DNA of 64,000 bases from Isoetes taiwanensis. Lineage: Eukaryota > Streptophyta > Lycopodiopsida > Isoetales > Isoetaceae. Below, piece after piece: positions 1 to 64,000 of this stretch; position 1 is the stretch's first letter, and every line of letters starts with the position of its first letter. The stretch covers positions 60,001 through 124,000 of the forward strand of contig JAJEKV010000084.1 in the NCBI GenBank assembly GCA_021234155.1, written 5' to 3'. The position numbers and the translations under genes are program-made. The notes under the pieces were generated by a model that saw nothing but the letters and a program-made list of their open reading frames with translations, made no database searches and was not told where the DNA came from.

Positions 1-717
1 TCGGCTAGCATATAGGATTTCAGCTCCTTCATCCTCGTCCTTTACAACTTTTCTTTGTTCCATCTCTGTGCGAGCAATTCTTTCTGCCTCTTCACGACTC
101 TTTGCTACATTTCTCACAAGAATTGCAATTTGCTCATAAGCAGAAAAAGCTCTTGAGATAGCTAATAATTCGGCTTCCTTTGAAAGTACGGCACCAGCAG
201 CTTTCAAATCAAATAATATCATATCTAAGGTTTGAAAAAACACTTCTAGATTATCACCTTCATGATACTTAAGACATCTTAGCTCTTTTTCCAAAACATC
301 AATCTGTGATGAGGACTTACTTTCATAATTCTTTAGAAGATACAACCACATATCTTGCGGAGATAAACCTTGTAATTTCAGCAAAATACTAGAGCCTACT
401 TTGCTACAAATGATACCTTTTGCTTCGTTAATCTTCGCTGGAGTAACTCCTGCTGTATCAGATGTTCCAGCCTTGCCTTCAGCCTTGCCTTTGGACTTAG
501 CCTTCTCTTTCTTGACTCCCTCGTCACTTATTTTCAGTTTCTCAAGTCTTGCCATCGCCTCTTGCAGTTCATCTGCTCCTTTTGGCGGCTTCACAATGTC
601 CCAAAGCCCCTCTGATTTCAGAACTCTCTTGATCTTGGCTTTCCACACTTGAAAGCCAGATCCACCACTATAGACCTCAACAGCATTCAACAGTGATGCT
701 CCAAAGCGGGTCGTCAT
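1..717 (-). CDS. Copia retrotransposon Gag polyprotein, N-terminal part (partial at window edge)
   Basis: An open frame of 239 codons runs from ATG at 717 to the window edge without a stop. The start follows the primer-binding site by 13 bases and is the first ATG. The protein begins MTTRFGASLLNAVEVYSGGS, then has a WKAKIKRVL...GLWDIV stretch, a lysine-rich segment of about 40 residues, and a region around residues 120-200 with LQGLSPQDMWLYLLKNYES and LEVFFQTLDMILFDLKAAGA. This is the arrangement of plant Copia Gag (UBN2/Retrotran_gag type): an N-terminal W-x-x-K region followed by a helical capsid-like domain. Capsid formation around the element RNA is the expected role. The zinc knuckle and protease would lie beyond the edge. 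Confidence 0.85.
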   Translation of the reverse strand, partial: MTTRFGASLLNAVEVYSGGSGFQVWKAKIKRVLKSEGLWDIVKPPKGADELQEAMARLEKLKISDEGVKKEKAKSKGKAEGKAGTSDTAGVTPAKINEAKGIICSKVGSSILLKLQGLSPQDMWLYLLKNYESKSSSQIDVLEKELRCLKYHEGDNLEVFFQTLDMILFDLKAAGAVLSKEAELLAISRAFSAYEQIAILVRNVAKSREEAERIARTEMEQRKVVKDEDEGAEILYASR

Positions 718-730
718 AATACACCAACTT

Positions 731-744
731 GGCTCTGATACCAA
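731..744 (-). other. Primer-binding site for tRNA-iMet
   Basis: On the minus strand the LTR end ...TTTCA is followed by TTGGTATCAGAGCC. TGGTATCAGAGC is the standard plant initiator-Met primer-binding site, complementary to the 3' end of the tRNA. It fixes the LTR boundary at 745. Confidence 0.9.
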
Positions 745-1257
745 TGAAAGCTTCTGTATATTTGTCCTGTCAGTACTTCAAACAATCATGCAGAACCAAT
801 ATAGCCAGATAAACCTGAGCTGCAATCCGGCTTATCTTACTGTCAGCGATTCGCTGCTATCAAGCAATTCCGGGTAGAAAACCCAGAGCAAATAACAACC
901 CAGCAACAAGCAATCCAGACTACCCAACAACAAGAAATCCAGACTAGAATAAGTCCGGGCAACTAACCTCAGTTTTTAGAAACATCAACTGGCTTCGGCA
1001 GCCCAGATAGTCTTAACCCAACCTCAGATGAAACACAACTATGGCGGGATTCGTGCCTCAAATCTCCATCTAGTGTCGACAATCTGATCCGGCTGATTTA
1101 CGTAGCGGTCCGGCGATCTTCTCTTAGCGGTCCGTGCGTGCGGTCCGGCGTTTTCACACGGTGCGGTCGTGGCTTTTCCTTTTTATAGCCTGGCTTTGTC
1201 GGTTAGAATAGTCTATGCTTGCCACGTGCAATATTAATCTAAAAAACTATTGCAACA
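745..1257 (-). repeat. 5' LTR of the Copia element (about 513 bp)
   Basis: The inner end is fixed by the primer-binding site. The outer end is placed at the TGTTGC that reads on the minus strand from 1257, giving TG...CA ends. A TATAAAA box lies at 1187-1180 (minus), in the right place for the LTR promoter, followed by a GC-rich segment with repeated CGGACCG words. The outer boundary is less certain than the inner one. Confidence 0.65.
1180..1187 (-). promoter_or_regulatory. TATA box of the Copia LTR
   Basis: CTATAAAAAGG on the minus strand, about 440 bases upstream of the inner LTR end. It is the only good TATA box in this LTR and lies on the strand of transcription. Confidence 0.6.
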
Positions 1258-2253
1258 TATTATTTCGTTCTCACTATGGTGACATGATATTTTCAACAAG
1301 ATCTCCATGCTGACTCAAGGTGACTAGAGGGCCACTGCCCTTATTCGACTTAACCCACTGGAAAGTGAACCCCACTCCACGGGTGTCGAGCCCATGCCTT
1401 ACCCACACTCAGTGGCAAGCCATTAGACCTAGTCCACAATGATCCCCGGTAGGCCTTACACATCAGAGGGATCGTTCAAGAGTCAGAACACGAACCTCCT
1501 TATAAGCCAGTCTGGCCCCTTCACCCACAAACAGGTGTGGTTCTTGTACACAGGCCGAAATCTAGTAATGCACTAAGAGGAACTAGCTAGGAGCATCAAC
1601 TACTAAGCTTTAAGTCTCTACCCCCCTTCCCAATACAATGAGTCCACAGAATTCATCCGTCCATCACATCATCATAGAACTAAAGAATAAGAACTAATCT
1701 ATATCATAGAGTTAGGTTCTTTAGTTAGGGTCAATCTAGGGATCTGCTTGGCTACTAAGAGTAATTTAATAGGCTAAACCTATTGGTTCGATGGCTGGAA
1801 TACGGTTTAGGCTATTAAATCGACTAAATACCTGATCCCTGGTTCACTCCTCTTGATCCGAAGGCGTCCATGTCGCTGCTCTGCTTGTGGATGCGGTCGG
1901 AAGGCGAATCTGACGAGCTAGGGCGCACGGGCAAATCTTGGGAGTTGGATTTGACTCCTCAGGCGCGCGAACTGGAGCTCGGAAGGTTCGTGGACGGAAA
2001 GGGAAGAATTAGGGTTTGGTTACCTTACATAGGTTCTCAGTTAGGTTTAGGGTTTCCATGACCCTTGGTCTGCCTTTAATGGGTTAAAGGTTTAAAGTGC
2101 GCACATTGCTAAGTGTGCGCACCCTTGCAAGTTGCCCCCTAGGGCGCCCTTGCTTGGTTACACGTCGGCGTACACGTCGTTTGAATGGCGTGTACGCGTG
2201 ACGGTGCAGTACGCTATACGTCTTGGGACCGTATATCGTACTGGAACGTCACA
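1258..2253 (-). repeat. Truncated LTR, family 'TGTGACG' (copy 1)
   Basis: The minus strand begins at 2253 with TGTGACGTTCCAG, the same start as the solo LTR at 41378. The internal blocks match the other two copies: a TTGGGAAGGGGGGTAGAGAC block (reverse complement near 1620-1640) and a CCGGGGATC...CTAGG block near 1430-1450. The far end is missing; similarity stops where the Copia LTR begins at 1257. No coding potential is supported here; the 63-codon plus ORF at 1870 is incidental. Confidence 0.65.
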
Positions 2254-2735
2254 ATTCACATGTTTCTTATTTCATAGATAACCAATCCGTCAACACATCA
2301 TTATATGGAACTTTTAATAATCCATCACTTTAATTTGCCAATAAATTAATGGATTATATGGAGGAAGACAACCAGCTCCATAAGAATGAGGAGGAAGATA
2401 AATATTTCTTTGAGCAGGGAGGGATTGCATTATCTAGATCATTGAGAAGATAAAAAATAATAATCCTATGTTCTTTTATTTAAATAAATTACCAAAGATA
2501 CCCAGAACTCCCAAGACAAGCTAAGAACGATTTGATGAAGATGTTGTTAAGCATTCTAATCTGATGGAAGCAAGAGATTGCCCACAACTACAAGCACGAA
2601 GAATCTTAAGCTGTTACAAGAAGCTGCTTCAAGGACGATTCAAATATAAGAAGATACAAAGAGCTAAATTGTAGCTCAAACTAGCTAGACATTCAGAGTA
2701 TGGATGACTTGTTGATGTGTTCGTTTATGGGGAGG
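2254..2735. other. No recognised gene
   Basis: AT-rich sequence with no supported ORF. If 2736-2971 is a 3' LTR, this would be the decayed 3' internal part of that element; a purine-rich tATGGGGAGG directly precedes 2736 and could be its polypurine tract. Confidence 0.3.
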
Positions 2736-2971
2736 TGTTGGAGTAATAACCTCCACTTTAGCACCATGTCAGCATGATATGGCAGTCCTAATCATCTAGA
2801 GAGTCATGCCCACTGTAAAGAGTGGTGTCTATACCAAGAGTCATATCCATATGTAGAATCATATCTATAAGCCAAGAGGTACATCTCTTGAGCAATTATA
2901 TGTAACTACAGTTGGGGTTATTCCAACTATCCTATTCTATTCAATTGATATAGAAGAACGGTTTTGTGACA
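2736..2971 (+). repeat. Possible Copia-like LTR
   Basis: Starts TGTTGGAGTAATAACC right after a purine-rich tract and could end TTTGTGACA near 2971. TG...CA ends, short length and the preceding polypurine-like tract fit a small 3' LTR. No second copy or target duplication was found, so the call is tentative. Confidence 0.3.
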
Positions 2972-4302
2972 GCGGGAGGCTCCCAAGCGTGGATGCCATT
3001 GCCTCTAGGCAAAAACCTTCCAAATGAGGCCAACAAAAAAACCTTCTAAAAAAACCACGCAGCATGCAAAACCCAAACCCCGATTTCTGACGTCATCAAT
3101 GTACGGTTTTGATATACTCATACATGCCAAAACCATAAACAATCGTATGTAACACCTACGACTTTCTTCGATTGCAGAAGATAATAGTGAAAATGCAATT
3201 TCAAATTTCTAGTATCTTTAATTAAGCTAAATATGGTGATTTGCAACCGTGGTCCCAAAACACATTTCCAAATACCCTCATTCTTTTTACTTAAAGACAC
3301 TGAAAAAAATTCAAAGGCGTATACAAGAGGGTCTTGACGACCCCTTGCACGCAAGTGGCATACCCCCTATACAATAAATGCACCCCCCGGGCTACGACCA
3401 TCTATTAATCGAGCGTCTCATATACATTTAGTCCCAGATTCCACTTGATGTTGATTATCTTGAAACAAAAAGTTCACAACAGCTCTAGATGTTATGTAAG
3501 AACATATTTGCCCATTCATTTGGCATGATATTGAGCAAAGGAACCAAGGAAAATTGCCTGGGTGCTACCACATGTGCATCTCAAAAGCAAACTAATTGCT
3601 TATGTGCAATCATGCTATGTGCACTTAAGTATAATCTGAGCCTTAGGGCCCAAGAAATTATAGCGTCCCATTAGTTCTTGTTAGATCAATTGAACGGTTG
3701 AGCCGAAAGGGTTTTGCAGCTTTTGTTTCCTTTTAAGTGGCCAATAACTTAAAAGTCCACTTTAAATGTGAAGAACTCTCCATGCTCTACTTCCATGGAT
3801 TTATTTTCAACGTTCAGACTTAAATTAGCTTTCCTTATGTATTTGTGGATCTAATGGCTTTACTGCAATTTTGTTAACTATGTCTGGGTTCATGTAGAAG
3901 TCTGCAACGTTTTGATTGTAGAGAAGCTTCATCCAATCAACTTTATTTGATGTATTCCAGAATAATCTATCGAATCTTAGACATACTGTGCTGTCCAAGT
4001 TTGGAGTTTATATAAAGCTTGTGTTCATCCATCTCTCTCATGAAGCAGATAAAGCAAAGATGAAAGGTTTGTCTCTGCAAGCTGAGGAGATTAATTCTAT
4101 TCTCAATTGGAGGCTTATAAAGTTAGACCTTTGGCCTTGGTATAATAAAGAAAATTTCATTGTATAAATCTTATTACAGAACTATAAGCTATGCATCCAA
4201 GGCTGTAATAAAGGTTAACAAAAGAATTTAATCAGTAAGTTCCAAGTATGAAACGGAAAGACAAAGACAAAAACCTTACACTCATCAAGTTTTGCCTTTT
4301 CC
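2972..4302. other. Intergenic region without recognisable genes
   Basis: Non-coding sequence. The ORFs of 78 codons (minus, 3118-3354) and 61 codons (plus, 3489-3674) show no family resemblance and look accidental. The right part would contain the 3' end of the minus-strand gene ending at 4303. Confidence 0.4.
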
Positions 4303-5943
4303 TTAAATCGTTCCCATGGCGGTCTTGAAGGATCGGTTGGAAGTCGGCGAAAGTTGAGAAACGGTGCTAAAAGCAACATCCTGAAACACAAAGCAAATTG
4401 TTGTAATTATTACCCAAAGAAGTTAAGAAGCTACAGTTTTCTACGTCGTAAAAGGCACGTGATATAGTGGGTGCTAAATTCTTTGAGTCGTTTTGTAGGA
4501 ATTGAGACTAAAAGTAGAATTTAGTGTGACCAAAGTTGGCATGCACTTTCATTTATACCTTTAATATACTGCCCCTTGCCAAAGCAATCCATAAGCAATG
4601 TAATAAGCAATCCCCTGCCCCTTGCCAAAGCAATCCATAAACAATCTAATAGAATGAGAATAAAGAAATACTTTCCAAAACAGCAGCCAAATCCTTTTGA
4701 CATCAGAGATCCCCTCAATCTTGTATTGGCTTTTTGTGCAATTAATATGCTTGGTTGCGGCCATTGAAGTTACAAACAGGTATCTTTAACTCTCTTTGCT
4801 TTCTGAACCTCTAATATGATACTTATTTTTGGTGAGAAGGGAAATAGTATTTGCACAACTTTAATACCTGTTAGTCACAAAACCATCATGAATACTAAAA
4901 GCAATACGTCGCCTACCCAGGAAAGAAGAAGAAGACAAGGAAAAACTGAAAGAATGTTTCTGCAGCATTCCGCTTATACCAGCGTAGGCGAAGATAATTG
5001 AACACGACTAGCTGTAAATGTCAAGTAGATAAAGATGAGAAGGACTATTTGTTTTATGATGTGCAGTGTTTCTTTTTACCGGACCAACTAAGATGTAGAG
5101 AAAGAACAACCCTCCAGATGTGAGCCCTATCCTTCCCCATTCATCATCGCTGAATTTTGTTAATTCTGCTAGAGCTTGGTTCTCAGTCTGCTCTTGAAAT
5201 CACAAACTAACCATGTGAAAACCAGAAAACCAATAACAAATCTGCAGCCATGAACCAAATCTTCATATGCTTACAAATATCAGACTTCGTGCAAGAGGAC
5301 AGAGATGCAATTAGTTCCAAACAACATAAATCATTCAAATTGCTTATCATCAAACTTTTGTAGATGCGTAGAACATCGATGTGGTTATTATGTTACTATC
5401 CACTGGAAGCATCAGTAGAGAAATCCAAACAATAAAAAACATGCCTGTAACAACCAAGAGTTCGCAAGCACAACAGTTGCAAGCATTTTCCATCCTGTTT
5501 GTTTGTTTTCTGATTCAGCCTTTCTAACCTGTTGCTGATCCTGGAGCAAGACCAAAAAACGCTCTGTCAGAATATAAATGGACTACTAAGGTTTCCAAGC
5601 ACTAAATGAAAAATAGAACAAAGAATGAGTTCATTTGGCAACGTTGTAGCAAAAGAAGCCAAATTATGGTATTTTCCAGATTTTAAGCATTTGGCACCCA
5701 CTTGAGAAAAATGTTACTAGTCAGGATGCTACAATGGAGTTTTAAAGGACATGCCGCAAAGCAATTATAGGAAGAATAGAAAGGATGACCTAAATTAAGA
5801 CGCACCCGAAATTCTCGCAAACAGGAAATACGATGCGTCCTGCACAATTTGATTGTAGAATGGGTAGGAAAACGAAGGATGGATTGGCCCCTCGACCTGG
5901 AGCAAGGAAAACAAGGGAGAGAGGGGGCTGTCGTTCCCATCAT
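4303..5943 (-). CDS. Four-exon gene, small membrane protein, possibly plastid-targeted (unidentified)
   Basis: The proposed exons (minus) are 5943-5806, 5540-5445, 5190-5080 and 4380-4303. All junctions are phase 0 and together encode 140 residues ending in TAA. Donors are GGTGCG, a GC-type donor CAGGCATG (or alternatively TGGTTG at 5454), and CCGGTAAAAAG; acceptors are CTCCAG, CAAGAG and TTTCAG. Exon 1 (from MMGTTAPSLPCFPCSRSRG) is rich in S, R and C with almost no acid, like a chloroplast transit peptide. Exons 2 and 3 each carry a hydrophobic stretch (WKMLATVVLANSWLL and GLTSGGLFFLYILVGP) around an acidic loop (FSDDEWGRIG). I do not recognise the family. Intron 3 holds a 26-bp direct repeat (4569 and 4615). 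The agreement of four phases supports a real gene; the second donor is the weakest point. Confidence 0.45.
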
Positions 5944-7485
5944 TCCTTGGATGGATGGCCACAATGTTGTTTTGACATTCGTTATCGCAACATCCCTAGA
6001 ATATTCTTTCATCACAAACAAAGTCGGATTTCCTCAAACCGGCAACTCCGAGTATTTTTCCTACGTATTAATTAACTTAGCAGAAGCGGAAAAAGCCTAG
6101 GTCACACACCGGAAAAGCTCTTATCTGACCTAAATGTTGGTGCCTGGAAGAAGTTCGTTCTCACAAACTTTTGGTTTTAAAATTACCAAAAAAAGGCGAA
6201 ATTTTGAGGTGGTCAAAATTTCGGTTTTAAAATTACCATGCTTCTTTTATTGTTGGTTTCACAAGAAAAGAGAGTAGGTACTACGTAATGCATGCCTGAA
6301 AAAGATTCTGGCGTATAATTTTTCGAGGCGGCTCCACCAGACGAGGCGCATGCACATGCCTGGAAAAGATTCCGGCGTATAATTTTTCGAGGCGTGCATT
6401 ACGGGACGTAATGAACGGTTGGCCGAAATTACGTCATTCTAGGCCGACACGTGGCATCCAGAACATTCCTTCTTCTTGGCTATGGCAGAGGGCGCCAGGC
6501 TATTGCGGAGGACGGCAGGCTATGGCAAGGTTTTTCAAAGGATCGTATTCATAGATTTAGAACAGATTGGTCGCCCGGATCAGAGGACCAGAGCAGAAAA
6601 ATAGGGAAGCCAATGGAGTGAGGACCAGAATAAGGTCTGTGCCTTGATCCTCAACAATCCAACCTCGGCAGAAGAAATCCGGCACCAAACCGGCACGAAG
6701 AAATTTGGCAGAACAAATCCGGCTCCAACTGGGTCATGAAGGTCATGAAGTTCGAAAATCTGCACTTTTCCTCCAAAAAATGTCAATCCTCCATAGAACT
6801 CGCCCCTATTCCTCTGTTTCTAATTTATCTGTTTCTTCCCCTTCCTTTTCTTCCTCCGCCTCTATCTATAGCTCTAATTCCGATCTACAGCTTCCGCCAT
6901 AGCCACAAGCTTCAGCTTCCGCCATAGCCACAAGCTTGAATAGCTTTATCTTTCTTACCTGCTCCCCTGAAGTTGCAGGATGAAGCTCGTAGGTCACAGG
7001 TGGCGCCGCTCCGCAAGAGCCGGAGCACGATTACATCGTATAATTTTAAAGGAATAATGCAGTAATTTCGGCCAACTGTTCATTACGTATGCCGATTTAG
7101 CAAAAAAAGTGGCTAAGTAAGCTGCATAATGTATAAATCTCGGCCGTTTGTTGTGGGCATATCCTGAAAGATGTCCTAAACCTAGAATCATGACCGCACA
7201 CTTAAAAACCTATTTCCAAAGTACCAAACGTATAAAAATACAAAGGAAACCTAAATCAAATGACCAATAAATCATGGCGCACTTCAAAATATTCTAGGCA
7301 TGAAATATATGTGGAAATATATGCGAAACAAGAAATATAACAATTGAAACTTAAATAGTGCTAGAAATATATGCTACACAGAAAATTTAAGCAAGAGAAA
7401 CCATGTGCATGATATTATGCATCGAACAATTAACTGCTAAAATCCAAACAACCAAAACCAAATGGAACCGAGCTTGATCTACACT
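5944..7485. other. Upstream region of the 4.3-5.9 kb gene, with short direct repeats
   Basis: No gene recognised. A ~38-bp direct repeat containing GGCGTATAATTTTTCGAGGCG occurs near 6294 and 6358. A 24-bp tandem repeat with CTTCCGCCATAGCCACAAG lies at about 6890-6937. The plus ORFs at 5833-6100 overlap exon 1 of the minus gene in antisense and are shadows. Confidence 0.4.
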
Positions 7486-7660
<175 letters not shown>

Positions 7661-7747
7661 CCCAAGGCATGATATTATGCCACCTAACACTTACGCACCT
7701 CAAATTCAAGCAAGTAAAACTAACTGGGATCAAATATAAGTTACACA

Positions 7748-7787
7748 TAGATAGATAGATAGGTAGGTAGGTAGGTAGGTAGGTAGC
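7748..7787. repeat. Short GATA/GGTA compound microsatellite
   Basis: A few GATA units followed by about six GGTA units, 90 bases downstream of the long GATA array. One unit type seems to have converted to the other by a single A-to-G change. Confidence 0.95.
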
Positions 7788-9540
7788 CTAAGGGAGAGAA
7801 TGTACCTCTGGGTCCAACGCATGGTGTTTGAGAAGAGACAAAATAGCCAATAACTCCACACAAACAATAGTTATGCCAGCGGAGAATTTATGGCAACCGA
7901 TTGGTACACTTTCTTTTCTACACTCTATTGTTTGATTCCACTTTCCACTTGATGCATGCATGCACTCACCCGAACTGCCTCTCTTCTCCGTCTATCATGG
8001 CTTTTCTCATGGGAAGTTGCTAATTCTCAATTCTAGACGTCCTCTTCAACTCCTACTCATATCTTCATCGTTCTTTTGGTACATGTCTAGCATATTCCTC
8101 TTTCTGCTACTCCACACCTAGGGTTGACCCTTCGGGCAATTCCAAAAAAATAACCCTTGTTTTTTTTGTTTTTTTTTTATTATTATTATTATTATTTTTT
8201 TTTAACTATTCCCAAAATGTTACTAGGAGCTATGTAAGATTGGTAATGTTTGGCCCAACACAAAGTGCTTGGGCAATTTTATTTGGAAAATAGTCTACCA
8301 TGGAGAGCCTACTAAAATACTTGATTGGAATTGAATCATCAACCATCACTACCTATATAAGACAGTATGTTTTCTGTTCGCACAAAATCAGAAACTAATA
8401 TTTCTGGGCTGAGAGCAACCTAAGTTGACACGTACATTTTTCTCTCCATTTCTAAAACCTTAAAAATGAAATGTTGGATGGTCGACACGATTTCGTCCAA
8501 TCTTGGAGATCTCTCACGGTGGCTTTCTTGCTCTGTAGGCAATCCCTAGCTATTTACATGTTCGGCCATAGCCAGAAGCCCTTCTCAAGCCAGGGTATTC
8601 CACTTCCGGCAGATAAACCATGACCGCTTTCAGATGGCTTAACTCTCTTCTACAATTGGGTTGCTCAATTAAAGATCCTTCCTCACTCCGACAAAAATGC
8701 CACCAACTCTCTTCTGAAATTAAATTACTCCATTGGAGCTCTTTCCTCACTATGAGATAACTGAAAATGCCATTGGAGCAACACAAGAGCCCGGGCTACT
8801 GTTAATTGCCGCTGGGTTTTCTTTGGGTGGATTTGGTTCACAGACGCTACAAAAGGAAGAATGTGAACTTCTGGGTTCCATTATCCAGTACTTCTAGTTG
8901 CAATAGATTGACGGATCCGCCATAGCTGGACGATGCGATGGAGCCCTTCATCTCCATTTCTTCCCATTGCACGAATTTCGGCACCGGATCTAAAAGGGGG
9001 TTTGTGAGGTATGTAGAGAGTTGAAACTCTGGGATTTGTGCTTTTTTAGAACAAACTCTGGCTGGGTTTCTGTGATTTAACAGAACAAACTCTGATTGGG
9101 TGATTGAAAACCCAGTCTCTATCTTGCTTGGCAGCACAAAATCATGGGGAGGTTTGAAGATCCGAGCAAAATGCCCCTTCTTCCACCATATGAGCTTGGA
9201 CACTTCCATTTTAATCACAGGTAGAAACCCACATTCTCAGTTTGCTCTCTCATTTGAAGCCTTTCATTCGCAGCTTACATCTATGATAATGGTATCCAGT
9301 ATATTGCCATTTTTACTTATTAAAAACTGTTTGTCTCCTGTACCATATGCCTTCTCATAATTTTGCAAAATATTTGAAAAGAGTGTATGGCCCTCTTACT
9401 CTAAGAAGCCTTTAAAATGGAACTGCATCGGTGCTGCAAGTAATCAACCACTCTTTAACAATGAATACCAATGATAACAAAATGTGCCCAATATAACACA
9501 TTTGCATTTCCAAACTATTAGCAGTGTAGTATAGCAGTGT
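7788..9540. other. Intergenic region without recognisable genes
   Basis: Contains a T-rich tract with ATT repeats at about 8157-8205. The minus ORF of 123 codons (8847-9218) and the plus ORF at 9100-9360 have no recognisable domain and no splice context that I can support. Confidence 0.35.
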
Positions 9541-9751
9541 AGAAGAGGAAAAAGCCCATGGAAGGAAGGAAGGAAGGAAGGAAGAAATTTTAACATCCAC
9601 GGAACCCAATCGGGTTATGGGACCAGAACAAACAAAGGAGGCATAAGCCCTAACAGAACAGAGGGCCGAAGCCCAAAAAACAGAACATGGGGTCTAAGCC
9701 CCGTTACACCACATAAATAACCAGACCAGAGCGAAACAAAAAAATACATAG

Positions 9752-10609
9752 CTATACAGTAACTGCCCATGGATCAGATGGCCACTGATCTCGAATGATA
9801 GCTTGACCTCCCCTATAAACGGCCCACTTCCGCTGTAGGCAAGCCTCTCGCACACGACATAATTCTTCTTTCCGTCTACAGAGCTGTGCTGGAGTCAAGT
9901 CTTCCTGGACGGAGAAGGTGGTTCCTTTCAAATGGTTGCCATGTCGCAGGATGTGCAACCGGGAAAGAGCATCTTGAAAGCGTACCAAGAGGTGACGAGG
10001 ACGGTCAGACCGCACTGCTCCAACCCGCTGGGCCGAGACAATACAATGTGCTTGGATATGCATCACTTGGGTAAAAAACTATGCTGCCTCATCTGTAGCA
10101 AGAGAATCACTCGTCTCCTGAATACCCACAATACGTAGGTTCAAGTATGCGTCCTCATGCAAAGTATGTGTGGATCCCTGTACTCTGTCATCATCTTTAG
10201 GCATATCATTCACATGGTCGGGCACAGTATGCGTGGATCCATGTACTCTGTTATCAGCCTCGTGCATATCATTCACATGCTCAGGGGCAGGCATTGTGCT
10301 AGACACCGGCGAAGCAGTACTATGATCTACCGGGCTGTGGCCCACAGATTGTAGCAACAACTCTAGAAGTTGTACCCAGCTTTGTAAGGGCAACTGAGCA
10401 GATATTGCTGTGACAGTGACAGTAGAGCAGACTGTCTGTATGCTGGCCAAGATATCTGGATGCAGACAGTTCATCTGAGCATCAAGCCTATCTAGCGCGG
10501 CATTCAAGAACGCATCAGGAACTGATTGTGGATCCGGCTGGGTCAGAATAGGGCGCTGAGGCCCAAAAAAGGGGGGCTGCCATAAGATACGGCTGAATTG
10601 AGGGGTCAT
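9752..10609 (-). pseudogene. L1-type LINE ORF1 protein, one in-frame TAG
   Basis: Two same-frame pieces (176 codons, 10609-10079; 104 codons, 10066-9752) are separated by a TAG at about 10079-10081. The first piece has a low-complexity region with repeated HVNDM...DNRVHGSTHT units. The second has the signature of the C-terminal RNA-binding part of L1 ORF1p: RPRHLLVRFQD, then HLKGTTFSVQEDLTPAQL, RRKEEL and AVYRGGQAIIRDQWP. In L1 the protein coats its RNA and acts as a chaperone. No ORF2 follows; the 3' end comes within about 190 bases of the stop. Confidence 0.7.
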
Positions 10610-10734
10610 AGGGTTTGTCCAATTTGATCAGATTCTTGGCTTTGCGGGTCTCTCGTGCCATGGTTTTGATCCTGCGGGTCATGCTGAGTGGCTATAACTA
10701 TGTGGAAGAGAAGAAAACGAAGGGCATACAAGCG

Positions 10735-10960
10735 TCACTTCAGCAGCAAATGTAGCGCGAAAGAAAATGTGCAGACAACTAATCCAACAAGTGCAAAGAA
10801 ATGAAAGCCCCCAAGCTTTTCGTATCTCTTCTCAGGTTCTCCCTTGGAATATCCAATAAAATAGAAATATCCTGCAACTACATACAGTGCTCCAAACACA
10901 GTTGCAACTATAGGATGCTGCAGACCACCTAGCAGCAACACTTTGATGAGCTGTTCGGCC
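10735..10960 (-). pseudogene. MGST3: Microsomal glutathione S-transferase 3 (MAPEG family), terminal exon fragment
   Basis: The minus strand encodes LLLGGLQHPIVATVFGALYV, then AGYFYFIGYSKGEPEKRYEK, then FFALVGLVVCTFSFALHLLL and a stop at 10735. This matches the C-terminal third of plant MGST3: the GGLQHP motif, the YFxGYSxGxPxKR loop and the last membrane helix. MGST3 is an ER membrane enzyme conjugating glutathione and reducing lipid hydroperoxides. The N-terminal two thirds are not found upstream; that sequence is GC-rich and non-coding. Within this piece the frame is intact. It is either a fragment carried by the retroposon or the last exon of a gene whose other exons I could not see. Confidence 0.7.
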
Positions 10961-11298
10961 GATCTGGTAGGGAACGGAGCTTCTCAATTCGTGCTTGATC
11001 TGAGAGGAAATAGAGCTACCTGAGTTGTGCTTGTGTGCTGATTGCCTTGATGTGCTGCGTTGCTGCTATGGGATGTTCTGATGCTTCTTTGGCTGGGCCG
11101 GGCGCATGCTTGGGGCTACCACTCGGCTGGGCTCATGCTTGGGGCTACCACCTGAGCGGGCTCACAGGAGCGGAGGCCTGGGCGCTGGTGCGCTTAGGCG
11201 GTGGCGCCTAAAGGAAGGTGGAGCAACTAGAGAAAAATTGTGATCCACAGTTAGAGTGGAGAGAGGGATACAAGGATGAGAAGAGGAAAATGCCCATG

Positions 11299-11987
11299 AA
11301 GAGATATCTCCTCCCCTCCCCCTTCTTTTCTCGTCATACGCATGGAAAATGCCCATGGAAAGAGAGATACAATGCTTTACATTAAGTCCTAATTCTCAAA
11401 TTCTATAAAAATAGATTATTCACAAACTCAACTAAAAGTTGATAAGTGACCAATAACATATATTTCCTTACAACGCTAGTGTTCTCAGAGATTAATAAAC
11501 AATCTCTCTTCTCTCTTCACCATTACAGATACGTCATCCTAAGATGCATGATATTGATGCCATAATGAGAACTGTAATGTTAGATACATCATCCTCAGAT
11601 CCAATAAGACAAATTCTTCAATTATTAAGGAAACAAGGTGTTTTCACCGTATAGGTTGCCTTCAAAGACCAACTTATTACCATGTCTCCCTGCGGTCCTA
11701 AATGGATTTTTGTTTTATTCTAGCGACTCTCGGATGATAGCACAATGCCAAATTATTACCCATAACTCCTTGCAGTCCTAAATGAATTTTTATTTTATTC
11801 TAGCGACTCTGGATGATAGCACAATGTACGAAACATAATAATAATAAGTTTGGGTTTTTCAATCCTACTTGTACTACCCCAATTGTGTAGGTTACATTTT
11901 GTGCTCTATGTTCATTACTCTTAATTAATGTAAAAAAGTTCAATTCTATTTTTAATTTATTGTATTTAGTTTGCACAAATTCATTCA
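11299..11987. other. Non-coding; contains an imperfect tandem duplication
   Basis: From about 11668 to 11828 two ~80-bp units follow each other, both containing TTTTATTCTAGCGACTCT and GGATGATAGCACAATG. No gene is supported. Confidence 0.6.
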
Positions 11988-12003
11988 TGAATGTAACATT
12001 GAT

Positions 12004-12263
12004 TTCTTTTTTTTTGAAGGACGACAAGCTTTATTCACCAACTAAAAACTAGAGCAACATAACATGCAAAGACAGGATTATAACCCCAGTGGACAAACCG
12101 ATCCAACTGAGCACAACCACCTGCCTATGCAAAAGAATGAATCTGAAGGTAAGTATGCCAGATCAGTACTTTCTTCTCTTGATCAAGAGAAGAACAATTG
12201 TAAGCCATAACAATTTTATTTTGCGCCCACTGAAGAACAATCTCATCTGCAGTATCTACGCCC
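12004..12263 (-). mobile_element. 5'-truncated LINE insertion (260 bp) with 16-bp target-site duplication
   Basis: TGAATGTAACATTGAT occurs at 11988-12003 and exactly again at 12264-12279. Between them the plus strand starts with a T run (poly-A tail of a minus insertion) and continues GAAGGACGACAAGCTTTATT. The insert matches the 3' end of the large LINE at 46836 onward over its length. This is a classic target-primed reverse transcription product, truncated early. The 67- and 63-codon ORFs inside are fragments of the LINE 3' end. Confidence 0.92.
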
Positions 12264-12279
12264 TGAATGTAACATTGAT

Positions 12280-13197
12280 GACGTCTTTCTAACATTGTTA
12301 TTTCATATGTTCTCAAAATTTCTGATATCTACGTAATATTAATTTATCAGTTCAAGTCTATTCAACAGAAGAAATCACTTTGACTTCCAAAAATAATATA
12401 ATTACATACTTGAAAATAAATTTAAAATGCTGGTTGGCTTGAGCTAGTTAGATGTTTATGGTTTCATCATAGCTTTGTTGACAATATGATTCAAGCTTGA
12501 TGCATGTCTACAGTCAGGTGCTAGAGATACTTCCTAATGTCCACTTCACTCTAGTGAAGCTTGAAATGCTATAGATTTTAAGCAAAAAATCGATGTTACT
12601 AATATTTGAGAAATACTTATTATCGCATGATGCCAGGTAGAAATGCCAGTGTAGGGTTTAAGTTTTGCAGACCTGGTAGATAAGCTTGCTTATAGCCATT
12701 GTTTGCTAGGTAAAGCCGCATTTGTATTGTTCCTATCATTTAGATGTTATATTGCAATTGTGATATGTGGTGTTCCTTTTGGGGAAAAATTTGAAGCCAT
12801 TGCAGAATTCCTAATACAAATATGCATTATTGTCGTTCGCAAAGAATTGGCAAACCAATAAAGAATCTAGGAACAATAGTTAGATGCCCATTACATATTC
12901 CGATTCAAAATTGATGATTTGTCTCCATAACTACTCAGAAGGATGATTCATTTAATCTAGGTGAGCTGCACTTTATGGTAGCAGGCCGCATCTCTGTATC
13001 AACATTCTGAAACTTTTGAGAGGATTACACACAACAATTTTTTTGCTTTTTTTTTTTTGTTCAATCACTAATATTGAATACTATACACAAATACACATAC
13101 AAATTGGAGATTGAAAATATGCTACAGTTGTTGGATTTCCAAGATAGATTGACCATTTTGCTAGACTAGCATTCGTAGCACACACACATATAATATC
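12280..13197. other. AT-rich region, nothing recognised
   Basis: No supported gene. A 20-bp direct repeat containing ACACACATATAATATCAT (about 13179 and 13201) borders the foldback element that follows. Confidence 0.4.
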
Positions 13198-13794
13198 ATA
13201 ACACACACATATAATATCATTACGAATTTTTTCTAGTTCGTTCGTCAATTCTTAAGGCCAGAAGAGGCCGAGAAATTTTGGTTAACACACAAACCATTAC
13301 ATCCAACACTTTAAAAATTAAACCCCCTTGAAACCCCCTTTGGTTTGGGTGCATATTCACACGGGGGGGTGACTCAGCACATCGAGAGGCCGTTGGATAG
13401 GCATATTCACTCTTTATTCCTTAATCTACACCGTACGTAAAGTTCCTCATTTGTGGGGTATGCATGTACAAAATTTGCTATACTGTATAACAAGTTTTGC
13501 AAAATACTATAAGATTTGTAGTAATATACTACATGGTGTTGGTTTTGTACATGCGAAACATAATTTTAGGAGCTCTCGGCCCCCTCGTCACCCCCCGTGA
13601 AGAAGCTCAATGCCCTGAGTCACCCCCGGGTGAATATGCACCCAAACCAAAGGGGTTTCAAGGGGGTTTAATTTTAAAGTGTTGGATGTAATGGTTTGTG
13701 TGTTAACCAAAAAAAATTCTGGGCCCCTTCTGGGCCTTAAGAATTGACGAACTAAAAAAAGAAAAAATTAAATGATATTATATGTGTGTGTTAT
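13198..13794. mobile_element. Foldback element / MITE with ~200-bp terminal inverted repeats
   Basis: The left arm begins ATAACACACACATATAATAT at 13198 and is matched in reverse by the sequence ending ATATGTGTGTGTTAT at 13794. The arms include inverted copies of ACGAACTA, CCTTAAGAATTGAC, GTGTTGGATGTAATGG and CCCAAACCAAAG...GGGTTT, extending to about 13370 and 13580. The centre has a smaller inverted pair, CATGTACAAAA and TTTTGTACATG. The 64-codon ORF at 13497 spans loop and arm and is not a gene. A 2-bp TA duplication is possible but cannot be distinguished in this AT-rich context. Confidence 0.75.
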
Positions 13795-14442
13795 TATATT
13801 ATATGTGTTATTATATGTTATTATATGTGTTATATTGATAAAAGGATAAATGTGATGAGGATAGAAAAGAAAAGCCTGTCATAATGATGTTGCCATATTG
13901 ATGTAATATGGATCCAACCGTCAATGTAGACCAAGACAAGATAAAATATCATCCTTGTCATTGGAGCTGGGAGAATCTACCAGAACCACAAAACAGGCAC
14001 CATACCATGCTTCCATACCATGCTTATAGCCCAAGGAACACTGGAACACTAGATTCTCGTTAGAATATACATTAAGAATAATGAGTGGACGTATAGTTTA
14101 TTAAAACAAATAGCTTTGAAAGTGCCCCCTAGGATTTGAACCTAGGCATGGCCAGCAAGAAAAAAGAAAATAACCTAACATCTTGAGCCGAGCTAACGAA
14201 TAGATCGTGCCACCAACTCAAAATTTATAGATGTCTTCTTCCATTTAGCAATCAAATAAATTTAATAATGCAATAAGTAATACCCATTGGTCGCAAAAGT
14301 ATGCTAGGTATGAAGACAACGAGCAAGGCTATGACATAAAAGAATGTTAGCGAAAGTCTAGCTAATATATCTGACTATGAACGTGCTTTCATTATCATCT
14401 TTGTGGTACAAAAAAAAAATAGGGCCATGAATGATGTAAAGG
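13795..14442. other. Non-coding, low-complexity TATATGTTATTA start
   Basis: The first 50 bases are an imperfect TTATATG repeat. The rest shows no supported gene. Confidence 0.4.
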
Positions 14443-15060
14443 AGGACCAAAGAAAATGCCAATGAACCAACAACACATTGATTACTTGCGCAAAACACAA
14501 ATGCTTTTCATACATCGACCTCGCTTGCAGGAATCCAAGAAGAAGATAGAAATGTATGGAACCTGCATTAGGGTTAAATCTAGCACCTACATGTGGACCA
14601 GCCCATTGAAAGAGATTAATCTTGCAGAAGTTTGCAAATTAAAGAAAGCACTGCATCCAAACGTACAAATTTTTTCATGCATAACATACATAGGTTTTGC
14701 CTGCATCTTCCACAGACCTATCTTCACCGATTATCATTTTTTGGTACAAAAAACAAAATATAAAGGAGGACCAAAGAAATGCCAATGAACCAACAATCTG
14801 TGATTACTTGTGCAAACACAAATGCTTTTCATACATGGACCTCTCGCTTCACGAGAATCCAAGATGAAGATAGAAATGTATGGAACCTGCATTAGGGTTA
14901 AATCTAGCGCCTACATCTGGGCCAACACATTGAAAGAGATTAATCTTGCAGAAGTTTGCAAATTAAAGAAAGCTCTGCATCCAAACGTACAAATTTTTTC
15001 CTGCATAACATACATAGGTTTTCCACAGATCTTCGCAGACCTATCTTCAGCTGGTCCCTG
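14443..15060 (+). repeat. Tandem duplication of a ~310-bp unit
   Basis: Unit 1 (about 14443-14757) and unit 2 (about 14758-15060) both contain AGGAGGACCAAAGAAA, ATGCTTTTCATACAT, GGAACCTGCATTAGGGTTAA and ATCCAAACGTACAAATTTTT. Both keep an ORF ending ...NLAEVCKLKKALHPNVQIFS. The differences between them are mostly amino-acid changing (T/A, M/I, S/N, P/T), so there is no sign of selection on a protein. Just downstream, from 15039, an exon-like frame follows a CTTCGCAG acceptor and reads TYLQLVPVQFYAESSVQLVS with heptad-like spacing. I cannot name it. Confidence 0.8.
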
Positions 15061-15360
15061 TTCAGTTTTATGCTGAAAGTTCTGTGCAGCTGGTTTCAGA
15101 ATGCTCTAAGCAGGTTGCTGAATGCCGGCATCACCTGGAAATATATGTGGCTTCTAAGACATCATTTCAAAGGGAAACGAACCTGTTGGATTGCCGCTGC
15201 AGCTGCTGGTCGACCGAAAGCCATGTTATGGTGGGAAAGCCTACTCTTGAAAAGGGAAAGCCTGCTCCTGCCAAGTTCAGAAAGGGAATTTAAAGCTTGT
15301 ATCCAAACCCTGCTCCTTGTTCTGTGTGTATCGAAGAGGAAGACTTACCCTAGAAACTAA

Positions 15361-16059
15361 GATCTCGATTATGGAAAAGCCTGCTCCTGGAAAGAAGAAA
15401 TTGCACGGATATGCCAAGTCAGAAAGGGGATTCAAAGCTCGTAGCCAAACCCACCCGGCTCCTTTTTCTCTGTGAATCAAAAGCAAGCCTTACCCTAGAA
15501 ACTAAGATCGAGGTCTGCATGTTGTAAATTGTCTCTGAATTATATCTTAGATACAAACAAGTAACTAGCTAGGTAGCCAAACTAGCTAGGTAGGCAAATC
15601 GGCAGCAAAGGTGAAAGAAACGGCCGCAAATTTGCAACACAAAATCCGTTCTGTTCAAGTCCGGCTACTGTTCCACCGTACAACGAAAATACACTCTGTT
15701 CTATGTTTTTAACACTTTGGCCTTTTTTAGCACGTCCCAATAATAATTATCTACATGGCTTTTCAAACATTATTCATATTTATTCATATGAATGCCATCA
15801 TTTTTTGCATGTAATTATAGTAGCAAAAGGGGGCTTCCATTATGAGCCCTTGATCTCGAACTAAAGAGTTGATCTACACCATTAAAATTATAGGGGAAAA
15901 TTAGACAACACAAAAACTATACAAATATGAGGCTAAAATATAGTGCGCACTCTAGATGTACGCATTAGTACGTTTTTTGAAATACGCCCATGAAATCATA
16001 TGAAAACCATGCCAAAAAGCGTATAAAATCACAAAAAAAACCCCCTGTTATAATGCTAC
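15361..16059. other. Intergenic, nothing recognised
   Basis: Starts with a second decayed copy of about 100 bases from 15230-15360 (GAAAAGCCTGCTCCTG words and CTTACCCTAGAAACTAAGAT at the ends). Otherwise AT-rich and non-coding. Confidence 0.4.
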
Positions 16060-16492
16060 ATATTTTTTTGGGTTGCCCCTAGGGGGGCAAACCCTCGTTT
16101 AGGTGGGTTTGTGGCATATCCTAGGTATATGCTAGAATATGCCTAGGATATGCTGTAACTGCTCCAAACCCGTCATTCCCGGTAAACTCGCGGTCACCTG
16201 CTTTACGGTCGCTCGTGTGTGAAACCGCCTAACCGGAAGATAGACAGGGATGAAAAGTTCATATATTTTACAAGAGCAGACAGACTATGGCTCTGTCTTT
16301 GGCTATGGAGACTAGGGCAGACTATGCAGAGGCTAAGAAACTGCTTTTCATGACCCAAAGCACAGCTCGCGAGTTTCTCTTTGTTTATGAAGTTTTTAAA
16401 GAAGATAATACAATCAGTCATTCTGCACATAAACTCGCTAATAGCATATGCAGTCTCCAGAAAGAGTGCGATGAAGTTCAATCTCTGTTTCA
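16060..16492 (+). CDS. 5' region and first exon of an unidentified gene (partial)
   Basis: A TTGGGTTGCCCCTAGGGGGG block at about 16070 opens a ~230-bp leader shared with 29477-29690 inside the Helitron. The ORF from 16287 (MALSLAMETRADYAEAKKLL...) runs to a canonical donor CAT|GTAAGA at 16492/16493. Residues include HSAHKLANSICSLQKECDEV, predicted to be helical. The Helitron copy encodes the related start MAAKMTDYAEAKKL. The family is unknown and no convincing second exon was found. Possible later pieces (16744-16944, KHGKATVVNLEQVPLFEFRA) are not joined confidently. Confidence 0.35.
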
Positions 16493-17357
16493 TGTAAGAA
16501 TAACATCTTCATTATGGTCAGATCATTCGATTTGCCAATTCTTATTTGAAATTTTTGTATTGATGGGGTTGCAACAACGGGTTACTAAGGCAGAGCATCG
16601 GTTGAGAGACTCCAAGAGCATCGGTTGAGAGACTTCGAGGTAGATCAAGGCTGGATCCTCGCTACTCAACTGAGTTCCAAATCGTTTCTACCATCATTTA
16701 AAATTATTGGCTTTTCTTTTCAGGTTAGGTTATTGTCTCATTTTTGTTTCAAGAAAAAGAAGCGGCTCTTTTGTATATCGGTTATAGCTCTATTCGGAAC
16801 AGTGATCCTGGCAAACATGGAAAAGCAGACAAACATGGAAAAGCTACTGTGGTTAATCTGGAGCAAGTACCTCTATTTGAATTTAGAGCCTTGAAAATTG
16901 CTATAGAAGCAACATGCACATATCTCAGTATTTTTTACTTTTGAGTTTTTCTTTCTCGAAGCAGGATGCATATAATGAATAATAAGAGTGCCCACAGCCT
17001 CCAGAAAGAGCAGTGACATATGCAGCTTAAAGGCAATAAATTCTATCTCGAATCCTCTTTTGTCACTGCTGCTCTATAGAAGTTGTGATTATGAGAACAG
17101 AATATCATCTCAAGTATCATCTAGCTTCAGTTTTGCTTCAGTTTTGTTGTGATGCGCTATATGGCGACCCCCCAGAGGCGAAGCCCTCCAAGTCCGGCAA
17201 CAGCAGAGGCCCACAAACACAAAGACATTGCACCAAAGGGGGCAAAGAAAACCAAGAAAGTTTTTGCCTCCCTGGAGTCTATTATGGACCGATGCCATTT
17301 TATTCTTAGGACTCTGGCTTCTACAGATGAAGGCCGCACCAAAAAGACTAGGTAATA

Positions 17358-18005
17358 AAAAGACTAGGTAAGAGGATTGTAGAACCAATACATGAGCATG
17401 TACAGATGCAAATCATTGCTATATGATTGTATAAAGATGGTATTGTCTGGATTGATGGACCATGCCGGAGCTGTCAATCTAGCTGTGGATAAATTGAAGG
17501 AGCTTCTGTCAGAGGATGATCCAAACTTGAAATATTTGGGCTTGCAAATGCTATTAGGATTTATGCCCAGATGTCCAGATGTAGTGGCCAATGATAAAAG
17601 TATGATTATGAAGTCTCTGAACAACGATGATCCAAGCATTCAGATGAGCGCTTTACGCTTGGTTATAGGTATGGTTTCTGATGGTAACCTGGTTGAAACT
17701 ATCTAGGTGCTTATGAAGTACATACATTCATCTGAACGTGTTTTCAGCAATGGGCTTATATCCACTGTGCTTTCTACATGCAGCAATGCATTCTATGAGT
17801 TAGTTACAGACTTTTCATGGTATGCGATGGTGCTAGCAGACATTGCTGGCTTGCGTGTCCCTTCTGTAAGAAAGGAACTTGTGAAGGTGGCAGAGATTTC
17901 TTGATTGATCCGGCATTATTAGGATGTCCGTACATTCATAGAGTCCTCTCTGCTGCAGCTTGGGTAGCTGGTGAATTTGTGGAGCTATCAACTTGCATTG
18001 CCTAA
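17358..18005 (+). pseudogene. AP-3 complex subunit delta (delta-adaptin) pseudogene
   Basis: AP-3 delta is the large adaptin of the coat that sorts cargo to the vacuole. Pieces match in order: LGKRIVEPIHEH (frame 1, near 17360), then after a frameshift KSLLYDCIKMVLSGLMDHAG, AVDKLKELLSEDDPNLKYLG, LNNDDPSIQMSALRLVIGMV, an in-frame TAG at 17704, VLMKYIHSSERV...STVLSTCSNAFYELV, RKELVKVA, and after another shift DFLIDPALLGCPYIHRVLSA AAWVAGEFVELS. A segment of roughly 25 residues before RKELV is missing. The first 200 residues and the hinge and ear are absent. There are no introns across the matched span, so it is probably a retropseudogene or decayed gene copy. Confidence 0.8.
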
Positions 18006-20408
18006 GAAGAAGAATGGCCTCAGATCATTAGAACACTTTGTATTCACAACCGAAGCTGCATTAACAGGGGCAGATGAGGTAAGAGCATTGTCGCAACTTA
18101 TCAGAGATGGTAAAGATACATTGTGCGTTATATTTAATGAACATGTTGTGATGCGTAACGACAAAATCAATATCCATGCAATTTAGTGTTGGCTCATCTC
18201 AAGATCATTTATGTAGTGTGGATTGGAAGAAATGGCCACATTCTGATCAAATCTGTCCTCTCTTGCGTGTCATCCACCCACATGGTCTTTGCTCTAGTGT
18301 GGATTCGGTCCAACAGAATTGGGTTTATGTGTATGATCCATTTACATATTGTACAAGTAATTTGATATGCCCCTGCGGTGGGTTTGAGTGGTCCTCTATT
18401 CGGGATGTGTGTGCTGGTATACAAAGACAAAGAGATGGATGGAGAGCAGCGTTTTCTGGAGGAAACAATTCATTTCCTCTTGTTTAGAAACCAAGATTTG
18501 TGGCGAGGCTTGCAAGAGCATTATAGTAGAGATGTAGTTGCTATGGTTATTGCATAGTTACTGCATACCTTTAGTCGTGGGTAATGAGGATGAAACCAGG
18601 TCTTATGTGCTGCAGGTATTGTGGTAGTGTCTTTATGCATGGTAGATAACCATCTCTTGTTGCCAAGAAGGGATTACAAATATTTTTGATGATGTACTGA
18701 TCAATAAAATCCTTCTAGGTGTTCTGTTTGCATAACGCTATAATGGATTTTTCCTCAGAAATGGATTGCCTTTTATGGCCATATTGTTATGTGCCTCAAA
18801 CCAGGCCTGATTTCGATTTTGCATTAATCTGCGAGAATGCAGCTCAGTATAAATACTTCTCAATTTTTGAGAAAGAATCCTTTAATTTGTTGGATTTTTT
18901 TATAGAATTTTAACCCAAAATTACCGTCAAACTAGAATCTTTGAAGACAATAGCGGGCGGGGTTTTGGGCGAAGGGATATGCATCCCTCCCAAGTGATGA
19001 AAGTAATTTGGTGATGAAAATGAATTCAAACGGTTAATTGAGGGGCTAAAATCTCTTTGGCAATTCATTGCCTCTCTTCATGCTGCACTTTGTTTGTTGG
19101 GGTTAATATGTTGTGTTAGTTTCATCATGGAACGATATGGCATATTGTTAAGCGATTTTGAATGTGTTAGATCATGCAATAAAAACTACAAAGTAAAATG
19201 TATAAATTGTAAAATGGCTTCTTTCAGCATCCAAGCCTGAGATTGGCACTTCTTTGTATAATATCTTAACAGTGTATGGTCTTTCTGAGTTTACAGGACA
19301 AATGAATCCATAGGCCTCGCCTTTTCTGGTTTATATTTTTCTTAGTAACTCCATACAAGTACTCTTGTGCCACATAGAGTTGCGAGTAAATGTGATTAAC
19401 TCAGCATTCGCATTACAGCGGCATGGTACAATGTGGCTTCACATAGTTGACATTTTACATCAGAGGATAATGTTTAGCACAAAGGCACATGCTCTATATA
19501 TGAGGGAAATGAATAGTTAGACCTTGAATTTAGGCTCTACTATGTTAGGAAGATGTGATCACCATGAGAACTGTTTGCATTGCCCATGTAATTGATATCA
19601 AGGACTGTGTTTCCAAAGTTAGCTGCACATAGAGAGTGGTACAATTAAAAACTTATCCAAAACATGATCAAGTAAATTTTAAACTTACAGTAAAATGATC
19701 AAGTAAATCATGATCCATAACTCACCTTCATAAATACTGCGAACAATGTCGACCCATTCTGGAACAAGTTCCCTGAAAATGACTCCATCTCGACGTGCAT
19801 CAAGTATGGTCAATGGACTTAATGTCATAAAAATATGTCAGGATACTTTCCTGAATGGAACCTGATATAATGACGTTATCTTTCAGCTATGAGATGTTCC
19901 AACAAAGGAAGTTAGCTAATCTTAAATACTCTCTAAGCATCTCTGCCTCTGATTGTGACTGCTCCTTGATGTGTGATGTCTGAAAAAATGTTATGCATGT
20001 AAGATGTTTTTTCGCAGCATTGTAGAACCAATTCCAAAGCATGGCATGTGATTAAACACCTATTTTAATTTCTCTCTCACCTGATATATCGAAAAAAAAT
20101 GTTTTTTTGTTGTTCGATAGACCTAGATCTGAACAGAACATGCTATAATAAATGGCCACAAATCAAAGACAACCTAATTGTTAAGTATGTGGGTCTTTTT
20201 GCCTTTAATTAACCTGCACAACTTCGAAAGAAAACGCAAAACTCTTGCACTAAGAAAATGGCACCCTCTGTTCATAGCATTCACACGGCTTCAAACACAA
20301 AAGAAAAAAGACCCAACACGAAAAAATGATATAGAAACCATGAAAACACATTTCCAACATGAAAAGACAAAATAGAAACCATGAAAACACATTCTCAGGC
20401 CATCGGAG
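18006..20408. other. Non-coding region downstream of the AP-3 pseudogene
   Basis: Small ORFs at 17971-18186 and 18176-18487 (PLLRVIHPHG, SIRDVCAGIQRQRDGW) might be degraded continuations of a gene but match no family I know. From 18900 to 20400 nothing is recognised. Confidence 0.3.
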
Positions 20409-20436
20409 GGCAACCCCTCGTGCGCAGCACCTTATT

Positions 20437-20600
20437 TTTTTTTTTTTGGAGAAAAGGAAGTTTTTATATTTTATATAATAAAAAGTACAGCGTACAATGT
20501 TTCAAACTTCACAGAGGATTACTACAGGAGTAACCTCAACCTCTTCATCCTCTATGAACTGAGTCCATAGCATATTCGAACATAAATCCATAGCCTTGGG
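20437..20600 (-). mobile_element. Short retroposon insertion (~164 bp) with long flanking duplication
   Basis: A T run of about 14 (poly-A of a minus insertion) starts at 20435. The flanks GGCAACCC...GCAGCACCTTATT recur at 20409-20436 and 20601-20629 with three or four differences. The insert has no tRNA-like A/B boxes on inspection and no similarity to the LINE family at 46.8 kb, so it could be a 5'-truncated LINE of another family or a SINE. Confidence 0.6.
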
Positions 20601-20900
20601 GGCAACCCTTTGTGCGGCAGCACCTTATTATGGTTGTAGGGTTCTGATTCTCGGAATCAATGGTGCAACATACGTATATAAGAGTGAAATTTCAAAAATT
20701 GTCAGAAAAATGTTTGGAAGGCGAAGCAATGCATCTGGAGGAAACAGCAAAAGATGGAGGGCAGGTCCTACACACTCTTTCTTTCGCAGTTGCTGGATTT
20801 ATACTAGGAAAATTGCAAATGCGCCTTTGATGTGGGTGCTGCTGACATATCTAAGTTATGAAACTCCAGAATATTGTAACGTATCATTAGGCAAACTGTC

Positions 20901-23303
20901 ATGCTCTGCATGCATGTTTCAGCTCGTGCATCAGAACAAGCATTCAGGAAAATTGGAGAATCATGCATTCAGACATGCATTGCCATGATTTCTGCAAAAG
21001 TAAAGCTAGGGCATGGGGAGGAAGCTTTAGATTTTTATACCAGAATGCAACTTGCAGGCCTGAGTGAAAGCAAATCTCTTCATTTAGTCGTCCTAAGAGC
21101 ATGTGTTCTGGAAGCTTCCCTGGCACACGGAAGGCTCCTCCATGAACGGGTCATGAAAACAGGACTGGACAATGTCATTGGTGCCACACTTGTTGAAATG
21201 TATGCTACATGTGGTAGTCTGAAAGAAGCACAAGATCTGTTTGAGAAGTTTTTGAACCCAGATGTGGTGCTATGGGGGTCAATGCTTGCAGGATATGTTC
21301 AACATGGAAAAGCTGATTTTGCATTACAATGTTTTGGCAAAATGCTCATCCAAGGTATATATCCCAATAAAACCATTTACTTGTGTATTTTAAAAGCCTC
21401 TACTAGCAGTGGAGCCATAAGTCATGGAAGACTCGTCCATAATATAATCATTAAATGTGGCCTTACTGATACTGTGATTTTAAGCAGCTTAATTGGAATG
21501 TATGTTAAATCCAAAAATATAGAGGAGGCATATAACTTGTTTGAAGTACTCCCCAAAAGGAGTATTGTGTCATGGAATACAATAATAGCAGCTTATCTCC
21601 AACTTGGGCATGGAATTCTTGCTTTAGAACTTTATGAAGATATGCAAGAAGAAGTGAAGCCAGATAAAATTACATTTCTTAGTGTCTTAAAAGCGTGTAG
21701 CACTACAGGTGGGGGCATGCAAGGTAGACTTATACACAGTCAAATTATATGCAATGGACTAGCTGCAGATATTTTCATTGGAAGTGCTCTGGTTGATATG
21801 TATGCCAAGTGCAGTAGTCTTTTGGAAGCATGCAAAGTCTTCAGGCATTTGCCAAGTGCAGATGTGGTTTTATGGGGGTCATTGATAACAGGATATGCTC
21901 AGCAAGGAGAAGGCAATTATGCTGTAGAGCTCTTCGACAACATGCAGCAATATGGTATACAACCAAGTAAAGTTTCATTTTTGAGTGTTCTGAAGGCGTG
22001 TGGCAGTATGAGAAGCATAGAGCAAGGCAGGCTTGTGCATTCTCAAATTTTGGGGATAAAGGCCTTGCTAGACATTGAGATTACTAATAGTCTTGTTGAT
22101 ATGTATGGAAAATCTGGAAGTCTTGCGGAAGCACATATGATGTTTGAGAAGGCACCACATAGAAGTATTATTACATGGAATGCATTAATTGCAGGATGTG
22201 CTGAGCATGGATACAGCCTCCTTGTTCAACAACATTATGACAAGATGCAACAGGCCGGGGTGGAGCCAAACAAAGTCACATATTTGAGTATCTTGAAAGC
22301 ATGTACGAAGAGCAGATCCCTCAATTGGGGACACTGTATACATAAACAGGTTGCGTTGTGTGGACTTATAAAAGATGTTGTTATTGGCAGCACTCTTGTT
22401 GATATGTATGCGAAATGTGGAAGCTTAGAGGAAGCACAAGAAGTCTTTGATAGTATGCTCACTCGAAATGTGGTATCATGGAATGCGATTATTGCAGGCT
22501 ATGCTGACAATGAACAAGGAGTTCCAGCTTTAGAACTTTTTGAGAAGATGCAAGAAATGGCTATGAAGCCAGACAAAGTTACATTCTTGAGTATTTTAAA
22601 AGCATGCGCAAGCCTTGGAGCAATAGAGCAGGGTAGAGCAATACATTTTCAGATAATTAGAAACAGATTTCTCTTGGGCGTTATGGTTGGTAGTGCTGTT
22701 GTAGATATGTATGCTAAATGTGGAAGCATGGAAGAGGCTTGTATAGTATTTGAAAGCTTACCAGTTCAAAATGTGATAACATGGGGAGCCATGATCGAAG
22801 GCTATGCTCAGAAGGGTGATGCTGAGATGGCATGGCGTTGTCTTCATGACATGCATCAGCGGGGAATTAAAGCAGATGAGGTCACATTTAGTAGTGCCCT
22901 TGCTGCATGCAGTAATACTGGCCTTGTGGATGAGGGGCGTTGGTACATTAAATCCATGAGAACAAACCATGGGCTTACACCAGATGTTCGTCATTATACC
23001 TGCATGGCCGATCTTTTGAGCCGTGCAGGCTGTTTATATGAGGCAGAAACTTTGCTTGAAGGAAGTGATGAACCAGATATTCTTGGTTGGACATCTTTGC
23101 TTAATTCTTGTAAAGTATATCAGAATGTAGATCTCGCAAGGAGATGCTTTAAAAAGGTTATTTATTTGGATCCCAATTTTGCTGGTGGTTATGTACTTAT
23201 GTCTAACATTTTCTCAGATGCTCATTTGAGGCATGATGTGCCAAACCTACAAAACTCAGGAGCAAGTATTGCAGGTCTATGGATGAAATTTTGGGAAGCT
23301 TAA
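20901..23303 (+). CDS. PLS-class pentatricopeptide repeat protein with E domain (organellar RNA processing/editing type)
   Basis: One exon of 800 codons; ATG at 20901 is the first after an in-frame TAA at 20877. The PPR motifs repeat as triplets with a strikingly regular ~101-residue period. Segments of the type VVLWGSLITGY/VVSWNAIIAGY...FEKM...PDKVTFLSILKAC occur near residues 115, 216, 316, 417, 518 and 619, each followed by HSQI/HKQV, LVDMYAKCGSLEEA and VF. Residues ~690-772 form an E-type domain (TPDVRHYTCMADLLSRAG, PDILGWTSLLNSCK, GYVLMSNIFSDA). Such proteins bind RNA in plastids or mitochondria and guide C-to-U editing. The KKPG/E+ part is missing and the tail LQNSGASIAGLWMKFWEA is out of frame: the next frame reads RSMDEILGSLNDY then a stop, a typical late PPR segment. 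So the C-terminus has a deletion plus frameshift. No clear transit peptide is visible. Confidence 0.85.
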   Translation: MLCMHVSARASEQAFRKIGESCIQTCIAMISAKVKLGHGEEALDFYTRMQLAGLSESKSLHLVVLRACVLEASLAHGRLLHERVMKTGLDNVIGATLVEMYATCGSLKEAQDLFEKFLNPDVVLWGSMLAGYVQHGKADFALQCFGKMLIQGIYPNKTIYLCILKASTSSGAISHGRLVHNIIIKCGLTDTVILSSLIGMYVKSKNIEEAYNLFEVLPKRSIVSWNTIIAAYLQLGHGILALELYEDMQEEVKPDKITFLSVLKACSTTGGGMQGRLIHSQIICNGLAADIFIGSALVDMYAKCSSLLEACKVFRHLPSADVVLWGSLITGYAQQGEGNYAVELFDNMQQYGIQPSKVSFLSVLKACGSMRSIEQGRLVHSQILGIKALLDIEITNSLVDMYGKSGSLAEAHMMFEKAPHRSIITWNALIAGCAEHGYSLLVQQHYDKMQQAGVEPNKVTYLSILKACTKSRSLNWGHCIHKQVALCGLIKDVVIGSTLVDMYAKCGSLEEAQEVFDSMLTRNVVSWNAIIAGYADNEQGVPALELFEKMQEMAMKPDKVTFLSILKACASLGAIEQGRAIHFQIIRNRFLLGVMVGSAVVDMYAKCGSMEEACIVFESLPVQNVITWGAMIEGYAQKGDAEMAWRCLHDMHQRGIKADEVTFSSALAACSNTGLVDEGRWYIKSMRTNHGLTPDVRHYTCMADLLSRAGCLYEAETLLEGSDEPDILGWTSLLNSCKVYQNVDLARRCFKKVIYLDPNFAGGYVLMSNIFSDAHLRHDVPNLQNSGASIAGLWMKFWEA

Positions 23304-23974
23304 ATGATTATTAGGCCCTTTTAGTAGAAAATGAGAATGAGGAAAAGAGGTTGCTTTGTTGAACAAAAAGCGAGTGACGCCCCAAAAACCTTGAACATCA
23401 ATCATGACTGCAATGCCAAAAATCTCCATTCAGAACTGTTGTTTAAAATATCATTTTCATAAAATCAGCATACAAACATGGACTTCTAACTGTAGAATCC
23501 TTTGTTGTACCATACATTGATGATATACGTAAAGATTAGAGGGCATTGGTAAGAAATAAATTTGAAGATGTGGTCATGTTTAAGCCAGCCTTAAATCACA
23601 AAAAACCAACCTTATGCGCAAGTCCACAAAAATGCCGTGTATTTTTGTAATGTAGCTTTGTCATGAATTCACCACGGATATAGTGTATTTTTGTAATGTA
23701 GCTTTGTCATGAATTCACCACGGATATAGCCGACATTAAATTTAAAACATCTCCGCGTCCAGTAGCAAAGCACATAAACAAGAAGATTAAAAGCAACCCA
23801 TCTCACGACTCGTTGGGACCTTTGAAGTCTACCAGTTTTTGTCTTTTTTAGATAGTCTAAAGCAACCAACCTGCTACTAGATAAAAAGCCTTGCTTTGTT
23901 CAGGTACTTGAGCAAATTGCCAAAATAACTTGTTGACTTATTAGTGAGACCTGAAAACGGGAGAACAACCGATT
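23304..23974. other. 3' flank of the PPR gene, with a 46-bp tandem duplication
   Basis: A perfect 46-bp tandem repeat at 23637-23682 and 23683-23728 contains TAATGTAGCTTTGTCATG. The first ~60 bases after 23303 are the out-of-frame remnant of the PPR C-terminus. Nothing else is recognised. Confidence 0.7.
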
Positions 23975-24200
23975 CTATACATGTCTAACGTGGCCACACA
24001 TGAAAAAGCAATGCGCAATGGTCTTAGATCCATGCTTGCATATTGGGCACAAACCTGATATTCTAGGGTCAAACCTATGGACGAACACATTACGCCAAAG
24101 ACATCTGTGAAGAATCTGCAACCAAAATACTACCACTTTAGAATGAAGTAGCGTATCCCATGCCCAAGCCCACATCTGTTGACTGAGGAGGAAGGAGTTG
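23975..24200 (-). pseudogene. LINE ORF2 C-terminal zf-RVT fragment
   Basis: The minus frame reads QQMWAWAWDTLLHSKVVVFW, LQILHRCLWRNVFVHRF, then CPICKHGSKTIAHCFFMCGH. This is the zf-RVT domain at the end of plant LINE reverse transcriptases (W-x-W...KxxxFxW...L, then CxxC...E/I-x-HxxxxC). It aligns with 47343-47470 of the large LINE at both DNA and protein level, with more divergence. Only this piece remains. Confidence 0.75.
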
Positions 24201-24267
24201 AAGGGGGCACTTATTAGGAGGAGGAAGAATATCAATATGAATAGCAACAACTTATACATAGAGTTCA

Positions 24268-25470
24268 TATGCCGTTCCAGTATATTATATCCCATAAATA
24301 CGTATATTATATTGCCATATCATAATACATGTCACCTAGATGACACGTACAAGGTAGGAGCACATGTGGCTCAACATATGCAAGCCATGTAGGTAGCTAG
24401 CATGTCAAGAGCCGAGGAGTGGTTGCCGCACGAGGATACCTTGGTATGGAGTGCACGGCAACCGTTGGCAATTGGCATATCATACATAATAGTATAATAC
24501 AGGCAAGGTACATTAACATGTTATCATAACATGTTAGAATAACATGTGGGAATTAAAGCTTCACATGCATGTCACATATCAAGTTAGTTATTCCTACAAT
24601 AAATGCCTTTGATTAAAGCATTTATAGTAAAGGTGACTTTGAGGGCCCTTCTGCCAAGTGACAGGATGCCATTGGGCCATGTCACCCAATCGTAGGGCAG
24701 GGCTTCAATTTCGAGGCTATCTTGAGGTCGTTTCGAGAAGTGCATGGCAGAAGCGAGCTTCAAAGCTCGAGTAGGGCTTGCATGTATAAGGCGCAACGCC
24801 TTAGTTCTTGATGGAGATCGCCATGTCAGGATCTCACAGTGGTGATTTGGGTGAAGGATCAGGTTAGTTTTACATTAGTATGTCAATCCTAGCTTAACAG
24901 TAGGAGTAAAGCCAAAAGCCACCTCTGTTTTAGTGATAGATATTCTTGGACCACTAATCCTAAAACCGGACTAACTAAGGAACAATAACCCTTGTATTCC
25001 TTAGGATTAGACGGATATATTAGAACATTGTCCTATTGTAAATAGGTTAGTTGATCACAGTATGATAACTCTGTTCTGCACCTCTTGTGTATGGGGAAGG
25101 GGAGTACAGACCTAGGAGCCATGTAGTATGATCCTGGAAGCTAGACCTCTTAGTTTCCATTACAATGTGATATGTGCATAGAGAGCCTACCTGATTGTGA
25201 GTGAGGGCCTTGACTGCCTTAGAATAGTGGACTTATTCTAATTGCAGAGGGATCAACAGTGTGCATTGTCTACCGGGGATCCATAGCAAGCTAGGCCTAA
25301 TACCTTGCCACTGCAAGAGTGCAAGGTTGGGTTTGACCCTTCCTAGGTGATGCATCATCTCAATGAGCTTTGGCTGAATACAAGTGGGATGACCTCGTCT
25401 TTCTAGCTGGTTGTAGTGGCAAGGTGCCTCTTAGAAGGAGCAGCCAACCTGCCTCATCAGACCAAGGGAC
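24268..25470 (+). repeat. Decayed LTR, family 'TGTGACG' (copy 3)
   Basis: The start TATGCCGTTCCAG...CCCATAAATACGTATAT aligns with TGTGACGTTCCAGG...GCCATAAATACGTATAT of the solo LTR at 41378. Further matched blocks are GGGGAAGGGGAGTACAGACC near 25095, GTGCATAG, and CCGGGGATCC...AAGCTAGGCCTAA near 25272. The right end near 25470 is uncertain and no target duplication was found. Confidence 0.6.
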
Positions 25471-26858
25471 ATGTAACCTTGGAGTAGCCTGGTTGCATCT
25501 CTGGCAGAGTATGAACCAACACGAAAGCGTATTTTAAAGCGTTCCCTGAATATTGAACCAATACAAAAGAAAAATAAAGATAAAAAATTGATCCATGTTC
25601 TTGCAATTCCTTAGAAGAGAGTGCATATATGCAGCCTGCATATTTTTTTAAGAATAGTGACAAGATGGTTTCTATGAGTATTTTTTGTTCTTGGAGTAAG
25701 CCTCCTCAAACATCCAGAGAAAGTTGCATGAAAGATGTCAAAAAAGTATGTTTTAAGATTGGTCTTCATAAAGGTAACTATAAAGTACTTCGAGATTCTA
25801 AGGGCAGATCTAAGATTCCTATGATGCCATTGGTGGATGGGGTGAAAGGAGAATGGTTTCTACCTTGCCCTAAGTTATATAAGAATGCCATGTAGAAGCT
25901 GGGAGGGGTACAAGGATCTGCTGGGAGCTGAAGATGACCGCACTTCACGTGGGAGGGAAAGATTGAAAAGACAAAAGGCATGGCAGAATCTTAGCATTCT
26001 TGTGAACTTATGTCAGAGAAACAAATGGTGGCAATAAGTAGGGCTTGTTCAAAGCAATAGTTATTCATTTCATGAAGTCATTTATAGAAGCATGGAAAGA
26101 ATCTAATGTCACTCATTACAACCATATACTTCATGCCTCTAGTTTCCAAAAGAGTATGGGAGCTTGGGAATATGTAATACACAGGGAATGGGAAACTCAC
26201 ATAAATAAGATAAGATTTTGTAGGATCCTACAACACTAATGGGTTCATTATACTTAAAATATCATACTCATCTACTCCTTTGTAGATTAGGGGTGCAAAA
26301 TACACTGTAGCTAAATAAATTGGCAAAATTGCCACAAATACTAATTATAGGCGCATGTTTTAACCATTGATATGTATCCATATAAGTTACCAGACTGTCA
26401 TATTTAACATCCAAGATGTGTTATATCCTGCTCGTGATAAATAGCGGATCTTCAAGTATAAAATTGATTGTTTTTTGCCCTTTTTGCCTCAAATCTCTTC
26501 CTCTCTTCATCAATTTGGCAATGAAGGGATAAGCCAAGCAATTGGGATGATTTTTGAAATGGATGAAGCCAACCCAGTTGTTTCAGTAGTCCCCCCTCCC
26601 CAAACCCCGCACTGGCGCCGAGTTTATGCATGTCTTTTGGCCAAATATATTATATCTTAGCCGATTATACCATGCTGGCTAATAGGGGATGACCAGATAT
26701 AGCATGGTTTTTTGGCAGAATATACCACATCATGAACTCCATATACAACTGTCGCAAATTATCACAGATAACATGCAATTACCTCTGTAGCAATTTTTGT
26801 GAAGCCTAATCATTAATGGGATTGATGCATGCTCCCTTCTCTCTGTAACAACTAAACA
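25471..26858. other. Region with two unassigned ORFs
   Basis: ORFs 25629-25895 (MKDVKKVCFKIGLHKGNYKV..., positively charged) and 26045-26239 (FMKSFIEAWKESNVTHYNHI...) have plausible composition but no recognised domain, and stops separate them. They could be remnants of one spliced gene. The rest is AT-rich. Confidence 0.3.
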
Positions 26859-26946
26859 TCTTATCTATTAAAATAAGGTGTTGGATTTCGTGCCGGAACG
26901 CCGCAAGTTACGCTGCATGCTGCGTCCTGGGTACGACGATGCTGAT

Positions 26947-27262
26947 CGAAGATGTTTTGGGCACAAAAAAACTGCAGTGGCTCTGACCCACTGCAAGAAG
27001 GGTTGTGGATTAATCAGAACAAATGGCTACCCCATCGAACTGGTGGAGCCTGAGATTCTTCGGTACAAGGCCTTCGAGGCCATTTTGCTGGTTGGGCGTC
27101 TGCACTTTGCCAATGTGGATATGAGAATTAGGGTTCGTAGAGGTGGTCATACTCCCAGATCTATGTCATCTGCCAAAGCATTGCCAAGGCTTTAGTTGCT
27201 TATTATCAAATGTACGTGAAGAGCAGTCCAAGAAGAAAATAAAGGAAATCTGGCAGCGGTAA
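26947..27262 (+). pseudogene. RPS16: Cytosolic 40S ribosomal protein S16 (uS9) fragment
   Basis: The frame reads [40 protein letters not shown], then [10 protein letters not shown]...[14 protein letters not shown], closely following eukaryotic S16. It then shifts frame to [20 protein letters not shown] and again to EQSKKKIKEIWQR before a TAA. Similarity ends there, so the last ~35 residues (the C-terminal KKFGG...SYR part) are missing. With two frameshifts it cannot make the protein. It starts about 90 bases inside the Helitron 5' end. A second copy of its last ~60 bases is at 30803-30870. Confidence 0.9.
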
Positions 27263-28689
27263 TGGCCTGGTAGAGAGCATTATCCCTAACAAAAGGGCAA
27301 CGTTCTTGACATCTGGTTTATTTTCTTCCTTCCAGCATATATGAGAGTCGCATTTGCTCCCAGGTAAGGACCCTGAGATGCCGATCTTCAGGTTTTGCAG
27401 TGGGCAAATATAGCCATGGCACTCTTTTGCGCATCCAATAATTCTTTACTCTGCATGCAGAGACGAAGCTTCTGAAGAGGATTATAAGCATTCATGTGGC
27501 ATGAAAAAGGTCAAATCGGGCCGGTTTGGCCATGAGTTGCCTGTTAGTTAGGCTAGAATTTCGGATCTTGGCATAAATTTCTTAGGGTTTTTTGAAAAAA
27601 CAAGAATGAATACCCCACAGGCTTGCAGAAAAAAAAGAGGCTCGGCGGATGTCCACGCTCTGGGGGGGCAATAAAACATTTTTTTTGCATAAATGAAATG
27701 TGGCGCGAATCCCAAGAATGCCTAAATGAAGGGCTAGATGTGGTCAAAATGAGAAGTTTTGACCACCTTTTTGTATGTTTTTTTGTGGGCTTTCAGATGG
27801 AAAAAACAAAATTTGAAAATAGCCAACTTTATTTTTTGGCCTATTTTCCATGGTGTAAAAGATGAAGTGGCATGAGGGTGATGACTTGGCAATGGTGATG
27901 ATGTGGCATGGTGATGTGTCAAAGAAAGTTTCCCTAGGTCAAATCGTGATGAGGTGGACAAGTGTGAATGACACGTGTGAGGTGACTTGGTGATGATGTG
28001 GATGGTGTAATGACTGTGATGGTGAGGTGGCAATAAATGATGACTTTTCGACCTTGACCTAGTTTTTTTTTTTGAGGTAGTCAACTTAGGCTCCTTGAGA
28101 TTTGGTCTTTGACCATTTTTTTGGTCTTGGACTAATGATGTGATGATCCTTTTGACTTTTTCTTCTCTTCTCTTTCTTTTTAGGGAGAGAATGACGAAAT
28201 TGGCTTAAAGGTGACCATTTTGGAGCAACTTTTCAAACTTCTCATGTGCATGGTGATGGATTATGAAGTGTGTATGTGATGGATGTGTTTACATGGTGCA
28301 TGAGCATGAAATACGGAGTGTGTGAGATTTGACCTAGGAAAAAGGACTTTGAACTATGGAAATAGGAGGAATGGGATGAAGAAAGGATATGAGGTGTGAG
28401 GATGAATGCAAACAATGCCTTCTTGAGCCAAGAACTTTAAGATAATGCTAAGATCTCAAAAGGTGACAAAATACCATATTCTTGGGGGTCTTCCAATCTT
28501 TGACTAGGGGTCTTCTCTCTTTGACTTTTCCTTTAGCCTTTGACTCGAGTCTTGATTCTTTTTGCCAACTTGGATGTTCCTTTGAATGTTCTCCATTGGT
28601 TTCAACATGGTGCTATGACTTGTCTTCATACCTAAACAATGAGCTCCAAAAAGAAAGGTCTTGTACATGTAACTTGGTCTTCTTGTGAT
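27263..28689. other. Helitron interior, non-coding
   Basis: 27263-27490 is repeated at 30870-31095 and ends a short exon-like piece with a canonical donor (CAG|GTAAGG at about 27363). 27840-28060 and 28140-28400 are GT-rich with many GATGATGTGG and TGTGATGGATG words. No gene is supported. Confidence 0.4.
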
Positions 28690-29460
28690 TTCTTGTGAAG
28701 TTGTTCTTACATGCTGCCACAAAGTGGCAGCACCTGCCATCTCCAATCCAACCATTACACCGCGTGAAACCAGTTCCATGAATCCCAATTCATTAAGCAT
28801 GCTCAGCCACTATTCCCTTTCGAATACATGCACAACATCAATCCCACTCCCATATCTATCACTACTAGTTTCCACCATATTAGAGTCCCCAACCATAATC
28901 CACCATATATCTCTGTACCAGGTTACTAATGCGCACCTCCCAAAATGATCTGTATCTGTCGATAAAAGTTTCAACTGTTTTCTCCATGCAATAAAGGTTC
29001 CCCCACTAGAGCTGCCACTAGACGACATGATGCCCACATAATCTTTTCCTAGTATGTTAAGCAGAACCCCAATTTCTTTCTTCTTACATTTATGCTCCTG
29101 TAAACAAACAATATATGGAGAAATTTTTTTCAATGCTAGAGATAGCCTACTGCCTTTGGCCTCAGAGCATTTTACCCCAAAAAAAAAAATGTTCTAGCTA
29201 AGGATTTTATAGTCCATTAGAGAACACATTCGACTGATTGAGTGATGTCATCTCAAAGCAATGTTCTCCCAATCTTGGTATAACTCTCATTTTTCTTGGC
29301 ATTCCATCAACAAGATGCTCTATATTTTCATCCATTGGTAAATCCGCCCATCTGTTATTATGCACTGGAAACTGCTCATTAGCAATTTGATATTCTATTG
29401 CCATATACTCAGTTAATGCTTCCTCATTGTGATTCTCTATTGTTTGAACATTGGAACAGT
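28690..29460 (-). pseudogene. LINE fragment: end of ORF1 and start of the ORF2 endonuclease
   Basis: On the minus strand the frame from about 29460 gives NNRWADLPMDENIEHLVDG, resembling the ORF1 end of the LINE at 50.8 kb (TRWADLPSEP). Then 29133-28810 gives ALKKISPYIVCLQEHKCKKK, GTFIAWRKQLKLLST and IMVGDSNMVETSSDR. These match the APE endonuclease of LINE ORF2 (QEHK contains the catalytic Glu; VGDxNM is the Asp-Asn motif). A deletion joins two endonuclease segments. It continues as 28800-28690 in another frame. Both ends are truncated and there is no poly-A. Confidence 0.75.
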
Positions 29461-29470
29461 TATGACCTGT

Positions 29471-29730
29471 GAGATTTTTTGGGTTGCCCCTAGGGGGCAA
29501 GCTCTCGTTTATGTGGGGTTTATGGTATATTCTAGGTATATGCCAGTATATGCCAGAAATATGCCAATGACTGCTCCAAAACTTGCTATCGAATGTAAAC
29601 TGGCGATGGCCGTTCTTGCTGGGCAGGCACTTTGGAAACTCGCTAACCGGTTGAAGCGGAAAAGCATCGAGAGCTCTAGCTATGGCGGCCAAAATGACAG
29701 ACTATGCAGAGGCTAAGAAATTGATGCAAG
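29471..29730 (+). pseudogene. Gene leader and start codon region shared with 16.06-16.33 kb
   Basis: TTGGGTTGCCCCTAGGGGGC, a run of GGTATATGCC-type repeats, ACTGCTCCAAA and GACTATGCAGAGGCTAAGAAA appear in the same order at both places. The ATG at about 29682 opens MAAKMTDYAEAKKLM and then stops after 28 codons. It lies directly upstream of the exonuclease exons, but a 16-kb homologue with a different continuation suggests the leader was joined to them secondarily. Confidence 0.5.
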
Positions 29731-30030
29731 GTTCCAACTTTCCAGTTCAAAAGAAAGATAGTGTATAGTAAAACTCCTGCTGAAGTAAGTGTTGCATCAC
29801 ATGAAATAAAACAAATTTTATCTTCAATGAGAATTTTGCAGACTCAGCTTCGTCACTAGGTTTTGACATTGAATGGAAAGCCTCCTTCCAAAGAGGTAAA
29901 GTAGATCACACAGTCTACTATAGTCAATGGATTTTGCATTGAACAATTTTAGTTTATACAGATATTGTTACAATTCTACAGGGATTCCGCAGGGGAAAGC
30001 AGCTGTCCTCCAGCTAGCCCATTTGGAGAA
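29731..30030 (+). pseudogene. Werner-type 3'-5' exonuclease gene fragment (three exon pieces)
   Basis: Exon a (to 29784) encodes FKRKIVYSKTPAE before GTAAGT. Exon b (29842-29895, after TTTTGCAG) encodes DSASSLGFDIEWKASFQRG before GTAAAG. Exon c (from 29982, after TTCTACAG) encodes GIPQGKAAVLQLAHL. The order YSKT...GFDIEW...GxxxGKAAxxQL is that of plant WRN-exonuclease-like (WEX) proteins; DxE in exon b is the Exo I metal-binding motif. Exons b and c join in phase. Exon a does not join b in phase, so an exon is missing. Exo II and III are absent, so no active nuclease is possible. Confidence 0.75.
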
Positions 30031-31965
30031 CTTTTGCTTAAATTGTTTTGTCTGCTCTATTTAAATTGCTTATTTTGCCACACCTGTACATTGTGGCCTT
30101 ATGGCTGCTAAGCGTCATCAGTTATTTTCTCACTCTTTGGCTATTAAGGAATCGTGGAGGCTATAATTTGATCCGGAGAATACAACATGTTGCTAAGGAG
30201 AAGAGTGATATGGCATGAAACAGGAACAGATCAAGATGTGTAAAGGTTCTGATGTATTAGGTAAATCTGTGGCAATAATTTCGGCTTTACTTTATAGGAG
30301 GCTAATTTTGTAATCACTGAATAGGTCTTGAGCAATGTAAAGGACATTTCCCATTCCTCTTTTTTTTTTCCTGCATTTTTCTATTTGCATGCACTTCTTG
30401 CAGGAAGTGCAGCTACTTGAATGGACCTCATCCTCTATGTCTCTAAAGCATAGTGATAAAATGAGCCTGCAAGGTCTGTTTTTATAAATATTGTTCTTAT
30501 GTTAGGGAATAATTGTGAAAGCTTAGCATTTTCCTATTCTCTCATTGTCCTAATAGATACATGTCAATCTAGATTCTGAATGACATGTTTGCTAATCAAC
30601 AAGGTTAGAACATGTTACTATAAAGGTGGGAACTGCATTCACTCGGACTGAAACTTAGATTTCAGAATGTTGCACATGTGCAGAAATTTTGCTTGCAATA
30701 GAAAACTAGTTAGCATTCTCTGAGAATTTACTTTGCACTATAATCTCCACCATAATTGCATCTATTAGATGTGCATATTAATTTAACTCGAAATAATGTT
30801 TAGTTGGTTATTATCAAATGTACGTGAAGAGCAGTTCAAGAAGAAAATAAAGGAAATTTGGCAGCGGAATGGCCTGGTAGAAAGCATTATCCCTAACAAA
30901 AGGGCAACGTTCTTGACATCTGGTACATTCTCTTCCTTCCAGCATCAATATGAGAGTCGTGTTTGCTCTCAGGTAAGGACCGTGAGATGCCGATCTTCAG
31001 GTTTTGCAGTGGGCAAATGTAGCCATGGCACTCTTTTGGGGCATCCATTATTTCTTTACTCTGCATGCAGAGCCGAAGCTTCTTAAAAAGGATTATAATC
31101 CATTATCACGACGCATACCAGCAAACCAGTATATGCTCCATATCTCGCACTTTCTGCTTCTCAAACATGTCTCTACAGCTTTTCTTTTGCCCATCTGGTA
31201 GAACTTCTGCTTAAATTGGATTTTTTGCTCTGTTTAAATTGTTTATTTTGCCACACATGTACATTATGGCCTTATGGCTGCTAAGCGGCATCAGTTATTT
31301 TCTCACTCTTTGGCTACTAAGGAATCGTGGAGGCTATTATTTGATCCGAATACAACATATTGCTAAAGAGAAGAGTGATATGGCATGAAATAGGAATAGA
31401 TCAAGATGTGTAAAGGTTCTGATGTATTAGGTAAATCTGTGGCAACAATTTCGACTTTACTTGATAGGAGGCTAATTTTGTGATCACTGAATAGGTGTTG
31501 AGAAATGTAAAGATCATTTTCCATTCCTCTCTTTTTTTTTCCTACATTTTTCTATTTGCATGTACTTCTTGCAGGAAGAGCAGCAACTTGAACGGACTTA
31601 ATTCTCTATGTTTCTAAAGCATAGTGATAAAATGAGCTTGCAAGGTCTGTTTTTGTAAATATTGTTCTTATGTTAGGGAATAATTGTGAAGGCTTGGCAT
31701 TTTGCTATTCTCTCATTGTCCTAATAGATACATGTCAATCTAGATTCTGAATGACATGTTTGCTAATCAACAAGGTTAGAACATGTTATGTTAAAGGCAA
31801 GAACTGCATTCACTTGGACTGGAACTTAGATTTCAGAATGTTGCACATGTGCAGAATTTTGCTTGCAATAAACAACTAGCTAGCATTCTCTGCTTGAATT
31901 TACTTTGCACTATAATGTCCACCATAATTGCACGTATTAGATGTGCATATTAATTTAGTTTGAAA
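30031..31965 (+). repeat. Large direct duplication inside the Helitron (period about 1.18 kb)
   Basis: 30031-30787 and 31206-31965 are near-identical for ~760 bp: TGGCCTTATGGCTGCTAAGC, GAATCGTGGAGGCTAT, CAAGATGTGTAAAGG and ACTTCTTGCAGGAAG appear in both in the same order. Between them lies 30803-31095, itself a second copy of 27190-27490 (the end of the RPS16 fragment and downstream). Each large copy holds one exon-like piece flanked by CTTCTTGCAG and CAAG|GTCTG, of unknown origin. Confidence 0.9.
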
Positions 31966-33160
31966 TAACAAATTTTTTGCATATATTTTTATTTTTAGCA
32001 GTGTGCATTCCAAGAATACACAATCAATGTTATTGTTCAAAAAGTCCATTGAGTTTGACTGTGTTATTTATAGTTAGTTTTATTGGGATGGTTTATCTAG
32101 GAGTTTGGCTGTTCTTAGACTGATCATAAGGTGTTAAGGTTGAAACAACACGTTTATTAATGCATAACGTGTAGATGAGGGTTCAAGACAACCAAAAGAT
32201 TCTGAAGATTTAACATAAGCAGAAAGGTGAAGTTAAAGGATAAGATGGAGCATTTTAAGCAACCAAAAAATCTGAACATATTCAACAAAAGCTTAGAGCA
32301 ACCCTCATACATGAGACCTTAGTTTGCTATGGCACCATCGTGGATTAGTTTGGGCACCTAGCTTTTGTTACAGTTCTGTCTCTCTTTTTAAAATATAATT
32401 TCTTGATTGATTAAGGTTTGATGCGCATAAAGTTTACAAGGTATTTTATGTGTATATTTTGACAGTGTGCATTGCATAGGAATTGCTTTGAGATCATTGA
32501 GATATTTGGCAGTTGCACACAAGAACTGCTTTGAAATCTATTGAGCTGGGACTGCTCGATTTGGTTGGTTTGTAGGAATGCACGGATGGCCATCATATCT
32601 TCAAGGATCTTAAGGCGTTAATAAAATAGGAATGTCGTTTCTGTTAGAGAAATATAGGATAAAACCAACCATTTTATCACAATCGTACCAAAAATGCAAG
32701 TTCTAAACACAGTGGTATAGATGAAACAAGTCACCACTATGTTAACAAACCCAGTACCAATTTATAACTGTTAGTTTACATTACAATTCTCAAATCTCAT
32801 GAATTAAATATCTAAAATCTATATATGTGTTGTACTTTCTTCGTAAAGCACCAAGATTAAGTTTGGCAGGAACATAAACAGGAATGAATACTATGGGCAA
32901 TAAAAATATAGGTATCGTTATTACCATTCCAGGTTCACAAACCCATATAGAATTCATGCCTTCTCCTAACCTTTGAATTTCCTAAAAATTTTATACAAAT
33001 GTTTTCAAAAATTGTACCCATCTTTTGGAAACTTGGAACTATCAACATAATGCATAATCATCAGGAGCACATCCATAAAGATACATATACTATTACCTCT
33101 ACACTATTGTATTCCATCTACAAACTCTGTTATCTACCCATCCCACATGTCCACGACTAA
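31966..33160. other. Helitron 3' part, AT-rich, no gene
   Basis: No recognisable coding sequence; only short incidental ORFs (for example 32411-32596, minus). Confidence 0.5.
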
Positions 33161-33191
33161 TGCCCGGCATCGCCGGGCACATGTTTTCTAG
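33161..33191 (+). other. Helitron 3' terminus (hairpin plus CTAG)
   Basis: An eight-base-pair GC-rich stem with ATC loop, then CATGTTTT, then CTAG. The hairpin acts as a rolling-circle termination signal in Helitrons. Confidence 0.85.
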
Positions 33192-34341
33192 TTAAATTGT
33201 ATTAACATATATTCCATAACTAACCTGCAACCAAGTAAACCTATCTCCAACTATCAGAGATTGGATCCACGATTAATATGTCATGACAACAATGTTGACA
33301 TGAATTCACATAATTTCAATGTCATGTCAGTCATGTATCATCTTTTGCGGCTTATAAATATATTGCTCTATTCTTGTATCATATATTACGGACGGAGGGG
33401 ATTTTTATATAATAAGGCCATTATGAAGTTGTTTGGATGTTCAAATGAAGGGTTTAAGAAGTTTAGCTTTCTGTACAACTTGCATATTTTGTATGACGCC
33501 AAGTGTGTTTTTCTTCGTGATGTTAAGTGCTCCACTAGAGGTATGTGGAACTACATTGGCTCCAACAATTATTCTTTGTTCTACATGATGTTTCTTAGTA
33601 GCTATTACTAGTAAATGTAAAACGCCAATCTTTCGTTTACGCGATGTGATATATTGCTATAAAACAAACTTGCAATATTATGGTCGGATCTTCAATGGTT
33701 TAAAAATAAATGTTGATGTATGGTATTGCATAGGTGCCATTGAATATACCTTGGCCTAAATTAAACAAAAAATATATAATGGGTCTTTATGTGATGACCG
33801 GTGAACACGTCAAAGATCCTCAGCAAACGAAACAAACTACGCTACCAAATCTGAATGACAAACAACAATGGCGAAGCACACAAGGAAGGAAACAATATGC
33901 TACAAGCCCTGACCCATCTTTGTTTTTCAAAGGCAGGTCATCTATGATCTATATAGCTGCATGTTTTATTTTATCCTCGCGTCTGTGGACTCATTGCTAA
34001 AACTGAGGATTGTTCTGATATTTATTGCTTCTTAAGCTTTCCTTATGATGTTCATTTTGTAAATTTTGAGAGATGACTACTCTTGGCCCTGAATGCTAAC
34101 TCCATTAGAAGTTTTCCACCATAATTCACCTTGAGAATATACCCAAATTCATCCATTGACAAGGCTTTAAGGCATATACCACCCTGTGGTGGAACATGTG
34201 TAGATTGTCATTTGCCTTTGCAAAATGACTAATACATGATGTCGTGTGATCATGTGACAGTAATAGTGTGGTCTAGTGTAAAAATTGCTATAGATCAATT
34301 GCTATACAGTAAAATCTAAGCCCTCCATTTGTGGAAATGGC
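33192..34341. other. Intergenic, nothing supported
   Basis: AT-rich. The 116-codon plus ORF at 33261-33611 has no recognised domain. The last part is the 3' flank of the ARM/TPR gene. Confidence 0.35.
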
Positions 34342-36526
34342 TTAGTAACACTCCTCATAGTATGGACCAAGAAGATCTTTCAGTGTTACTCCATGAAAGA
34401 CCGCAGCTGATTCTCTGGAAAAGGTTCCATTGCGTTTACTATGCCACTCTTCTTGGTCTGAATCAGAGCCTCCTGTGACCTCATCTGCGATGTCACTCTC
34501 ACTGGCTGTTTCCCATTCAGACTCATCATCTCCCTCCTGACTGCAATTAGTGTGTTCATCGTTGTCGTCGTTTTCATCATCATCATATTGGATGCCTCTA
34601 TGTTTTGAAACTGCTTCAGAGAACAACCAGGTTGCCTGCATCTGTCTCTTAAGAAGGCGTTCCACAGACTCGGTAATTTTGTTTTTCTTAAGTTCTAAGT
34701 GAGTCTTAGAAGCCTGGGAACATTCATTGATGAACATGATAGCATCAAGTAGGCTCTCCTTGGCATAACCAAGACAGTCATATGCCTGTGCCCTTCTCCA
34801 TAGACTCTTGGCATGCCTGTTGACAGGTTTGTGGAGACATAGAGCCTGTGTTGTGTCACTAATTGTAGCCTTGGGGTTCCCTAAAAGAAGATGACATTGT
34901 GCTCTATTACTGTATAAAGTCACCCTTTCCTTTTTTGCTTTGATTGGACACAACTCCAACGCTTCTGTATATTTAGAACATGCGCCAACAACGTCTCCTG
35001 CAGAGAATTTTGCATTTCCTTCAAGTTTGACTACAAGAGAAGCTGCTAGCTTAATTTGTAGATCTTCTCTGGACAAGCTTTTCTCCCACTTTTTCCTTGT
35101 GTGGAAGGCATTTATTTCATAAAGGAGCTTTGAATTTGGTGAAAGACATGCAGAGTCTTGCAGATATGTATGTACTAGAAGATCTCCTATGTTCTTATAA
35201 ACACCAAACCCTGGGAGTTCTGACAGATCCAAAGGAGTTGCAACAGCTTTGTCAAAGACCTGATCAAAGACAAAAGTAAATTTTAATCAAAAGGAGCTGA
35301 AGAAATACAAACTCCGTTTTCAAAGGCTATAGCACTAACCTTATATCTAGTGTTTGGATCTTGCACCAACCATACAAGGCAGTCCAATGCCATGTACTGC
35401 CAGTCATCAGAGGACCGAGCAATGTTGCACAGGACTTCAATGATACTTGGATACTCTGACACCATCAATCTGCCAGACCTCTGGTGACAAATTGTCCTTA
35501 ATAGACCCACCAGAAGGTGAGTTCTCATTCACAAGTCCTCCCCACATGCTGGAAATTTTAAACAAGAAATCTGGCTTGCAGGTCATAGATAGAAACTCTT
35601 CTTTAAATGCAAAACAGTTAATAAGCTGCAGGGACCAACACTGCAACTGGCTTGCCCAAGCTTCTGCATTACGGGACTCCATCTCTAGCCCGCCTACTCC
35701 ACGCGTGAGAAGATCACAATGATAAGTGAGCCTCCTATCCACAAATTGATAGAAATGTGTGTAAACTAATTCTGGAGAAGAAGATGCAAGCTCCATTGCT
35801 AATTCAAGGATCTCTTTGTATGCTGCAACATATGGAAAGGTTTTATCATATGTTGCTAAATGCCCTAAAGCACGCACAGCAACTCTCTGCTCTACCCATG
35901 TTAGTCTTCCTCTTAGCAGCTCAAGCAATGCTGGTATAACTCCTGCAGCAATCGCCCTTTCAGCAAAATCTTCGACCACCATTGTGTATGAACCAATGAT
36001 GTGAGCAGCATAGTAGGGAATGTATATATTTTGATCTTTGGCTAACCACCGCCTATTTGTGAGGCCCTTCCATATCAACGCAGCCATGCATTCAAATATA
36101 CCCAGATCAATAAATTCAGGATCGCTTGGTTGCACCATAGCCGTATTCCATAGCCCACTTACTGGAATGACCTGACCTTCTTCATCCTCATTCGGAAGGT
36201 CTTTGAAAAACTTTGCAATGCTTACACGGCGTTTTGCTGGGTTAATGTCCTTCATTAAGCAGAAAAAACATCCAGGGTATGGACAATCGACATGGGCTTT
36301 GTCCGTCATATTAAAATAAGGGCTTTGGTAGTAAATCAGATCAAACACCAAGACCTAGAGAAACCATCCGAATGTAGAAACTAATTCGGAGAAATGCTAA
36401 GAAAGAGGCAAATTCACCTACCTTGCATAAGTCCGGGTCATAGGAAAAACCATTAAAGGATTTAGATCCACGCCAAAGTCCCATAAGAAAACAGCAGGTC
36501 GAACCCCAAGCTGAAGAAAGCAGCAT
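34342..36526 (-). CDS. ARM-repeat plus TPR protein (Arabidopsis AT5G37290-like), one internal frameshift
   Basis: Exons (minus): 36526-36422, 36354-35340 and 35259-34342, ending in TAA; introns have GTAGGT/CTCTAG and GTTAGT/GATCAG borders and all joins are phase 0. Exon 1 ends GSKSFNGFSYDPDLCK. Exon 2 has a Cys-rich CPYPGCFFC motif, then RRWLAKDQNIYIPYYAAHII GSYT, VIPALLELLRGRLTWVEQRV and WASQLQCWSLQLINCFAFKE (armadillo-like), then RSSDDWQYMALDCLVWLVQD. Exon 3 carries a TPR domain (EGNAKFSAGDVVGACSKYTE, VTLYSNRAQCHLLLGNPKAT, KSLWRRAQAYDCLGYAKESL) and an acidic tail. This ARM-TPR fusion is conserved in land plants; its molecular role is poorly known, probably chaperone or scaffold like. At about 35505-35511 (GGTGGGTC) one extra G, or two missing bases, breaks the frame. 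Either the copy is dying or the assembly has an error. Confidence 0.85.
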
Positions 36527-37980
36527 TCTTCCCGCCCATTAGAGGGATCAGATAGCCTATGTTCTGCCGGATCCAAACCTAACCCCGGCTTGGGCAACCG
36601 AGATCTGTCTGGCAGAAAGATGAAGGCGCCAGTAAAACAGTAGATTAGCAGCCTAGTCTTGTGTACGACGAGCAGGACTGATGAAGATGCCGCAATGGGG
36701 CGTGCACACCTGTGCCTGGGAAAAAACGTATTTGAATAATGTATAATCAAATATAATGAATTAATGGTCTAGCAGCTCGGCATGGGGAAATGGGTCCCTC
36801 GCACCTGCTGTATTTCGGCGACCTAATCCGGCACCCTGCTCCATGGAATCAAAGAAGATTTGTGCAGTGGCAAAAGTTGAATGTAAAATAAGAGGGAATG
36901 TGTGTTTGATCTTTCTGTCTGAATCTGAAGTACTGTTTTAAGAACTTTTTTTTTTTTTTTAATTTTGCCATCATGCTGGCAACTCTTTCGCATCTCACAC
37001 GATGTCACAACTCCGACTGTTGTCCTTTGATCGTACTGGGTCAAGGGTATTCGAAGCGAGCCCCATTTATCTTGGCCATGGTCGTGATTGAGCCATGGTT
37101 CATCTTGGCCATGGTCGTGATTGAACCATGGTTCATCACCACAACGCATCCCCCATCCTATGAAGGCCCATCCAGATCCACGAGGCATCAACCCTGCCCC
37201 ATTCATGCTCAGGGTACATGCGCTTAAAAAGGTGGCATATTTTGTGTCAGGTCGTTACTTCCTCTATAAGGATATACCATGTTAGGGCCACAACATGTTA
37301 GAACCACTTTCCTCGTTGATTTCAAATTTGAAAGCTTGGTTTAGGGCGCTGAGATTCGAGAATGGATTTTAGTTGTTGGAGCCCCTGGGGAGCTTGTTGA
37401 TTGCGCTGCTGAAGGAGTTTATTGCTCACACAAGCTGCGGGTTACATGTAAGATCTAAGCTTCAACCCAATGTGCAACAAAGTCCTAGGATTGACTCAAA
37501 TAATCCGGTTCAAGTTAAAAAGTTCCGGTCCACGTGAAATACTCTAGGATATACGGCCGGTCCAAAAAATGGCGTATAAGGATTTGGGCCGGTTGAAGCC
37601 ATAGGTCCTAAGATTTTTTCCTATTATTTTTTGCACTTGTAGAATTTTTTTATTAAGCGACTTATGTATAGGGAATGCCAATATTATATTTATGATTATG
37701 CACCTACATACATTATTAAATGTCGTTCAACAATCACCTCCTCAACATTTGATTTCATCATAATACAGTGCATGCAGTACAAAGTAATTTTTTTTATATT
37801 AAAAAGCAACTTTTTGATGATCCTTTTGCAAATCTTTGTTAAAGGAAAAGTTCCTATTGAATTTTGTAACAGAAGGGCCAATCCAGTTCAAATTAATATA
37901 ACCCTGCTTTTTTCCTATTTAAAAAAAAGGTTTGTTATACACTGCTTCAACCTCTCCAAACTCCATTTTCAATTCTCCAT
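36527..37980. other. Upstream region of the ARM/TPR gene
   Basis: Expected to hold its promoter and 5' UTR; no clear TATA box seen. At about 37073-37135 a 32-bp unit, containing CATCTTGGCCATGGTCGTGA, is tandemly repeated. A poly-T run lies at 36946-36960. No other gene is recognised. Confidence 0.4.
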
Positions 37981-39240
37981 TTTAAGACTGTTGTCCTATG
38001 GGGGATTCAGCCACAGAACCCACGAGATGGACCATTTGGGCAAGATGACCTTCAATGGTCACCTTATAATGAGGGCAAATTTTGGAAAGCAAGAGGCACT
38101 TCTGATGAATCTCCTGCCAGTTTCTGTTATATTTCAAGAGCAAAGTTACAGATTTTGTTGAAGGGGAGAGCTGCAATACAAAATGTAAGCTTACTCTCAT
38201 GCAATGTAAAAGTACTTGAAATATAATGACTATTTGCATTTGAATTTGCACCTACTGGTGCAGTTTTGGCCCTGAAGATCAGAGTGAGAACAACCATCCC
38301 ATTGAATGGCCCAAACAAGGGAAGAAGAAGAAGAGAATAAAATGGAGTAAGGGAATGGATCCTTCAGACCAACATCAACCTTATAAAGTTCTAGAGACTG
38401 ATGAGACTCAAGAGGTTGAGGAAGAGCCTCCTTCAATTGTGGAACCAAGGAAATGAAAGAGAAAAGAGGCTAAAGTGAAGGACAAAAAAGAATTTGGGGT
38501 AGAAGAGCAACAACCAACTCTATCACTCGCCCGAAGTAAGAGAAGGTTAAGAGGTGAAACCAATAAAACTGGTTCTTTGTATCACTTTCTCATCAAACAA
38601 TTATGCCTAATACCTGAAGTAGCTCACATTGTTTACTATCAAAGAAAATATGCTGATGAGCACGGAGTTATTTGCCATGGAATTTTGCATGAAGCTAGTG
38701 TTGGCACTAGGTACGAGCTCGCACCATGGCTGTCCAAAGCTAAGAAGGATTAGTTGAGGAATTTCTTGGTGGAAGGTCACTCGTATAAGGTGTTCATATG
38801 GACGCAGGAACAATTTGTTATTCATAAGTTGCAAATGTTTGGGGAAGCTAGCAAGGACAGGGATGACTTTGTAGACAAGGATAATACCAATGATAAGGTG
38901 GCCAGGGGGCCCCCTTCCACCTTGGAATTATGACACCATTCCAAATGAAAATGCTATTGAAGTATAGTAAAGGAAATGCCATAGCTATAGATGCCACATT
39001 CAAGAGAACTGAGGTTTTCTCTCTATATACTAATGGTCTTTGATAGTCATAGAAATGGAGTGCCTATGCATGGATCTTGACATCTAGTGCCTCAAAGATT
39101 GATATCCAATGTTGGATGCAAAGCATGAAAACTCACATACATAAGCAGGATCCATTCTTCACACCCTCATATTTCATAGTGGATGATGCAGAAGCTGACA
39201 TAGGTGCTTTGGAAGAAGTGTAGTTAGGCACACCTACACG
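37981..39240 (+). pseudogene. Decayed DDE transposase-like gene (possibly MULE/FAR1 related)
   Basis: Frame pieces follow in order with stops and shifts between them. 37990-38185 reads WGIQPQNPRDGPFGQDDLQW...LLKGRAAIQN before a GTAAGC donor. A piece after a GGTGCAG acceptor (38267) reads FGPEDQSENNHPIEWPKQGK with a basic KKKKRIKWSKG. 38475-38925 has VAHIVYYQRKYADEHGVICH and GTRYELAPWLSKAKKD. 38950-39225 has LKYSKGNAIAIDATFKRTE, SASKIDIQCWMQSMKTHIHK and SYFIVDDAEADIGALEEV. The IDATFK and FIVDDA segments resemble the first and second Asp regions of MULE-type transposases. It is clearly non-functional. The family call is tentative. Confidence 0.4.
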
Positions 39241-39655
39241 TTCTTGATTCAAATTCTTGGTGAAACACATTATGGGAAATAATGTCGAGCTCACATGCCT
39301 TTAAGTTTCAGCCAGAGTGCGTTAGCTCAGCGGATGTGCTTTGAAGATATTCTTGGGGTGTGGATTCTGAAACTAGCTTCAGAGGAAGCGGTTTTCCATT
39401 TGCAAGGATCGAAGACTTTCTTCAAGAATGTGGCGCAGCGGGCTCCATCGAGCTGTGTGCTTGTACTTAAAAAAGTAACTTATATCTCTTTGTCATTTGC
39501 ACTTGCTAGTTATTGCATTTTGCTCAGCCAAGCCAATGAGAAAATGGAAACAATGAAATTATTAAGCCAAGGTGGGTCAGTTATGTGTGATCATGAAGAT
39601 GATGAGATAGAAATGGTGATAGATCTATAGGAAGAGCAAGAATCTAGGAAAATAC
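39241..39655. other. Unassigned ORF region
   Basis: The 111-codon ORF at 39295-39630 (ALAQRMCFEDILGVWILKLA...) has no recognised domain. It may be a further degraded part of the same locus. Confidence 0.25.
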
Positions 39656-40372
39656 TTGGACGCATTGGCCTTGTGTGAACCAGACAAGGAAGATGATGAC
39701 GAGGAAGACTCTGAAGCGGATGAGGATGAAGAGAGATTGTATGACATAAGGCCAACTTTGGTGGAAGGAAAAGAATATTTATTGCTAAGTGATATACTTA
39801 GGAACCCGTCTTTGCTACGTGTGTGTGCTAGGAAAGATGAAGTTATCAGTACCTTGGCCGAATGAGGAAATGTTTGAAGTGTCATCTTATACTGGTAATG
39901 CTATAGAGCTTAAAGAAGCATGTATGAGAGGCTACAGATTCGTTGTGCCAAAGAGAAGCAGAATCTGCCAACGGAAGAAGAATTTCAGCGCCTCCGTTCA
40001 AAGCTGCCAACAACATCTACAGGTTTGGAAGGGCTTTTAGTCAATCGCGGCAGCATAAGCCTTATGGATTTTGAGAAATTTGAAGAAGATAACCTTGAGA
40101 TATCTTATTTGTGGGAAGTCGATGACTTTTCTTGCCGACATGCACGAGGCAGGCAGAAAAGATTAAAGGACTCGACTCTTCTGCGATATATCTCAAGATT
40201 AAGGAATGGAGAGATTATCGTCTTCAGCAGAACTTTCAGTCCAAAAGGGGCAGAGTTTGTGTATTACATTCGTGCATTGTGCATGTTCGGCAACCATTCT
40301 CGTTTGGCATCTAACACTGAAAGCGTCATAGCAATTCAGAGGGATGTGGTGTTAGAATATTTTGACGACTAA
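39656..40372 (+). CDS. Unidentified protein-coding sequence, probably frameshifted
   Basis: Two frames look protein-like. 39656-39865 has an acidic stretch (EPDKEDDDEEDSEADEDEER) then LYDIRPTLVEGKEYLLLSDI LRNPSLLRVCARKDEVISTL. 39920-40372 has LQIRCAKEKQNLPTEEEFQR LRSKLPTTSTGLEGLLVNRG, ISYLWEVDDFSCRHARGRQK and ends EYFDD. The first stops at a TGA 50 bases before the second begins in another frame; no good intron connects them, so a frameshift is likely. I do not recognise the family. Confidence 0.35.
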
Positions 40373-40617
40373 TCCGGTTTGCGTGCGACTAATATGTTAA
40401 ATTTCTTAGCAGCTGGCTTGAATCACTCGAGATTGGAAGCTGGACTCGATAACATGGGAGTGATTGTCGCACTAGATCGGTTCGGAAGGGGATTGAAAGA
40501 GCGGGAAATTGAAGATGAAACTTGAAAACTTATAAGTTATATAGCTTAAACGTTGTATCAATAAAATTCTTTATGTATCATTGAAATTATTTATAGGAGA
40601 AATTTTATTATATTTAT
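40373..40617. other. 3' flank of the unidentified ORF
   Basis: Contains AATAAA-like signals near 40560 (ATCAATAAAATTC), consistent with a polyadenylation site for a plus-strand transcript. Confidence 0.35.
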
Positions 40618-40915
40618 TCACACCACGTGAAATATATCGCGTCGTATTCCTGAGCAACGGTCGTTTTCGCATCGTGTGATATTTGTGAGAAAAACAAAAT
40701 ATTATTGAAAAAAAAAACATTTAATTTCTTCTTCACACGACGCGAGATGTAACAGTCCCTTTGCTTGAGCAACGGCCGTTTTTGCGTCATTTGATATTTC
40801 TGGAAAAAAATGAAAAATTATTGAAAGGAAAACATTTCATTTCTTCACACGACGCGAGATGTAACGGTCCATTTGTCTGACCAATGACATTCTTCGTGTC
40901 ATGTGACACAAGCTA
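40618..40915. repeat. Three tandem copies of a ~116-bp unit
   Basis: Units starting near 40618, 40733 and 40850 share CACACGACGCGAGATGTAAC, GAGCAACGGCCGTTTTTGCG and GAAAAACATTTCATTTCTTC (with variants). The third is partial. No coding potential. Confidence 0.8.
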
Positions 40916-41372
40916 CTACGAAATTTCTCTTATAAATAAGACTCCTAATAGCACTTCTGCTTTCGCTCCTCTTCTGATCTTCCACTTCTGCCATTCCACT
41001 TCTGCTCCTCTTCCGCCTTTTGCTCAAACTAAAAATTAAGACCTTGCAACAACCGGGTTTTAGAAGATCATCCAAAATATTCTCAATAAAAATAGAAAGT
41101 GGAGCATTAATATATAAAGAAAGTTAAAAGGAAGATTAGTTTGTATGAAGCCTCAATTGAGAGCAGAAGCATAGCAAATAAAGCTCTAGAAATTTTTGTA
41201 TTAACAGAACTATGCGTCTATTTGGAGCATACTATAAGTATATAATGCCCTGCTTTTCTTTCTGAGGCAACGAACAAATCAGCTTAGTATCTACTATGAG
41301 ATATAATGTATGCAAATTCCTCAACACTGTCTCAATCAATATTCACACGTTTCGAGGCTGCATAACATCTTG
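40916..41372. other. Non-coding flank of the solo LTR
   Basis: No gene recognised; a pyrimidine-rich CTTCTGC repeat lies at about 40955-41025. Confidence 0.4.
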
Positions 41373-41377
41373 CCATA

Positions 41378-43019
41378 TGTGACGTTCCAGGGGAATATAC
41401 GCCATAAATACGTATATTCCTGGACCCGTCACTATATAAGTCTACCCATGTAGCCTTGTATACCTTAGAAGTGGCAAGGGGCACATATCTAAGTTAATTG
41501 ATTAACTTAGATAACCTTAAGATAAGGCCCATTTCCACATGGCCTTATCCTATTGGGCAACCGCCACACGGCCCCATCCTATTGGTGCCACGTGGCATCC
41601 CATGTGGATCCTAACCTATATTGGCTCAAACCCTAACCCTAGACCCCTTTTCCTGACTCTAGCACCTGAACACTCATCTACGCGCTCGAAACCCCGTCTC
41701 GAGCATCGTTCGTCGTAGCATAGCCTGGTGCAGCAGCCCCCGAAGTGTGTGCATGATCGTAGAGGGAGCACGACTTCGACCAAGGAGCAATGGAGACGCC
41801 AGGGATGGGAGGAAGTGCTTCTGGAGCAGGTAGGCGGAGTAGAGTCATGGTAGTTCATCTGAAAGTTAGCACTCCAGATGGGTCTGTATGTTGTATCTAG
41901 AGTAGAGCCATCCTAGAACCCTTGTTGAACATCTTGAACCCTAATCAAGGAATCCTAACTGTAAGTTAGATATGTATGATTAGGTTAAGATGTTCTTATG
42001 ATGTTACCATGATATGATGTGATGTGATGATAGTTGATCATGTTTGCTCCTCTTGTATTGGGAAGGGGGGTAGAGACCTAGTAGCCTTACTTAGTAGTAT
42101 GCTCCTAGTTTAGACCCCTTAGTTCCTATTATTATGCGGCCTGTGCATAGGAACCCACCGAGCTATGGGAGCTATGATGTGACTCAGCACTACACAACGG
42201 GGCTAGAGGCAATATGGAGGGAGGATCCCTGCTGAGCGTGGCTACTGGGGATCCCATGGTGAGCTAGGCTTATGGTCGGTCACTCCGTGTAGGCCGGGCA
42301 TGGGTCCGACACCTCCTGAAGCAATGGTGTCGCCCTGCCTCTCAAGAGTTGCAAGTGTTGGCTTGGCTCTTGTTTTGGGAGGTTAAGTCGGAGACGAATC
42401 GTGTGTCGCCACGATTCTCTAGCCGCACGTGGAACCTCTAGACCCCGTGAGGGGGAGATGCAACCTTTCCTGCCTCGACGGACTGGGGAGATGCAACCTG
42501 GAGTAGTCCTGATGGGTGATACCATGGGATTGCGTATCCGGAAAACTACAGTCATGCCAGAGCCCGATCTAGCTCATTTTGCAAAGTATGCACAGGAGGG
42601 ACGGATGGAGTGGTCAACCCTAGCCATTGTCTATAGCCAGCCCCGCCATTGTTATGACTCGGTCTGCTCTATCTTGAGGCCTATCCGGTCAGTCTACCTC
42701 CCTATGAGTCGGAGCCACGGGTAGGAGCTCTCATGTTTTATGGCATATGATTATGTTCTTTGCAGCTATGGATATGTGGATGAGCTACCCTTCGAGGTAG
42801 TATGATGTATTGTTATTGCTAGTTCTGACGATGTTTATGCTTCCGCTGTGATAGGAGCCCATAGGGGAAGGGCGCGCAAGACACCTTCATGTCCCCTTCC
42901 CGCACTACGGTGATCCCAGAGTGCGGGATAGACGGAGGGCCCGTGCGGTCGAGGACCGAATGGGGGATTTCCTACGGAGTGTACGGCTGGGAGCCGTATA
43001 TTTGGAAGGGAGCGTCACA
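41378..43019 (+). mobile_element. Solo LTR, 1642 bp, family 'TGTGACG' (copy 2), with CCATA target duplication
   Basis: It starts TGTGACG and ends CGTCACA, a 7-bp terminal inverted repeat with TG...CA ends. CCATA stands directly outside on both sides (41373-41377 and 43020-43024). A TATA box, CTATATAAG, is near 41429. No protein domain lies inside. One LTR with an intact duplication and no internal region is the product of recombination between the two LTRs of a full element. The length suggests a Gypsy-type parent (inference). Decayed copies lie at 1258-2253 (minus) and 24268-25470. Confidence 0.92.
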
Positions 43020-43024
43020 CCATA

Positions 43025-44267
43025 TACGTAGGGACCTTAGAAGCTTCTTTTCTATGGAATACTTTCGTGTATATCTGCAAGAAATCAGGTTTTAAAGATC
43101 CTTTAATCCGTGATATACTGTATCCCTATTTGCCATCTTTAGGCCCAACTCCCCAAATGCTAGTCATCATTTCAAACTTAAAAAACTTTCTTACTTCAGA
43201 GCATGTAACAGGAACATCTTCTTCTATATTGTATGCTATGCTCTCTTCCTTATGAGTGGATATACCTCCAGAATCACAAGAAGTCCTTGGTTTCTTAGGA
43301 GTATATGGAAGTTTTTCTATGTTGCTACGTGAGACTTTAGCTTTTTTGGTATGGGGAGGTGACACTATAACTGTATGGACTTTCTTCATGTTCTAAGAAA
43401 AGACAAGAAAGTGCTGGATAGAAAAATGTCATGGATTAAAATCATTATCTCAACGATTGTCATCCACAATGCAATATATGTGAATTACAAATGTAATAAG
43501 TGAAATACAAATAGATGATTGGTTTTTTATTGCAATCCTCACTCTCTATTTTTTAGTAAAGCTTGCTAAAAAAGAAGTATACGAAGGCTTACAACTGAGA
43601 AATTTGACGTCTATTCTTCTTTAGCAAGTTCTGTCGAAAATAAACTTCTCAACCTCACAAAAAAAAAGGGGACTGAACACATAAAAGCATAATTGCCATC
43701 AATTTTCCACTGAGAACATGCACAAGCATATCTGTTACCCATCTCCACCTTTACCAAGAACATGCATAAGCTTATCTTTTACCCATCTCCACCTTGAAGA
43801 TCTTTATAGGAGCTGATAATGTGGTAACAAAAAAGAAAATATGGAAAGTAGAACTTTTAAAGAAATAACACGTACATTCACTTTGATTTGATTATGTAGG
43901 ATGAAGGCTGGCAAGCTAAATGGGAAGTATCTGCTATGTGGGCATCGCTACTATGAAAGTGCAAACCCACAAAGCAATCTGAAGTAGAATTGAAGAGCTT
44001 CGAGCCAAAGGATCCTTAGGTCATTGACGTTTCTACAAGCTCCAACAATTGACAATTTTTTTTATGCAAATACATTGATGAATGCGCATCACCTAGAGCA
44101 GGAGATTAGTTCACGGTGAAAAGATTCTTTGCCAGAGTGTCGCCATAGAAGAAGGAATAAAAATGTCGAGAGATAAATCGCACGTGATCAATAGATCTCG
44201 AGATCGAGGAGCAGAGATCGAGGAGAGACATTCAGTTAGCTCGCCACCATTAATTGCTCAAAATTCA
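43025..44267. other. Intergenic with one unassigned minus ORF
   Basis: The minus ORF at 43389-43126 (MKKVHTVIVSPPHTKKAKVS...CSEVRKFFKFEMMTSIWGVG) is basic and then hydrophobic, without a domain I recognise. The rest is AT-rich. Confidence 0.3.
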
Positions 44268-45095
44268 ATTTTTTTTTTTTTGGAATGCAAAATATTTTAT
44301 ATATTAGTGGAATCATGGTACAACAACCTTATTAAGGCTCGACAATAGACCAGATAGGAAGTATCTAATTAAATAAAATGATCCCAAGATGCATTGGATA
44401 GGAAGAATTCTACCATATAAAGCCAAGCTTAAAATCCAAGGGCAGTATCATTTCCTCCAACCAGCACCAAAGAGAGATCCATATACTCACTAAATCAGGT
44501 CTTCCATGCAAGCACAGTAGGGCTTAAAGCCATAAGCATTATTCCTGGCGTTAACTTGACCTGAAAGCCTGCCTACAATGAAGTACTATAGGGTTACTCT
44601 CCCTGTTCCAACATGTAATAGGGGAGATACAACACAGCATCTTCCTTCAACATAGATGACCATAAACAGGCCTCCCCAAAAGGGTGGTCCACCTATTGCG
44701 CTTGCCCATTCTGACTTACATAGATCTCGATCCGAATCTGCTCTTACAGCCATTAAACAACCTGGGTCTCCTGCCTTAAGAAGTCTACTCAGATCCTCCT
44801 ACTTCATTGCCATGTCTGACAGCTCTAATAACACCTTTGGATTCTAAGCTCCCCCAGCCAGGATGGGGGGAGCAAAAGCACTGAGTGAAAACAAACTGGT
44901 TATGAAAAGAACATAAATTTCGCACTTGAAAACACAATAGAAGAGGGTCCTGCGCAGCAGCCTTGCCTCCAACTTGCCCACATAGACACTTACCTGCCAA
45001 TAGATCTGAAGCACCTCCCTAAAATTATCCCTGTTACCAAGGTAACATCTAAGCAGCAGTCATCCGCAGTGGCCACACTAGCACCCAAAGCCATC
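44268..45095 (-). mobile_element. Possible 3' end of a LINE-like element
   Basis: A T run at 44268-44281 (poly-A on the minus strand) follows CAAAATTCAA, and minus-strand text upstream contains short Cys-containing frames (45000-44785) and UTR-like sequence. No target duplication was found and no RT motif is visible, so this is tentative. Confidence 0.3.
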
Positions 45096-45099
45096 AGAT

Positions 45100-46782
45100 G
45101 ACTAGGACAAAAAAGGCTAGGCAAGACAGATGGAGGAACTGAGAACAACAGAGCAAAGGCCATGAATAATGGACATCAAGAAGTTAAACGAACTATGGTG
45201 GGTCACGAGGTGAGGCAAGCAAATGAAGGAGACAAGAATTTAGGAGAATCAAGACGATTCAAGAGGGTAAGTGAAAGAAATCAAGAGGAAAAAATGAGTG
45301 AGGATAAGGAAGTAAAGGATCCCAAAATGCAGGACAACAGAGACGGGCATATATAATGATGAAATAGACTGGAGAATAACGGGATCGTGAATAGAGGAAT
45401 AGAGCGCATGGACAACGAAGATAAGGTCACATAATGCAAAAGTCTGATAAGAAAAAGTAATGGGAGGATCAAATTGAGTTAAAAGGCTATGTGATAATGG
45501 GACAATGAGTAAGAACCTTGAAGACAAATACGACGAATATCCCAATGACAAAGAGAATAAGAGAATAAAATATAAAGGAGACCAACTCATCTGTGAAAAA
45601 ATGCCAAAAATGGAAAGCTATGAAACAATGAGAGCAAGTAAGATGAGTTTATGTCAAGGGATGAGCGAAACAAATGTTAAATACCAGTTCACCTATGAAA
45701 CAACTGAGCATATATGTCGAGATTAAAGAAACCAAAGTGGACAAAAACGAAAGAAGGGACTACCCACATGAAAAGAACTCAAGGATGCAAGGGGACATGC
45801 GTATGATAAAAGGACAAGATATAAGGGGAGACCCGAAACTGACATGCAAAAGTGCACAATAGAACGACTAGAATGATCAGGCAAATGGGACAAAAATAAA
45901 ATCTATGAGCAACTATGGTATAAGGTAATCAAGATCGAGGGCGCAACTGGGATATCCAAAATAGAAGGAATGCTCCACAAATATATCGAGCAACAGAAAA
46001 AAAGGAAACCGCAGAGATTGATGGTACCAATAATGAAGTGGAACTAAGTAGACAAGGGCATTGAAGAGCTGAAGAGCTAATGAAAATAAGCAAAAGAGAT
46101 ACAGTCAAACACTATAACGCAAGGCAAAAAATGGAACAAATTAGATCAATCAGAACAAATAGAATTAAAAGACCCAATCGAAGAAATGCAGAAAACGAAG
46201 CAAGGAAAGAAAAGCCATACCAATAAATGAGGCTAGCAAGACAAGACAACAAGACGAAAGAGGAAAACGATAACTAAAAGAAGCACACAACAAAAGTCTT
46301 CTATAAGACATATGGACTAAAGGATTTAACTAAAAAAGCACAATGATGGAGGTATTGAGACTATGAAAAACTACTGTGACAATAGAGCAATATGGAACAA
46401 AGAGAGCCAGAGAGAAAATGCAACAAAAAAGGAATTCGTCCGTAAAAAAAATATAGAAATGACTTATGGTACTAAAAGATCGATGAAATTAGACATGCAC
46501 AAGGCAAATGAAAAAAGGAAGCAAAAAGATGGAGTGAAGGATGCTGTGGATGAAAGAGCAAGTGGGGATATAGAATAAAAAAGGGAAAACAATGATGAAG
46601 TTCACGAAGTGAAGGGAGGAAATCGAACTAAACAGATGGAACTAGAAAACACAATAAAAAAAAAATAAAGACCAACATAGCAAACACAACAGGGAATAAA
46701 GCAAGAACTAAAGAACACAAAGAAGTAACCCCAACCAATGGAACTAACGAAAATAAAGAGGCATCACATGGCAAGAATAGTC
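45100..46782 (+). other. Strongly purine-rich (A and G) tract of 1.7 kb
   Basis: The plus strand is dominated by A and G (words such as AAAGAGAATAAGAGAATAAA, GGAAAAAAGG), so it yields many short Lys/Glu-rich ORFs (45162, 45505, 46363). These have no conserved domain and frequent stops. No repeat unit is obvious. The tract stops at the target duplication of the LINE at 46783. Its origin is unknown; see findings. Confidence 0.6.
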
Positions 46783-46792
46783 CACGCAACAA

Positions 46793-46795
<3 letters not shown>
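46783..46795. repeat. LINE target-site duplication, left copy
   Basis: CACGCAACAACAT, repeated exactly at 51855-51867. Confidence 0.95.
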
Positions 46796-46836
<41 letters not shown>

Positions 46837-47034
46837 AAGGACGTCAAGCTTTATTCACCAACTAGAAACCAGAGCAACATAAATGCAAAGACAGGATTAT
46901 AACCCCAAAGTGGACAAACCGATCCAACCGAGCACAACCACCGCCTATGCAAAAAGAATGAATCAAGGTAAGTATGCCAGATCGGTTACTTTCTTCTCTT
47001 GATCAAGAGAAGAACAATTGTAAGCATAACAATT

Positions 47035-50000
47035 TTATCTTTGCCAATCAAGAACAACCTCATCTGCAGTATCTATGCCCTTAAAGATAAACAACCTCCT
47101 TCTCTTCCGGATTGACCATAAAAGCCACCGCATGCGAGATGAAAAGCTTCGTTTCCGTTGTTTGGGCCAAGCATCGGGATAGATAGCAAGCAAAATTTGG
47201 CGGGCTAGATCGAGACGATGCCAAAAAGGGTCAACAACCAAGACCATGCCCGCCAAGAAGCCTCTCACACAAGAAAAACAATGCTCAATACTCTCAACCC
47301 TTTGTTTGGCATAAAGGGCGAGCTCAAATCCGATTATCCATTTTATGGACTAACCGTTGACTCGAGGCATCTATGGATCACTTGCCACCACAAAACTACT
47401 ACTTTGGGGTGAAGCGGCTTATCCCATACCCATATCCAAACACTTTTCCATTGTGGGTGAGGGACACTGAAGATGCCATCTATTAGATGGAGGCGGGATT
47501 TCGTAATGCACAAGCAATTTATACACGAAGACACAAACCGCCTCGGGCCGGATATCCCGATGGCAACCCCATATGACTACCTCAATCAGTGGACCGTAAT
47601 CCCGTGGCAACAATGCAAAGAATATGATTCCGTGATTACTCATCCCATCGCATACAACAAGAACTTTGTTCTAAATGCTTCCCATGACATGAGATGATGA
47701 TGGACTCATACCAAGCTGCAATAGTATTGATACCACCGCTACCCATCGTCGTTGTGTCTTTGGATGAACAACCACACTTAGAGGCACATTCTCCTCGAGT
47801 GTCCCGCAAAGGAATCCACCAAATGGAGTGGACAACCAAGACATGCCTCGGGATTAATATGGAAAAGAGACCGACAAAGTCCCAAGCATAAAAGCAACCC
47901 CTTTAGAAAGGGAGAAGCATTAGGATACGGATGCATATGATAAAGCAAAGCCCAAGGAAGGAGGGGCTTAATGGAAGCCTTATGAAATGGGAGACAATGC
48001 TGAATCGACTGCACCAACAACCTCGGGCCGGAGAATCATCCTTACCAATGAAAATCCTCCAAATGAACTTTGATATCATCACCTTGCTTTGGAGGTGAAA
48101 ATCCAACATACCAAGACCACCACCGCCTTAGGTCTAATGCATTTTAAGCCCAAGCTACCTTGACCAATCGCCTCCTAACTCATTTCCACCCCAAATAAAA
48201 TTTCGACGATCGCACAATCTCCTCCATCTTACAACTGCATGAGCTAGTAAAGCGATTTCCATGTAGACATGAGTATTACTAAGAACACATTTAGCCACAG
48301 TGATTCTACCGGGCATGGACAATTTAGCTGTATTCCACCAAAACAAGTGCTTTTGCAACCCACTAATGATTTCGTCCCAAGCATCTGAAGCAGAGACATG
48401 AATTCCAACTGGGATACCAAGCAACTTTGTGGTATTGCCATGCGAAAGAATCTTCCAAGGATAGTCCAAAATACAGGGGAGGATGGGACCGTCCAACGTC
48501 CACAAAAGCCAGTACATTTTTGCCACCCTACAAGAACTCCCGATGCTAAGGAGAATGTGTCTAATAATAGCTTAGCATTACGAAGATTCTCAGCCTTCGC
48601 AATTAGGAACAAAAAGTGTCATCGGCATATTGGTTACATACCTCTTGAGAACCATCGTCCATTGGGAGGCCTTGAATAACGCCATCTTGGGTAGCCACGG
48701 AGAAGAGCTGGGACAAGACTTACGCCACAATTGTGAAAAAGCAAGGGTGCTAAGGGACAACCCCAATCAATTCCTCTACCCACTACAAAAATATCCGATG
48801 GCTCGCCTCGAAAAGGACATGATCTCTGATGTATGGAGCTTCATGACATTCCTTGTGAATGACTCCCCAAACCCAAGTGCAAGAAGACACTTCTCCAAGA
48901 AGCCCCAATCAACACTATCGTAGGCTTTAGCAAAATCAAGCTTAAGATACACCGCTCTATGACCCCCAGAACCGGGCCCAATATATTCCTTCATATCAAA
49001 GCAACCACGTTGTTGAGAATACAACGGCGAGGGAGAAAGCCGTTGTGTTGACGAGATAGCGTCGCCCAAGATGTCTCGGACTCTTTCTCGCCAATGTCTT
49101 AGCAAAGATCTTGTACCTGAGAGGAAAGCAATGTAATAGGTCGCCAATGTCGAAATAGTCTTGGGTTCCTTGTTCTTTGGAATGAGAGAGATACAACCCA
49201 GATTCAAAATCTTATCAAGGCTCCTAAATCTCTCAAACTCACAAAAGGCATCATATATGTCATCCTCCAACCAGGTCCCAAAGACTTCGAAAGAATTCAA
49301 TAGGAAAGCCATCAAGACCGGGCATTTATCCCTTTTCAAGAGAGCCACAATGCTTTTAAGTCCTCCTTCACAATATTAGACTCAAGAAGCAACCTCTCGC
49401 TTCTTAAACAATGCGACGCACCTTAGTCAACACGACCAATTGCATGTCCTTCCGAAAGGGCAATGGGTGTCGTGCAAAGAATGAAGAAAAGTGATGATGA
49501 AGATACTTGCTTAAGATTCACGGATCGGAGATAAGAGCACCATCTGGCAGCACCAAAGAATGTATAGAAGTGGCGAAGTTTCCTTCTTCTTGCAAAATGC
49601 AAAAAAGAACCGGGTACATCTATCACCGCCCTTGAACCACTGCAACCCCGCCTTCACTTTGGCTTGATAGCTTTTTTACGGTTCTATAGCCTTGATCTGA
49701 GATAATAACTCCTTTTCTCGACTCCATTAGTATGGCCCGCAGCGAGAGTACTTCTAATTCCCGGTACAATGCGGTCAATAGCCCTCTAGCTTCAGCAGCT
49801 CGACTCTCCCATATTCTTTTGCAAATGACTTCCCTTTGCGGACAACGGCGCAACAACCCCCGAACATGCCCCTCTGAGGGAGAGAAGGCCCGAGACCAAG
49901 CCCGACTACAGCCAACTTTGAACTCATCATCCTCCAGGTACTTGCAATTAAGCTTAAAGTAGGTCCTGGTAGGTCGATGACAATTAGCCACATCATTAGT

Positions 50001-50712
50001 TAGAAGTTGTGGATTATGATCAGACACAGAGCTATCCAGAAGGTTTGAGCGACGAAAATCCGCTAGCCGAGCAGCTGCACAAGTATTAAAGTATCCTCTA
50101 TCATGCCTTGCATAAGCTCTGCCAGCTCCTGTCCAACCATTACACCACGTAAAGGACTGATCACCATCAATCTCCATAAGCTGACCATCATGTAAAAGGC
50201 GTAGCCATTGCTCTCGCTCGAATCCTTGCACCACTTCTTCGAGCCGCGACCACTTCTATCTCTTTCCAACTTCGACCATATTGAAGTCGCCAACGAGCAA
50301 CCATGTAACATTTTGTCCAAGCTGGAGAACTTTACTCCTCAGAGTTGCCCACAAAGCACCACGCTGACGAGGTCTATTATGAGCATACACATTTATCAAA
50401 CCCCATTCTTGGCCCTTATCTTTCCATTTGATTATTATCCACCGCCTAGAACCTATCTGTTTGAGTAAAAGTGACATCCACAGATGACTTCCATGCAGTA
50501 AGCACACCAGCCTTAGATGCATCAGCAGCAGACACCAAGACATTATAGTCTCGTCCAAATACATTAGCTACTTTATGTACATCACCGCGGCGGCATTTAT
50601 GCTCTTGGAGGCAACAAAAGGTCGTAGAAAACTTAGACAGGTAAAGAGACAACCTGCTTCTTTTACTTGGGGAAGAAGCCACTCCCCTCACATTCCAAGA
50701 CAACAGGTTCAT
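47035..50712 (-). pseudogene. LINE ORF2: APE endonuclease, reverse transcriptase, zf-RVT (frameshifted)
   Basis: Pieces in order on the minus strand: MNLLSWNVRGVASSPSKRSR with LQEHKC (endonuclease start, 50712); INVYAHNRPRQRGALWATLR and WLLVGDFNMVE (50440-50260); SDHNPQLL (endonuclease end, ~50030); LNLGCISLIPKNKEPKTIST and AVYLKLDFAKAYDSVDWGFL (reverse transcriptase, 49220-48930); QYADDT (catalytic box, ~48625); WKSVWIWVWDKPLHPKVVVL (zf-RVT, 47450). At least five frame changes separate them, so no active protein can be made. Its ATG overlaps the ORF1 stop (ATGA), suggesting coupled re-initiation in the parent. The intact enzyme nicks target DNA and copies element RNA. Confidence 0.9.
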
Positions 50713-51854
50713 GTGGCCAAAATATTATGCTCCACCTCCATACCAATAGAGCCAGCCTCAACCATGTCCATCTCGCATGGTTCTGAAGGGAGGTCAGCCC
50801 ACCTCGTCCTGGAAATTGGCAAGGGGGAGCCTCCTCTCTGTTCCACCCTTCCATTGTTTTGTTCAGCACTTGGTGAGGGAGAGCCTCCTCTCTGCTCTAC
50901 CCCCCCATTATTTTGTTGGGTAACTGGCAAGGGAGAGCCTCCTCTCTGCTCCACCCTTCCATGCAAATTATCAGAATCGCTCATGACATGTGACACATGT
51001 TGACTAGCCTTATTGCGTGCAGCTCTTTTCCAATTAACATTTGTCCATCCCTCTTGGGCATTTTCATGATGTTCTTGAACACTTTCATGCCGCTCTTGCA
51101 ATTCCTGGATCTTCTGTAACTTAGCCCTAGCATCCTCTTCAAAAGCGGGAGTATGCACAATCTTCTGTGGGATAGTGGTTTTAGCAGCAGATGGAGTAGC
51201 AACAACAGAGGTCGCAGTAGCATTGGCAGAAGGGACAACAGAGGGTAATGGAGACACAACAGAGGTAGGAGGCACAGAGGAAGAAGGGACCATTGCAGGG
51301 CGATCTCTTTTAGCACGAAAATTTGCAAATAAAGCAAGTTGAGGAAATAAATCAGCAAGCTGAGGGCCATTGAGCAACTGCAAAGCATACTTCAGAAAGA
51401 TAGGGCCACTTTTCACAACCACACAGTCAGGAAGACCGCGACCAGAAGGAAGAGAAACACAAATTTTAGCACCATCAACAATAGAATGGGCCAGATGAGT
51501 ACCCAGACCATTAGCAATACTGATAAGAAACTCCGGCACCAAGAGATCAGGAGGAAGATTAGGAATAGAAAACCAACATGGCATCCTAAGAGCAGGAGTC
51601 ATACCAGGAGAAAATCCAGGCGAGTAAGGCTGGTACAAAATATAATCACTCCACATTGGGTCCACACCACGTGCCACCAGTTGCTCAACAGCCACAGCAT
51701 CATCAAAAACGATCAAAAAGAACTTCTTATCCAGCATCTTTAAAGTACGATAAGGTGGCAACCCTAATCTCCGAAGATGACCAGTCAACCAATAGCCAAG
51801 CTTCCTACTATCAAGAAATGCTCCAGTATATTGACCAACCACACTAAACAACAA
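50709..51854 (-). CDS. LINE ORF1 protein with DUF4283 (RNA-binding), 5'-truncated
   Basis: Open for about 380 codons to TGA at 50709. The true start is lost because the insertion begins inside the frame. Residues ~1-125 match DUF4283, the RNA-binding-like domain of plant L1 ORF1: GYWLTGHLRRLGLPPYRTLK, KFFLIVFDDAVAVEQLVARG, PYSPGFSPG and RMPCWFSIPNLPPDLLVPE. Then follow a Ser/Thr/Val/Pro-rich linker, a helical EDARAKLQKIQELQERHESV segment, and three ~20-residue repeats VEQRGGSPLPV...QNNG encoded by a 60-bp minisatellite (50820-50970). It ends TRWADLPSEP. No zinc knuckle is visible. Confidence 0.8.
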   Translation of the reverse strand: MLFSVVGQYTGAFLDSRKLGYWLTGHLRRLGLPPYRTLKMLDKKFFLIVFDDAVAVEQLVARGVDPMWSDYILYQPYSPGFSPGMTPALRMPCWFSIPNLPPDLLVPEFLISIANGLGTHLAHSIVDGAKICVSLPSGRGLPDCVVVKSGPIFLKYALQLLNGPQLADLFPQLALFANFRAKRDRPAMVPSSSVPPTSVVSPLPSVVPSANATATSVVATPSAAKTTIPQKIVHTPAFEEDARAKLQKIQELQERHESVQEHHENAQEGWTNVNWKRAARNKASQHVSHVMSDSDNLHGRVEQRGGSPLPVTQQNNGGVEQRGGSPSPSAEQNNGRVEQRGGSPLPISRTRWADLPSEPCEMDMVEAGSIGMEVEHNILAT

Positions 51855-51867
51855 CACGCAACAACAT
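51855..51867. repeat. LINE target-site duplication, right copy
   Basis: CACGCAACAACAT, exact match of 46783-46795. Confidence 0.95.
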
Positions 51868-53834
51868 CAACCGAACGCAATGAAAAGCTGACAAGAAAAA
51901 CACCTAAATAGACAAGGCACCTGACAAAAATGTACAGGATAATGCTTCCACGGACACATGAACATATGCACCATAAGATCCAAAAAGCTTCTAAAATCTA
52001 AACATATCTATCTATTGTTTAAATTTGGTTTTTCCAGCATCCCAAAAACTTTTTAGATTTTTTCTTTAACTTGATTTCCTAAGATTTCGAGGGTTTTGGC
52101 GGCCGGAAAACAATTCCGATTTGCCAAAAATCGGGAAAATTTCCTCAACTTTGATTTGGGGTTTGAATTTTGCCCCAATCTGATTTCGTCCCTTCTAATC
52201 TGGCATGCGTATGCCACGATCGCTGCTGCATGTTCAAGGTAATGGCTTGCCCAGCCAGCCAAGTCTAGGACCACATCCGTTGGGTGATTCGGAGATGCGA
52301 GCAAGAATAAATCCAACAGAGCAAAGCTGTAAGCTCTCACGTTTCCGTTTGTAGCATGAGTAGATGAGTAGGTTAAGTTGGTAGGCTATTTGATCATGAT
52401 GATAGATCAAAAAATGCATGGCATGCTTCTTATTATGTTACCGTGATGCCAAGAACATGAGGATTCGGATTTAGTATAACACATTATTTGTTATCTGGTA
52501 AAGCCATCTTTGAAAGTCGGAAGTTGAGTATTTTTTATTTGTAATGATTGCACAGATGATTTCTTAGGGTCTGATGGCTAACAGCAATGTCAAAGTTGTT
52601 GTCTATGCAGTAAAGCATTTCCTTATCCCTTCCCTTAGTAACTCTTTGATGCAACTCTTTATTTCAAATTTATTCTCCATGCAGTTTCATAGCCCCAGCA
52701 GCAATTTCATTTGGAGCATTCTGCCCTTACACCTTGGTAACTGTCTCTTACAACTATCACTCATGCATATAGTCTGTTCTCTTGCCTATTGTGTTGTTGC
52801 TAATTTGACAAAGTAAAGATCACTATTGGTCAAACCAATGCTTGTAGATGCAGCTCTACTTGAAACTTTGCAGGACAATTGAGGGTTATCTTAGATTTCT
52901 CTATAGAAGAAGTCCATCCACAGAATGTAGATTGGTGTTTGCAATGGATTGGTGTTTTTCATATGCTATACATGGTAATTTCTCCATAATTCTCTTCATA
53001 TATTTTCCATCGGAGCATTGCTTATCTCCCTCTTCTCTGGAGATGTCAAAGCCTGAATCTTCAGTGATGCTCATTTTCAATTTCCCTCATGGTATACAAT
53101 AGGCAAAGGCTTTTATCCTGATATCTACAATAGACAAAAGATTTTATTGTGATATATGCTAAACTGTTGTTGCTTTTTCCTGCATGTACTTGGTTTTCTC
53201 CAGCATTGGTCTTCATTGCCAAGATGAAGATGCATTCATGTCTAGCAATTCTTTCCACAATCTGTGTGTAACGTTTTCAGCTTGAATTGCATATTGGCTA
53301 AGAACTTTTAACAAGATAGTAAAATGAAGCTATGGTGTATCTTAATTTTTGGATTTCATCTCTATTTTTCCATTGCTCCTGCATATTCACGAGAAGGAAG
53401 GAACTACGTCACAGGTTTCTCATGGCATGTTTAACAATTTTGCAGTTGACCTTCTTGGTTGAGCAAGCTTCCACACTCAATTGTTCTCTAAGGATAGGAT
53501 TGGAAATGCATTTGCATTTGCAATATGATTCTGGTAGGAGTCTCACACAATGCGCATGTATATTTCTTATGCATGATTTTAACAGGAGTAGCTGCTACAA
53601 CCATCATTCAATTAAATTGGGATTATGTCTTGATTTTGGGACAAATTTCATATTGCAATTTTTTAGTAACTTGATAAAAGTCACTATACGTTAACATATA
53701 ATCACACACCTTAATATAAATTCACACCTTAACTTCAAATTACAACATCATATATCATGAAACTCAAGTAGTACACAACTTTTATTAACTGTGATTGATA
53801 CATAGTAATGTAGAAAACATATTTACATAGTTTT
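51868..53834. other. Non-coding region
   Basis: The minus ORF at 52340-52053 and plus ORFs at 52574, 52848 and 53332 have no recognised domain. Possible splice-like TTTGCAG signals exist (near 52873) but no coherent gene model was found. Confidence 0.35.
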
Positions 53835-56253
53835 TCATTTTTCCACCAGCATCCCCAAGGATATGAGAACCTTATTCCTTATATCCTGAGGTATTGTAAC
53901 TCTCGTTGTTTTACTTGGAATAGTTTTTGGAGTCCACGAGTACAATACGGTTTCAATGTCTAGCCAAAGATCAGGATCACTAGGATTTCTCCTCCACCTC
54001 TTTGTCCAACAATCTGAATATCTTTCTTTATCGGTGACATTAGTCAACTGGTGCACTGGACACCACCATTCCACACGCACCTTATTGAAGTTAACATCAC
54101 CTTCTTCTTTGCAAATATCTGAGATGGTGTATCCCAACCACACCGGATAGGTCTGTAAATCTGCTGGTTTTACTACCACAAATTGGTGGCACTCTACGTC
54201 AGTTGCTAGTTCATAAACATCTAGGCCTAGATATTTTGGTCTATCTTTCTTAGGACCAACATAGTGTTTGTCAGATTGAGGACGAGCATGGGCCTTAACA
54301 ATGCTACTAATAGTGCCATCATCTTCCTCAGCACCTGCTAATGTCTTCCACCTGCTTTTAGGGAGCCACCCTTCAGTCAATTCTTCTGAGGATGTGTCTA
54401 CCTCATCCAACAAGTTAATCACTTTCTTCTAGTAATCTATCAATGCATGATTAGTGTCATCAGAATTAGTTTGCCAATGCTTGATGTACTCATTGATGCC
54501 ATCCTGGGTCAATCCCACTTGCTTCACTTCTGTAGTAGGTTTTAGAGCTTTTGGTTGACCTGGAGGTATCATAGGCTTGCCATGCGCATCTCTATGCCAG
54601 ATTTCTGCCCCTCCTCTCCACTTCTCCTCTGAAGGTCGCATCTTCCATTGCATGATTGGAATCCCATCTCTCACCCAAAAAGTGAATTGAAGAGGTCTAG
54701 AATGGCCTTCCATGTCTTCAGTATAACCTTCCACAAAACTCTTCCAATCAGGCACCTCTTCTATGAGAGATCCTATAGGAGATGGAGTAGTGCATCCATG
54801 GAATATTTCTAGTAGCCTAGGAAAGTCGGTCACTGTCTGCTGTCTCAAAACATGACTATATTTTTCAAATAATGCATCCACATCCTCATGAGTATGTCCG
54901 GGCATTAGAAACCCCAAATTAACTCTTTCAAAAATGCCCACAGCTGTTAAGTAGGATAAGAAAGAAAACATCCACCTGTTCTTATTTTGGCCAGCACAGT
55001 TATCAAGTTGCAAGAGCAACCTTCTAGGCAGATCCCGAGGTTTTGCACGAGATGTTAAAGCTCCAACATGTTCATTAGGTCCATGCCTCCTAAACCTTGC
55101 CTTGCTAAACTTTTCAATATTATTCGGGTTTCCATCCAACAATGCACTATGTAGTGGCTGGCTAGCTGTAGGGTCTTGGAGGTAACCATTGTAACCTTTC
55201 TCATAGTTTCTTAAACACCTCATGATACTCCCAATATGAAAATCTAGACCATCACTCCACAACTCCAAACTGTAATGCCCATAGTAGGTTTGAGATTGGC
55301 CATGCAAGATTGCCTCAGTCATTGAAATCTGCAAAGGGTATGATCTTCCACAAGACTTTGGTATGTACTTGAATTGTGGAAGACAAGTCTTTTGCTGGTC
55401 CATCTTGTCATGTATAATACATAAATAGTTATTAAGGTCCTCCACATCCAATAAGTTGATCTACATGATAGTTGATCAGTCATATGGTCCTTCATGTGTT
55501 CCCTTATCTTAGCCCTTAGACTTGGTTGCACAGTCTTATCAAGAGTCTCCTTCAGCTTAGCACACAAATTGCACTTTGCAAAGTTGTTTGAAGTTGCTAT
55601 GGTCACATGCTTGAAATGCTTATTCCATAGCCTACTAAAACTGGGCTGGGATATAGAGGCTACTCCAAGTTCCCGAAACAATGCATTTATTTCCTCTAGT
55701 ATGCTCTTCTGGGTACAATGGGATGGCAATCTCTTCTCAACAACAACTCTACCCTGTTCATCCTTCTTATATGTGGCATGTTTTCTGCATTGAACTCCAC
55801 ATACGTTTCAAATATTTCCTTTGCAGCTATAGTCCTAGAGGTTGGTCTTTGCTGGTCAGTGTTCCCATGTAATGCAATTCTAGTTCCATTTTCATGTCTC
55901 TTTTGCCAGTTGTGCCAGGAAGAGGTTGGAATTCCATGTATAGCCATCCATGCTTTCGAACATATCCACTTTCCGTTCAATGGAAATCTTTTTTTCTTCG
56001 ATCTTTCATCCTGAATTGCATAGCCAAATATGGTGTACATGAAATTTCTCCTACTATCACACTTATGTTCTTGATATGTAGCTCTTGCTCCCACCAACTC
56101 CTCTATTGTGAACATTCTAACACAAGAGGCCCAACAACATTCACCTCCTCTAACCTTCATCATAGCTTCAGGAAGAAGAAGAAGAAGAAGAAGAAGAGAT
56201 TTTAACGTCACGCCACAAGGCAGCGTCCTATCGGACATGTGGAGAACAATCAT
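53835..56253 (-). pseudogene. DUF7869-like transposase-like protein (frameshifts and one TAG)
   Basis: The minus-strand order is 56253-55780 (CWASCVRMFTIEELVGARAT, MAIHGIPTSSWHNWQKRHEN), 55770-55460 after a frameshift (LPSHCTQKSILEEINALFRE, NFAKCNLCAKLKETLD), 55451-54429 after another, then an in-frame TAG at 54431-54429 and continuation to 53835. The core has three acidic clusters: IIHDKMDQQKT (residue 15 of the 340-codon part), LLLQLDNCAGQNKNR (150) and GHTHEDVDALFEKYS (186-190). Their spacing, and LDN followed by QNKN, is what I associate with DUF7869 proteins and would fit an RNase H-fold (DDE-like) enzyme. The part after the TAG (KKVINLLDEVDTSSEELTEG, EWWCPV, SWTPKTIPSKT) belongs to the same frame. 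Function is inferred only. Confidence 0.6.
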
Positions 56254-56805
56254 AATCTGACTTGCACCTTTTGGTGGGATAATGTTTGAAAGATGGAAGT
56301 GGCCTCTTGCTACATTGTGTAAACCTTATTGACAATGGTTCTGCATCCATAGGAAACATGTAGTTTTTGTCCAATTGGATACTGTGCCTAGGCCATGCCA
56401 CAATCATTGCAACCTCTAGTTGCTTCACACAAGCAAGGCATTCCTCTTTACCTGACCCCTTTTCCTTCCAATTGTCATACAATTTTGAGATTGCCACACC
56501 TAACCTATCCTCCCCTAATCTTTGATCATTGACTACATTGATAGGATCTGCTAGAATAATAATCCCTTCTCCTACTACCTCTCTGTTGCATTCATGCAGG
56601 ATGTTGACCTTCTTGTTTTTCCAATCGACTCGATTATAAAGTACAATTTCTTTTCCTTTTGCATCATCCTTTTCTTTGACATTATTCTTCCCTTGGGCAT
56701 CATCCTTGGGTGTCTTTTCCTTTCCTTGGGCATCATCTGCATCATTTGGGGATTTTCCTTTCCTTGAGGACCATCATTAGGGGTACTTTCTTTAGCTTGT
56801 TGCAT
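56228..56805 (-). pseudogene. DUF8039-like transposon-associated domain, upstream part of the same locus
   Basis: After a frame change in a Lys/Asp-rich repeat (DDAQGKEKTPKDDAQGKNNV), the frame reads VLYNRVDWKNKKVNILHECN, REVVGEGIIILADPINVVND and ends near VAMIVAWPRHSIQL. This resembles DUF8039 of plant transposon proteins (V-L...xxxxVAxG...DP...V...LG...VAWPR). A second fragment of that kind is at 59523. TGA stops it at 56228. Confidence 0.5.
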
Positions 56806-56830
56806 GCCATTGACCTAAAACATACAGAAA

Positions 56831-57360
56831 CATAAAATAAGTTAGTACATTCAAAAAACATCTGCAAGACATGTTTTCAAGAAAAACATACTTTTGAAAC
56901 TGTACAAAGACCTCTAAAGAACCTTACCAAGAACATTAAATCTAACACTTTTAACCTTCAAACAAACATTAGACAAATATGGTTTTTCAAAATATGTTAG
57001 ACAAATTTTAACTTTAGGGTAGTATGGTTTTTTAAAAACATAATGTTTTTTTTTTTTTAAACATTAGGGTAACATGCTTTTTTAAAAACCATATGGGTAA
57101 TATGGTTTTTCAAAATATTTAAGAGTATGGTTTTTAACAACTTTAGAGTAAGATTGGTTTTTAATAACATTAGAGTAAGAATTGTTTTTTTTAACATTAG
57201 GGTTAGAATGGTTTTTTCTTTAAAACATTAGGGTAAGATGCTATTTTAAAAACCATATGGGTAATATGGTTTTTCAAAGATATGGGTATGGTTTTTCAAA
57301 CATATGAGTAATATGCTTTTTTAAAAACCATATGAAAATATGGGTTTAGGGGTATTAATG
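56831..57360. repeat. Degenerate AT-rich minisatellite with ACATTAGGGTAA and ATGGTTTTT units
   Basis: From about 56970 to 57340, units of 25-45 bases combine ACATTAGGGTA(A/G), TATGGTTTTT and AAAAACCATATGGGTAATA. TTAGGG is part of the unit but never in tandem, so it is not telomeric. No genes. Confidence 0.65.
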
Positions 57361-58575
57361 GTTCGCGGCAGTTATTAATTCTCGAACAAAAATCGAGGCA
57401 GTTTGAATGCCTCTTCATCTTTTCCTCTTCAAATTTTTGCATGCCTCGGCTAATCGGCGAATCCTCTTCTAATCTAAGCGCGCCTCAGCTTCAAACTCGG
57501 CTTCTCGCCGTTCTTCCGATTCTCTGTTTAGTATGTAAGGAAAGATTTTTGTCTTTGAGTTGTTTTTCTATGTGGATGCAGATATAAGAATTTTTACTAT
57601 GATACAGCCTCTTGCGGGGTCTTGCTTACGATTCTAGAGCTTTTCAGTGGAAAGAAAGCTTTAATAAACAAGACACAAGGTAGGCATTATAAGGTTTCTT
57701 AAAAATGAAAATGGTGCATTATGTTTTACTATATTTATTGGGCAATGTTTTACTATGTTACTCGACTTCTCGGCTTTAAAGTCGGCTAATCGGCTCAAGG
57801 CTTCAAACAAGGCTATTTGTCGGCTTCTTGGCTTCAAACTCAGCTTCTCGGCTTCAAACAGGTTAGAATGAATGGGTTTATGATTCTGAATGAATGGGTT
57901 AGAATGAATGGGTTAGAAAGAATGTGTTTTAGGGATTCTGAGTGTTTTAGAACAGGCTATGCTTTAGATTAGAACAGGTTAACATTAAGAATAGGCTATG
58001 TTTTAGAAATATGAAACAGATCAAGAATATTATGAAACAAAACAGATAAATGAAATAGGAATAGCATTATGAACAGATTTTATTTCATATTGCTATTCCT
58101 ATTTCATTTATCTGTTCATATTCCTTGCCTAATGTTCTTGCCATATTTATCTGTTCTTACCCTAATGTTTTCAAAAATCAAATAGTCTGTTCTAGTCTGT
58201 TCAGACTATGCAAGGAATATAACATCTTACCTTAATTTGCCTAATTGTTCTAGTCTGTTTGTGTGTTATATTTGTGCAATACAGTGCATTCAGGAATTCT
58301 TGTGCATTCACAAGATTCCTATCTGCTATTGCTCTATCTTATTTCATTTATCTGTTCATATTCCTTGCCTAATGTTCTTGCCATATTTATCTGTTCTTAC
58401 CCTAATGTTTTAAAAAAACAAATAGTCTGTTCTAGATGCAAGGAAAATAGTCTGTTCAGACTATGCAAGAATAGAAAAGAACATTAGGCAAGGAAAATCA
58501 ATCAATCAATCAATATATTAATCATGCCATTTTGGAGCAATCATAAGATATGCTTGCATATCATATGATTGGACG
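57361..58575. other. Non-coding; repeats of GCTTCAAACTCGGCTTCTCGG and a 95-bp duplication
   Basis: GGCTTCAAAC/CAGCTTCTCGG words recur at 57490-57510 and 57780-57862. A ~95-bp block containing TTCCTTGCCTAATGTTCTTG is present at 58101-58195 and 58341-58434. No gene is supported. Confidence 0.55.
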
Positions 58576-58605
58576 AAATCGCGCCAACGCGCCTGCCGCG
58601 TTTTG
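58576..58605. repeat. GC-palindrome P1 (variant with central insertion)
   Basis: AAATCGCGCC and GCGTTTT flank an extra ACGCGCCTGCC; related to P2-P8 below. Confidence 0.55.
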
Positions 58606-58689
58606 AATTTTGTATATTTAGAATCATTTTCTGGGGAGAGGAATATCATTTGCTAATTAGTTAATTTCTCTCGTTCTAGTGCATTACAC

Positions 58690-59061
58690 ATGGCTGCTTC
58701 TAGTTCAAATATACTTCCCCTGGACGACCATCAACGCTGGACCCTGTACAAGATACTACTTAATTGTGCTGTTCAAAACATTCACAGAGAGTTGGACAAG
58801 CCATATGACAGTCTGTATCAGGGGCCATAGGAATGCTAGCATCGCATAACTGGACATATGCCGCTCCTCAGGCTCTTAGTAAGGCTCATGCCAACAAATA
58901 AATATGAGGATTTGATCAGGAGTATCAAGTATCGACGGGACACTCTGATTTGGAGACTCGACATTCGCAGGGAATGGGAGGATGATGTCATATCAAAGTG
59001 GTACGGGTGGGACTGGACTCAGTATGTAGCCGATGAAGTGGGCCTATGTGACATTTTGTAG
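58690..59061 (+). pseudogene. Unidentified 124-codon frame with two in-frame TAGs
   Basis: ATG at 58690 (context ACACATGGCTGC) opens MAASSSNILPLDDHQRWTLY. The frame is interrupted by TAG at 58828 and 58837, then continues HRITGHMPLLRLLVRL...KYEDLIRSIKYRRDTLIWRL, KWYGWDWTQYVADEVGLCDI to TAG at 59059. Without the two TAGs it is continuous and protein-like. I do not recognise the family. Palindromes P1 and P2 flank it. Confidence 0.45.
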
Positions 59062-59073
59062 AGATATATATAG

Positions 59074-59215
59074 CCTGCTATGTTAGTTTAGAAAGAACTC
59101 GCGCCTGGCGCATTTTCACAGGAGGAAAAATGTACAATGTACAGTCTGCTATGTTAGTTTAGAAAGAACTCGCGCCTGGCGCATTTTCACAGAAGGAAAA
59201 ATGTACATATAGTTT
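59074..59215. repeat. 71-bp tandem duplication containing palindromes P2 and P3
   Basis: Two units each hold CTGCTATGTTAGTTTAGAAA, CTCGCGCCTGGCGCATTTT (P2 at 59095-59116, P3 at 59167-59187) and GGAAAAATGTACA. Confidence 0.9.
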
Positions 59216-59231
59216 TTTTGAATATAAATAC

Positions 59232-59253
59232 AAACTCGCGCCTGGCGCAATTT
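59232..59253. repeat. GC-palindrome P4
   Basis: AACTCGCGCCTGGCGCAATTT; same core as P2/P3 but in unrelated flanking sequence. Confidence 0.75.
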
Positions 59254-59316
59254 CCAGCTTATAATTTTATGTCACGCTTATTTCATTATGTTTTTTTGTA
59301 TGCAATGTCAAAAACA

Positions 59317-59432
59317 TTGAATCCTTTGATGCCCTCCAGCCAGTATGACCAACCCCAAGAAACTACACATTTTCGTTAATGTGTAGTTTCATGGGGTTGA
59401 TAAGACTGGCTAAAGAACATCAAAGAATTCAA
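59317..59432 (-). ncRNA. Long hairpin, microRNA-precursor-like or small foldback
   Basis: Two 55-base arms face a TTCGTT loop. The inner 21 bases (AACCCCA-x-GAAACTACACATT) pair with one mismatch, and the outer arm pairs with about nine more. Most outer mismatches are C opposite A on the plus strand, which become G-U pairs in a minus-strand transcript, so the minus transcript folds better. This fits a young MIR locus or an inverted-repeat element. No expression evidence. Confidence 0.45.
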
Positions 59433-59522
59433 AATTCACAACATCACGCAGATGTTATGATATATTCATTTTTTTTTACTATCCTCATATACATACCTTT
59501 TGATAAGTTATGATCTAATAAA

Positions 59523-59819
59523 TTATAGCTTCTTTGTATCAGAAGGTCTGTACATACCCTTTTTAGACGTTCTTTTTGGCCATGCCACAAATGTGCCCAC
59601 GCTCTCCCCGATTGTGTCACCACCAGGATGTCTTCTTGGAAGAGCTTCATCCTCATAGTTGCAATTTATAATGCTAACTTTACAAAAACTGTTTCCAAGA
59701 GGGACACCATGGCACTTAGATTCAGGTTCCAGGTCTTCGATTTTACATAATCCAAGTCGACGCTTCAAGTTTGCTGTTAATAGATAGCATTCTTCTCCCA
59801 CACTGATAATTGAAAACAT
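59523..59819 (-). pseudogene. DUF8039 transposon-associated domain fragment
   Basis: The minus frame reads VGEECYLLTANLKRRLGL, PESKCHGVPLGNSFCKVSII and PRRHPGGDTIGESVGTFVAW PKR, the conserved end of DUF8039 (PLG...C.V.I...PHxGxxTIGxAxGxFVAWP). DUF8039 sits in plant transposon-encoded proteins. Only ~80 residues remain and no transposase is adjacent on this strand. Confidence 0.65.
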
Positions 59820-59924
59820 TAAAGAATGATTTCACATGAACAGTCTTCAAGAATATAATATGTTTCAAGAACAGTCTTCAAATCCGACTGATAGCACTCA
59901 CCATAGTTCGGCCGACATGATAGC

Positions 59925-60012
59925 GCGTCGATCAGTCGAGGAGGCGATCGCTAAGTCGAGGTGGTCGATCAGTCGAGGAGGCGAGTTGATCAGTCGAGGA
60001 GGCGGTCGACCG
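59925..60012. repeat. GC-rich minisatellite, four units with GATCAGTCGAGGAGGCG
   Basis: Imperfect units of 17-30 bases between 59925 and 60012. The 75-codon ORF at 59836 translates this repeat (ISRGGELISRGGG) and is not supported as a gene. Confidence 0.85.
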
Positions 60013-60530
60013 GAAGAAGTCGGCGAGTTGATCAGGTTTCTTGAAAAATTCGGTGGCGAATGAGCATGTAGGCGTTTCTTGAAAATAATAAAAATAAATA
60101 TTCGTGGATGTGCTTTAATAAGAAAATTAAGTTTTTAATTTGGAATGAGCGGGATAAGCGGTTAATATAGGCGGGATAATTGTAATTTAAAATCGGATAG
60201 CAATCTGACGGTTCAGATAATGCACCCATACGTATAAATTTGAATCGTGTCCCATAACATTGCATTCGAACATTGCAACTATATGGCGTCCGGAGGATCT
60301 GGCGCAGCGAGAGGTAGAGGGGGAGGGAGAGGCGCAGGGAGAGCTGGGCGACGGCCCAACACTCAGGAAATTCCTGAACAGGTCGCCAGCACTCAGGAAG
60401 TAGGTATTTATCTATGCTTATACTATTTCTTCTCGATTTCTACAGTTTCTGTGTTTTTTTTTTAAGTTTTGTCTAGTGTCTGTGTCGTTTTTTATCATTT
60501 TTCTACTGTCTCTGTGTTGTTTCTACCTTT

Positions 60531-60707
60531 TGTTGGAATGTTGGAGTATGTGTAATGGGCACACATGAAGAATGACTCAGTGGAGGAGTGCCGAAAGCCC
60601 ATCAATGGGCCGGTAGCTCAGTGGTAGAGTACTTGGCTTGCAAGCAAGAGGTCCTGGGTTCGATCCCCAGCCTGTCCACCCAATCATAGAAGGCTCATTT
60701 CTCAACA
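60531..60707 (+). repeat. TRIM 5' LTR
   Basis: 177 bp. The tRNA-like gene occupies positions 77-148 of the LTR. The 76 bases before it include GGGCACACATGAAGAATGAC; no TATA box is seen, so initiation may rest on the internal Pol III promoter. Confidence 0.96.
60607..60678 (+). tRNA. tRNA-Ala(TGC)-like gene inside the 5' LTR of the TRIM
   Basis: 72 bases fold as a cloverleaf: acceptor GGGCCGG/CCTGTCC (one G-T, one mismatch), TA, D arm GCTC-AGTGGTA-GAGT, anticodon arm CTTGG-CTTGCAA-GCAAG (TGC anticodon, U33, A37; the pair next to the loop is G-G), variable AGGTC, T arm CTGGG-TTCGATC-CCCAG, discriminator A. The A box TAGCTCAGTGG and B box GGTTCGATCCC fit the Pol III consensus. No T run follows directly, so termination would be downstream. 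The two mismatches suggest a tRNA-derived promoter rather than a working tRNA. Confidence 0.85.
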
Positions 60708-60720
60708 TGGTATCAGAGCC
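60708..60720 (+). other. TRIM primer-binding site (tRNA-iMet)
   Basis: TGGTATCAGAGCC directly after the LTR, complementary to initiator tRNA-Met, not to the embedded tRNA-Ala-like gene. Confidence 0.95.
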
Positions 60721-60888
60721 ATGGTCCCAAGTAAAGGGTGCTTAACCGCACCGGGATAGTCCCCAGTGGTGTAGGGGTGAGAATGAGCAAAGCTTGGCCA
60801 GTGGAAAGCCCAACTCCCGCAGTGGTGGAGTTGCCCGAGGAGGGGAGCATGTGGATTGTGGTGAAGGCTGGAATGGATTGGTGTGCCC

Positions 60889-60900
60889 ATTAAGGGGGAA
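60889..60900 (+). other. TRIM polypurine tract
   Basis: ATTAAGGGGGAA immediately upstream of the 3' LTR; expected primer for plus-strand synthesis. Confidence 0.85.
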
Positions 60901-61077
60901 TGTTGGAATGTTGGAGTATGTGTAATGGGCACACATGAAGAATGACTCAGTGGAGGAGTGCCGAAAGCCCATCAATGGGCCGGTAGCTCAGTGGTAGAGT
61001 ACTTGGCTTGCAAGCAAGAGGTCCTGGGTTCGATCCCCAGCCTGTCCACCCAATCATAGAAGGCTCATTTCTCAACA
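60901..61077 (+). repeat. TRIM 3' LTR
   Basis: Identical to the 5' LTR over all 177 bases. Confidence 0.96.
60977..61048 (+). tRNA. tRNA-Ala(TGC)-like gene inside the 3' LTR of the TRIM
   Basis: Exact copy of the one at 60607-60678, 370 bases downstream. Confidence 0.85.
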
Positions 61078-61297
61078 CCTTTTATATTGTTTATGTGTCA
61101 TTTCTATTGCTTTTACTACCTTGTTTTGTGTGTTTTTTGTTATAATCTTCTCCTGTACTCTGTGTTTTTTGTTATGTATTCTCCACTTCTTTGCACTTGT
61201 TTGTTTATAGTTTTGTTCTGTATTCTCCAGTTCTTTGGAGGACTTTTTTGTAGCCTAGTATGTCTCTTATAATATAGAGCGTCTGTAGGGCCTCTCT

Positions 61298-61432
61298 AAA
61301 AAACGCGCTCGGCGCGATTTATAATATAGAGTGTCTCTGATATGATTGTTTTTTGCTGTCTGTGATACTTGCATGTATACCATTTATGTTTTCCGTAGTA
61401 AGTCGTCTATCAAAACGCGCTCGGCGCAATTT
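61298..61432. repeat. GC-palindromes P5 and P6 (intron 1)
   Basis: P5 at 61298-61320 (AAACGCGCTCGGCGCGATTT) and P6 at 61412-61432 (AAACGCGCTCGGCGCAATTT). Both lie in intron 1, about 100 bases apart; each is followed by different sequence. Confidence 0.8.
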
Positions 61433-62634
61433 CATTACTCACCACATGATTGTAACTTTCAGGATCTTCTAAAAATGTGAAAAGAAAATCAAAGCCTGTT
61501 CAGGGTCACGGGACATCGGCACCGAAAAAACCAAGAATGGAGGAAGATGTTTCAGTTGCAGATTTGGCACACGTTGTGACCATGGACGATACCACATGAA
61601 TAATAAAGGCTCAGGTAGAGCCGCCATGTCCAGAAGAAGATCTACCAGAGGGCTCTGAATGGTTTGTGGAGATCTTCAAGACTAGCGGAAAGACAGATCT
61701 TATTTTCATGTCTAGAGTTAAGGAAACAGATCAAATGAAGAAACAAGGTATTTTGATCACATGCGAATAACAGGACGATTCATACTGTTCCGTATTACTT
61801 GAAGCGGGTCAGAAAAATAAAAAAGGATTAAAGAAGTTAATGCGCTGCAGTGCCAGTTCCTTTAAAGAGACAGCCCTAAAAACGGATGAGGCCGCAGATA
61901 ACCTCTTCAAATTTGGCTGGTCAGGTGGTGAACCATTGACACCAAAAAAAATATGTGAAGGTCTCTCAGCTGTGAGAAGAGCAATCAGTACAAGGCCGTC
62001 AGCTAGTGTGTACCTACAAGCTTTAAAAGAGAAGGAAGATGCAAGTTCTAGAGGTAGGAAAACAACAGACGCTCTACCCATTACAGATTTGACTAGTGAT
62101 GACGATAAGGCGAGACAGTTAGAGGGCATGAGCAAACTCAAGAAGTATGCTGACAAGTATCCATTGGGCCTTAACTTCACGCATCCAGTCCATGTCGACA
62201 GGCTTTTCAGGTCCACGAAGGCTATGTTTGTCAGCAGAAGATACGACAAGCAGCACGCAATGGAAATAGTCAACAGCATCATTGAAAACCCAGGGCAGGT
62301 GCCAATGCCGGCAGATGTGGCCTTTTGATATGAAGACGAAGAAGGTGTTGATATGGAATAAACTTGAAGATTTCATTGGCAACCTGGATATTCACTTCAT
62401 GATAATAGATGGCCAGCATCCAGTGGAGGCGCAGAAGGTTTTTATCAGTCAAGCACAAAAAACTGGAAATCAGTTATTCTATAGACTATACTCAGTCAGA
62501 AATTGCCGGTTCCTCAGTGGCTCAACAACAGCAGCAGAATTAGCCGAAATTAGCGCGCTACTGAATGACATGGGAAAGACATTCCTATACAAAAGGTATT
62601 TCATTTTCCCACACATAGCTAGTCTGGAACTTCC

Positions 62635-62709
62635 AAACCCCGCCAGGCGCGATTTGCTGCTTTAACGTGCATGTCCTATAGCTTTCCAAATCGCGCCAGG
62701 CGCGTTTTA
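62635..62709. repeat. GC-palindromes P7 and P8 (intron 2)
   Basis: P7 at 62635-62655 (CCCCGCCAGGCGCGATTT) and P8 at 62688-62709 (AATCGCGCCAGGCGCGTTTT). Both lie in the 173-base intron between exons 2 and 3. Confidence 0.8.
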
Positions 62710-64000
62710 TATTGTTATTGTTTTGACGGCCTGTCTACTTTATTTATCTAACGGCCCATATTTTGCAGTCCGTATGTGGAGTAGTTGCGGCACGCTCGTA
62801 ACCAATGGATCGAATATGGGAGACCAATGCCAACCAGACAAGGGCAATCTAAGAGTGCCGAATTCAAATTACTAGAAAGGACACTGTGCCAAACCATAAT
62901 ACAAGACAAGAGTAAGAGCACCAGATCAAAGAAGAAAAAAGGGGATGAATTAGGTGCTGGCTCAGAAGCTCAAACGGTGCCAAAGGATGCCTGCAAGATT
63001 ATATGGGAAAAGTGGAACGAATTTTGGGACGCCTATACGGAAAAGAAGTTGCCAGATTCGTTTGGCAGGTTTCCTCCGCAAGATACGTCTATTTTTTATT
63101 TTGGTGTCACAGAGATGAGGAAGGCACAAGGATTGGATGATGCAGAATTACTCTCTGTCCTAGAGAGGTGCATCCGAAAGGAAGTTGTCTACAAGAAAAC
63201 GTCTGCAGCAAAGCACTTGACATCTTTCGAAGATGCCTACGAACAGCTAAAAGATATGAACGTCCTGAAAAAGGCTGTTGGCGAAGAACTGCAAAGGCTT
63301 ACAGGAGACTTCATGTTATCAGAGATAGGCTTAATGCAAAAGTACAACGTATCTAATGATGATATTAAGAAATATGTGTTTTGGTCAAAAGATTTTGTGA
63401 AGCAGCAAAAGGCGAAGAATGTGGCAACTCTAAAGGGGATTCACACGAAAGTGGCGTCTGACCTAAAAAGAAAAGTTGCTTTGGTGAAACAGATGCCAGA
63501 AGAGGAGTCTCCTTTTTTCTATAAGGTGTCCACTGGTTATAAGCGTGCCATACCAGACGTGGGTGATGGGCCAACCGACATCACTCTATTTGTTCTTGAT
63601 AGCCGTGGCACGAGATGGACACAAGATGATTACAACACCTTCTTCAACACATGCGGTGGTTGTACGACTGAGATGCATTATACCATCGTGACAATATGCC
63701 ACTCCGACATGTCCTACGCATATGCACTATCTGCTGCAAATGATCTCGAATGCATTAAAGTGATGAGGCAAGCAGTAATGATAGATGAAAACAAAGATAG
63801 TGAGTTCAGTACCGAAAGATCTCACACGTGCTAGTCCTTATGATAGCCATTATGGATGATAAAGAATATGAAAGACTCAAGGGGAAACCAGAAGATGAGA
63901 AGATTGCTTGGCAGTGCTATCGGCTAGATGAACCCCTAGTGAAGAATGTTTTTTATGTCGAATCCAATGCTGAAGACAAAGGAAAGGGACTGCAGATGTG

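Follow-up and report, generated by a model that had tools for sequence, protein, structure and literature searches.

The stretch of Isoetes taiwanensis DNA that was analysed, 64,000 nucleotides long and called the window here, contains a 547-bp TRIM at positions 60531-61077. The TRIM consists of two 177-bp LTRs and a 193-bp interior. The 5' LTR (60531..60707, plus strand) starts with TGTTGG and ends with CTCAACA, and the 3' LTR (60901..61077, plus strand) is the same at every base (177/177 identical). The LTRs have TG...CA termini, and the whole unit is flanked by a 5-bp target-site duplication, CCTTT, at 60526..60530 on the left and at 61078..61082 on the right, to which no strand is assigned. 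The interior (60708-60900, plus strand) begins with the primer-binding site (PBS), TGGTATCAGAGC, which is located at 60708..60719 on the plus strand immediately 3' of the 5' LTR and which we take to be of the initiator tRNA-Met type. When at most one mismatch is allowed, this sequence occurs twice in the 64-kb window, both times exactly, where 0.23 occurrences are expected and 4 of 100 shuffles gave at least two. The PBS is followed by a non-coding part (60720..60891) and by a polypurine tract (PPT), AAGGGGGAA, located at 60892..60900 on the plus strand immediately 5' of the 3' LTR. The original prediction of a complete small LTR element at 60526..61082, with identical 177-bp LTRs, a PBS, a PPT and a CCTTT duplication, is confirmed in all of these features.

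The TRIM has no ORF of at least 150 aa, and among the listed stop-to-stop frames overlapping the interior, the longest has 89 aa (minus strand). A spurious frame that spans the LTR and the PBS gave no candidate in a protein collection. The TRIM is present as a single copy within the window, and presumably belongs to a multi-copy family. Exact LTR, tRNA and PBS patterns gave 0 matches in collections of prokaryote and viral contigs, which contain hardly any plant DNA. A blastn search of plasmids with the LTR returned 17 records with identities of 76-84% that covered no more than 52% of the query. All of them lie around the tRNA-like part (query 52-166), and these matches are read as bacterial tRNA genes.

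Zero differences over 177 sites bounds the divergence of the LTRs at roughly 1.7% (rule of three), and the identity of the LTRs indicates that the insertion is young. The earlier claim that identical LTRs reflect current or very recent activity is thus upheld as to a young insertion, while current activity is not proven by identity. In LTR retrotransposition, a single RNA gives rise to both LTRs of each new copy, therefore the tRNA-like part was already in the LTR before the present insertion. Next to the TRIM, a 21-mer, AAAACGCGCTCGGCGCRATTT, is found at 61300-61320 and is repeated at 61412-61432, with 20 of the 21 bases alike. The TRIM may sit in an intron of a gene at 60283-61570 on the plus strand, with an ATG at 60283, a donor at 60404 and an acceptor that ends at 61462. 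This gene model is speculative and features an 85-aa open frame that is Gly/Arg-rich and then Lys-rich.

Each LTR carries a 72-nt tRNA-like sequence with the anticodon TGC, which was located by ARAGORN and Rfam at 60607..60678 in the 5' LTR and at 60977..61048 in the 3' LTR, both on the plus strand. A search of the LTR with a tRNA model, as the original prediction had proposed, was positive for both LTRs. The Rfam tRNA model (RF00005) scores 62.3 bits for each of them (gathering score 29, E=4.2e-11), and the only two ARAGORN calls in the 64 kb are for tRNA-Ala(tgc), located at 60606-60682 and 60976-61052. At the gathering threshold, these two tRNA matches are the only Rfam matches in the window; there is no match to 5S rRNA and none to a hammerhead ribozyme, the feature that would point to a retrozyme. 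The A box, TAGCTCAGTGG, is located at 60614..60624 on the plus strand and matches TRGCY...YGG (TAGCT..TGG). The B box, GGTTCGATCCC, is located at 60657..60667 on the plus strand and has GGTTC inside.

The cloverleaf of the 72-nt sequence has 19 standard pairs out of 21. The two exceptions are mismatches, one in the acceptor stem (C5:U67) and one in the anticodon stem (G30:G38), with positions counted within the 72 nt. With these mismatches open, the isolated 72 nt has a cloverleaf energy of -18.7 kcal/mol versus a minimum of -20.5 kcal/mol, and 176 of 200 shuffles fold as well as or better than the isolated 72 nt. Because the cloverleaf is not preferred by the isolated sequence, tRNA-like is a safer term than tRNA gene. 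The predicted 72-base tRNA-Ala(TGC) gene in each LTR is therefore retained as an ARAGORN and Rfam match with consensus boxes, but not as a gene. The sequence has a G:U pair at position 3, which is the alanine identity pair, and an A ahead of the CCA position. A comparison with eight reference tRNAs determined that Ala and Cys are equally close, with 54/73 columns each and scores of 33 and 31. Because of this tie, it is the anticodon that justifies the Ala label and not descent, and the comparison does not favour tRNA-Ala over tRNA-Cys as the origin, or the reverse.

A genuine tRNA-Ala gene that was duplicated locally, and is not a transposon, is favoured by the acceptance of the sequence as a tRNA by ARAGORN and Rfam and by its G:U pair at position 3. 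However, the tRNA is embedded in repeats of 177 bp that have TG...CA termini and are accompanied by a PBS, a PPT and a 5-bp duplication around the whole unit; it has two stem mismatches, and no T run follows it within the LTR. Local duplication, the origin that the original prediction had named as its own refutation, fails to explain the PBS, the PPT, the TG...CA termini and the target-site duplication together, and this reading is hardly credible.

TRIMs with tRNA-derived sequence in their LTRs were described by Kojima in 2024 and are called Helenus (PMC10886601). The original prediction had held that no well-described family uses a tRNA in the LTR, which is incorrect given Helenus and the wider group 'TRIMp3' of the same paper, where one lycophyte family is included. 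The 'TRIMp3' group consists of Helenus, Cassandra and Ajax, and Pol III use is reported there as validated for Cassandra alone (PMC10886601). Helenus is reported as 113 families in Pucciniales fungi, with further families from six phyla of animals and from a single plant species; in the main text, the plant is the lycophyte Selaginella moellendorffii (PMC10886601). A 2026 meeting report mentions the Kojima paper on Helenus, and no further papers on tRNA-bearing TRIMs were found among the matches listed from the open-licence literature. In passages of a Cassandra paper (PMC10853983), neither 'Helenus' nor 'tRNA' was found.

The TRIM in the window features tRNA-derived sequence in both LTRs, a length of 547 bp that is under the 1000-bp screening limit of the Helenus paper, no long coding frames, a PBS and a PPT that bound the interior, and a 5-bp duplication, as in the plant and fungal families. 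Its A box, with TRGCY and YGG, and its B box, with GGTTC, fit the pattern published for Helenus (PMC10886601). The Selaginella family, Helenus-1_SMo, also has a plant host, the published box patterns and 5-bp duplications; however, its LTR is 120 bp and its interior is 85 bp (PMC10886601) versus 177 and 193 bp here, and the two are likened by their described features. Kojima reported that the embedded tRNA of Helenus is not the primer (PMC10886601), and the same applies to this TRIM because its PBS and the terminal bases of that tRNA do not match.

The anatomy supports the original prediction of a tRNA-based analogue of Cassandra, in the sense of a TRIM with a tRNA-derived module in its LTR. 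Cassandra is likewise a small LTR element with a Pol III gene as the LTR promoter, and its reported total length of 565-860 bp is close to the 547 bp found here. In contrast, the LTR of Cassandra contains 5S rRNA, whereas here there is a tRNA and no 5S match at the Rfam gathering threshold. The Ajax TRIMs of nemerteans are also reported with a small-RNA promoter in the LTR and 5-bp duplications, but they are 5S-derived and belong to animals. The tRNA-headed SINEs share a tRNA-derived Pol III promoter and are short non-coding retroelements, but they lack LTRs, a PBS and a PPT and are mobilised by LINEs.

It is very unlikely that the LTR yields a charged, usable tRNA-Ala and thereby spreads tRNA genes. 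The anticodon TGC, the G:U pair at position 3 and the A ahead of the CCA position are in line with such a product, but the C5:U67 and G30:G38 mismatches, the weak cloverleaf, the lack of a terminator after the tRNA-like part and the 54/73 tie between the Ala and Cys reference tRNAs argue against it. According to Kojima, a few Helenus families could encode tRNA, but most Helenus tRNAs are non-functional (PMC10886601).

Pol III drive of the TRIM is plausible from its sequence. A CAA triplet at 60603..60605 on the plus strand, four to two bases before the tRNA-like part (-4 to -2), may be a start motif for Pol III. This is weak evidence because 36-45% of angiosperm tDNAs are reported to carry CAA within 10 bases upstream. 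The LTR has no TATAAA, TATAA or AATAAA, which supports the Pol III reading. The TRIM could instead be transcribed by Pol II, with the tRNA-like part as a passenger from a tRNA or SINE insertion into the ancestral LTR. The LTR does contain motifs such as TGACTCA and TGGGC, which could serve Pol II but are weak evidence, and the TRIM is known from a single copy; the same absence of TATAAA, TATAA and AATAAA, however, speaks against Pol II, as does the tRNA-like sequence, which is retained at full length in both LTRs and whose two boxes fit the consensus. In Kojima's proposal, the insertion of a SINE into an LTR is one way in which such TRIMs can originate (PMC10886601), but a recent SINE insertion is not supported by a flank duplication here. 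The similarity of the flanks around the tRNA part is reached in 387 of 2000 shuffles, which gives no support to a SINE-insertion scar. Overall, transcription by Pol II with a passenger tRNA is considered unlikely.

The plus strand of the TRIM has no TTTT. The 471 nt from the start of the tRNA-like part to the end of the TRIM are TTTT-free, and the first T4 is at 61080, which is 473 nt from the tRNA-like start. This TTTT (61080..61083, plus strand) overlaps the right duplication and is a candidate Pol III stop from the flank. A Pol III transcript could span the TRIM with terminal redundancy because there is no TTTT before the flank. However, when the 370-bp unit is shuffled, 1541 of 2000 versions also lack TTTT, as do 9 of the 37 stretches of the window with similar GC and 102 of the 1249 stretches irrespective of GC. 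Selection for terminator avoidance is not supported, since the absence does not go beyond composition. A special fold for the predicted 471-nt RNA is not supported either, with 17 of 100 shuffles folding as well or better. A promoter that has decayed and fallen silent would likewise be consistent with the lack of a T run behind the tRNA-like part.

A more specific proposal is that the LTR has a Pol III promoter but no terminator to go with it, and that the stop is supplied by T runs of the insertion-site DNA. The T4 that begins three bases past the 3' LTR is consistent with this, but the proposal is doubtful. If it were true, only insertions upstream of T runs would become good source copies, and the flank-supplied stop would differ from that of Cassandra, where the RNA is reported to end within the 5S sequence carried by the 3' LTR; in this TRIM there is no TTTT within the LTR.

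A Copia sequence bearing on mobilisation was found at the start of the window, where a Copia gag domain (PF14223; 36.7 bits, cut-off 27, E=3.8e-9) lies behind a minus-strand copy of TGGTATCAGAGC (743-732) that is identical to the PBS of the TRIM. The 5' end of this Copia element (window 1-1298, minus strand) is truncated by the window edge. A possible LTR reaches from ~1298 (TGTTGAAAAT) to ~746, with limits set by eye, and the second LTR is absent from the window. The TRIM features a 5-bp duplication and a PBS common to a Copia element of the same genome, as would be expected of mobilisation by Copia. However, homology between the TRIM and this element is confined to 14 bases at the PBS, with no likeness of the LTRs or other parts of the interior, and this match does not single out the element as the direct helper. 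The helper is probably a Copia element, an assignment made at the level of Copia. Kojima reported that Helenus and its Copia relative are also without LTR similarity (PMC10886601).

The TRIM is probably a recently inserted, non-autonomous LTR retrotransposon of the Helenus type whose LTR has a tRNA-derived Pol III promoter. This is supported by the LTRs, PBS, PPT and target-site duplication together with tRNA homology in both LTRs, by boxes that fit the published pattern, by the lack of TTTT on the plus strand and the CAA at -4, and by the Copia gag with the same PBS and the lycophyte precedent with 5-bp duplications. It is weakened by the single copy, the composition-level lack of TTTT, the cloverleaf that is not preferred and the confinement of Copia homology to 14 bases. 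As a new Helenus member, the TRIM is probably transcribed by Pol III from the tRNA-like promoter and mobilised in trans by Copia. TFIIIC would bind the A and B boxes of the 5' LTR, and Pol III would initiate near the 5' end of the tRNA-like part, meet no TTTT over the remaining 471 nt of the TRIM and terminate at the flanking T run. The RNA would carry the segment from the tRNA to the LTR end at both of its ends, which would serve minus-strand transfer in reverse transcription, with priming at the PBS by a primer of the initiator tRNA-Met type and at the PPT. A Copia element would provide the reverse transcriptase, the integrase and the capsid, resulting in the 5-bp duplication.

The TRIM is a further example of the known Helenus kind and not a new type of element. 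It adds a second plant case to Selaginella moellendorffii, the one plant in the main text of PMC10886601. The young, identical LTRs and the nearly intact tRNA-like promoter would make it a good subject for testing Pol III use by tRNA-based TRIMs. Additionally, tRNA-bearing LTRs inflate tRNA gene counts; in Puccinia triticina, one Helenus is reported to account for 133 of 137 predicted tRNA-Ala-TGC genes (PMC10886601). The 8,975 tRNA genes reported as annotated in the lycophyte Isoetes sinensis are a lead only, worth checking for tRNA-bearing LTRs as a cause.

The remainder of the window contains several other features. A PPR gene of 800 aa in a single frame is located at 20901-23303 on the plus strand; its top matches are from a conifer, ferns and the lycophyte Diphasiastrum, and the best identities are 31-46% among the 120 matches listed. 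These matches identify the window as DNA of a land plant. A plant ARM/TPR gene at 34342-36351 on the minus strand has a frame change near 35510 relative to its Diphasiastrum relative, which is possibly an assembly error, an unusual splice or the mark of a pseudogene. In protein trees, the ARM/TPR protein groups with one Diphasiastrum protein with support of 98/91 and 97/92 on long branches, which suggests a lycophyte host but does not establish one. Its nearest proteins by path include ferns, and the highest identity, 68%, is to a sequence that groups with conifers. LINE-like remains at 48776-51857 on the minus strand feature a weak reverse transcriptase match (PF00078, below cut-off) and DUF4283, and a DUF7869 protein at 54429-55451 on the minus strand (134.9 bits) is possibly transposon-related. 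A long, pure GATA microsatellite is located at 7484-7660, and a second GATA/GGTA run is found at ~7745-7786.
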